NCBI GenBank assembly: GCA_023476565.1
Contig: JAMCVZ010000021.1
Coordinates: forward strand, 1 to 35,552
Reading direction: 5' to 3'
DNA length: 35,552 nucleotides
Origin: Nitrospirota bacterium
GTDB lineage: Bacteria > Nitrospirota > Thermodesulfovibrionia > Thermodesulfovibrionales > Dissulfurispiraceae
Position 1 is the first letter of the stretch, and every line of letters begins with the position of its first letter. This document shows positions 1-35,552 of the stretch, piece after piece. A program made the position numbers and the translations under genes. The notes below the pieces were generated by a model. That model was not told where the DNA came from. It ran no database searches and saw only the letters and a program-made list of their open reading frames with translations.

Positions 1-220
1 GGTGAGCCAAAAAACGTTTTCTCCATGTGCCTACCGTAAAAGGGCTTACGCCAAGACGCTCCGCAATCTCAGCATTGGGGAGTCCGTCTGCGGAATACAG
101 GATGATCTTAGCCCTACGGACAATGCCAGCGGGCATAGAGCGGGACCGTTGAATCGCTTCCAATTGTTCTCTTTCTTCTTCGCTCAACACAATGGGCTCT
201 TTGGGTCTACCAGTTTTCAT
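1..220 (-). CDS. IS630-family transposase, N-terminal part (runs off the window)
   Basis: The minus strand from 220 downward is open to the window edge and encodes about 73 residues beginning MKTGRPKEPIVLSEEEREQL. It continues with a helix-turn-helix segment (NAEIAERLGVSPFTVGTWRK). This acidic start followed by a homeodomain-like HTH is typical of the DNA-binding half of IS630/Tc1-mariner transposases; the catalytic DDE half would lie outside the window. A purine-rich ribosome site (AAGGAAGG) sits just upstream of the ATG. The plus-strand open frame over the same bases has no recognisable features and is treated as a shadow. The element end probably lies near 275-294, at the 3' end of rlpA. 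Family assignment is by pattern only. Confidence 0.8.
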   Translation of the reverse strand, partial: MKTGRPKEPIVLSEEEREQLEAIQRSRSMPAGIVRRAKIILYSADGLPNAEIAERLGVSPFTVGTWRKRFLAH

Positions 221-275
221 CGGGTGCCTTCCTTATCGTATAGGATACCCGAAATGAAAGCAATACTTATGCCAA

Positions 276-1130
276 CTACTTTTGAAACACTATACTAGTT
301 ACCATGACATTATAACCCTCATCGGCCAGTGATTTGCCCAAGGCGGCGGCATCATTCTTGTTGTTGAATTTCCCTATTCTGACCCTGAAGTACTTTGCCC
401 CGCCCACATTGGCATCCATGATGTAAACGTTCTTGTAATGCAAGTCCAGGGCCATTTTTAATCTCTTTGCGTTTGCTTCGTCCCTGAATGAGCCGACCTG
501 GATCGTCAGGGCGCCTTCCGATGCGCTGTACTTTACATATTTTACATACCTCAAGTCCCTTCCGACCGGTTCGATTGTTACGGCGCATGTGCCCGGTCCG
601 ATGAGGTCTATTTTCCTGGCAGCGGCGTATGAGAGGTCTAAATCCCTCCCCGGAATGAACGGGCCCCTGTCGTTCACGATGCATTCCACTACCTTGTTGT
701 TTTGCTTATTGACAACCCTCAGTTTAGTGCCGAAGGGATATTCCCTGTGAGCGCATGTCAGGGCGTACATATTGAACGGTTCCCCTGAAGATGTGGGCCT
801 GCCGTGAAAATCGGGTCCGTACCAGGACGCAATGATTTGCTGCCTGTCGCCCTTGAACTCCTGGAAGGCATAGGTCTTCCTCCCGGAAGGCTTTTCAACG
901 GGCTTTTCTTCCGCCAGGCCCGCGGAAGAAAAGCCCGTGGCGCTGTCGGAGACGGTCCCGTACCGTGCGGCAGAGCACGAAGCAAGGAAAGCGGCAATTA
1001 GTATGAATAACGAGTGACGGGTAACCTCATTGAGTAACGAGCCTCCGGATTCTCTTTTATCCTTTAACTCGTCACTTGTTGCCGATGACCCGTTACTGTC
1101 TTTAAAGTATATACCTGCTGAGGTCTTCAT
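276..1130 (-). CDS. rlpA: RlpA-like septal ring lytic transglycosylase, lipoprotein with SPOR domain
   Basis: The protein has 284 codons. A hydrophobic stretch ending in a lipobox ([12 protein letters not shown], around residues 41-52) predicts an outer-membrane lipoprotein. A double-psi beta-barrel RlpA domain follows ([19 protein letters not shown], then [15 protein letters not shown] with the conserved Asp). A C-terminal SPOR domain (roughly residues 205-280, [15 protein letters not shown]) should bind denuded septal peptidoglycan. RlpA enzymes cleave such glycan strands. The gene is last in the trmFO-xerC-hslV-hslU operon and its ATG overlaps the hslU end. Two oddities: about 40 hydrophilic residues precede the signal segment and are partly encoded by a heptamer repeat (1009-1101), with no better start codon; and the last few codons may come from the adjacent IS630 end. 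Confidence 0.85.
1009..1101. repeat. Inverted heptamer repeat inside the rlpA 5' region
   Basis: On the plus strand, units AACGAGT and GACGGGT (1009-1022) are followed by degraded copies to 1043. From 1067 the complementary units ACTCGTC and ACTTGTT appear, then ACCCGTT at 1088-1094, all in a seven-base register. The two arms can pair. The array begins just beyond the hslU stop and lies within the first 41 codons of the rlpA frame. Confidence 0.65.
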
Positions 1131-2445
1131 TCTTTACGATATCCGATAGTTTTTCTCTCACGTACTTTCTATCTATAGTAACTTTTTCATCTTTCATCTC
1201 AGGTGCGTTGAATGATATATCTTCGAGGAGCTTCTCGAGAACGGTATGGAGCCTCCTTGCGCCGATATTCTCCGTCTTCTCGTTTACCGTGACCGCGATG
1301 CCCGCTACTTCATCGATTGCATCCACTTCGAATTCGAGATTCACGTCCTCTGTTTCGAGGAGCGCCGTGTACTGTTTTATCAGTGCATTATAGGGCTCTG
1401 TGAGGATCCTTATGAATTCGTCCTTTCCTAGAGGTTCGAGTTCGACCCTTATGGGAAACCTGCCCTGGAGCTCGGGGATGAGGTCAGACGGCTTTGCACT
1501 GTGAAAGGCGCCTGCGGCAATAAAAAGTATGTGCTCGGTCTTCACCGGGCCGTGTTTCGTTGTCACGGTCGAGCCTTCCACAACGGGCAGCAAGTCCCTC
1601 TGGACGCCTTCTCTCGATACATCGGGCCCGTGCCCGTGCCCCCCCCTGCTCGCGATCTTGTCTATCTCATCTATAAAGACAATCCCGGTCTGCTCTGTCC
1701 TGTTGATGGCCTCTTTGGTGACCTTTTCCATGTCGATCAATTTATTGGCCTCTTCCTGGGTGAGCATGACCAGCGCCTCGGAAACCCTGACCTTTTTTCT
1801 TTTTGATTTTTCAGGCAGGAAGCTCCCCAGCATCTCTTTTAAATTGATTTCCAGTTCTTCCATGCCGACATTTGATACGACGCCGAAGGGCATCATTTTT
1901 TCCTTGACCTCTATATCCACGTACCGGGAATCAAGCTTGCCCTCTCTTAATTGCGCCCTCAGCCTTTCCCGCGTCTCCGCGTAATGTTCTTTCTCTTCGG
2001 TTTCGACAGCGGCCCCTCTGGCCGGCCTCGGCGGCGGCAACAGGAGATCAAGGACCCTGTCCTCGGCAAGGGTTTTTGCCCTTTCCTGTACCTTTTCCAT
2101 ATGCTCTGTTTTTACCATATTCATCGCGATTTCGGTAAGGTCCCTTATCATGGATTCCACATCGCGCCCCACATAACCCACTTCGGTGAACTTCGATGCC
2201 TCTATCTTCAGGAACGGCGCATGGGCAAGACGCGCAAGCCTTCTGGCGATTTCCGTCTTGCCGACGCCGGTCGGCCCTATCATAATGATATTTTTAGGCA
2301 GCACCTCGTCTTTAAGGTCCGGAGAAAGCCTCTGCCGTCTCCATCTGTTCCTTAACGCTATGGCAACCGCCCTTTTTGCTTTGTTTTGTCCAATGATGTA
2401 CTTATCCAGTTCGGCGACGATTTTTTTCGGTATGAAATTATCCAT
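1102..2445 (-). CDS. hslU: HslU, ATPase subunit of the HslUV (ClpYQ) protease
   Basis: This 447-residue AAA+ ATPase unfolds substrates and feeds them to HslV in the cytoplasm. The N-terminus ([20 protein letters not shown]) is typical of HslU. Walker A is GPTGVGKT at residues 57-64, Walker B is IVFIDEID, and the C-terminal sensor region contains [16 protein letters not shown]. It ends in the hydrophobic tail LSRYIL, which in this family inserts into HslV to activate it. Length is normal. The start codon overlaps the hslV stop by 8 bases, so translation is probably coupled, and rlpA overlaps its 3' end. No frame damage is seen. Confidence 0.98.
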
Positions 2446-2974
2446 TTAATTCCTCTATCGTAATGTTCTTGTTTGTGTAAATACATATATCGGCTGCTAT
2501 ATCCATTGCCTTTTTAACGATATCCAGTGCAGGGGTGTCCGTATTCTCATACAGCGCCCGTGCCGCTGCCTGGGCATAGGGGCCGCCGGAGCCGATTGCC
2601 GCAACCCCGCTCTCGGGCTCGATGACGTCGCCGGTCCCTGTAAGTATGAACGTGTGTTCGGCATCAGCCACGATAAGCAGAGCTTCGAGTCTCCTTAGTA
2701 TCCTGTCCGTCCTCCAGTCTTTTGCAAGCTCGACAGCCGCCCTTGTGATATTGCCCCTGTATGATTCGAGTTTCGACTCGAATTTTTCGAAAAGGGTAAA
2801 GGCGTCCGCTGTGGCCCCTGCAAACCCTGCGAGCACTTTATCATTATACATTTTCCTTATTTTTCTGGCATTGTGCTTCAGTACCGTATTGCCCATAGTT
2901 ACCTGTCCGTCGCTGGCAATGGCAACCTTGCCGTCCCGCCTCACACAGAGAATTGTAGTGCCGTGGAACATCAT
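2438..2974 (-). CDS. hslV: HslV, peptidase subunit of the HslUV protease
   Basis: This is a proteasome-like N-terminal-threonine peptidase that forms the proteolytic core capped by HslU. The sequence [20 protein letters not shown] carries a short propeptide; cleavage before TT would expose the catalytic threonine. [23 protein letters not shown] and [16 protein letters not shown] are family signatures. The start was set at the first of two tandem ATGs right after a GGAGGA site. That spacing is very short, so the second ATG (2971) is equally possible, whereas a TTG at 2986 lacks a ribosome site. It is 178 residues long, normal for the family, and lies in the operon between xerC and hslU. Confidence 0.97.
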
Positions 2975-2989
2975 TCCTCCATTCAATAT

Positions 2990-3078
2990 AAATTCTAATA
3001 CCTAATCTCTAAATTCCAAACAAATTCAAAATCCAAAATTAAAATCCCCGGAAGTGTTTAGGATTTGGAATTTGTATC
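2990..3078. repeat. A/T-rich heptamer repeat between xerC and hslV
   Basis: Seven-base units such as AAATTCT, AATACCT and AAATTCC run in register from 2990 to about 3045. A complementary arm (TTTAGGATTTGGAATTT, 3057-3073) extends into the end of xerC, where it encodes the last residues and the stop. The arms could pair in the transcript. The same unit type recurs at 9019-9098. Confidence 0.65.
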
Positions 3079-4026
3079 ATCCCCAAACGGGTGCGCTTTA
3101 TCATAAACATCGATCAGATGCCCTATATCAAGATGCGTGTATTTCTGCGTGGTTGAAAGGGACGAATGCCCCAGAAGCTCCTGAATGGTCCTCAGGTCTG
3201 CGCCCCCCACAAGGAGGTGGGTGGCAAATGTATGCCTTAGAGTATGGGGCCCTATCTGGCCGCTGATGCCGATTGCGCGCGCGGACTTTACGACTATGCG
3301 CCTTATCTGGCGGTCAGTCAGCCTGCCCCCGTTCCTGTTCAGGAAAAAGGCCGAGCTGCCGTCCGGCTGTATTTTTTTCTTTTTAAAGAGCATTCTTTCG
3401 ATCAGGTACGATTTCAACGCATCGAGGGCCTTATTGCCGACAGGCACGATCCTTTCTTTCTTGCCCTTTCCCCTCACCTTGACGAGGGCCTCTCTCAGAT
3501 TCAAATCTTCAATATTGAGGGTAACCACCTCGCTCACTCTCAAACCGCTCGAATAGAGCAGCTCAAGGATCGCCCTGTCCCTGACGGGGAGGAGCCCTAT
3601 CCCTTCCGGCGTCTGCACGAGAGCGAACGCATCATCAACGGACAGAAAATTCGGCAGATGCTTCACCGCCTTCGGAGACGGGACAAGCTTTGCATAATTG
3701 ATCTTTACGTATCCCTCACGGTACAGATAATTAAAAAACGACCTGAGGGTTGCGAGTTTTCTTGAAACCGTGGCCTTGACCTTGCCTCCCATCATCTGGT
3801 CGGAGATGAATCCCCTGATATCGATCATATCTATTGTTTCGGGAGGCGCATTGCAATGCCCGCTGAAGTCCGAAAGGTCCTGTTCATAGGCACGCAGTGT
3901 ATGGCCGGAAACCCCTCTTTCAATTTCGAGGTACCTGAGGAACTTCTTGATATACGGTTTCAGACCTTCAGCAGGCATAACAACCTCAAGAAACAGCGAT
4001 TTCCGGGCAAGGAGCCCTGTAATCAT
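3058..4026 (-). CDS. xerC: Tyrosine recombinase XerC/XerD family
   Basis: A 322-residue site-specific tyrosine recombinase, probably acting at dif to resolve chromosome dimers. It has an N-terminal SAM-like core-binding domain (YIKKFLRYLEIERGVSGHTL) and a catalytic domain with the family residues: Arg in LLYSSGLRVSEV, Lys in VRGKGKKERIVP, HTLRHTFATHLL (H-x-x-R), GHSSLSTTQKY (His, then the nucleophilic Tyr). The ATG overlaps the trmFO stop (ATGA), which supports this start. A more usual N-terminus would begin at the internal MPAEGLKPY. The position before hslVU matches codV/xerC in the classical gid-codV-clpQ-clpY operon, so a housekeeping Xer is more likely than a phage integrase. The C-terminal TNSKS and stop are encoded by a heptamer repeat. 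Confidence 0.92.
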   Translation of the reverse strand: MITGLLARKSLFLEVVMPAEGLKPYIKKFLRYLEIERGVSGHTLRAYEQDLSDFSGHCNAPPETIDMIDIRGFISDQMMGGKVKATVSRKLATLRSFFNYLYREGYVKINYAKLVPSPKAVKHLPNFLSVDDAFALVQTPEGIGLLPVRDRAILELLYSSGLRVSEVVTLNIEDLNLREALVKVRGKGKKERIVPVGNKALDALKSYLIERMLFKKKKIQPDGSSAFFLNRNGGRLTDRQIRRIVVKSARAIGISGQIGPHTLRHTFATHLLVGGADLRTIQELLGHSSLSTTQKYTHLDIGHLIDVYDKAHPFGDDTNSKS

Positions 4027-5342
4027 GGAGCCGTATTATTGTTATAAATATACTCCGTCCATTGTTTTAATGCAACCTCTGCCGCCCGCTCTCTCCGCGC
4101 TCTTTTATCCCTTATCCCGGAAATCTGCCCGCCGGCGGGCATGAGGCCGAAATTGATGTTGCTCGGCTGGAAGTGTTTGGCGTCTGACCCGGTTACATGC
4201 TTCACCAGTGAACCGTGTGCGGAGGCTTCGGGCGGGTAAAGGGCCCCTTTGCCCAGCAGCCTACGCGCGGCATTTATCCCTGCCAGCAGGCCCATTGCCG
4301 TAGACTCAACATAACCTTCTACACCGGTGATCTGCCCCGCAAGATAGAGAGTATCTCTTCCCTTCAGGGACAGGTCCTTATTCAGATGAACAGGCGCATT
4401 GATAAAGGTGTTCCGGTGAATGCTTCCGTATCTCAGGAATTCCGCACGCTCCAGGCCGGGGATCATCCTGAAAACCTTTCTCTGCTCCGGCCATCTCAGC
4501 CGCGTCTGAAAGCCGACCATATTATATGATGTCTTCTCCTTGTTCTCGGGCCTCAATTGCACTACGGCATAGGGGTTCTTCCCTGTTTTAGGATCACGCA
4601 GACCGACGGGCTTGAGCGGGCCGAACCTGAGGGTATCCTTTCCCCTCTCTGCCATTACCTCAACAGGCATGCACCCTTCAAAGACTTTAATGTCCTCAAA
4701 ATCTCTTTTGTGGACCGTATCGGCCTCCCGCAGCGCATCGTAAAATGCGGTGTATTCCTCTTTGTCCATAGGGCAGTTCACGTAATCATCTCCGCCCTTG
4801 CCATAGCGGGAGGCAAGATATGCTTTTGAGTAGTCGATGCTTTCAGCATCGATTATCGGCGCTATCGCATCATAGAAATACAGGTATTCCCCGCCGATAA
4901 CGGATTGTATCGCTCCGGTCATCGCAATGGATGTAAGCGGGCCTGTCGCTATAATTGCTATTGAATCGGGGAGGCCGGTAACCTCTTCCCTGACGACTCT
5001 TATATTCGAATGCTTCTCGATCTCTCCGGTTATGTATTCGGCAAAAATATTTCTGTCCACGGCAAATGCAGAACCGGCCGATACCTCGGAGACCCGGGCG
5101 GCTTTCATGATGAGCGAACCCGCTATCTCAAGCTCTTTCTTCAAAAGGCCGGGGCCGGTGACCAGTTCCTTTGACCTCAGGGAATTGGAACAGACAAGCT
5201 CGGCAAGGCAGGCTGTCTTGTGCGCTTCGGTCGTCCGCTCAGGACGCATTTCATAAAGCACGACATTGATGCCCCGTTCCGCGGCCTGCCACGCGGCCTC
5301 GCACCCTGCCAAACCTCCGCCTATGACGATTAACTCTTTCAT
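4023..5342 (-). CDS. trmFO: TrmFO, folate/FAD-dependent tRNA (uracil-54) C5-methyltransferase
   Basis: At 439 residues this is a full-length TrmFO (formerly Gid). The family uses 5,10-methylenetetrahydrofolate and FADH2 to make ribothymidine at tRNA position 54. The N-terminal dinucleotide-binding motif is VIGGGLAGCEAAWQAAERG. Other signatures are CSNSLRSKELVTGPGLLKKE, FEGCMPVEVMAERG and the C-terminal GYVESTAMGLLAGINAARR. It is the first gene of the minus-strand operon, divergent from the phosphatase gene at 5436; promoters for both should lie in 5343-5435. The xerC start overlaps its stop codon. Use of methylene-THF fits an organism with strong one-carbon folate metabolism, although the gene is widespread. 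Confidence 0.97.
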   Translation of the reverse strand: MKELIVIGGGLAGCEAAWQAAERGINVVLYEMRPERTTEAHKTACLAELVCSNSLRSKELVTGPGLLKKELEIAGSLIMKAARVSEVSAGSAFAVDRNIFAEYITGEIEKHSNIRVVREEVTGLPDSIAIIATGPLTSIAMTGAIQSVIGGEYLYFYDAIAPIIDAESIDYSKAYLASRYGKGGDDYVNCPMDKEEYTAFYDALREADTVHKRDFEDIKVFEGCMPVEVMAERGKDTLRFGPLKPVGLRDPKTGKNPYAVVQLRPENKEKTSYNMVGFQTRLRWPEQRKVFRMIPGLERAEFLRYGSIHRNTFINAPVHLNKDLSLKGRDTLYLAGQITGVEGYVESTAMGLLAGINAARRLLGKGALYPPEASAHGSLVKHVTGSDAKHFQPSNINFGLMPAGGQISGIRDKRARRERAAEVALKQWTEYIYNNNTAP

Positions 5343-5435
5343 GCAACATCATATTTTAACGTAAAGTGCGTAGAGAATGCTTGGATGTGGATTAAGGCCA
5401 TTGAGCTTTCCTGCCGTTTTCTATTACATTAAAGA

Positions 5436-6080
5436 ATGTCCATCAAACTGATAATCTTTGACCTCGACGGAACACTTGTCGATTCCAGCGGTGATATCGC
5501 CGATGCCATTAACCATGCCGTTGGGCCGTATAATGTGCCTCAGGTAACCGTCCGGGAGACCATAAGTCTTGTGGGGGAGGGCATATCGAGGCTTATGGAG
5601 AAAATTATTGAAAAAAAAGGTTTGAATGCGGACAGGGATTTTCTGAGCAGGCGGTTCCTTGAGTACTACTCGGCACATCTCGTTGATAAGACCACTGTCT
5701 ACCCGGGCGTAAAAGAGACCATGGAGAAATTGAACGGATACAAAAAGGCCGTCATCTCAAATAAGCGTCAGGCCCTTTCCGCAAACATACTCGATGCTTT
5801 GGGCCTTTCTGCATACCTTGATATAATCGTGGGAAGCGATACGACGCCTGAACGCAAGCCCTCTCCGGCGCCGGTGCGCTATGTGCTTGCAACCCTGGAT
5901 ATAAAGCCTGAAAGCGCTGTTATTGTCGGGGACAGCAACTATGATATAGAGGCGGGAAAAGCGGCAGGAATCAGGACCGTTGCGGTGACGTATGGATACA
6001 GGCCATTGGACATTTTGAGGGGCGCTGATTTTATAATAAATAGGATGGACGAGTTGCTCGGCATTTTGGCGAAAATTTAA
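5436..6080 (+). CDS. gph: HAD-superfamily phosphatase, phosphoglycolate phosphatase-like
   Basis: 214 residues of the HAD superfamily, subfamily IA. Motif I is IFDLDGTLVDS (nucleophile Asp and acid/base Asp), motif II is the Ser of KAVISNK, motif III is the Lys of ERKPSPAP, and motif IV is VGDSNYDIEAGKAAG. An alpha-helical cap lies between motifs I and II (about residues 15-90). Gph-type enzymes remove phosphate from 2-phosphoglycolate, but the related PpaX and other small-phosphate phosphatases look alike, so substrate is not certain. There is no strong ribosome site before the ATG. It precedes cooC by 49 bases and could share its transcript. Confidence 0.85.
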   Translation: MSIKLIIFDLDGTLVDSSGDIADAINHAVGPYNVPQVTVRETISLVGEGISRLMEKIIEKKGLNADRDFLSRRFLEYYSAHLVDKTTVYPGVKETMEKLNGYKKAVISNKRQALSANILDALGLSAYLDIIVGSDTTPERKPSPAPVRYVLATLDIKPESAVIVGDSNYDIEAGKAAGIRTVAVTYGYRPLDILRGADFIINRMDELLGILAKI

Positions 6081-6082
6081 AT

Positions 6083-6106
6083 CTCCGTGCCTCCGTGTCC
6101 CCGTGA
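6083..6106. repeat. Short octamer repeat before cooC
   Basis: Three near-copies of an eight-base unit of the type CTCCGTGN stand in tandem between the phosphatase stop and the cooC ribosome site. No complementary arm is visible here. Confidence 0.5.
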
Positions 6107-6129
6107 TTTTACTTAATGGAGGATTATAG

Positions 6130-6897
6130 ATGGCTTTTACAATAGCCTTTGCAGGCAAGGGCGGTACAGGGAAGACGAGCCTTGCGGGACTGACCATGAA
6201 GTATCTGGTAAGCAAGCGGCAAGGGCCTGTGCTTGCGGTCGATGCCGACAGCAATTCATGCCTGAACGAGGCCCTCGGCGTCGATATCCATGCGACAATA
6301 GGGAAGCTCAGGGAGGAGTCCCTCCAGGCGATAAGGAGCGGTGGGGACAGGCCCGGCGGCATGTCCATGGAGCAGTTGTTCGACTATCAGGTGCAGCAAT
6401 CTATAATTGAGGCCAATGGGTTTGATCTCATGGTCATGGGGAGGCCCGAAGGCCCCGGCTGCTACTGCGCGGCCAATAATATTATAAGGAAATACACAGA
6501 TATCCTGTCCGGGAAATATCCCTATGTAGTCATAGATAATGAGGCCGGGATGGAGCATTTGAGCAGGAGGACAACCCACAAAGTCGATTTATTAATAATT
6601 GTAAGCGACCCCACGGTTAAGGGCATCATGACAGCCAGGAGAATCAACGAGCTTGTGGATGAACTGCAGCTTGATGTCGACCGGAGGGTCCTGGTGATAA
6701 ACAGGGTGATAGGATACGAAGGTGAAGAGCTCCGGAAGAGGGCCGAGGGATACAATGTACAGGTAGCCGGTCTTGTGCCGCAGGATGAGATGGTCTTCAG
6801 GTTCGACCTCGAGGGCAAGCCTGTTTTTGAGCTGCCCGAGGATTCCATGTCAGTCAAAGCGCTGTTCGGCATACTTGAATCGTTGCAGATACAGTAA
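6130..6897 (+). CDS. cooC: CooC-type nickel-insertion ATPase for CO dehydrogenase
   Basis: A 255-residue MinD/NifH-like P-loop ATPase. The deviant Walker A GKGGTGKT (residues 9-16) and VDADSNSCLNEALG (switch I region) are typical of CooC. The CxC motif at C111-Y-C113 (GPGCYCAANN) is the dimer-interface metal site that binds nickel in CooC proteins. The family matures the Ni-containing C-cluster of CODH, and this copy heads the CODH/ACS cluster, which supports the role (the ACS-linked paralogue is sometimes called AcsF). A strong GGAGG site lies 7 bases upstream of the ATG. Confidence 0.93.
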   Translation: MAFTIAFAGKGGTGKTSLAGLTMKYLVSKRQGPVLAVDADSNSCLNEALGVDIHATIGKLREESLQAIRSGGDRPGGMSMEQLFDYQVQQSIIEANGFDLMVMGRPEGPGCYCAANNIIRKYTDILSGKYPYVVIDNEAGMEHLSRRTTHKVDLLIIVSDPTVKGIMTARRINELVDELQLDVDRRVLVINRVIGYEGEELRKRAEGYNVQVAGLVPQDEMVFRFDLEGKPVFELPEDSMSVKALFGILESLQIQ

Positions 6898-7080
6898 GGC
6901 AGGCAGTAAACAGGCAATGGGTGGTGAAAGGGGGATTCCTTCTGCCGCCGCCGTATGTAACTCTTTGTCAGCCTTCGGGAATTATGACTTTATAAAATAA
7001 TCAAATGACTTGGAATCATTATTTTGTGTTAACCTTAAAAAATTTATTTCAGTTTATCCCTTTGCTGACAGTGCGTTTGG

Positions 7081-7107
7081 GTGCAAAAAATCCTTGCTTT
7101 TTTGCAC
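7081..7107. promoter_or_regulatory. Perfect 10-base inverted repeat upstream of acsE
   Basis: GTGCAAAAAA (7081-7090) and TTTTTTGCAC (7098-7107) are exact reverse complements with a 7-base spacer, 70 bases upstream of acsE. It could be a regulator operator or a hairpin ending transcription from cooC. An AT-rich stretch with a possible -10 (TAATAT, 7141-7146) follows, so an operator near an acs promoter is plausible. No known regulator motif was recognised. Confidence 0.5.
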
Positions 7108-7177
7108 AAAATTAATTAACATTGCTTATATCCAAATTAGTAATATTTATATTTTAAGAGCCTGAAAGGAGAGAAAT

Positions 7178-7960
7178 ATGCTGGTAATTGGAGAAAAGCT
7201 GAGCATTATAGCCAAGAGGGTAAGAGAGGCTATGATGAAGAAAGACATGGGGCCGATACAGGAGATCGCGACCAACCAATGGAAGCAAGGCGCGGGAATG
7301 ATCGATGCCAATATAGGCCCTGCGGAGGACGGTGGAGAGGAATTAATGCAGTGGATGGTCACGACTATCCAGGAGGTTGTTCCGCTGCCGCTTTGCCTCG
7401 ATACAACGAATGCGAAGGCCATCGAGGCGGGGCTGAAGGTGCACAACAACGAATGGGGCAGACCCCTGATCAATTCCACCTCCAACGATCCCGAAAGATT
7501 CCCCATACTCGAACTCGCCGCAAAGTACGATTCGCAGGTCATCGGGCTTACCGTCGGCAAGGGCGGCCTTCCCGCTGATGCCGAGGAGAGGGCGGCAATT
7601 GCAGCGGAAATAATGGCCAGGGCGATGGAGTACGGAGTCCCGCTTGAGGACCTGTATCTCGATCCGCTTGTCCTGCAGGTTGCGACATCCCAGGACCACG
7701 CAGTAAAAGTTATAAAGACTATAAGGATGTTCCAGGAGCTTAATGATCCGCCTATGAAAACTGTAGTGGGCTTGAGCAACATTTCAAACGGTTGCCCCAA
7801 GCTGCTGAGACCCATTTTGAACAAGTACTATCTTGCCTTATTGATCTATGAGGGTCTTACCGCAGCGATTGCAGACGCCCATGAGGTCGTTGAAACAGCA
7901 AAAACAATAGATGTGATAATGGGCAATACCCTTTATGCACATTCCTATTTGGAAATGTAA
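7178..7960 (+). CDS. acsE: AcsE, methyltetrahydrofolate:corrinoid/iron-sulfur protein methyltransferase
   Basis: 260 residues with a DHPS-like TIM-barrel pterin-binding domain. AcsE transfers the methyl group of methyl-THF to the cobalt of the corrinoid iron-sulfur protein AcsCD, the last folate step before acetyl-CoA synthesis. Visible signatures are the N-terminal MLVIGEKLSII, MIDANIGPAEDGGEE, CLDTTNAKAIEAGL, LINSTSNDPERF and the late VVGLSNISNGCP, whose Asn lies where this family protonates the pterin. Length equals the Moorella enzyme within a few residues. GAAAGGAGAG precedes the ATG. It starts the acs gene run after a 280-base gap behind cooC. Confidence 0.95.
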   Translation: MLVIGEKLSIIAKRVREAMMKKDMGPIQEIATNQWKQGAGMIDANIGPAEDGGEELMQWMVTTIQEVVPLPLCLDTTNAKAIEAGLKVHNNEWGRPLINSTSNDPERFPILELAAKYDSQVIGLTVGKGGLPADAEERAAIAAEIMARAMEYGVPLEDLYLDPLVLQVATSQDHAVKVIKTIRMFQELNDPPMKTVVGLSNISNGCPKLLRPILNKYYLALLIYEGLTAAIADAHEVVETAKTIDVIMGNTLYAHSYLEM

Positions 7961-7969
7961 AAAAACGAT

Positions 7970-8059
7970 AGTCAGCAGCCTGCTGTCGGCAGTCAACCGG
8001 CGATGAATGCTCAATGATTTCAGCCCTGACTGCCGGTTGGGAACTGGAGACTGAGGACA
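7970..8059. repeat. Inverted heptamer repeat between acsE and acsD
   Basis: Units AGTCAGC and AGCCTGC (7970-7983), TGTCGGC and AGTCAAC (7984-7997) form the first arm. The second arm has GACTGCC (8028-8034), GGTTGGG, AACTGGA and GACTGAG in the same seven-base register. GGCAGTC at 7988-7994 is the exact complement of the 8028 unit, so the transcript can fold back. The array lies between the acsE stop and the acsD ribosome site. Confidence 0.65.
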
Positions 8060-8075
8060 AAATTAGGAGGTTAAA

Positions 8076-9014
8076 ATGGCTTTTGTTGCCCCCAAAGAGA
8101 CTTATTCAGGTAAAGTATTTGAAGTTGCGATAGGGACCGGCAAGACGGTCGCATTCGGCGGAGAGAATGTGCTGCCGTTTAGTGCGTTTGAAGGAAATGT
8201 TCCCAACAGGCCCGTGGTAGCTTATGAGATCCAGGACATCCCGCCCGATGATTGGCCGGAAACGGTCAGGAAGGTTTACGAGGGAGTGTCCGGTGACCCC
8301 GTTACATGGGCAAAGCACTGCCAGGACAGACTTGGCGCGAAGGCTGTAGCCCTGAGGCTTTTGGGCACGCATCCGGACAGGAACAACCGTTCACCCGAAG
8401 AGGCTGCAAAGATCGTGAAGGATGTGCTCGCAGCCATAAATATTCCGCTTATCGTATTAGGCAGCAATAATGTTGACAAGGATTCCCTTGTCCTGGTCGC
8501 GGTTTCCGGGGCGGCCCAGGGCAGGAATTGCATCATCGGCAAGGCGCAGGAAGCCAATTACAAGACTATCGCCGCTGCCGCAATGGCAAACAACCACAAG
8601 CTCATAGCAATGTCCGAACTCGACATCAATCTCTCCAAGCAGCTCAATATCCTTATAACACAGATGGGTTTCGACAAGGAAAAACTGATAACGGATCCCA
8701 TGTGTTCGGCCCTCGGATACGGTATGGAATATACCTATTCGGTTATGGAGAGGATCAGGCTGGCCGCGCTTACGCAGAATGACACAACCATGCAGCCGCC
8801 TATGCTCGGCGACGTCGGCATGTATGTATGGAAGGTCAAGGAGACACAGGCCCTTGAGGCGGACCTTCCCAAGTGGGGCTCGCTCGAAGAGAGGGGCATA
8901 GCATGGGAAACGGCAACTGCCGGCGGCTTGCTTATAGCCGGCGCTGAACTCCTCATTATGAGGCATCCGGCTGCGGTCAAGGCAGTTGAAAAATTCATAG
9001 ATGAGCTGATGTAA
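8076..9014 (+). CDS. acsD: AcsD, small (delta) subunit of the corrinoid iron-sulfur protein
   Basis: 312 residues of the CdhD/AcsD family (TIM barrel). With AcsC it forms the corrinoid/Fe-S methyl carrier that takes the methyl group from AcsE to the A-cluster of AcsB. Family signatures include the start MAFVAPKETYSGKVFEV, VTWAKHCQDRLGAKAVALRL, LVLGSNNVDKDSLVLVAVS-like text in the middle, and DPMCSALGYGMEYTYSVMERIR. An AGGAGG site sits 6 bases before the ATG. The gene lies between acsE and acsC with repeat-filled gaps on both sides. No frame or motif damage is visible. Confidence 0.95.
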   Translation: MAFVAPKETYSGKVFEVAIGTGKTVAFGGENVLPFSAFEGNVPNRPVVAYEIQDIPPDDWPETVRKVYEGVSGDPVTWAKHCQDRLGAKAVALRLLGTHPDRNNRSPEEAAKIVKDVLAAINIPLIVLGSNNVDKDSLVLVAVSGAAQGRNCIIGKAQEANYKTIAAAAMANNHKLIAMSELDINLSKQLNILITQMGFDKEKLITDPMCSALGYGMEYTYSVMERIRLAALTQNDTTMQPPMLGDVGMYVWKVKETQALEADLPKWGSLEERGIAWETATAGGLLIAGAELLIMRHPAAVKAVEKFIDELM

Positions 9015-9018
9015 TGAA

Positions 9019-9098
9019 AAATTCTAAATTCAAAATATTAAATCCTAAACTGATTCTAAATTCAAAATTGTTTAGAGTTTGGTGCTTAGGATTTCGAA
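9019..9098. repeat. A/T-rich inverted heptamer repeat between acsD and acsC
   Basis: AAATTCT, AAATTCA and AAATATT, then AAATCCT and AAACTGA, run in exact seven-base register from 9019 to 9053. An AAATTCA copy lies at 9058. The complementary arm carries TTTAGAG, TTTGGTG, CTTAGGA and TTTCGAA from 9071 to 9098. It starts five bases after the acsD stop and ends just before the acsC ribosome site. Confidence 0.7.
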
Positions 9099-9114
9099 AT
9101 TGCAGGAGGATTGT

Positions 9115-10452
9115 ATGGCTCTGACAGGCGTTGAAATATTTAAATTGCTTCCAAAGACAAATTGCAAGAAATGCGGACACCCCACGTGTCTTGCTTTCGC
9201 TATGAAACTGGCCCAGAGGCAGGCATCGCTTGATGCATGCCCCGATGTTTCCGAAGAGGCCAAAAGGGTCCTCGGCGAGGCATCCGCTCCACCGGTGAGG
9301 CCGATAACGTTTGGCGCAGGTGACAGGGCGGTAAAGATGGGTGAGGAAACAGTCCTCTTCAGGCATGAGAAGAAGTTCGTCAACCCCAGTGCTTTTGCCG
9401 TCGAGATCAAAGATACAATGTCCGGCGACGAGATAAACAATATTGTTGAGGGCGTGTTGAATTCAGAAATAGACAGGGTCGGTCAGAAATTAAAGATCGA
9501 CGCCATATTCATCAGCAATGCATCAAATGATGCGGGGAAATTTGAAAGTGCCGTGAAAACAGTGGCAGGGAAAGCCCCGGCCGTTCCTCTAATTCTCTCC
9601 ACCTCCAACCCGGCGGCGGCAGAGGCTGCGCTCAAGGCGGCAGCCGGTAAGAGACCGATCCTTTATGGCGCGGATGAATCCAACGCCGATGCAATGGCTA
9701 ATCTGGCAAAGACCTTCAAGGTGACCCTCGGCGTTACCGCAAGATGCCTGGATGCGCTCCCGGCCCTTACGGAAAAGATAAAGGGCCTCGGCGTTGATGA
9801 TATGGTCATTGATCCGGGCGCCAGGACCGCAAAAGAGATTATTCAGGACAATACCCTCATCAGAAGGGCTGCGGTCAAGAAGAACTTCAAGGCCCTGGGC
9901 TATCCGGTGATTACCTTTGCCCAGAGGGATGACAATATGCTGGAGTTGCTCATCGCAGCTCTCGGCGTTGCAAAGTATTCATCGATTATCGTTATGAGCA
10001 GCATCGAAAAATGGAAGAACCTTGCGCTCTTCACCATGAGACAGAACATCTACACAGATCCGCAGGTGCCGATGCAGGTGGAGCAGAAGATATACAAGGT
10101 CGGGGAGCCGACCCCCGAGTCTCCGCTCATGATAACCACCAACTTCTCGCTGACCTACTTCATTGTCTCTGGCGAGGTTGAGAACAGCAAGGTGCCGTGC
10201 AGGCTTGCGGTTATGGACTGCGAAGGCTTATCGGTCCTGACCGGCTGGGCTGCGGGCAAATTCACCGCCTCGAAAATAGCGCAGTTCCTGCAGGAGAGCG
10301 GAATCGAGAACGAGCTTAAGAACAAGGAGCTGATTATCCCGGGTTATGTTGCGATACTGAGCGGCGCGATAGAGGAGAAACTCCCCGGCTGGAAGGTTAC
10401 GGTCGGCCCGCGAGAGGCTAACGCACTGCCTGCGTTCCTGAAGTCAAGATAA
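9115..10452 (+). CDS. acsC: AcsC, large (gamma) subunit of the corrinoid iron-sulfur protein
   Basis: 445 residues. The N-terminal [4Fe-4S] domain has the pattern C17-x2-C20-x4-C25-x16-C42, the spacing of the low-potential cluster that reactivates cob(II)amide. A TIM barrel follows (about 90-310) and then a C-terminal corrinoid-binding domain (about 320-445, with LAVMDCEGLSVLTGWAAGKF). Cobalamin is held base-off in this family. The start MALTGVEIF at 9115 follows GGAGGA and reproduces the family's usual N-terminus; an upstream GTG at 9079 lies in the heptamer repeat and is rejected. It acts with AcsD, AcsE and AcsB. Confidence 0.96.
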   Translation: MALTGVEIFKLLPKTNCKKCGHPTCLAFAMKLAQRQASLDACPDVSEEAKRVLGEASAPPVRPITFGAGDRAVKMGEETVLFRHEKKFVNPSAFAVEIKDTMSGDEINNIVEGVLNSEIDRVGQKLKIDAIFISNASNDAGKFESAVKTVAGKAPAVPLILSTSNPAAAEAALKAAAGKRPILYGADESNADAMANLAKTFKVTLGVTARCLDALPALTEKIKGLGVDDMVIDPGARTAKEIIQDNTLIRRAAVKKNFKALGYPVITFAQRDDNMLELLIAALGVAKYSSIIVMSSIEKWKNLALFTMRQNIYTDPQVPMQVEQKIYKVGEPTPESPLMITTNFSLTYFIVSGEVENSKVPCRLAVMDCEGLSVLTGWAAGKFTASKIAQFLQESGIENELKNKELIIPGYVAILSGAIEEKLPGWKVTVGPREANALPAFLKSR

Positions 10453-10515
10453 TTCTTGAAATGGCCAGGAGAAGTGGTGTAGTATAATTATTAATAAAAT
10501 TTATGAACCTATAAA

Positions 10516-10533
10516 AGGTTTAAGGTTTAGGAG
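10516..10533. repeat. Minimal heptamer pair before acsB
   Basis: GGTTTAA and GGTTTAG stand in tandem immediately before the acsB ribosome site. A small inverted pair (AACCT/AGGTT) surrounds the first copy. This may be a vestige of the larger arrays elsewhere. Confidence 0.35.
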
Positions 10534-10539
10534 GTCAGG

Positions 10540-12741
10540 ATGTCTAAGATAATAGCCACTGCCGCGATTAGAGGTGCGAACAAGCTTGTGGCTCAGGCTG
10601 AAGAGATGCTTGAAAAAGCAATAGCCGAGAAGGGGAAGGACTTTGTTTTTGAGTTCCCCGATACGGCGTTCCATCTCCCCATGATCTATGCGATGACAGG
10701 CTTTGCCGTCAAAACCCTCGGCGATATGAAGGTTGCCCTCGGCTTTGCAAAGGAGCTCCAGCATTCGGAGCCCGAAGCGGAGGTCTGGCGGCCCTATCTC
10801 GGCGAGGCCCTTGATTCGGGGATGGCCACATTGTTCGCTGAGGAAATTATACTGGCAATCAGATACATTTACGGTCTTGAGCCCTGCACGGACCCCGAGA
10901 CCGGGTATGTGTACAACGGATTCATTTCCGATACCATCCAGAGAAACCTGGGCATCCAGCTCGTTGACGGCACCATGCCGGGCTTCGCAGCGATCATCGG
11001 CGCAGCTCCGACCGATGATATAGCGGTGAGCATTGTGAGGGAGATCCAGGAGAAGAATATCCTGACCTTTCTTTCCGGCCAGCACAACGGCGACAGCGTA
11101 ACAAAACAGCTCCTGAGAAAGGGGGTTGAGCTCGGGTGGGACTCGAGAATCGTCCCCCTGGGGCCTGACACTGAACATACCCTCTATGCCCTCGACTGGG
11201 CGATCAGGGCATCCCTGATCTTCGGCGGCAAAAAGCCGGGTGATTTTAAAGAGCACCTCAAATACCAGAAGGACAGGGTCTTCGCATTTGCCATTGTCCT
11301 CGGAGATCTGGACGATATTAAATGGACCACCGGGGCGGGCGCCATCAACATGGGCTTCCCTGCAATAGCAGATACCGATGTGCCGGTCATCCATCCCACA
11401 GGTGTATGTACCTATGAAGAGGTCGAAAAGGAGTTTGACCATTCCAAGATTGCCCAGAAGGCGATCGAACTGAGGGGCCTCAAGATTATCGTCGAGAAGC
11501 CGCCTATACCGGTGGCTTTCGGACCTGCTTTTGAGGGCGAGAGAATAAGAAAGGAAGACACCTTTATCGAGTTCGGCGGACAGAGGACACCCGCTTTCGA
11601 ATGGGTGAAGATGGTCGAGCTCGACGAGATACCTGAAGACAATAAGGTCATCATTGTCGGAGATAACTGGCAGGAACTGTACGAGAAGGGCGGCAAGCTG
11701 CCCCTCGGTATGGTTGTTGAAGTGGCCGGCCGCAAAATGCAGAAGGACTTCGAGTCGGTCATCGAAAGGAAGATCCACTCCAACGTCAACGAGGCCCAGG
11801 GCGTATGGCACATGGGGCAGCGCGATATAAACTGGATAAGGATAAGCACCAACGCCAAAAAGGAAGGCTTTACCCTCGAACACCTCGGCATCATCCAGGC
11901 TGCCGTGATCCACAACCGCTTCCGCTCTATCGTAGATAAGGTGCAGGTAAAGCTCTATATCAATGAGGCGGACGTGAACAAGGCTCTGGGAGAGGCGAGG
12001 GCCGCTTATAAAGAGCGTGACCACAGGCTCGGAAGCCTTACCGACGAGGCTGTTGAGACATTCTACTCATGCCTGCTCTGCCAGTCGTTTGCACCGGCCC
12101 ACGTATGCGTCATAACACCTGAGCGGCTCGGGCTGTGCGGGGCATACAACTGGCTCGACGGCAAGGCCGCTTATGAAATCGACCCGACAGGCGGCAATCA
12201 GCCCATCACAAAAGGCGAGTCCCTCGATACCCGGTACGGTCGTTACTCCGGAGTCGACGAGTACCTGAAGAAGGCATCGGGCGGCGCGGTTGAGACACTT
12301 AACCTGTATACCATAATGGAAAACCCAATGACCTCGTGCGGATGTTTCGAATGTATCGTTGCGATCATCCCCGAGGCAAACGGGGTTATGATAGTAAATA
12401 GAGGCTTCCCCGGAATGACCCCCATCGGCATGAAGTTCTCGACCCTTGCAGGCACCGTGGGAGGAGGCGCCCAGACACCTGGATTTATGGGAATAGGCGT
12501 AAACTTTGTGGCGAGCAAGAAATTCCTTTTCGGCGACGGCGGGATAAAGAGGATCGTCTGGATGCCCCAGTCGCTGAAGGAAAGGCTCAAGGAGGAATTC
12601 CAGAAATTGGCTGAGGAGCAGGGAGTGCCCGGTCTCCTCGATAAGATAGCCGATGAGACTATCTGTGAGGATTCAGAGAAACTTTTAGAGCACCTCTCTA
12701 ATGTGGGGCACCCTGCGTTAGCTATGGATCCAATGCTATAA
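10540..12741 (+). CDS. acsB: AcsB, acetyl-CoA synthase (alpha subunit of CODH/ACS)
   Basis: 733 residues, the length of the bacterial (not archaeal CdhC) enzyme. It condenses a methyl group, CO and CoA into acetyl-CoA on the Ni-Ni-[4Fe-4S] A-cluster. A-cluster ligands can be placed: C511, C514, C523 and C533 in CLLCQSFAPAHVC plus GLCGAYNWLDG, and C600/C602 in SCGCFEC. The same spacing occurs in the Moorella enzyme, five residues earlier. The N-terminal domain (about 1-310) is the CODH-interacting, CO-channel region. TTTAGGAGG stands before the ATG. It is followed by cooS, its tight partner, after a palindromic repeat gap. Confidence 0.98.
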   Translation: MSKIIATAAIRGANKLVAQAEEMLEKAIAEKGKDFVFEFPDTAFHLPMIYAMTGFAVKTLGDMKVALGFAKELQHSEPEAEVWRPYLGEALDSGMATLFAEEIILAIRYIYGLEPCTDPETGYVYNGFISDTIQRNLGIQLVDGTMPGFAAIIGAAPTDDIAVSIVREIQEKNILTFLSGQHNGDSVTKQLLRKGVELGWDSRIVPLGPDTEHTLYALDWAIRASLIFGGKKPGDFKEHLKYQKDRVFAFAIVLGDLDDIKWTTGAGAINMGFPAIADTDVPVIHPTGVCTYEEVEKEFDHSKIAQKAIELRGLKIIVEKPPIPVAFGPAFEGERIRKEDTFIEFGGQRTPAFEWVKMVELDEIPEDNKVIIVGDNWQELYEKGGKLPLGMVVEVAGRKMQKDFESVIERKIHSNVNEAQGVWHMGQRDINWIRISTNAKKEGFTLEHLGIIQAAVIHNRFRSIVDKVQVKLYINEADVNKALGEARAAYKERDHRLGSLTDEAVETFYSCLLCQSFAPAHVCVITPERLGLCGAYNWLDGKAAYEIDPTGGNQPITKGESLDTRYGRYSGVDEYLKKASGGAVETLNLYTIMENPMTSCGCFECIVAIIPEANGVMIVNRGFPGMTPIGMKFSTLAGTVGGGAQTPGFMGIGVNFVASKKFLFGDGGIKRIVWMPQSLKERLKEEFQKLAEEQGVPGLLDKIADETICEDSEKLLEHLSNVGHPALAMDPML

Positions 12742-12744
12742 ATA

Positions 12745-12786
12745 GTTCACAGTTTACCGTTCACCGTGAACCGTGAACGGAGAACA
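12745..12786. repeat. Perfect-register inverted heptamer repeat between acsB and cooS
   Basis: Six consecutive seven-base units fill 12745-12786. The first three are of GTTCACC type (GTTCACA, GTTTACC, GTTCACC) and the next two of the complementary GTGAACC type, ending with a divergent GAGAACA. The array folds into a near-perfect hairpin between the acsB stop and the cooS ribosome site. Confidence 0.75.
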
Positions 12787-12804
12787 ATTTATCAGGAGGA
12801 TAAG

Positions 12805-14793
12805 ATGTCCAAGAAAATTAAAATCAAAAGCGCCAGCGAGGCGGCAAACAAAGTAATAGAATGGGGTGAATCCCGGAACATAGAGACCTGTTTCGACAGG
12901 GCTGAGAAGATGAAACCCTGCCCTATCGGCGAAACAGGCGCATGCTGCAAAATGTGCCACATGGGACCGTGCAGGCTGGTCGGGAAGAATGCTGAAGAGG
13001 AAGTAAGGGGCGTATGCGGTGCAAGCCTAGCAACTGTTGTTGCGAGAAACCTTGTGAGGATGGCGGCCGGAGGAAGCGCCTGCCACGGCGACCACGGCAG
13101 GGACATGGCCTTTACTCTGCTCGCGGTTGCAAACGGCGAGGCAAAGGATTACCGGATAAAGGATGTGAGAAAGCTCTACAGGGTTGCAGGCTATCTCGAT
13201 ATAGAGTTCGAGGGCAGGCCGGTCAATGATGTGGCGCGGGATGTTGCCACGAAGCTCATCGAGGACTTCGGCAGGCAGAGGGGCGAGATGAATTTCCTGA
13301 AGAGGGCCCCGCAGAAAACCCAGGAACGCTGGAAGAAATGGGGCATTGCGCCGAGAGGTTTGGACAGAGAAATCGCCGAGTCATTAGATAGAACCACTAT
13401 GGGTATGGATGCAGATCCGGAATCCCTCCTTAACCATGCGCTGAAAGTTTCCCTTGCAAACGGCTGGGGCGGCAGCATGATCTCGACCGACGTTACCGAT
13501 ATCCTTTTCGGCACTCCGACCCCCGTTAAAGCGGAAGCGAGCCTTGGAATATTTAAAGAGGATGAGGTAAACGTAGTTATCCACGGCCACGAGCCGATGC
13601 TCGCAGAGATGCTGGTGGAGGTGGTAAGCGACCCTGAAATGATTGCGTATGCAAAATCAAAGGGCGCCAAAGGGATCAACCTCGGCGGCATGTGCTGTAC
13701 CGCCAATGAAGTAATGATGAGGCACGGTATTCCGTCAGCAGGAGGACTTACCAACCAGGAGCTTTCGATCATGACCGGGCTTATCGAGACGATGGTCGTT
13801 GATGTCCAGTGCATCATGCCGGCCTTGTCCGAGCTTTCGAAGAAGTTCCATACGAAGTTCATAACGACCTCCCCCAAAGCCCGTATACCGGGCGCCCGGC
13901 ATATTGAGTTCGATGAGCACAGGGCAAAGGAGATAGCCAGGGAGATCGTAAAGGCCGCTATCGACAACTACCCCAATAGAAAGAGCGAGGGGAGCCATGT
14001 AACGGATAAGTATCCGGTGGTCGCCGGTTTCTCCCACGAATATATTGAGTATATGCAGGGAGGAAAGTTCAGGGGATCTTTCAGGCCGCTGAATGATGCG
14101 ATTATGGCAGGCAGAGTCCGCGGCGTGGTGGGGCTTGCAGGATGCGATAATCCGAGAGTGCCGGCTACAGGCCTCCATAAATACCTTGCCACCGAGTTGA
14201 TTAAGAATGACGTGCTTATCGTATCCACGGGCTGCAGCTCTGTTGCCTGCGGCGGCGCAGGGTACCTGACTCCTGAAATGGCATTGGAGAACGCAGGGCC
14301 CGGCCTCAGGGAAGTGTGTGAGGCAATCGGAATCCCGCCGATACTGCATCTCGGCGCATGCGTCGATAACACGAGGATCCTCACGATCGCCAGCGCTATG
14401 GCTGCAGAAGGCGGACTCTCCGATGAGATCGGGGGGATGCCTGCAGTCGGAATTGCGCCTGAGTGGATGTCCGAGAAGGCAATTGCCATCGGCTGTTACT
14501 TCGCGGCATCGGGTGTTCCGGTCATATTCGGCGGCGAGTCGCCTGTGAGGGCAAGCAAGGAAGTCACGAGGATAATGACCGAGGTCTGGTTTGAGAGGTT
14601 CAGGGGCGCACTTGTTTTCGAGCCGGATCCTGAGAAAATACTCGCTATGACCCTCGATTATATCGATAAGGCGAGGGCGGCCCTGAAGCTCAAGAAATAC
14701 GAGCCGGGCAAGTTCGGTACAGAGAAAGTCCTTATGGATATGGCTGCACGCCGTGAGATCGAGAAGGCTGCACGGCCTCACCTGGGGCTCTAA
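12805..14793 (+). CDS. cooS: Ni-dependent CO dehydrogenase catalytic subunit (CooS/AcsA)
   Basis: 662 residues. It interconverts CO2 and CO; in this cluster it should reduce CO2 for AcsB. The B/D-cluster cysteines C39, C47, C48, C51, C56 and C71 reproduce the family pattern. C-cluster ligand candidates are the histidine of HGHEP (260-262), C297/298 (GGMCCTANE), C336 (VDVQCIMP), C447 (AGCDNPR), C477 (STGCSSVACG) and C519 (LGACVDNTR). The start MSKKIKIKSASEAANK is set by AGGAGG upstream; an earlier ATG at 12766 lies in repeat sequence. Downstream is a clear hairpin terminator, closing the transcript. Within ACS clusters this gene is often called acsA. Confidence 0.96.
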   Translation: MSKKIKIKSASEAANKVIEWGESRNIETCFDRAEKMKPCPIGETGACCKMCHMGPCRLVGKNAEEEVRGVCGASLATVVARNLVRMAAGGSACHGDHGRDMAFTLLAVANGEAKDYRIKDVRKLYRVAGYLDIEFEGRPVNDVARDVATKLIEDFGRQRGEMNFLKRAPQKTQERWKKWGIAPRGLDREIAESLDRTTMGMDADPESLLNHALKVSLANGWGGSMISTDVTDILFGTPTPVKAEASLGIFKEDEVNVVIHGHEPMLAEMLVEVVSDPEMIAYAKSKGAKGINLGGMCCTANEVMMRHGIPSAGGLTNQELSIMTGLIETMVVDVQCIMPALSELSKKFHTKFITTSPKARIPGARHIEFDEHRAKEIAREIVKAAIDNYPNRKSEGSHVTDKYPVVAGFSHEYIEYMQGGKFRGSFRPLNDAIMAGRVRGVVGLAGCDNPRVPATGLHKYLATELIKNDVLIVSTGCSSVACGGAGYLTPEMALENAGPGLREVCEAIGIPPILHLGACVDNTRILTIASAMAAEGGLSDEIGGMPAVGIAPEWMSEKAIAIGCYFAASGVPVIFGGESPVRASKEVTRIMTEVWFERFRGALVFEPDPEKILAMTLDYIDKARAALKLKKYEPGKFGTEKVLMDMAARREIEKAARPHLGL

Positions 14794-14812
14794 GCATAAT
14801 AAATCTATATTT

Positions 14813-14851
14813 AAAGGCCTCCTTTTCCCGTAAGGGGAGAGGAGGCCTTTT
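14813..14851 (+). terminator. Rho-independent terminator after cooS
   Basis: AAAGGCCTCC (14813-14822) pairs exactly with GGAGGCCTTT (14841-14850). Additional pairing is possible inside (CTTTTCCC with GGGGAG), and a short T run follows. It lies 20 bases after the cooS stop and should end the acs transcript. Confidence 0.85.
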
Positions 14852-15115
14852 CATTGTGGAGCGACTCAAATCTCCTTCCGAAGAACTGTTTTTTGTGAGT
14901 CTATGATATGCATCATACCGTCAATGTACAAACTAACTGTATTTTAAACTAATACTATAGGTAAAATTAAGGCCGGCAACATGCGTTACCTCAAGTAACA
15001 TGCCTAATTTAAAATATTAATAGTCCTATAGTTCTATTGATGGTCTGAATTCCGGCATGGTAAAGTCTAAGAATCGTATTTTCTTGAACCTGCCTTTTGT
15101 CCGGAAGGCAGGGAG
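14852..15115 (+). promoter_or_regulatory. Structured leader/promoter region of the NADH oxidoreductase genes
   Basis: No gene is visible in these 264 bases between the cooS terminator and the NuoE-like gene. They contain an outer exact inverted pair, ACTATAGG (14954-14961) and CCTATAGT (15025-15032). An inner stem pairs GTTAC (14985-14989) with GTAAC (14995-14999) around the loop CTCAA, and CAT/ATG extend it past a two-base bulge. Between them AAATTA/TAATTT also complement. The layout suggests a folded RNA leader or a large operator. It matches no riboswitch class I know. Confidence 0.4.
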
Positions 15116-15610
15116 ATGGAGGTTAAATTGAAGACAGAAGAGCTGGATATAGAAGGTCATTACGGGGAAATAGGAGAAGTCCTCAGCGGGGAGCAGAAAA
15201 AAAGAGGGCTGCTCATACATGCCTTTCAGCAGATACAGAAGGAGTACAACTACCTTCCCGAAGACAAACTTGAGGGGCTGTCGGAGAAGCTGAACATTCC
15301 CCTTGCGGATGTGTACAGCACCGCCTCTTTTTACAAACATTTTTACTTTAAGCCGAGGGGCAAAAATATCGTCTGCGTCTGCATGGGCACGGCGTGCCAT
15401 GTAAGGGGCGCATCAAAAGTGCTCCATGAGCTTGAAGAAGAGTTCGGGGTGAAAGAGGGTGAGACCTCCCCCGACATGTCCATGACGCTTGAGACCGTCG
15501 GCTGTGTAGGGTGCTGCGGCCTGGCCCCTGTGGTAACGGTGAATGAGGAAGTCGTCGGAGAAGTGTCCCAGGGAAAGATCAACGAGATTATAAATACTAT
15601 AAAAAAGTAA
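15116..15610 (+). CDS. NuoE/HydC-like [2Fe-2S] subunit of a soluble NADH oxidoreductase
   Basis: 164 residues of the thioredoxin-like NuoE/HoxE/HydC family. An N-terminal helical part (about 25-75, LIHAFQQIQKEYNYLPEDKL) is followed by the [2Fe-2S] fold with ligands C89-x4-C94 and C130-x3-C134 (GCVGCCGLAP). Such subunits relay electrons next to the FMN-bearing NuoF/HydB subunit. The next gene, 12 bases downstream, is that partner. Membrane complex I genes are absent nearby, so a soluble HydABC-like or formate-dehydrogenase-like complex is more likely. The ATG follows GCAGGGAG. Confidence 0.9.
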   Translation: MEVKLKTEELDIEGHYGEIGEVLSGEQKKRGLLIHAFQQIQKEYNYLPEDKLEGLSEKLNIPLADVYSTASFYKHFYFKPRGKNIVCVCMGTACHVRGASKVLHELEEEFGVKEGETSPDMSMTLETVGCVGCCGLAPVVTVNEEVVGEVSQGKINEIINTIKK

Positions 15611-15622
15611 ACGGGGACGGGC

Positions 15623-17962
15623 ATGGGAAAATTAAAAAATATAGATGATTTGAGGCAGCTGAGGAAGAAGCTTGCAGCCGAAGTGTTCCAGCCCGACAGA
15701 TCAAGGGCGAGGGTATGCTGCGGCACTGCGTGCACTGCATCGGGCTCCCACAAGGTAATCAGCGCGCTCGAAGAGGACGCCGGCAAAAGAGGGCTCGCTA
15801 TCGAGATCGTCAAGACCGGCTGCCAGGGCATGTGCCAGAAGGGCCCGGTCATGAAAGTGGAGCCGGACGGGATATTCTACCAGAGGGTGAAGCCTGAGCA
15901 GGCGTCATCCCTTATAAGCTACACCTTCGTGGGGGGGATGCCGTACCGGCAGGCGCTCTACAGGGAAAATATCACGAGCGAGCCGGTTTTGGAGATGCTG
16001 GACCTGCCGTTTTACAACAAGCAGATGAGGATCGCCTTAAGGAACAACGACAAGATCGACCCCACCAATATCCATCACTATATCGCTGTCGGAGGATATG
16101 AGGCGCTTGAAAAGGCGCTCTCTTCCATGACTCCTGAGGAGGTACTGAACGAAGTCGACCGGGCGCACCTCAGGGGAAGGGGCGGCGCGGGGTTTCCCGC
16201 AGGCAGGAAATGGAAGCATTCAAAGAGCAGCCCCGAGAAAACGCGATTTGTCATAGCGAACGGGGATGAGGGCGATCCGGGCGCCTTTATGGACAGGTCG
16301 ATCATGGAAGGCGACCCCCACAGCCTTTTCGAGGGAATGCTCCTGTGCGCGTATGTCATAGGGGCGGAATACGGCTTTGTTTATGTCAGGCATGAGTATC
16401 CGCTGGCGGTCAAGAACCTCAAGCACGCGATCAAACAGGGCGAGGAACTCGGCCTTCTGGGCGGCAATATCCTGGGCACTGACTTCAGCTTCCATCTTGA
16501 CGTAAGGGAGGGGGCCGGCGCATTCGTATGCGGAGAGTCTACTGCCTTAGTCGCATCCATCGAAGGGGAACGGGGATTCCCGAGGCCGCGTCCGCCAAGG
16601 CTTTCAGAGCGCGGCGGCGGAGTCTGGGGGTATCCGAGCAACCTCAATAACATAGAGACCTACGCCTGTGTGCCGCCGATAATCGAAAAAGGGGCCGACT
16701 GGTTCAGGGGCATCGGCACGGAGACCTCACCGGGGACAAAGGTTTTTGCCCTGACCGGGAAGGTCAAAAATACAGGACTCGTCGAAGTCCCGATGGGCAT
16801 GACCTTAAGGGAAATCATCTTTGATATCGGCGGCGGCATACTGGAGGACAAGCATTTCAAGGCCGTCCAGACCGGGGGGCCTTCCGGGGGGTGCATCCCT
16901 GCAGGTATGCTCGACCTGCCGGCGGATTTCGATTCCCTTGCGAGAGTCGGATCCATAATGGGCTCAGGCGGCATGGTCGTGCTCGATGAAGACACCTGCA
17001 TGGTCGATGTCGCGAAATATTTCCTTTCGTTCACGCAGTCCGAGTCATGCGGAAAGTGCCCTCCGTGCAGGATCGGCACCTATCAGATGCTCCGGATACT
17101 TGAAGGGATAACCCTCGGGAAGGGCGAGCCCGGAGATATCGAGAAACTCATACAGATCGGCAAGATGGTGCAGAAGGGCTCCCTGTGCGGACTCGGCCAG
17201 AGCGCTCCCAACCCTGTGCTCAGCACGATAAAGTATTTCAGGGAGGAGTATGAAGAGCATATCTACGACAACTACTGCAAGGCAAAGGTCTGCAGCGGCA
17301 TGGGGGTTTTCGTAATAAACACCGCGGAGTGCATTAAATGCGGCTTGTGTAAAAAGGCCTGCGCCTTTGATTCCGTCAAGGAAACGAGGAATCACTATTT
17401 TATCGACCGCGAATACTGCACGAAATGCAAGGCGTGCTATTATGCCTGCCCGGTCGGCGCGGTCAAGGTGAGGAAGCGGAGCCTGGTGAAGCTTGAAGAG
17501 CAGTTCAAGATACCTTCTGAAAAAATAGAGGTCCTTGAAAGGAGGGCGAGAATGACGTTAAAAGACTTATTGCAATCAAAACCTACACGAGTGGAAACCT
17601 GCAGTACAGACTGCATTGTTGCAGACGCGATAACCATTATGGACGGCAAGAACATCGGCTCCCTGCTGGTGCTCGATTCCGATAAGAAGCTGGTGGGCAT
17701 CTTTACGGAAAGGGATATCATGCACTGCTTTGCAAAGGGCACTCAGTTCAAGACCGAGGTCATGAAGAATGTTATGACGCCCAATCCCACAACCCTCGAT
17801 GCCTCGACGGACATCAGTGTGGCCATATCTCTCATGTCCGACAGGAAGATACGGCATCTGCCGGTAATGGAGAACGAGACGATTATAGGCATGGTCTCCT
17901 ACAGGGATCTGGTCTCGTACCTGCTTCCCGAGGTTATTTACATGGCTGAAGATATCTATTAG
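15623..17962 (+). CDS. NuoF/HydB-like NADH-binding flavoprotein fused to a C-terminal CBS-domain pair
   Basis: 779 residues. Order of domains: thioredoxin-like [2Fe-2S] (C32-x4-C37, C67-x3-C71); NADH/FMN domain (RGRGGAGFPAGRKW, NGDEGDPGAFMDR); SLBB region; N3-type [4Fe-4S] domain (ESCGKCPPCRIG plus SLCG); two ferredoxin clusters (CIKCGLCKKAC and CTKCKACYYACP, about 570-620). This much equals HydB of electron-bifurcating hydrogenases. Residues 644-779 then add two CBS domains (IGSLLVLDSDKKLVGIFTERD, RKIRHLPVMENETIIGMVSYRD), which usually bind adenine nucleotides and regulate. The fusion frame is uninterrupted. An in-frame ATG at 17552 with its own GGAGG site could also yield the CBS part alone. 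The partner subunits flank it. Confidence 0.92.
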   Translation: MGKLKNIDDLRQLRKKLAAEVFQPDRSRARVCCGTACTASGSHKVISALEEDAGKRGLAIEIVKTGCQGMCQKGPVMKVEPDGIFYQRVKPEQASSLISYTFVGGMPYRQALYRENITSEPVLEMLDLPFYNKQMRIALRNNDKIDPTNIHHYIAVGGYEALEKALSSMTPEEVLNEVDRAHLRGRGGAGFPAGRKWKHSKSSPEKTRFVIANGDEGDPGAFMDRSIMEGDPHSLFEGMLLCAYVIGAEYGFVYVRHEYPLAVKNLKHAIKQGEELGLLGGNILGTDFSFHLDVREGAGAFVCGESTALVASIEGERGFPRPRPPRLSERGGGVWGYPSNLNNIETYACVPPIIEKGADWFRGIGTETSPGTKVFALTGKVKNTGLVEVPMGMTLREIIFDIGGGILEDKHFKAVQTGGPSGGCIPAGMLDLPADFDSLARVGSIMGSGGMVVLDEDTCMVDVAKYFLSFTQSESCGKCPPCRIGTYQMLRILEGITLGKGEPGDIEKLIQIGKMVQKGSLCGLGQSAPNPVLSTIKYFREEYEEHIYDNYCKAKVCSGMGVFVINTAECIKCGLCKKACAFDSVKETRNHYFIDREYCTKCKACYYACPVGAVKVRKRSLVKLEEQFKIPSEKIEVLERRARMTLKDLLQSKPTRVETCSTDCIVADAITIMDGKNIGSLLVLDSDKKLVGIFTERDIMHCFAKGTQFKTEVMKNVMTPNPTTLDASTDISVAISLMSDRKIRHLPVMENETIIGMVSYRDLVSYLLPEVIYMAEDIY
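17541..17554 (+). promoter_or_regulatory. Internal ribosome-binding site and start codon within the NuoF-CBS gene
   Basis: AAAGGAGGGCGAGA directly precedes an in-frame ATG at 17552-17554 (codon 644). The spacing from GGAGG (17541-17545) is six bases. The start coincides with the beginning of the CBS module (MTLKDLLQSKP), so a free 136-residue CBS protein could be made from the same mRNA. This is an inference from the site alone. Confidence 0.55.
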
Positions 17963-17970
17963 AGTACCCC

Positions 17971-18561
17971 ATGGAAGAGAAAAAGGAACTTAAGGTAGAG
18001 GACATTAAAACAGCAGCAGAGGGCAAGAGGTGTCCTGTGCAGAAAGCGCTTTACTACATAAGCGAATTTCTGTCCGGGCCCATGTGCGGCAAATGCTTTC
18101 CCTGCTCAATGGGCAGCTATGAGGCGAAAGTCAGACTGCAGGGCATCGTTGACGGCGAGGGTACCGAATCCGACCTGCGTGCGCTCAGGAGGATAGCGTC
18201 TGAGATGGCCGAGAGCTCCATGTGCAAGAAGGGCAAAGACAGCGCGAAGTTCATCATGGAGTGGATGGGTACGGACGTCTACCGGGAGCACCTCGAAGGC
18301 AGATGCCCGGACAAGGAATGCCTTGCCCTCATTGAATACAGGATCATAACCGATGCGTGCACCATGTGCGGACTCTGTAAGGACGCCTGCAAATACGGCG
18401 CTATCCTCGGAGAAAAGCCGAAACCCTACCTGAGCGGCTATATGCCCTATGAAGTAAGGCAGAAGCGGTGCGTGAAATGCGGCGAGTGCGTCAAGGTATG
18501 TCCTGAAGGGGCGATCATCATAGTTGATGCCGGGCTTACAGAGCCGGTGGGAGTACAATAA
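17971..18561 (+). CDS. Small iron-sulfur protein: NuoF C-terminal-like [4Fe-4S] domain plus 2[4Fe-4S] ferredoxin
   Basis: 196 residues. The first half (about 35-95) copies the NuoF C-terminal cluster domain: GPMCGKCFPCSMGSYEA followed by SSMCKKGKDSA, giving C-x2-C-x2-C and a distant Cys. The second half is a two-cluster ferredoxin (CTMCGLCKDACKYGAI and CVKCGECVKVCPEGAI). There is no flavin or NADH domain. It follows the NuoF-CBS gene by 8 bases and precedes the NuoG-like gene, so it is probably an extra electron-transfer subunit of the same complex, perhaps the docking point for ferredoxin. I do not recognise a named family for the exact arrangement. Confidence 0.85.
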   Translation: MEEKKELKVEDIKTAAEGKRCPVQKALYYISEFLSGPMCGKCFPCSMGSYEAKVRLQGIVDGEGTESDLRALRRIASEMAESSMCKKGKDSAKFIMEWMGTDVYREHLEGRCPDKECLALIEYRIITDACTMCGLCKDACKYGAILGEKPKPYLSGYMPYEVRQKRCVKCGECVKVCPEGAIIIVDAGLTEPVGVQ

Positions 18562-18630
18562 AATTCAAAGATCAAAATGAAAAAATTAAAATTAATGGTA
18601 CCTCATTTTTAATTTTTCATTTAAATTTTT
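18561..18630. repeat. A/T-rich inverted heptamer repeat before the NuoG-like gene
   Basis: AAATTCA, AAGATCA, then AAATGAA and AAAATTA run from 18561 to 18588. After a central GGTACC the complementary units TCATTTT, TAATTTT, then TCATTTA and AATTTTT run from 18603 to 18630. The whole forms an A/T hairpin in the gap between two co-transcribed genes. Confidence 0.7.
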
Positions 18631-18649
18631 ATTCAACCGGGAGGTATAA

Positions 18650-20683
18650 ATGGCAAACATGGTGAATCTCACGATAGACGGCAAAAAATCAAAGGCCCCC
18701 GAGGGCGTGAACCTTATCGAAGCCGCAGAACTGAACGGCATTCACATACCAAACCTCTGCTATTTGAAGGGCACCCGGGGAGTCGGCGCATGCAGGCTCT
18801 GTCTTGTCGAAGTGGAAGGCATGAAAGCGCCCCTGATAGCCTGCACCACCAGGATAAAAGAGGGCATGGTCGTCAACACGAAGACCGACAAAGTGCAGGA
18901 AGTCAGGAAGTTCGTTCTAGACCTCATCCTCTCCATGCATCCCCTTGACTGCATGACCTGCACCAAGGCCGGGGTCTGCAACCTCCAGCAGTATGCGTAT
19001 GACTTCGAGATCAAGGAATCGACCTTTACGCGGAAGAAATTCGGTTTTGACATCGACCAGTCAAACCCGTTTATCAAACGCGACCCCGACTACTGCGTTC
19101 TGTGCGGCAGGTGCGTGAGGGTATGCAAGGGTCAGGGCACCGACGTCCTTGAGTTCATGGGAAGGGGAGTCGGCTCAAAGGTCACCACCGCGCAAGACAA
19201 GCCCCTCCAGGAGTCGGGCTGCACCTTCTGCGGCAGTTGTGTAGACGTCTGCCCTGTTAACGCCATTCTCGAAACGGACAGATGGCGCAAGGGAAGGGAA
19301 TGGGAGTACGACAAAGTGAATTCCACCTGTCTGCTGTGCGGAAACGGCTGCGCTATCACCGTAAGCACAAAAGACGGCATACTGATGAAAATAAACGCCG
19401 GCGCAGCGGAGGGTTCGCCCGAGCGCTACATCTGCGCGTACGGCAGGTTCGGATTTGATTGCATTGAATCGGATACGAGAGTTACCGTGCCGATGAAACG
19501 CGCAGGCGGAGAGCTCAAAGAGACCACCTGGAAAGATGCATTGGAGACAGTTGCCCATGAGTTGAAAAAGGCGGGTCATGACGCGGGGTTCATCTCAACC
19601 GCGGGAATACTGAATGAGGATGCCCTTACCCTGAAAAACTTCGCCTCCGGTGTGGTAAAAACAAAGAATGTCGATACCACCGCAAGCCTGTACGGTGATG
19701 CGGAAACGTTGATAACGGGAAACGCAGATATTGAAGCTGCAGATCTGTTTGTGATCGCGGGCTTGAACCCCAACCAGTGGACACGGGTGTTGCCCGCGCT
19801 TGATGCGCTTATCAGGAGGAAAGTCAACACAGGGGCACGCGTTATAACCGTTAACTCATCTGAACCCGGACTTGCCTCTGTAGCAGCAGCCGATCTCGGC
19901 GGGGACGAGGCGGAATCGCTCAGGTCCCTTGTAAAGGCCCTTGCCGACAAAGGACTGGTCAAAGACAAAAGTATGGCGGATGCAGCATCAGGCGCCTCTG
20001 TCAGCGAAGCGGTGGAGAAAGCCGCATCGCTCTTTGCAGAAGCAAAGGCGCCGCTCATCCTATCGTCTCCCGCATTGTACGGCGCAGCAGCAAACCTCAG
20101 CCTGGTAAAAGGGACTGCCGTTTCAGTCCCCCTGGAGAGCAACGCACACGGCGTGGTGATGATGGGACTGTCCACTGAAGGGAAATCATATAAAGAAATG
20201 ATCCAGGGGGGGACAAAGCTCCTCTATGTCGTAGGCGAAGTGCCGGTGACCGAAAGGCCGGACGTCGATTTCCTCGTAGTCCAGGGCTCATACCTGAGTA
20301 GCCTGGCTCAGCAGGCCGATGTAGTGCTGCCTGCAGCGGCATACCTTGAGGTGGAGGGAACCATTGTCGATTACGCGGGCAGACTGAAGAACGTGAACAA
20401 GGCAGTCGGGCCCGCAGGAGAGGCAAAGAGCCACCGCGAGATATTTGCCGGGCTTGCCGGTGCACTGGGCACGAAGCTGAAAGAGGCCAGGGAAAGCGAT
20501 ACCAGGAAGCTCGCAAAGGTCAAGGCGAAGGCGGCCTTCAGCCCGTTTGTCCTGAAGGAGGGCTTTGACGTGAATGCGGGCGAGCTGATCGAATCCCTTA
20601 ATGCCCCGGTTATTAAAGGCTCACGGCTGCTGTGGCTTAAAGAGGCAAAGGTCAGGAACGGTCAGAAAGTTCAGGCAGTGTAA
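18650..20683 (+). CDS. NuoG-like iron-sulfur/molybdopterin-fold subunit
   Basis: 677 residues. The N-terminal NuoG module holds a [2Fe-2S] ferredoxin (GVGACRLCLVEV, then ACTT), a His-ligated [4Fe-4S] (HPLDCMTCTKAGVC) and two [4Fe-4S] clusters (CVLCGRCVRVC, CTFCGSCVDVCP). A molybdopterin-oxidoreductase fold follows, with its [4Fe-4S] (CLLCGNGC and YICAYGRFG, about 225-275), to about residue 640. Where formate dehydrogenases have the catalytic Sec/Cys (as in ARLCHSP) this protein appears to have Tyr (TASLYGD), so it is probably an electron-relay subunit like NuoG. It completes the NuoE/F/G-like set. The ribosome site is GGGAGG. Confidence 0.87.
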   Translation: MANMVNLTIDGKKSKAPEGVNLIEAAELNGIHIPNLCYLKGTRGVGACRLCLVEVEGMKAPLIACTTRIKEGMVVNTKTDKVQEVRKFVLDLILSMHPLDCMTCTKAGVCNLQQYAYDFEIKESTFTRKKFGFDIDQSNPFIKRDPDYCVLCGRCVRVCKGQGTDVLEFMGRGVGSKVTTAQDKPLQESGCTFCGSCVDVCPVNAILETDRWRKGREWEYDKVNSTCLLCGNGCAITVSTKDGILMKINAGAAEGSPERYICAYGRFGFDCIESDTRVTVPMKRAGGELKETTWKDALETVAHELKKAGHDAGFISTAGILNEDALTLKNFASGVVKTKNVDTTASLYGDAETLITGNADIEAADLFVIAGLNPNQWTRVLPALDALIRRKVNTGARVITVNSSEPGLASVAAADLGGDEAESLRSLVKALADKGLVKDKSMADAASGASVSEAVEKAASLFAEAKAPLILSSPALYGAAANLSLVKGTAVSVPLESNAHGVVMMGLSTEGKSYKEMIQGGTKLLYVVGEVPVTERPDVDFLVVQGSYLSSLAQQADVVLPAAAYLEVEGTIVDYAGRLKNVNKAVGPAGEAKSHREIFAGLAGALGTKLKEARESDTRKLAKVKAKAAFSPFVLKEGFDVNAGELIESLNAPVIKGSRLLWLKEAKVRNGQKVQAV

Positions 20684-20704
20684 GCCGCTTAAAATATACT
20701 GCTC

Positions 20705-20762
20705 AAAACGCTTAAACCGTTCAAGCCGTTTAAACAATTTAAACGGCTTGAACGGTTTTTTT
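20705..20762. terminator. Bidirectional terminator: exact 21-base inverted repeat built of nonamers
   Basis: Bases 20714-20734 and 20738-20758 are exact reverse complements with a three-base loop (CAA). A run of seven Ts follows (20756-20762). It lies between the convergent NuoG-like and nfnB genes and could stop transcription from both sides. The sequence divides into six consecutive nine-base units from 20705 (such as AAACCGTTC and AAGCCGTTT), a nine-base version of the heptamer arrays in other gaps. Confidence 0.85.
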
Positions 20763-20763
20763 A

Positions 20764-22215
20764 TTACCAGGGCGCAGTTTCGCCCTTCAGGAATTTATTA
20801 ATGTCCGCTGCTGCGCGCTTGCCTGCGCCCATTGCGCTGATGACCGTGGCTGCTCCGGTGACCACATCGCCGCCTGCCCACACGCGCTGTTTTTTGGTTC
20901 TTCCGGTTGCGGTATCAGCGACTGCGGTGCCGTGCCTGGTCCTTTCCAGTCCCTCTGCATCGACAAATACCAGCGGGTTCGGGCTGGTGCCGAGCGCCAT
21001 GATAACGGTATCGACTGCCATCTCGAATTCAGAACCCGGAATGGGTACGGGTTTCCGCCTGCCGGACGCATCCGGCTCTCCGAGTTGCATACGGATGCAG
21101 CGCATCCCGGTAACCCTGCCGTTGCTGCCGCCGATGATTTCGACCGGATTGGTCAGGAGATCGAAGATGATCCCCTCCTCCTCGGCATGATGCACTTCCT
21201 CTGCCCTTGCCGGGATCTCCTCTTTGGATCTGCGGTAAACGATATGGACCTCTCCCGGATCGCCGCCGCTCTGTTTGGCCTGGAGTGATTGAATGCGGGC
21301 GCTGCACCGGGCCGCATCCATGGCCACATTCCCCGCGCCGACAACCGCCACTTTCTTGCCGGCCTTTACCGGGGTGTCGTAATCCGGGAAGAGATAGGCC
21401 TTCATCAGGTTCACGCGGGTGAGGAATTCGTTAGCTGACATGACGCCGTTAAGATTTATGCCGGGTATGCGAATAAAGGACGGCAGGCCCGCGCCGGTTC
21501 CCAAAAATACGGCATCGTAGTCCGTCAGCAATTCATCAAGCGTGATGGTGCGTCCGATAACATGGTCGGTGCGGATATCGATGCCCAGGCACTGTACCGC
21601 ATAATTTATCTCTCCAAGGACAACGCCTTTAGGTAAGCGGAATTCGGGAATGCCGTAAACAAGCACGCCGCCGGGGCCGTGCAGGGATTCAAACAAGGTC
21701 ACTTTGTGCCCTTCACGTGCAACGTCCACTGCGCAGGTCAGGCCCGCCGGCCCGGAACCCACCACGGCGACCTTTTTCCCGGTGGCAGGGGCCTTCTCCA
21801 GCGGACAGGTCCGGTTTGCAAGCTCAAAGTCGCCTACGAAACGTTCAAGCCGGCCGATAGCGACGGGCTCCCCTTTTTTGCCCACAATGCACCTCCCCTC
21901 ACACTGCGATTCCTGCGGGCAGACCCTGCCGCATATGGCAGGCAGGTTGTTTTTCATTTTCATCGCCTCGACGGCTTTTGCCATATCGCCTTCGCGAAGG
22001 GCTTTGATAAAATCAGGAATGAGAACGCCTACAGGACACCCCTCGACGCATGCCGGTTTTTTACACTGCAGGCAGCGCTCGGCCTCCTTGCGCGCCGTTT
22101 CCTCGGCATATCCGAGGGCGACTTCCTCGAAGTTCCCCCTGCGCACTGTCCCGTCCTGGTTCGGCATGGGCTGGCGCGGTATCTTCATTCTGTCTTGCGG
22201 TTTCATCTCAGCCAT
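20764..22215 (-). CDS. nfnB: NfnB, large subunit of NADH-dependent ferredoxin:NADP+ oxidoreductase (GltD-like)
   Basis: 483 residues of the glutamate-synthase small-subunit family. The N-terminal domain has two [4Fe-4S] motifs (CLQCKKPACVEGCP and CGRVCPQESQCEGRC). An FAD-binding motif (VAVVGSGPAGLTCAVDVAREG) and an NADPH-binding motif (VAVVGAGNVAMDAARC) follow. Alone it could be GltD, but NfnA is encoded directly upstream with the stop and start codons abutting, which identifies the electron-bifurcating Nfn pair (NfnL in archaea). The complex couples NADPH oxidation or formation to NADH and ferredoxin. The ATG follows GGAGG inside the nfnA end. No GltB-like large subunit is present. Confidence 0.92.
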   Translation of the reverse strand: MAEMKPQDRMKIPRQPMPNQDGTVRRGNFEEVALGYAEETARKEAERCLQCKKPACVEGCPVGVLIPDFIKALREGDMAKAVEAMKMKNNLPAICGRVCPQESQCEGRCIVGKKGEPVAIGRLERFVGDFELANRTCPLEKAPATGKKVAVVGSGPAGLTCAVDVAREGHKVTLFESLHGPGGVLVYGIPEFRLPKGVVLGEINYAVQCLGIDIRTDHVIGRTITLDELLTDYDAVFLGTGAGLPSFIRIPGINLNGVMSANEFLTRVNLMKAYLFPDYDTPVKAGKKVAVVGAGNVAMDAARCSARIQSLQAKQSGGDPGEVHIVYRRSKEEIPARAEEVHHAEEEGIIFDLLTNPVEIIGGSNGRVTGMRCIRMQLGEPDASGRRKPVPIPGSEFEMAVDTVIMALGTSPNPLVFVDAEGLERTRHGTAVADTATGRTKKQRVWAGGDVVTGAATVISAMGAGKRAAADINKFLKGETAPW

Positions 22216-23079
22216 CTATTTACCTCCCTCTGCCATTGCTTTATCGAGATTGCAGGTGTGTTTGTAGTGCTCTACTGCCGCCTTTTCCTCATCGCGGTAA
22301 AACTGCAGGCGCGACAGGAGATTGGTCCAATCCACTTTGTGGCCGTCGAATTCGGGGCCGTCAACGCACACAAACCGGGCGCCGTCTTCCAGGAGCACCC
22401 GGCATCCGCCGCACATGCCCGTGCCGTCGATCATGACGGTGTTCAGGCTGACAATAGTCGGGACATTGAACGGCTTTGTGGCGGATGATACGAATTTCAT
22501 CATAATGGCCGGACCAATAGCCCAGATCTTTGCGATGGAGCGTGTTTTATCTTCGAGTATCTCCTTCAGAGGATCGGTTACAAGCGCCTTGCGGCCGTAG
22601 GAGCCGTCATCAGTGCAAATATGGAGCTCATCCGATACGGCCCGCATCTTGTCTTCCCAGAACAAGAGATCCTTGTTGCGTGCGCCGATAATGGAGATAA
22701 CGGTGTTCCCGGCCTCTTTGAGGGCGCGGGCAATCGGATAAATAGGGGCGATGCCAACTCCGCCGCCCACACAGATAACCGATCCGAAATCGGTGACCTC
22801 GGTAGGGTGCCCGAGGGGCCCGACAAAAGTGGAAACCGCATCTCCGACTTTTAAGGCGCCGAGCTGCATGGTGGATTTCCCTACTTCCTGAAAGATAATG
22901 GTAATGGCGCCGGCTTTCCTGTCGAAATCGGCAATGGTCAAGGGAACACGCTCGCCGTTTTCGTCGATGCGGATGATGATAAATTGCCCGGCCCTGGCCT
23001 TTTGGGCCACATGGGGGGCATGGATCACCATGAGCTTTGTTACATCGCTCAGGGTCTGTTTTTCCAGGATTTTATACAT
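22216..23079 (-). CDS. nfnA: NfnA, small subunit of NADH-dependent ferredoxin:NADP+ oxidoreductase
   Basis: 287 residues of the dihydroorotate-dehydrogenase electron-transfer (PyrK-like) family. It has an FAD domain (GQFIIIRIDENGERVPLTIA), an NAD domain (VICVGGGVGIAPIYPIARAL) and a C-terminal [2Fe-2S] site (GTGMCGGCRVLL, then RFVCVDGPEFDGHKVDW). SudB/NfnS proteins share this pattern. It sits upstream of nfnB in the usual order, and GGAGGATT precedes the ATG. In an acetyl-CoA-pathway organism Nfn would supply NADPH for the folate branch from NADH and reduced ferredoxin. Confidence 0.93.
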   Translation of the reverse strand: MYKILEKQTLSDVTKLMVIHAPHVAQKARAGQFIIIRIDENGERVPLTIADFDRKAGAITIIFQEVGKSTMQLGALKVGDAVSTFVGPLGHPTEVTDFGSVICVGGGVGIAPIYPIARALKEAGNTVISIIGARNKDLLFWEDKMRAVSDELHICTDDGSYGRKALVTDPLKEILEDKTRSIAKIWAIGPAIMMKFVSSATKPFNVPTIVSLNTVMIDGTGMCGGCRVLLEDGARFVCVDGPEFDGHKVDWTNLLSRLQFYRDEEKAAVEHYKHTCNLDKAMAEGGK

Positions 23080-23348
23080 TACAATCCTCCTTATAGGGGT
23101 TTATTCTCTCTTGCAAGCCGGGGAATTGCCTGATGCTACCGGGACTGCTTCGGGGGAGAAAAAGCCATGTTTTTGTTATGAGCCATTTGCCTTGTACCCT
23201 TACGCCTTCCGGGTAATAGTTACATAAGTAATTCTTATATCAGGATAACACAGAATATACCTCTTATGCCAGTTGATTTTAAGGTTTTAAGGAAAATGCT
23301 TTGAGGCGCAAGCAGGGCAGGTGTAGTAAGGATAGTTGCGGTCTGTTG
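23080..23348. other. Non-coding gap between nfnA and the hisG promoter
   Basis: These 269 bases lie between divergent genes. I see no open frame with a ribosome site, no RNA gene and no repeat array. The nfnA promoter must lie here, but no convincing -35/-10 pair was found. Confidence 0.5.
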
Positions 23349-23378
23349 TTGACACAACATTCTGTAAAACTTTAAAAT
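23349..23378 (+). promoter_or_regulatory. Sigma-70-type promoter for hisG
   Basis: TTGACA (23349-23354), an 18-base spacer and TAAAAT (23373-23378) form a near-consensus promoter about 70 bases upstream of the hisG start. Confidence 0.7.
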
Positions 23379-23450
23379 ATCTGACCTTGTACGGCAACCC
23401 CAACTTCAATGCAGCTCCCAGTCTGACTGGAATTTAGAGAGGATTACAGC

Positions 23451-24338
23451 ATGAATAACAAGAAAAACAATGTTCTCAAGCTCGGGCTTCCGAAAGGCAG
23501 TCTGCAGGAATCCACGTTGCGTCTCTTTAAAAAGGCCGGATACCACATAGGGGTGTCCACACGCTCATATTACCCTGTATTCGATGACCCTGAGATAGAA
23601 TCAATGCTCATCAGGGCGCAGGAGATGGCGCGGTATGTTGAGGATGGTGTGCTTGATTGCGGCCTTACAGGGCTTGATTGGGTGCTCGAGCAGCATGCTG
23701 ATGTGGTGGAAATCGCCGAACTGAATTATGCCAAGGAGGGGTTCAGACCTGTAAGGTGGGTTGTGGCCGTACCCAACGATTCCAAAATAAAGACCCTTAA
23801 GGACCTCCAGGGCAAACGCGTTGCCACCGAGCTGGTCGGCTTTACAAAGAGGTACTTGAAATCAAAGGGAATAAAGGCCGAAGTGGACTTTTCATGGGGC
23901 GCTACAGAGGTCAAGCCGCCTTATCTGGCTGATGCTATAGTAGAGCTTACGGAGACCGGAACCTCTCTGAAGGCGAATAACCTGCGCATTGTTGAGACCA
24001 TTATCGAATCCACAACCAGATTCATCGCCAATAAAAAGGCCTGGCATGATAAATGGAAAAGAAGGAAAATGGAGAACCTGTCGCTGCTTTTAAGGGGCGC
24101 CCTTGCCGCAGAGGAGAAGGTCGGACTCAAAATGAACGTCCCTGAAAAGGCATTCAAGAAAGTGCTGAGCCTTCTTTCAGCAATGCACTCTCCAACGGTC
24201 TCCTCCCTGTCCGATGCCGGCTGGTACGCGATTGATGTGGTTATCGACGAAAGAACGGTACGGGATATTATCCCGAAACTGAAGAGTGCCGGCGCCTCGG
24301 GCATTGTTGAGTATCAATTGAACAAGGTTGTTCCATAA
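23451..24338 (+). CDS. hisG: ATP phosphoribosyltransferase, long form (HisG_L)
   Basis: 295 residues. HisG condenses ATP and PRPP in the first step of histidine synthesis. The catalytic domains contain [15 protein letters not shown], the [10 protein letters not shown] segment and the PRPP-loop region with [17 protein letters not shown]-terminal ACT-like HisG_C domain (about 220-295, ending [12 protein letters not shown]) marks the long, HisZ-independent, histidine-inhibited form. A consensus promoter lies upstream, and AGAGAGGATT precedes the ATG. No other his genes are in the window, so the pathway genes are scattered or distant. Confidence 0.95.
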
Positions 24339-24343
24339 ATAAA

Positions 24344-24421
24344 AAGTGAGAAATGAGAAGTGAGGAGGTTACTATTTATACTTTAATTCCTGCTCCCTGC
24401 TTCCTGCTTCTTACTTTTTGC
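24344..24421. repeat. Heptamer repeat between hisG and scpA
   Basis: Three units AAGTGAG, AAATGAG, AAGTGAG (24344-24364) are followed, after a short AT stretch, by five units of TTCCTGC type (24387-24421), the last being degraded TTCTTAC and TTTTTGC. The late units partly complement the first arm. The array reaches to within 12 bases of the scpA start. Confidence 0.7.
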
Positions 24422-24432
24422 CTGCATGCCAG

Positions 24433-25230
24433 ATGACGGAATCAACAAATCAATACAGCGTGAAGATCCCCGTATTTGAAGGCCCCCTTGACCTTCTGCT
24501 CCATTTAATAAAACAGGACAAGATAGATATCTACGACATCCCCATTGCCCAGATAACGAGGCAGTACCTCGAGTATATCGAAATAATGAAAGAGTTGAAT
24601 CTCGAGATCGCATCCGAGTTCCTTGTTATGGCGGCTACCCTTATTTTTATAAAATCCCGCATGCTGCTCCCCCCTGATGAAACGATAGAGGCTGAGAACC
24701 AGGAAGACCCGAGGACGGGCCTTGTCCGGAGGCTCCTTGAATACCAGGCATTTAAAGAGGCATCGGCCACGCTGAAAGAGAGGGAGGACCTATGGACGAA
24801 TATATTCGCGCGGGCGCCTATGGAAATGGACGAACCATCTCCCGAACCCGATCTTTACCTTTTTGAAGTGAACCTCTTCGATCTCATGGGAGTTTTAAAG
24901 AAAATCCTGAAAAAGGCGCCCCCTGAGGCCATACGGATAACAAGAGAGACGCTGACCGTAAAGGACAAGATCGCAATGATCCTGGAAAAGATGGAAAACG
25001 AGCATACGGTCAGGTTCGATGCCCTTTTTACAGCCCCCGGGAGCTCTGCTGAAGATGCCTCTTCGGAAGTCCCGTTGACGAGAGTAGAGATCATAGTCAC
25101 CTTTCTTGCCCTCCTTGAAATACTGAGGCTCGGGCTTGCGCGGGCTTACCAGGATAACGAGTTCGGCGCCGTATGGATCATGCGGCACTCCAAAGCGGCC
25201 GATGACCAGCCTCAACCGGCACAACCTTAG
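24433..25230 (+). CDS. scpA: ScpA, segregation and condensation protein A (kleisin)
   Basis: About 265 residues. ScpA is the kleisin that bridges the SMC heads and binds ScpB in bacterial condensin. The N-terminal signature is FEGPLDLLLHLIKQDKIDIYDIPIAQIT, followed by SEFLVMAATLIFIKSRMLLP. The C-terminal winged-helix part ends around RVEIIVTFLALLEILRLGLA. The start is uncertain: ATG at 24433 gives MTESTNQYSV, while TTG at 24418 adds five residues lying partly in the heptamer repeat; neither has a clear ribosome site. scpB, usually adjacent, is not in the window. Confidence 0.92.
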   Translation: MTESTNQYSVKIPVFEGPLDLLLHLIKQDKIDIYDIPIAQITRQYLEYIEIMKELNLEIASEFLVMAATLIFIKSRMLLPPDETIEAENQEDPRTGLVRRLLEYQAFKEASATLKEREDLWTNIFARAPMEMDEPSPEPDLYLFEVNLFDLMGVLKKILKKAPPEAIRITRETLTVKDKIAMILEKMENEHTVRFDALFTAPGSSAEDASSEVPLTRVEIIVTFLALLEILRLGLARAYQDNEFGAVWIMRHSKAADDQPQPAQP

Positions 25231-25287
25231 CAACCGCCTTTATATCCAATCCCCTCCGGTCCGGGCCGCATGGCGGCTGGATTCCAC

Positions 25288-25318
25288 TTGGATTTTTCTA
25301 TCGGGCGTTATATATAAT
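25288..25318 (+). promoter_or_regulatory. Candidate promoter for the phnD-like/sensor kinase pair
   Basis: TTGGAT (25288-25293) lies 17 bases before TATATAAT (25311-25318), about 30 bases upstream of the GTG start of the binding-protein gene. The -35 is weak. Confidence 0.4.
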
Positions 25319-25347
25319 TAAATCAGCTTTTTAAAGGGGAGGCATAA

Positions 25348-26217
25348 GTGAACCGGATACTTGTAATCGCCATGATTGTGTTTTTTTCAGGTTATGCGTA
25401 TGCAGCGGAACTGACCATAGGTCTTATCCCCGAGCAGAATGTCTTCAAGCAGAAGGAAAGATACAAGCCCCTCGGGGAGTATATCGAGAAGAAGACGGGG
25501 ATAAAAATCAAATTCACCATCCTGTCGAGGTACGGCAATATAATTGAAAGGTTCACCTCGGAAAAAATGGACGGCGCGTTTTTTGGCAGTTTTACCGGTG
25601 CGCTGGCAATCCAGAAACTGGGCGTTGAGCCGATCGCACGGCCTGTAAATCTCGATAATGCATCTACCTATTGCGGCTATATTTTTGTCAGGAAGGACAG
25701 CAGGATAAAGACGGTACACGATATGAAGGGGAAAAGACTTGTATTCGTTGAGAAGGCGACGACCGCGGGATATGCATATCCGATGTCCTATTTCAAAGAG
25801 CACGGCATAAATGATATCAACACATACTTCAAGGAATACTACTTTGCGGGGAGCCATGATGCGGCAATATATGCGGTTCTCAACAAGAAATCCGATATCG
25901 GGTGTGCAAAGCATTCCATGTTTGACAGGGTGGCACGCCGCGATCCGAGAATAGAAAAGGAGTTGACCATACTCGTAAAATCACCTGATGTGCCGTCGAA
26001 CGGCCTTGGTGTCAGAAGGGATCTGAGTGCTGCTGTGAAAACACAGTTAAGAAAAGTCCTCCTCGGCATGGATAAGGATCCGGAAGGTAAAGAGGTGCTT
26101 AAAAAGTTTGAGGCCATTGGATTTCTCCCAACCACAAAAGAGGACTATAAACCTGTATTTGATATTGCCCGCAAGGCCGGGATCGATATTAAAAACTACA
26201 AGTACAGGAACGAGTAG
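25348..26217 (+). CDS. PhnD-family periplasmic substrate-binding protein
   Basis: 289 residues with an N-terminal signal peptide (VIAMIVFFSGYAYA then AELTIGLIPEQ) and a periplasmic PhnD/phosphonate-type binding fold (EYIEKKTGIKIKFTILSRYG, GAFFGSFTGALAIQKLGVEP, DMKGKRLVFVEKATTAGYAYP). The family binds small oxyanion compounds such as phosphonates, phosphite or arsenite-like ligands; the ligand cannot be read from sequence. It starts at GTG after GGGGAGG. No ABC permease or ATPase follows; instead a hybrid sensor kinase starts 12 bases downstream, so the protein more likely serves as the kinase's ligand-sensing partner than as a transporter part. Confidence 0.85.
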   Translation: MNRILVIAMIVFFSGYAYAAELTIGLIPEQNVFKQKERYKPLGEYIEKKTGIKIKFTILSRYGNIIERFTSEKMDGAFFGSFTGALAIQKLGVEPIARPVNLDNASTYCGYIFVRKDSRIKTVHDMKGKRLVFVEKATTAGYAYPMSYFKEHGINDINTYFKEYYFAGSHDAAIYAVLNKKSDIGCAKHSMFDRVARRDPRIEKELTILVKSPDVPSNGLGVRRDLSAAVKTQLRKVLLGMDKDPEGKEVLKKFEAIGFLPTTKEDYKPVFDIARKAGIDIKNYKYRNE

Positions 26218-26229
26218 ACATACCGGCTG

Positions 26230-28530
26230 ATGAAAAGGAAGATTTTTTTATCGTTGCTTGCCGTCTTCATGCTCTTTACCGCCGGTGCGGTGGTTGCGAC
26301 GGTATACATAGCAAATACAACCGCCTCGCTGAGCGGTCTTATTCAGCTCCATCAGGTAGAGCACCTCAGGCAGCACCTGGTGATAAACGTTCAGACAGTC
26401 CAATCAGACCTCTATAGGGTCGGTACGCCGCTGGCTGAAAATCTTGATTCTATCATAAATAATGTGACCGCCCTCGATGATGCAACCCTGATGTGCAGCA
26501 CATGCCATCACTCTCCTGAGGTATCCAAACGCATAGATGAGCTCAAGACCCTGACCGAAGATTATAAGAACGCGCTGAGCTACTACATTACAGCGTCTGC
26601 TGACTCGAAGAGGATAGAAAAACTCAAACTGGACGCCGCAGGTGTGGGCGATAAGCTCCTCGGGCTCACACAGGATATGGCCTTTACTGCAAGCCAGCGG
26701 CTTCAAAAGATCACGACCCAGGCCCTTTCAAAGGTAAACGATGCAAAGGTAATCCTTTTTGTCACGCTTATATTGGCCTTCCTCCTTGCGCTTGTGGTCT
26801 CCGCACATCTGATCAAATTCATTACCCGTCCTGTGAGCGAGCTTATAAATGCAACAAGGGCGATAGCCTCCGGCGATCTCGGATATGCCATCTCATACAG
26901 GGACAACACCGAGTTCGGGGAGCTTGCCGTCAACTTTAACGCTATGAGCTCAGCGCTTAAAGAGGGGTATGAGAATATATACAGACAGCAGCAGAAGATT
27001 AAAGAGAGCGAATGGAAGTTCAGGACCCTCTCCGAGTTTGCTTATGACTGGGAATTCTGGATCGGTGAGAACAGGGAAATAATCTTTATGTCCGCATCCT
27101 GCGAGCGTATCACCGGATATTCCCAGGAAGAGTTCATAAAAACCCCCGAACTCTTATGCGGGATCGTGCACGAAGAGGACAGGGCCGTATGTGAAATTCA
27201 CATGAACGACCTGGCAGCGGCGCGCCATGAAGAAATGGAGTTCCGGATTATCGCGAAGAACGGACAGGCGAAATGGCTGTCCCATGTATGCGGCCCGATT
27301 TACGTTGAAGACAGGTTCCTCGGCAGACGTGTCAGCAACAGGGATATTACAGACAGAAAGAGGCTGGAGGAGCAACTGGGGCAGTCGCATAAGATGGAGT
27401 CACTCGGCCTTCTGGCCGGAGGCATTGCCCATGATTTCAACAATCTGTTGACGTCTATTACAGGGTATTCCTCATTGCTTGAACAGGAACTGAGCAATAG
27501 CGATGAAAGGACAAAGAGGTTTGTAAGGCAGGTGCTGAGCGCATCAGAAAAGGCCCGGAACCTGACCTCGAGCCTTCTGGCCTTCAGCCGCAAGCAAATT
27601 ATGAAGCCCAGTACAATAAACCTGAATGAGGTCATCAGGAATATATCGGGGCTGCTGAAGAGCCTGATCGGAGAGGATATAGAACTCATAATAAGCTGCT
27701 CGGAAACAGAGTTCCCGGTTTTTGCGGACCCCCATCAGATAGAGCAGGTTATCATGAATCTTGTGACCAATGCCCGGGATGCAATGCCGTCCGGCGGAAG
27801 GCTCGCCATAGGGACGAGTTCCATGGTGCTTCATTCTGAATTTGCCGGCAGATACGGGGCGAAGCCCGGGAAGTACATGGTGCTGTCAGTCAGCGATACG
27901 GGCATGGGCATAGACGGCAAGGACCTCCCCCATGTATTCGACCCGTTCTTCACGACAAAGGAAAAGCACAAGGGAACGGGCCTCGGGCTTGCCATGGTGT
28001 ACGGGATAATCAAGCAGCATGGGGGTTTTATCGACGTCTACACCGAGAAGGACTGGGGAACGACGTTCAAGATATACCAGCCTGCGTCAGAGGAACTGAA
28101 AGGCGGGAGCCAGGAGGAAACCGGAATGCCTGCGGCCAAACCGGATTTCAGGGGCAGTGAGACAATATTTATTGCGGAAGATGAAGAATCCGTCAGAGAG
28201 TTTATGAAGGATGTTCTTGAAAGTTACGGGTATAAAGTGATTCTTGCAGTCGATGGAGTCGATGCCGTAAAAAAATATGATGAAAACAGGGATGCCATCA
28301 ACATGGTTATCCTGGATGTGGTTATGCCCGGAAAGAACGGGAAAGAGGTCTATGTCCATATAAAGGAAATAAGCCCCGGAATTAAAGCGCTCTTCATGAG
28401 CGGATATACACAGGACATACTAACCTCCAGAGGGATTTATGAGGAAGGGCTGGAATTTATATCTAAACCCCTGGATATGCAAAGCCTGATGACCAAGATC
28501 AGGAGTATTCTCGATAAACGCGATATTTAG
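26230..28530 (+). CDS. Hybrid sensor histidine kinase with periplasmic c-haem motif, HAMP, PAS and receiver
   Basis: 766 residues. A first membrane helix (about 5-28) leads into a helical periplasmic domain holding C89-S-T-C92-H93, a CxxCH c-type haem attachment motif. The second membrane helix lies about 172-193. Then come HAMP (to about 247), PAS (about 260-375, RTLSEFAYDWEFWIG), HisKA with phospho-acceptor H401 (GGIAHDFNN), HATPase_c (NLVTNARDAMPSGG, DTGMGID, GTGLGLAMVYGI) and a C-terminal receiver with D696 (VILDVVMPG). The output may be phosphotransfer only, since no response regulator with DNA-binding domain is adjacent. Haem could sense redox state or a gas, and the neighbouring binding protein a ligand. 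Confidence 0.9.
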   Translation: MKRKIFLSLLAVFMLFTAGAVVATVYIANTTASLSGLIQLHQVEHLRQHLVINVQTVQSDLYRVGTPLAENLDSIINNVTALDDATLMCSTCHHSPEVSKRIDELKTLTEDYKNALSYYITASADSKRIEKLKLDAAGVGDKLLGLTQDMAFTASQRLQKITTQALSKVNDAKVILFVTLILAFLLALVVSAHLIKFITRPVSELINATRAIASGDLGYAISYRDNTEFGELAVNFNAMSSALKEGYENIYRQQQKIKESEWKFRTLSEFAYDWEFWIGENREIIFMSASCERITGYSQEEFIKTPELLCGIVHEEDRAVCEIHMNDLAAARHEEMEFRIIAKNGQAKWLSHVCGPIYVEDRFLGRRVSNRDITDRKRLEEQLGQSHKMESLGLLAGGIAHDFNNLLTSITGYSSLLEQELSNSDERTKRFVRQVLSASEKARNLTSSLLAFSRKQIMKPSTINLNEVIRNISGLLKSLIGEDIELIISCSETEFPVFADPHQIEQVIMNLVTNARDAMPSGGRLAIGTSSMVLHSEFAGRYGAKPGKYMVLSVSDTGMGIDGKDLPHVFDPFFTTKEKHKGTGLGLAMVYGIIKQHGGFIDVYTEKDWGTTFKIYQPASEELKGGSQEETGMPAAKPDFRGSETIFIAEDEESVREFMKDVLESYGYKVILAVDGVDAVKKYDENRDAINMVILDVVMPGKNGKEVYVHIKEISPGIKALFMSGYTQDILTSRGIYEEGLEFISKPLDMQSLMTKIRSILDKRDI

Positions 28531-28538
28531 AGTTTCCT

Positions 28539-29636
28539 CTACAGCACTCTTTTGTACGACATTGCAGTCAAGACCCTTTCCCTGGCAATGGCCTCCGCCG
28601 CCTGCCGCGGGAGAATGTTCTCTTCGAAAGTTTTTTCCAGTATCAGTGCAGTATTTTTCTTTATGCGTTCAGAAATGGTATCAAACGCCTCCTCTCCTGT
28701 TTTTCCGGCATGCTCCATTGCGGCCATGATGACGCCTCCTGCATTTGCAATAAAGTCGGGGATTGACAGGATTCCCTTTCTATGGAGGAGCTCCTCGGCC
28801 TCCCTCGTTGCGGGGATATTTGCCCCTTGTATAATCAGTTTTGCCCTGATGTCGCCGGCATTCCCTTTGTGAATGACATCGGGATTGGCAGCCGGGACAA
28901 GGATATCACACTGTTCGGAAAACAACTCCTCAGTTTTTTTGACGGTTCCCGGCCTGTAATTTATAACACTGCCGGTGCTGTCCTTGACCTCTGTTAATTT
29001 TTTAACATCTATCCCGTAGAGATCGCTGATGCATCCACGTGTATCGCTGACCGCGACGATGAGGGCCCCTTTTCCCGCTAGGAAATGCGCGGCCTTTTTT
29101 CCGACACTGCCGAAGCCCTGAATAGCGACTTTCGCTCCTTTGAGCTGCATCGCGGCATAGTGGCATGCAACCTCGGCACATTCCGCTACCCCGAAGCCTG
29201 TTGCTCCGAGTCTGTCGAGGGGGAGGCCGCCCTCCTCGGCCGGGAGGCCGACAGCCCTGCCTATCTCGTCATACACCCAGGCCATGCACTCCTCATTGCT
29301 TCCCATATCCGGACCCGGAATATATTCATTGAGGTCTTTTATAGCCTGGGCAAATATTCTGAAGCAATGCTCTTTTTGCGGATCTTTCGGATCAACCATT
29401 ATGCCCGCCTTGCCTCCCCCGTGGGGAAGCCCCGCGATGGCATTTTTCAAGGTCATTGTGCCGGCAAGTCTTTTTATCTCCTCAAGGGTGACACTCTGAG
29501 AGACCCTTACTCCGCCGATAGACGGGCCGAGTGCTATATTATCAACGACTACAACAGCCCGGAAGCCGGACACGGGGAAAAAAATCTGGACAATCTTATA
29601 GGGGCCGATTTCGCTGACTTCGTTTTTAATATTCAT
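28539..29636 (-). CDS. Glu/Leu/Phe/Val dehydrogenase family protein
   Basis: 365 residues. It contains the dimerisation/catalytic domain with the lysine motif LPHGGGKAGIMVDP and PGPDMGSNEECMAWVYDE, then a Rossmann NAD(P) domain (VAIQGFGSVGKKAAHFLAGKGA), and PDFIANAGGVI near the C-terminus. Family enzymes reversibly deaminate glutamate or branched-chain amino acids. The protein is shorter at the N-terminus than hexameric glutamate dehydrogenases (about 410-450 residues) and nearer to leucine dehydrogenase length, so the substrate is left open. It is convergent with the sensor kinase gene, with 8 bases between stops and no terminator visible. Confidence 0.88.
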   Translation of the reverse strand: MNIKNEVSEIGPYKIVQIFFPVSGFRAVVVVDNIALGPSIGGVRVSQSVTLEEIKRLAGTMTLKNAIAGLPHGGGKAGIMVDPKDPQKEHCFRIFAQAIKDLNEYIPGPDMGSNEECMAWVYDEIGRAVGLPAEEGGLPLDRLGATGFGVAECAEVACHYAAMQLKGAKVAIQGFGSVGKKAAHFLAGKGALIVAVSDTRGCISDLYGIDVKKLTEVKDSTGSVINYRPGTVKKTEELFSEQCDILVPAANPDVIHKGNAGDIRAKLIIQGANIPATREAEELLHRKGILSIPDFIANAGGVIMAAMEHAGKTGEEAFDTISERIKKNTALILEKTFEENILPRQAAEAIARERVLTAMSYKRVL

Positions 29637-29651
29637 GGCTACATAAAGTGA

Positions 29652-30626
29652 CTACTCGGACTGCTGGATAGCGGTGAGCTGCCATGTTCCTGAACTTATG
29701 GGCCTTACAAATGTCCAGTACTCAATGAATTTGACTGGCTCCGTCCTGCTCCCTTCAATCAGCCTGCCTGATTCATCGGTCATGTAATCAAGGACGTTTG
29801 CATTGATTTCTACGGTGATATAATCTTTGCCCTGCTCCTGCCATGCCTCGGTTATATCGACGCCCCTCATGGCTATGTTTTCGAGCCTGTTAATACGGCC
29901 CTCCGATTTCATCTTCGCAACATCGGTGCGCATGAGTTCAAGGATTTCCGGTGCAAAGAGCTGTTTTGAGGATTCGATATCCCTGTTCATCCACGCGGCC
30001 TGGACCTTGAAGAAAATATCTGTAACCGTTTCTTTGAACCTGTTTTCATCAAATGAGGGATCGAACTGCCTTATCTGCGAAAGTCCGGCAGTGCGGTCAT
30101 CCGCAAATGGAGAGGCCGGCGGGATGTCACTGACAGGCTGGTAATTATAGTTTTGATCATAGCCCCGGGAATCCGCATTGTAAGAGGGGGCTGCGGCCTG
30201 CCTTTTAGATTTGACCAGCCTGTAAATAATGAAAATGCCCAGTCCCAAGAGAATGATATCGAAAAGACCGATGCCGCCGAACCCCCCGGTGGAGCCGATG
30301 CCGCCGAACCCGAGACTCCTGAAAAGGAGCGCGCCCATAAATCCTCCCAGGAGCCCGCCGCCGAGACTCCTCATGAACCCGCCGAATGGAGATTGAGGCA
30401 TCGGAGCAGGTGATACGGGGCTCTGCCGGGTCTGCTGTCTCTGGTACTGGTTCTGGCTGGGCGCCGGTCTGGAGGGCGCAGAGTATGTCCTCGATCCCCT
30501 GCTGCCGAAGGAACTCCCTCCGCCGAAGCCGCCGCTTCTGCCCGCGCGGGCAAAGGCGCTTTCCTCAAAGTGTACGGCAAAGAATGTGAATAGTATCAAA
30601 ATCGCAAATATTTTTTTCATGTTCAT
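29652..30626 (-). CDS. Tim44-like domain membrane protein
   Basis: 324 residues. A signal-like N-terminus (IFAILILFTFFAVHFEESAFA) is followed by a Gly/Ser/Arg- and Pro/Gln-rich linker (about 28-95), a glycine-rich hydrophobic segment (about 85-142, GFGGIGLFDIILLGLGIFIIYRLV) that should span the membrane, and a C-terminal Tim44/MRPL45-type domain (about 195-324, DENRFKETVTDIFFKVQAAWMNRD, ending GTWQLTAIQQSE). Bacterial proteins of this type are widespread and their role is not settled. AAGGAG lies 6 bases before the ATG. It follows htpG on the same strand after a gap with its own likely promoter. Confidence 0.85.
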   Translation of the reverse strand: MNMKKIFAILILFTFFAVHFEESAFARAGRSGGFGGGSSFGSRGSRTYSAPSRPAPSQNQYQRQQTRQSPVSPAPMPQSPFGGFMRSLGGGLLGGFMGALLFRSLGFGGIGSTGGFGGIGLFDIILLGLGIFIIYRLVKSKRQAAAPSYNADSRGYDQNYNYQPVSDIPPASPFADDRTAGLSQIRQFDPSFDENRFKETVTDIFFKVQAAWMNRDIESSKQLFAPEILELMRTDVAKMKSEGRINRLENIAMRGVDITEAWQEQGKDYITVEINANVLDYMTDESGRLIEGSRTEPVKFIEYWTFVRPISSGTWQLTAIQQSE

Positions 30627-30662
30627 TGCAAACTCCTTATGCTGAATGGTTTAAGCTACTCA

Positions 30663-30697
30663 ATTATACCTTACTTTGTTATATTAACTATAGTTTC
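30663..30697 (-). promoter_or_regulatory. Candidate promoter and repeated decamer upstream of the Tim44-like gene
   Basis: On the minus strand a consensus -10 TATAAT lies at 30668-30663, with only a poor -35 upstream. The plus-strand decamer CTATAGTTTC occurs twice, at 30688-30697 and 30718-30727, 30 bases apart, on the upstream side of this promoter. A regulator could bind both copies. Neither is a known motif. Confidence 0.35.
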
Positions 30698-30793
30698 CCG
30701 CAGATAGCTCGGTTTTTCTATAGTTTCGGTTCAATCACGGCTCCGCACACGCCCGCCCTGCAAAGTTCCAGGCCGATATGCAGCCGGAATTGC

Positions 30794-32701
30794 CTAACTG
30801 GCCTTTGCTTGTGCATTTTCGACCATCAGCTTTGCAATCGCACCGGCAAAAGCAGCCGGGTCCTTCGGTTTTGACCCCTCCAGCAATACCGCCTGATCAT
30901 AAAGCAGTTGGATATATTCCTGCAGAACCGGATCTTTTCCGTTTCTCGCGAAAATGGCGCTCATTGCTTCAAAAACCGGATGGGACGGATTGATTTCGAG
31001 TATCCGCTTGTTTGCAGGAATGCTCTGTCCCATTGCCTTCAGGAGCTTTTCCATCTGGGCGTCCGGAGCGCCTTCATCCGATACAAGGCAGCATGCGGAG
31101 TCTTTCAGCCTGGAGGAGGGCCGCACGTCCTTGACCTCATCCTTAAGCTGCTCCTTGATGAGGTCGATTATTTTTTCGTATTTTTCTTTTGCCTTCTCCG
31201 TCTCTTCAGATTTATCCAGTTTGATGTCGCCCCTGGTTACCGATTTCAGCATTTTCCCCTTATACTCCAGGCTGCCCATGATGATATCGTCGATGTCGTC
31301 GAGCAGGATAAGCACTTCGTAGTCTTTTTCTTTAAAGGCTTCGAGATAAGGGGACTTGACCGCCTCATCATATGATGCGCCGGTAATGTAGTAAATTTCC
31401 TCCTGCCCGGCTTTCATGCCGTCGATATATTTCTGGAGGGTGGTATAAGCGGGGCGTTCGGTCCTGGTCGACGGGAACAAGAGCAGATCGGCTATCTGTT
31501 CCCTTCTAGAAAAATCGAAATGTATGCCTTCTTTCAGTATCCTGCCGAACTCCTTGTAAAAGTCGAGATACTTATCGTATTCGTTTTCCTTCAGCAGGCG
31601 GAGTGTATCAAGCACCTGCTTGGTCGTATTCTTTTTGATGATCTCAACCTGCCTGTTCGCCTGCAGTATCTCTCTCGAAATATTGAGCGGGAGATCTGAT
31701 GAATCGACAACACCTTTTATAAATCTCAGGTACGTTGGGATTAATTCCTCGCAGTGATCCATGATCTGGACCCTCCTGACATAGAGGGTAGGGCCGATTT
31801 TGAAGTCTTTGTAAAGGATGTCAAACGGCGACTTCGGGGGAATATAGAGCAGCGCGGTAAATTCGGAAGTCCCTTCCGCCTTGAAGTGGATCGTTTCCAG
31901 GGGAGGTGAGAAATCATGCGAGATATGCTTGTAGAACTCAGTGTACTCGTCGTCCGTTATTTCCGACTTGCTTCTGAGCCAGATGGCCTTTCGCGAATTC
32001 AGCGCCTCTTCCTTTTTTATTTTGACTTTTTTGCCTTTATCGATGGCGGAATCCTCTTCACGCTCTACATCCATAACAACAGGGTGCTCGATGTAATCCG
32101 AATATTTTCTGATTATGCTCCTTATCTCCCACTCCTCGAGGTATTTCTTTTCATCCTCTTTGAGATGCAGGATGACATCGGTGCCTTTATTCTTCTTCTC
32201 CGTATCCTCCACGGTGAATGAGCCGTCGGCAGCCGATTCCCATCTGACCCCCGGCCCGTCTTTTTGGCCCGCCTTTCTCGAAATGACCGTAACCCTGTCG
32301 GCAACCATAAATGACGAGTAGAAACCGACCCCGAACCGGCCGATAAGTTCAGGGTTGTCTTTATTCCCCCTCTCTTTCAACGTCTTGAGAAATTCCTTTG
32401 TCCCGGAATGGGCGATGGTGCCCAGCGCCTCGATCATTTCATCCCGCGTCATGCCTATGCCGTTGTCGCTTATCGTCAGGGTCCCGGCATCTCTGTCTGC
32501 AGTTATCCTGATTTTCCAGTCACCGTCATTCTCGATGATAGCGCTGTCTGTCAGGGATTCGTACCGTGCCTTGTCTATGGCATCCGAGGCATTGGAAATA
32601 AGCTCGCGGAGAAATATCTCCTTATGAGAGTAAAGGGAATGGATCATTAAATCGAGGAGTTGTTTTACCTCTGTTTTAAATTCCAAAGTCTGCGCGGTCA
32701 T
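30794..32701 (-). CDS. htpG: HtpG, Hsp90-family chaperone
   Basis: 635 residues with the start at MTAQTLEFKTEVKQLLDLM. The N-terminal GHKL ATPase has the Hsp90 signatures YSHKEIFLRELISNASDAIDK, DNGIGMTRDEMIEALGTIAHSGT and GRFGVGFYSSFMVAD. The middle domain contains YVRRVQIMDHCEELIPTYLRF and SSDLPLNISREILQ; the C-terminal dimerisation domain ends near residue 635. Two upstream ATG/TTG codons in frame are rejected because they lie in or next to the CIRCE operator (32731-32757). The protein is a cytoplasmic stress chaperone, here apparently repressed by HrcA. Confidence 0.96.
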   Translation of the reverse strand: MTAQTLEFKTEVKQLLDLMIHSLYSHKEIFLRELISNASDAIDKARYESLTDSAIIENDGDWKIRITADRDAGTLTISDNGIGMTRDEMIEALGTIAHSGTKEFLKTLKERGNKDNPELIGRFGVGFYSSFMVADRVTVISRKAGQKDGPGVRWESAADGSFTVEDTEKKNKGTDVILHLKEDEKKYLEEWEIRSIIRKYSDYIEHPVVMDVEREEDSAIDKGKKVKIKKEEALNSRKAIWLRSKSEITDDEYTEFYKHISHDFSPPLETIHFKAEGTSEFTALLYIPPKSPFDILYKDFKIGPTLYVRRVQIMDHCEELIPTYLRFIKGVVDSSDLPLNISREILQANRQVEIIKKNTTKQVLDTLRLLKENEYDKYLDFYKEFGRILKEGIHFDFSRREQIADLLLFPSTRTERPAYTTLQKYIDGMKAGQEEIYYITGASYDEAVKSPYLEAFKEKDYEVLILLDDIDDIIMGSLEYKGKMLKSVTRGDIKLDKSEETEKAKEKYEKIIDLIKEQLKDEVKDVRPSSRLKDSACCLVSDEGAPDAQMEKLLKAMGQSIPANKRILEINPSHPVFEAMSAIFARNGKDPVLQEYIQLLYDQAVLLEGSKPKDPAAFAGAIAKLMVENAQAKAS

Positions 32702-32730
32702 AATCGCTTTTGCACCTCTCATTATTATAA

Positions 32731-32757
32731 TTAGCACTCTAATAATGAGAGTGCTAA
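32731..32757 (-). promoter_or_regulatory. CIRCE operator (HrcA-binding site) upstream of htpG
   Basis: TTAGCACTC (32731-32739), nine bases, then GAGTGCTAA (32749-32757) match the CIRCE consensus exactly. It stands 30 bases upstream of the htpG ATG and just downstream of the promoter, so HrcA binding would block transcription until heat shock. Confidence 0.95.
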
Positions 32758-32762
32758 TTAAT

Positions 32763-32792
32763 TTTATAGTATAAAAAACGGAAGAAAGTCAA
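32763..32792 (-). promoter_or_regulatory. Sigma-70-type promoter for htpG
   Basis: On the minus strand TTGACT (32792-32787), an 18-base spacer and TATAAA (32768-32763) form a promoter immediately upstream of the CIRCE element. Confidence 0.65.
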
Positions 32793-32905
32793 GAATATTG
32801 TAAGGGCAGGGGCATCCGGATTGAATGTATTTATATTTGGCGGCCGGTACTGTAAAATTTATGTATATACCTCTCTGGCTATCCATAAATAATTGAGGGG
32901 GACAT

Positions 32906-33412
32906 ATGCGTCAGTTCATGTTGGTATTCCTTATTGCCCTATTTCTTCTTTCCGCATGCATGGAAGGAATAAATAAGCCGAAAAGCACGCATGCAGGGGA
33001 CTTCGCTCTGGAGATGCGCATTGTCGAGCTGGTCAATGAGTCGAGGGTAAAGGGCAGGAAGTGCGGGGGCGCCTATTACAAAGCGGTTCAACCCCTTGCC
33101 TGGAACGATATGCTCGGGCAGGCAGCGTTGGCCCATTCCATGGATATGGCCCGAAACGGTTTTTTAAGCCATACCGGCTCCGACGGCAGCAATCCGGGGA
33201 TACGGCTCTCCAAGACCAGAATATTCGGAGAGAACATAGGGCAGGGTTACCGGACACCTGAAGAGGCTGTGCAGGGGTGGCTCAGGAGCGAGGCGCATTG
33301 CAGAAATATCATGAACCCTGAATTCAGGGAAGCCGGCGCCGCGTTTGCAAAGAGCGGCAATCTCAGGAATTACTGGACCATAGTCTTCGGAACACCCAGG
33401 CAGAATAGATGA
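32906..33412 (+). CDS. CAP (SCP/PR1) domain lipoprotein
   Basis: 168 residues. A lipoprotein signal (MLVFLIALFLLSAC, lipobox LSAC) is followed by a CAP domain like that of the SCP/YkwD family: IVELVNESR at the start, AALAHSMDMARNGFLSHTGSDGS with the conserved His, FGENIGQGYRTPEEAVQGWLRSEAHCRNIMNPEFREAGAAFA-type core with Glu and His, and YWTIVFG at the end. Bacterial CAP proteins are secreted or surface-attached; their biochemical role is mostly unknown. GAGGGGG precedes the ATG. The gene converges on nth. Confidence 0.88.
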   Translation: MRQFMLVFLIALFLLSACMEGINKPKSTHAGDFALEMRIVELVNESRVKGRKCGGAYYKAVQPLAWNDMLGQAALAHSMDMARNGFLSHTGSDGSNPGIRLSKTRIFGENIGQGYRTPEEAVQGWLRSEAHCRNIMNPEFREAGAAFAKSGNLRNYWTIVFGTPRQNR

Positions 33413-33516
33413 TTCCGAATGCCAGGGAGACGGTCGCCGGGTCGAAGGCGCCGGGCGAAGCATCGGGAAACCTGAGAGGAAGAATAAAGAAATGGGCAGG
33501 GCTGATATGTGCCCCG

Positions 33517-34173
33517 TTAGCGATGCTTTGTAACCCCGGCCTTTTCGCAATATTCGTCGAGATCGCATCTGCTGCACAGGGGTGATATCGGTTTGCATAT
33601 GTTCTGTCCAAAAGCAACGAGGAGCCCGTTTATTTCTTTCCAGTATCTTTTGGGGAGATGTACCCTGAGGGCGAACTCAGTTTCCTTGGGTGTTTTTGTT
33701 CTCACGAACCCCCATCTGTTTGTAATCCTGTGGACATGGGTATCAACGCAAATGCCAGGTTTATCATGCCCCAGAGTCAGAACGAGATTGGCGGTTTTCC
33801 GTCCTACACCTTTCAAGCTGAGCAGCTCTTCCATTTTCGAAGGCACTCTGGAGTGATATTTACTCCCAATCTCCCTGCCCAGTGCTTTAATCCTTTCGGC
33901 TTTGACCCTGTAAAACCCGGCAGGGTAGATCGCCCTCTCTATGTCGCGTTCAGAAAGTTTTGCCATCTCCGCCGGAGTTGATGCCAGCTTGAAAAGCCGG
34001 GCGGACGCCTCTTCAGTCACCTTGTCCTTGGTCCTGAGGCTCAGGATGCAGGATATGAGTACCTTGAAGGGGTCTTTATCCCTTGATGCAAGCTCATCAA
34101 GCCAGGGGACATGAAGGGTCTTTACCTGCTTCTTCAGTATCGAAATGAACTTTGCAATATCCGCTTTTTCCAT
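33517..34173 (-). CDS. nth: Endonuclease III (Nth), base-excision repair glycosylase
   Basis: 218 residues. The helix-hairpin-helix [16 protein letters not shown] carries the catalytic Lys. [14 protein letters not shown] carries the catalytic Asp. The C-terminal [4Fe-4S] cluster has the exact C-x6-C-x2-C-x5-C pattern ([17 protein letters not shown]). The family removes oxidised pyrimidines and nicks abasic sites. Length is normal. It lies at the boundary between housekeeping sequence and the decayed, mobile right edge of the window. Confidence 0.96.
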
Positions 34174-34215
34174 AACCTTATTTTACAACTTTGATTCACT
34201 TCTTATTATAAATGA

Positions 34216-34431
34216 GCTGATTGCCTTTCGGAAGGGGAAGGGACGCTCAGCGTCAATATTGAGGATGCGAAGTTCTCGCTGCTCAAGTATGAATACCCCT
34301 TTCTGGAAAAGCCTGCTGTCCATAAAGGGATTCAGATTGCTGGTATTCTCGACAGTGCTTCGATGAAAGTGATTGCCATAAATCAGAGCGGTACAAAAAA
34401 GGGATTTCGTGGATTTGTACTTTATTTTGCA
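34216..34431 (+). pseudogene. Relic of an AbiEii/DUF1814-type nucleotidyltransferase toxin gene
   Basis: The frame starting after a stop at 34213 reads VNIEDAKFSLLKYEYPFLEK, then GIQIAGILDSASMKVIAI and NQSGTKKGFRGFVLYF. This resembles the C-terminal part of AbiEii-like nucleotidyltransferases, in which a segment like 'IADLEDIAAMKLxAIxxRGxKKDFIDLYFLL' is typical. The N-terminal catalytic region is missing, key Asp positions of the DFIDLYFL segment are changed, and the frame runs into unrelated sequence near 34431. It is read as a decayed fragment rather than a working gene. Confidence 0.6.
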
Positions 34432-34451
34432 AGACATGCCTGGCCTTCCAC

Positions 34452-34625
34452 TACGACTGCAAACAGAGCGGCGACGAGCCCGACAGACCGTTTAAAGGGA
34501 GTTTCAATGTCCGGATCGGTATGGAGCTCCATAAAAGGGCAGCACTTACGGCAGAAAAAAAAGGCATTTCCCTTAACCAGCTCGTACAGAAGGCAATCGA
34601 AAGAGAAGTAGCTCACTCAGGATAA
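34452..34625 (+). pseudogene. 3' fragment of a HicB-family antitoxin gene
   Basis: In a different frame from the preceding relic, the sequence reads DEPDRPFKGSFNVRIGMELH, then KRAALTAEKKGISLNQLVQK and a stop at 34623. This is the C-terminal ribbon-helix-helix part of HicB-type antitoxins ('PxKGxFNVRIxPELHRxxxxxAxxxGISLNQxV'). The N-terminal HicB domain and any HicA toxin are absent. It abuts the AbiEii-like relic, so a deletion probably joined two toxin-antitoxin remnants. Confidence 0.65.
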
Positions 34626-34643
34626 AAAGCGCGGATGAAAAAA

Positions 34644-34687
34644 TGGCGGTCCCAACGGGATTCGAACCCGTGTTTTAGCCTTGAGAG
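34644..34687 (-). other. 3' half of tRNA-Glu(CUC): probable attachment-site remnant
   Basis: Read on the minus strand, the 44 bases give a tRNA anticodon loop CTCTCAA (anticodon CUC), a 3' anticodon-stem strand GGCTA, a four-base variable region, a complete T arm (ACGGG-TTCGAAT-CCCGT), the acceptor strand TGGGACC, discriminator G and CCA. The 5' half is missing: bases beyond 34687 do not complete the anticodon stem, and no matching GGTCCCA acceptor strand is found. A sequence that ends exactly at the anticodon loop is what tyrosine-recombinase elements leave when they integrate into a tRNA gene. It is not a functional tRNA. Confidence 0.75.
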
Positions 34688-34893
34688 CGGCATTTGGGCT
34701 ATTTTGAAAAATCGGCATCTGTCAGAGGTTTGGGCATAACTCTTTCTACTTAAAAGCAATTTACTGCTCCCGTATTTTCCGGCTCTTCCGGTGTTTTCCG
34801 TGCTTTTTGCAGAATTCTACTACAATTTTACGACAGTGAAAAAATGGGCGGCTTTCGCAGAAATCAGGGGACGGGAAAAAGTGTCCTGCCCGC
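34688..34893. other. Non-coding stretch between the tRNA fragment and the toxin gene
   Basis: I see no supported gene here. A weak run of nine-base units ending in TTCCG (34773-34799) is present. A 24-codon minus-strand frame near 34775-34850 is too short to assign. If the tRNA fragment marks an attachment site, this is the outer edge of the element. Confidence 0.4.
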
Positions 34894-35154
34894 CTATCGG
34901 TAAACCTCTTTTCGGTGAGCTATCCGGAATATTTTCACTTGCTTGAGAGAATCATCAATTTCGTAAAGTATTCTGTAGTCGCCGACTCTGATGCGCCATC
35001 GCGATCCCGAACCAACCAGCTTCTTGGTTTTTGAAGGCCTCGGTTGATCATACAGGCCCATGATTATCTTCTCAAGTCTCGCTAACATCTCTCCCGAAAG
35101 ATCATCAAGGTCTTTCTGCGCCTGCGGCATGAGTTGAACATTATAGGAACTCAT
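34894..35154 (-). CDS. RelE/ParE-family toxin
   Basis: 86 residues of the RelE/ParE fold: VQLMPQAQKDLDDLSGEMLAR at the N-terminus, then KKLVGSGSRWRIRVGDYRIL and YEIDDSLKQVKIFRIAHRKEVYR at the C-terminus. The R-x-R-V-G-D-Y-R-I-L-Y-E core and terminal HRKEVYR are typical of RelE-like mRNA interferases. Its ATG overlaps the upstream antitoxin stop by four bases, which is usual for such pairs. The toxin would be held inactive by the protein encoded at 35151. Location beside a tRNA attachment remnant fits a mobile-element cargo gene. Confidence 0.9.
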   Translation of the reverse strand: MSSYNVQLMPQAQKDLDDLSGEMLARLEKIIMGLYDQPRPSKTKKLVGSGSRWRIRVGDYRILYEIDDSLKQVKIFRIAHRKEVYR

Positions 35155-35372
35155 TTATCGTGGGACTTTCTGCGTTTCTGGAAATATTCCTTAGCTGCAA
35201 TGGGCTTGCCTTTAACCTTTTTTGCCTCCTCAATCAGGGCCATATCTATGATATCTTGCCGTAACGCGGAATTTCGCAGTATCTTTTCGAGAAAAGCTTC
35301 TTTCTCATTACTTTTGAGAGACTTGAAAGCCGTGAAAAAAACCTCGGCAGTTGCCTGACTTGTTGTCATCAT
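35151..35372 (-). CDS. Probable antitoxin partner of the RelE-like toxin
   Basis: 73 residues starting MMTTSQATAEVFFTAFKSLK, mostly helical and charged, with a basic tail (KEYFQKRRKSHDK). The start is set by GGAGGTGAA before two tandem ATGs; an upstream frame extension to 35438 lacks a ribosome site. I do not recognise a clear DNA-binding domain, but size, position and the four-base overlap with the toxin start make an antitoxin the likely role. Confidence 0.75.
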   Translation of the reverse strand: MMTTSQATAEVFFTAFKSLKSNEKEAFLEKILRNSALRQDIIDMALIEEAKKVKGKPIAAKEYFQKRRKSHDK

Positions 35373-35450
35373 TTCACCTCCGGCTTGAAAGCTTAGTGCT
35401 GAGAAATTGTTTTTCTGTTTCTTGTCACTGCTGTCCAAGATAATCTGAAT

Positions 35451-35552
35451 TCATCGTACCCGACCCCGTAAAACAGCGGTTTTAGACGGGTAAATCCCCT
35501 TTCCCTCAACCCAGGTTGCCCTTTCATTTTTCTCCAAGCTCATTATGCTGTC
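35451..35552 (-). other. Unassigned open frame entering from the right edge
   Basis: The minus strand is open for 33 codons from the window edge to a stop at 35453-35451, ending in TAVLRGRVR. It could be the 3' end of a gene outside the window. Nothing in it is recognisable. Confidence 0.2.

Follow-up and report, generated by a model that had tools for sequence, protein, structure and literature searches.

What might a PhnD-type binding protein do when its gene adjoins a histidine kinase rather than a transporter, and what might that kinase sense if its periplasmic domain carries a haem-attachment motif? Both questions are raised by a gene pair in a window of 35,552 nucleotides from a Nitrospirota genome. 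The first gene (25348..26217, + strand; GTG start, stop codon at 26215-26217) encodes a secreted solute-binding protein of 289 residues, here the "X" partner. After a gap of 12 bases (26218..26229), an ATG at 26230 opens the gene for the "S" partner, a hybrid histidine kinase of 766 residues (26230..28530, + strand). The gene scpA lies upstream of the pair and a Glu/Leu dehydrogenase-family gene downstream on the opposite strand; no transporter gene, and no response regulator or target operon, adjoins it.

A conserved pairing of binding protein and kinase

The X protein matches the full PF12974 Phosphonate-bd model (1.8e-61, residues 24-267 of 289) and, judged by eye, begins with a signal peptide. 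Together with the coordinates, this match bears out the arrangement described in a sequence-only reading of the locus, a PhnD-type protein followed 12 bases later by a kinase. Its closest solved chain in PDB searches is PtxB (5o2j, 1.2e-30), and chains of ArrX and AioX also appear, scoring below those of PtxB and PhnD. An AF2 model of the protein, built from four sequences, reached a mean pLDDT of 53.7 and was discarded. A plasmid search with the protein returned relatives of less than 60% identity, which among the matches listed were mostly annotated as phnD transport proteins. Four other PhnD-type proteins examined in the host are each encoded upstream of a kinase and a sigma-54-type regulator.

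The cytoplasmic part of the kinase is readily assigned with Pfam, all on the + strand: HAMP (residues 194-244, 26809..26961; PF00672, 1.1e-11), PAS_3 (284-361, 27079..27312; PF08447, 2.1e-13), HisKA (PF00512) with the phospho-acceptor His401 placed by its H-box position (27430..27432), HATPase_c (500-619, 27727..28086; PF02518, 1.3e-21), and a C-terminal receiver domain (646-758, 28165..28503; PF00072, 9.5e-19) with Asp696 identified by position. A search for a cognate regulator, suggested by the earlier reading, was fruitful in relatives only: the window has none beside the pair, but 36 of 114 relatives (eight loci lacking a usable gene model excluded) have, directly after the kinase, a gene whose product starts with a receiver domain. 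For this count loop sequences were read directly, pattern matching for the receiver domain and for FTGA having given too low a number.

The pair is a conserved XS-type sensing module that recurs in two bacterial phyla. Of the 123 Nitrospirota loci, a set that leaves out the genome-search match places G182:C75 and G176:C86:110816, 79 have a phnD gene directly upstream of the kinase and in the same orientation. In a second phylum phnD is directly upstream in 17 of 20 loci, sampled from 37 match rows of which the ten weakest are partial matches. The median distance between the two genes is -1 base, and 66 of the 79 paired Nitrospirota loci have a gap of 30 bases or fewer. Across 295 genomes of the phylum, the sensor occurs in 77 and this PhnD subfamily in 73, with both present in 71 and neither in 216; the Fisher value for this co-occurrence ignores shared ancestry. 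The distances of the partners also co-vary (Mantel r 0.677 over 79 pairs, permutation maximum 0.21), and in same-genome comparisons true partners fared better than swapped ones in 20 of 20. The conserved pairing that the sequence-only reading proposed to look for is, in short, present.

Nonetheless, 44 of the 123 sensors have no adjacent phnD (six of these 44 lie less than 1 kb from where the retrieved sequence ends), and six of the 77 sensor genomes yielded no member of the PhnD subfamily at the threshold applied, which indicates that some sensors do without PhnD. In eight genomes with sensors that have no phnD beside them, the protein is encoded elsewhere, and no PhnE-like, ABC-ATPase-like or kinase-like neighbours accompany these copies. 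In one genome (G154), a PhnD of the subfamily adjoins a kinase with a weak match to the sensor profile.

In PhnCDE and PtxABC transporters, ABC ATPase and permease genes sit beside that of the binding protein; neither kind adjoins the phnD-type gene of the window. No PhnE-like ORF was present in the 124 loci searched, for which the phnCDE locus L183 provided a comparison, and ABC-ATPase-like ORFs occurred in just two of 80 paired loci (the 79 plus L003), L038 and L039, in both cases more than 2 kb away. The absence of transporter partners asserted in the earlier reading extends across the loci searched, and transporter genes are not the usual neighbours.

A predicted helical sensor domain with a haem motif

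Between its two transmembrane helices, the kinase carries a periplasmic domain of approximately residues 29-171 (26314..26742, + strand). The AF2 model is all-helical, with helices at 2-60, 68-88, 96-121 and 126-213 (mean pLDDT 67.6, pTM 0.49), and predicts a four-helix bundle of NarQ-like fold. Its top Foldseek match is NarQ 5jeq (E 4.7e-4), and VIA superposes 157 residues on NarQ 6xyn at 2.4 A with Z 13.7, in a range (13-16) common among helical bundles. At the level of sequence, hhalign aligns only residues 165-216, covering TM2/HAMP, with NarQ, and the sensor profile has no detectable similarity to TorS; we accordingly claim descent from neither.

No Pfam or NCBIfam model covering the sensor domain was found. 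Upstream of HAMP the window kinase has no Pfam family, and a scan of 24 sensor-family members returned only HAMP, in five, and scattered weak matches confined to single members. PF11845 matches neither the window kinase nor any of the 24 domains, while the same library detects it in locus L171 (8869-9933). The family is also diverse: the window domain shares 20-57% identity with 23 aligned examples. An apparent PhnD-sensor fusion in L201, a 1111-residue open frame, proved to be a run of codons without a stop that precedes the kinase.

Against this divergence, one motif stands out. As the sequence-only reading stated, the periplasmic part holds a CxxCH, found as CSTCHH at residues 89-94 (26494..26511, + strand), upstream of HAMP; in the AF2 model it falls between helices 2 and 3, at the membrane-proximal end of the bundle. 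CxxCH is retained by orthologues in 120 of 123 Nitrospirota loci, one exception being CX3CH (CANACHH), and in all 20 loci of the second phylum; the longer CxxCHH occurs in 109 of 123 and 19 of 20, respectively. Within a 121-sequence sensor alignment, which excludes matches below 90 bits, C89 is conserved in 119, C92 in 120, H93 in 120 and H94 in 112. In a family of such low identity these counts place the conservation of CxxCH far beyond chance. Two residues of helix 1 accompany the motif: Arg47, in 112 of 121, and His41 (26350..26352, + strand), in 106 of 121, which the AF2 model would set level with the CxxCH loop, making it a candidate second axial haem ligand. Tyrosine replaces His41 in the window relatives L094, L096 and L097, so His41 cannot fill that role in every member, and a seven-member subclade keeps CxxCH without His41, His94 or Arg47. 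Secreted CxxCH proteins are normally haemylated by ResB/CcsA-type systems, and the host genome contains ResB and CcsA-type cytochrome c assembly genes. Judged from the motif and its setting, the periplasmic domain is a probable covalent-haem helical sensor.

Known systems as precedents

To what extent has such a system been described? The earlier reading knew of none with this exact pairing, a statement that has to be restricted. The AioXSR, ArxXSR and ArrXSR systems already combine a PhnD-family protein with a histidine kinase, and in them ligand-bound X is thought to activate S (PMC5908839). Like those systems, the window sets a gene for a PhnD-family periplasmic protein beside that of a membrane histidine kinase with no transporter. 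Unlike them as there described, it has no adjacent R, and its S is a hybrid kinase with its own receiver. Its predicted sensor, a haem-motif helical bundle, would also set it apart. The binding pocket differs too. AioX Cys106 is equivalent to PhnD Gly65 (PMC5908839), and alignment through PhnD puts Gly80 of the window protein at this site (70 of 78 sequences have Gly and none has Cys) and Lys188 at that of AioX Asp210 (68 of 78). This 78-row PhnD alignment excludes matches below 250 bits; L002 and L004, taken as G073:C51 and G033:C138, are absent from it and from the sensor alignment, and are counted among the 123 loci. TtrS and ThsS, which respond to sulfur oxyanions, similarly feed a histidine kinase through a PhnD-like domain, but with the PhnD domain inside the kinase rather than encoded separately, and with no separate haem sensor domain noted in the available text (PMC5408782).

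Covalent haem in a periplasmic sensor has its own precedents. The c-haem sensor domains known as sCache_heme, or Tll0287-like PF11845, have a Cache/PAS fold, are frequent in Nitrospirota and Desulfobacterota and, where described, are proposed NO or redox sensors (PMC12889525). The window domain resembles them in placing CxxCH within the sensor domain of a membrane kinase, whereas theirs is an inserted motif in a Cache fold and ours, without a PF11845 match, is predicted to be all-helical at a pLDDT of 67.6. The chemoreceptors GSU0582, GSU0935 and DcrA likewise carry haem covalently bound to a periplasmic sensor domain, where the window offers the motif; GSU0582 and GSU0935 have a PAS-like fold, and the output of c-haem chemoreceptors is chemotaxis, with no binding-protein partner described in the available text (PMC8396549). 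For the predicted architecture, NarQ/NarX and Adeh_2942 show an up-down four-helix bundle between two transmembrane helices, with no haem motif mentioned in the available text (PMC8199190, PMC3831638); the periplasmic part of the window kinase lacks sequence similarity to that of NarQ.

TorT-TorS joins a binding protein to a hybrid kinase whose periplasmic part is helical, the kinase to which the window sensor has no detectable sequence similarity; to our knowledge, it involves neither haem nor the PhnD family. A full-text literature search found no helical c-haem sensor domain, alone or paired with PhnD. As far as the literature was searched, then, the general plan of a PhnD-type X with a kinase S is already known, as are c-haem sensors of Cache/PAS fold, and the novelty lies in the helical sensor domain with c-haem.

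A proposed two-signal module and its alternatives

The reading we favour, and consider rather likely, is an X-S module in which a transporter-free PhnD-type X docks on the c-haem bundle of S, such that both signals reach the kinase. We infer the scheme that follows, from haem attachment and the class of ligand to docking, the part played by His41, the two-signal logic and the route of output in this genome. X, no longer serving a transporter, would load a small anionic ligand and dock on the periplasmic four-helix bundle, which would bind a single c-type haem covalently at the end nearest the membrane, its proximal ligand being His93 and its second probably His41. Changes in redox state or the presence of a gas, for instance NO, would modulate the same helices as docking. 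The combined signal could then pass through TM2, HAMP and PAS to His401, onward to Asp696 in the receiver of the same kinase, and finally to an unlinked phosphotransfer partner.

The motif might instead function without haem, the cysteine and histidine pairs of CxxCHH binding a transition metal or forming a thiol-disulfide switch while PhnD supplies the chemical signal. His94, superfluous in a c-type haem site, would suit a metal site. However, the strict C-x2-C-H spacing with variable x residues, the one CX3CH variant, the subclade that keeps the haem-c signature having lost His94 and His41, and the ResB/CcsA genes in the host make this unlikely. Alternatively, the helical domain could itself sense ligand in the manner of NarX/NarQ, with Arg47 binding an anion, haem tuning the response, and PhnD concentrating ligand locally or adding a second one. 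The NarQ structural matches, the conserved Arg47 and the 44 sensors without adjacent phnD are compatible with this, yet sequence similarity to NarQ is confined to TM2/HAMP, equivalence of Arg47 with NarQ Arg50 is tentative, and PhnD accompanies the sensor too tightly for an optional helper; we regard the idea as quite unlikely.

Two further readings concern X, and both seem highly improbable. Scavenging for a distant ABC transporter, with the place before the kinase incidental, would fit the wide annotation of PF12974 proteins as transport proteins and the closest solved relatives, which belong to phosphite and phosphonate transporters; pairing, co-occurrence, co-variation and the absence of transporter neighbours all speak against it. 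An arsenic-oxyanion XSR system, with X an AioX/ArrX orthologue, would share the PhnD superfamily, the X-S gene order and the ArrX and AioX matches in PDB searches, but is countered by Gly80 and Lys188 at the two AioX sites and by the higher scores of PtxB and PhnD chains.

The PhnD-kinase pair probably serves these bacteria to integrate a chemical cue with information on redox state or a gas. More tentatively, and with somewhat less than even confidence, we propose a new sensor-domain family—a c-haem four-helix bundle with a dedicated PhnD—that fires only when a particular oxyanion coincides with the right redox or NO state, by which Nitrospirota and members of the second phylum would choose respiratory pathways. 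Conserved CxxCH, His94, His41 and Arg47 in the sensor, and Lys188 in the PhnD pocket, provide testable handles. Although no family model for it was found in Pfam or NCBIfam, the sensor occurs in roughly one in four of the genomes sampled from the phylum and in part of a second. Should the haem be confirmed, not only would c-type haem sensing reach beyond Cache/PAS folds to helical bundles, but the module would present a naturally occurring kinase with two inputs, one from a soluble binding protein and one from a covalent cofactor.

Conservation and partners of the gene pair

The PhnD-type solute-binding protein (25348-26217, + strand; 289 aa) is encoded on a complete contig (C44) of a 2.67-Mb genome in 73 contigs. 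It matches PF12974 over the whole model (1.8e-61), and its closest solved relatives are PtxB and PhnD, followed by ArrX and AioX. The sequence-only reading placed a kinase gene 12 bases further on, and this spacing is read directly from the sequence: the 766-aa hybrid histidine kinase (26230-28530, + strand) carries HAMP, PAS_3, HisKA, HATPase_c and a C-terminal receiver domain according to Pfam, which matched no family in residues 1-190.

A search with kinase residues 1-216 over 295 genomes of the phylum located the sensor domain in 77. The window and 122 other match places make up a 123-locus set, two further match places being left out. The search for conserved pairs shows that the pair recurs: 79 of the 123 loci have a same-strand phnD ORF immediately ahead of the sensor gene, within 30 bases in 66 of these. 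In a second phylum, that of the Geobacter MAG L003, the sensor is matched in 30 of 297 genomes (E <= 1e-10), and phnD is directly upstream in 17 of the 20 loci examined. Using the PhnD alignment A2 as query (E <= 1e-60), the PhnD subfamily was found in 73 of 295 genomes drawn from the first phylum, 71 of which have the sensor too; six have only the sensor, two only PhnD, and 216 neither. Over 79 pairs, sensor distances correlate with those of the PhnD partners at a Mantel r of 0.677 (no more than 0.21 in 2000 permutations). Swapped partners gave a poorer fit than true ones in 20/20 same-genome comparisons, which are not independent of one another.

Adjacency itself requires 15 changes on a 119-row sensor tree. 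Eight lone-sensor genomes (G124, G186, G213, G223, G253, G259, G273, G287) each encode a subfamily PhnD elsewhere, with no PhnE-like, ABC-ATPase-like or kinase-like ORF around the unlinked copy; in three others tested (G140, G152, G201), the PhnD relatives are all distant ones. In genome G154, the neighbour of a subfamily PhnD is a hybrid kinase (L219:5894-8677) whose domains are HAMP, HisKA, Hpt and two receiver stretches; its periplasmic part matches the sensor profile only weakly, and it is possibly a haem-free version. An ABC_sub_bind (PF04392) type protein is encoded upstream of phnD in 23 loci (L111:396-3337 and relatives), preceded in six by one that weakly matches an MtrB/PioB barrel; these may be an additional binding protein and an outer-membrane component, Pfam having covered one representative of each.

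Transporters are not the normal partners of this PhnD-type protein, in keeping with the sequence-only reading. No PhnE-like ORF occurs in the window or 123 loci (L002-L004, L034-L153), and ABC-ATPase-like ORFs appear in two paired loci, both more than 2 kb away; by contrast, locus L183 from a relative has the typical phnC-phnD-phnE layout. The host genome yields seven PF12974 matches above cut-off: the window protein, four more of PhnD type, one of which accounts for two matches through its two PhnD domains, and an NMT1/SsuA-like protein, so named by eye, which adjoins two ABC permease-like genes. For each of the four, the genes that follow encode a histidine kinase and a response regulator of sigma-54 type, as read from the sequences. 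None of these kinases contains CxxCH, nor do the signalling proteins adjoining PhnD in five further loci (L178-L182); the haem motif therefore marks this sensor class rather than PhnD-partnered kinases generally.

Other arrangements of PhnD were also encountered. On contig C63 of the host, a 529-aa protein with tandem PhnD domains (L172:16685-18271) precedes a kinase and sigma-54-type regulator, amid what look by sequence like molybdopterin oxidoreductase and ferredoxin-type genes. On contig C23, another PhnD-kinase-regulator set has immediately upstream of it a HisKA-containing protein of PF11845 (Tll0287-like, c-haem Cache; L171:8869-9933), apparently a second way to combine haem and PhnD within one locus. 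Two chemoreceptors, L217:4124-7057 (G253) and L218:4487-7351 (G287), combine HAMP and MCPsignal with a C-terminal PhnD domain (PF12974; residues 709-946 and 705-942, respectively) and have CxxCH somewhere in each frame; it is odd to see a solute-binding domain after a cytoplasmic signalling domain.

Haem motif and predicted fold of the sensor

The CxxCH of the kinase motif CSTCHH (residues 89-94; 26494-26511, + strand) is conserved among homologues; its loss would have spoken against the sequence-only reading. CxxCH is kept in 120 of the 123 loci and CxxCHH in 109, the three exceptions being a CX3CH form (CANACHH, L110), a weak 99-bit match (L152) and a 120-aa fragment (L153); the second phylum has CxxCH in 20/20 loci and CxxCHH in 19. 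In a 121-row sensor alignment, C89 is kept in 119, C92 and H93 in 120 each, H94 in 112, His41 in 106 and Arg47 in 112. Only C89, C92, H93, G140 and L205 are invariant across 24 diverse members with 20-57% identity to the window sensor. The haem motif decays where the sensor gene decays: in the one-contig genome G014, one of the two PhnD-only genomes, the sensor frame (L175:5782-6354) is shortened to 191 aa and the motif reads CMQYY. An intact phnD frame adjoins this remnant, and a multihaem cytochrome stretch is nearby. Since the window genome carries ResB and CcsA/Cytochrom_C_asm genes, haem-attachment machinery is available in the host.

AlphaFold2 modelling with four sequences predicts helices at 2-60, 68-88, 96-121 and 126-213 (mean pLDDT 67.6, pTM 0.49). 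In a membrane-anchored bundle of this kind, helix 1 would run up from TM1, 2 down, 3 up and 4 down into TM2; these directions would bring the CxxCHH loop (89-95) to the end nearest the membrane, at the height of His41 in helix 1. Foldseek ranks NarQ first (E 4.7e-4) and lists Adeh_2942 among its leading matches; VIA-align superposes the model on NarQ 6xyn (Z 13.7, 157 residues, 2.4 A), a score that unrelated bundles equal. Sequence similarity was found neither to NarQ beyond TM2/HAMP nor to TorS, and in the 24 members scanned Pfam offered no family for the sensor domain, with PF11845 unmatched.

Ligand pocket and downstream output

Pocket positions were mapped through the PhnD alignment and the equivalences in PMC5908839, and counted over 78 family members. 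The oxyanion cradle is partly kept (Tyr62 in 77, Thr138 in 73 with Ser in 4, His170 in 72, Tyr108 in 50, Thr83 in 68). Gly80 stands where AioX has its cysteine (Gly 70/78, Cys 0/78), and Lys188 where AioX has Asp210 (68/78). These residues favour an anion ligand and disfavour AioX arsenic specificity.

In the search for a cognate regulator, the next same-strand gene begins with a receiver domain in 36 of 114 relatives; no regulator gene adjoins the window pair, whose kinase has its own receiver domain. We take 28 of the 36 to be AAA+ regulators and eight to be receiver-GAF-HD-GYP proteins, classes assigned by characteristic motifs on directly read sequences rather than by a model. Pfam confirmed one AAA+ member, L053. 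In these sigma-54-type regulators, GAFTDA or GSFTDA replaces GAFTGA in 22 of the 28 (including L053:6746-8134). At locus L145 the second gene downstream of the kinase, next after the regulator, encodes a multihaem cytochrome. Elsewhere in the window, two small adjacent ORFs (34894-35438, - strand; 95 and 86 aa) read, by eye, like a RelBE-type antitoxin-toxin pair.

A variant of a known plan

The sequence-only reading knew of no described system with this pairing, which holds in part. AioXSR, ArxXSR and ArrXSR share the X-S plan, a PhnD-family binding protein with a histidine kinase, with the window pair (PMC5908839). PhnD-like inputs to kinases are known for TtrS and ThsS (PMC5408782), c-haem sensor domains of Cache fold with NO-sensor properties come from a 2026 preprint (PMC12889525), and those of Geobacter are PAS-like (PMC8396549). 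In the full-text literature searched, which lacks most subscription journals, no paper was recognised as describing c-haem in a helical sensor domain or such a domain paired with PhnD; we therefore set the pair as a variant of the known X-S plan.

The main alternatives are that the CxxCHH residues serve a non-haem use, and that the bundle itself senses a ligand directly. The comparisons establish the pairing, the co-variation of the partners and the conserved motif; the fold is a prediction, and haem, ligand, docking and signal logic are inferred. His41, a candidate second haem ligand, is replaced by Tyr in three close relatives of the window (L094, L096, L097), and one sensor subclade retains CxxCH with His41, His94 and Arg47 absent; both observations count against that proposal.

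For a putative haem-bearing sensor with a PhnD-type partner, QseG-QseE, in which an accessory lipoprotein drives a histidine kinase, illustrates how docking of the one on the other can work (PMC12691602). The ligand-loaded PhnD-type protein probably acts on the putative haem-bearing helical sensor, and one kinase would thereby read a chemical state together with a redox or gas state.
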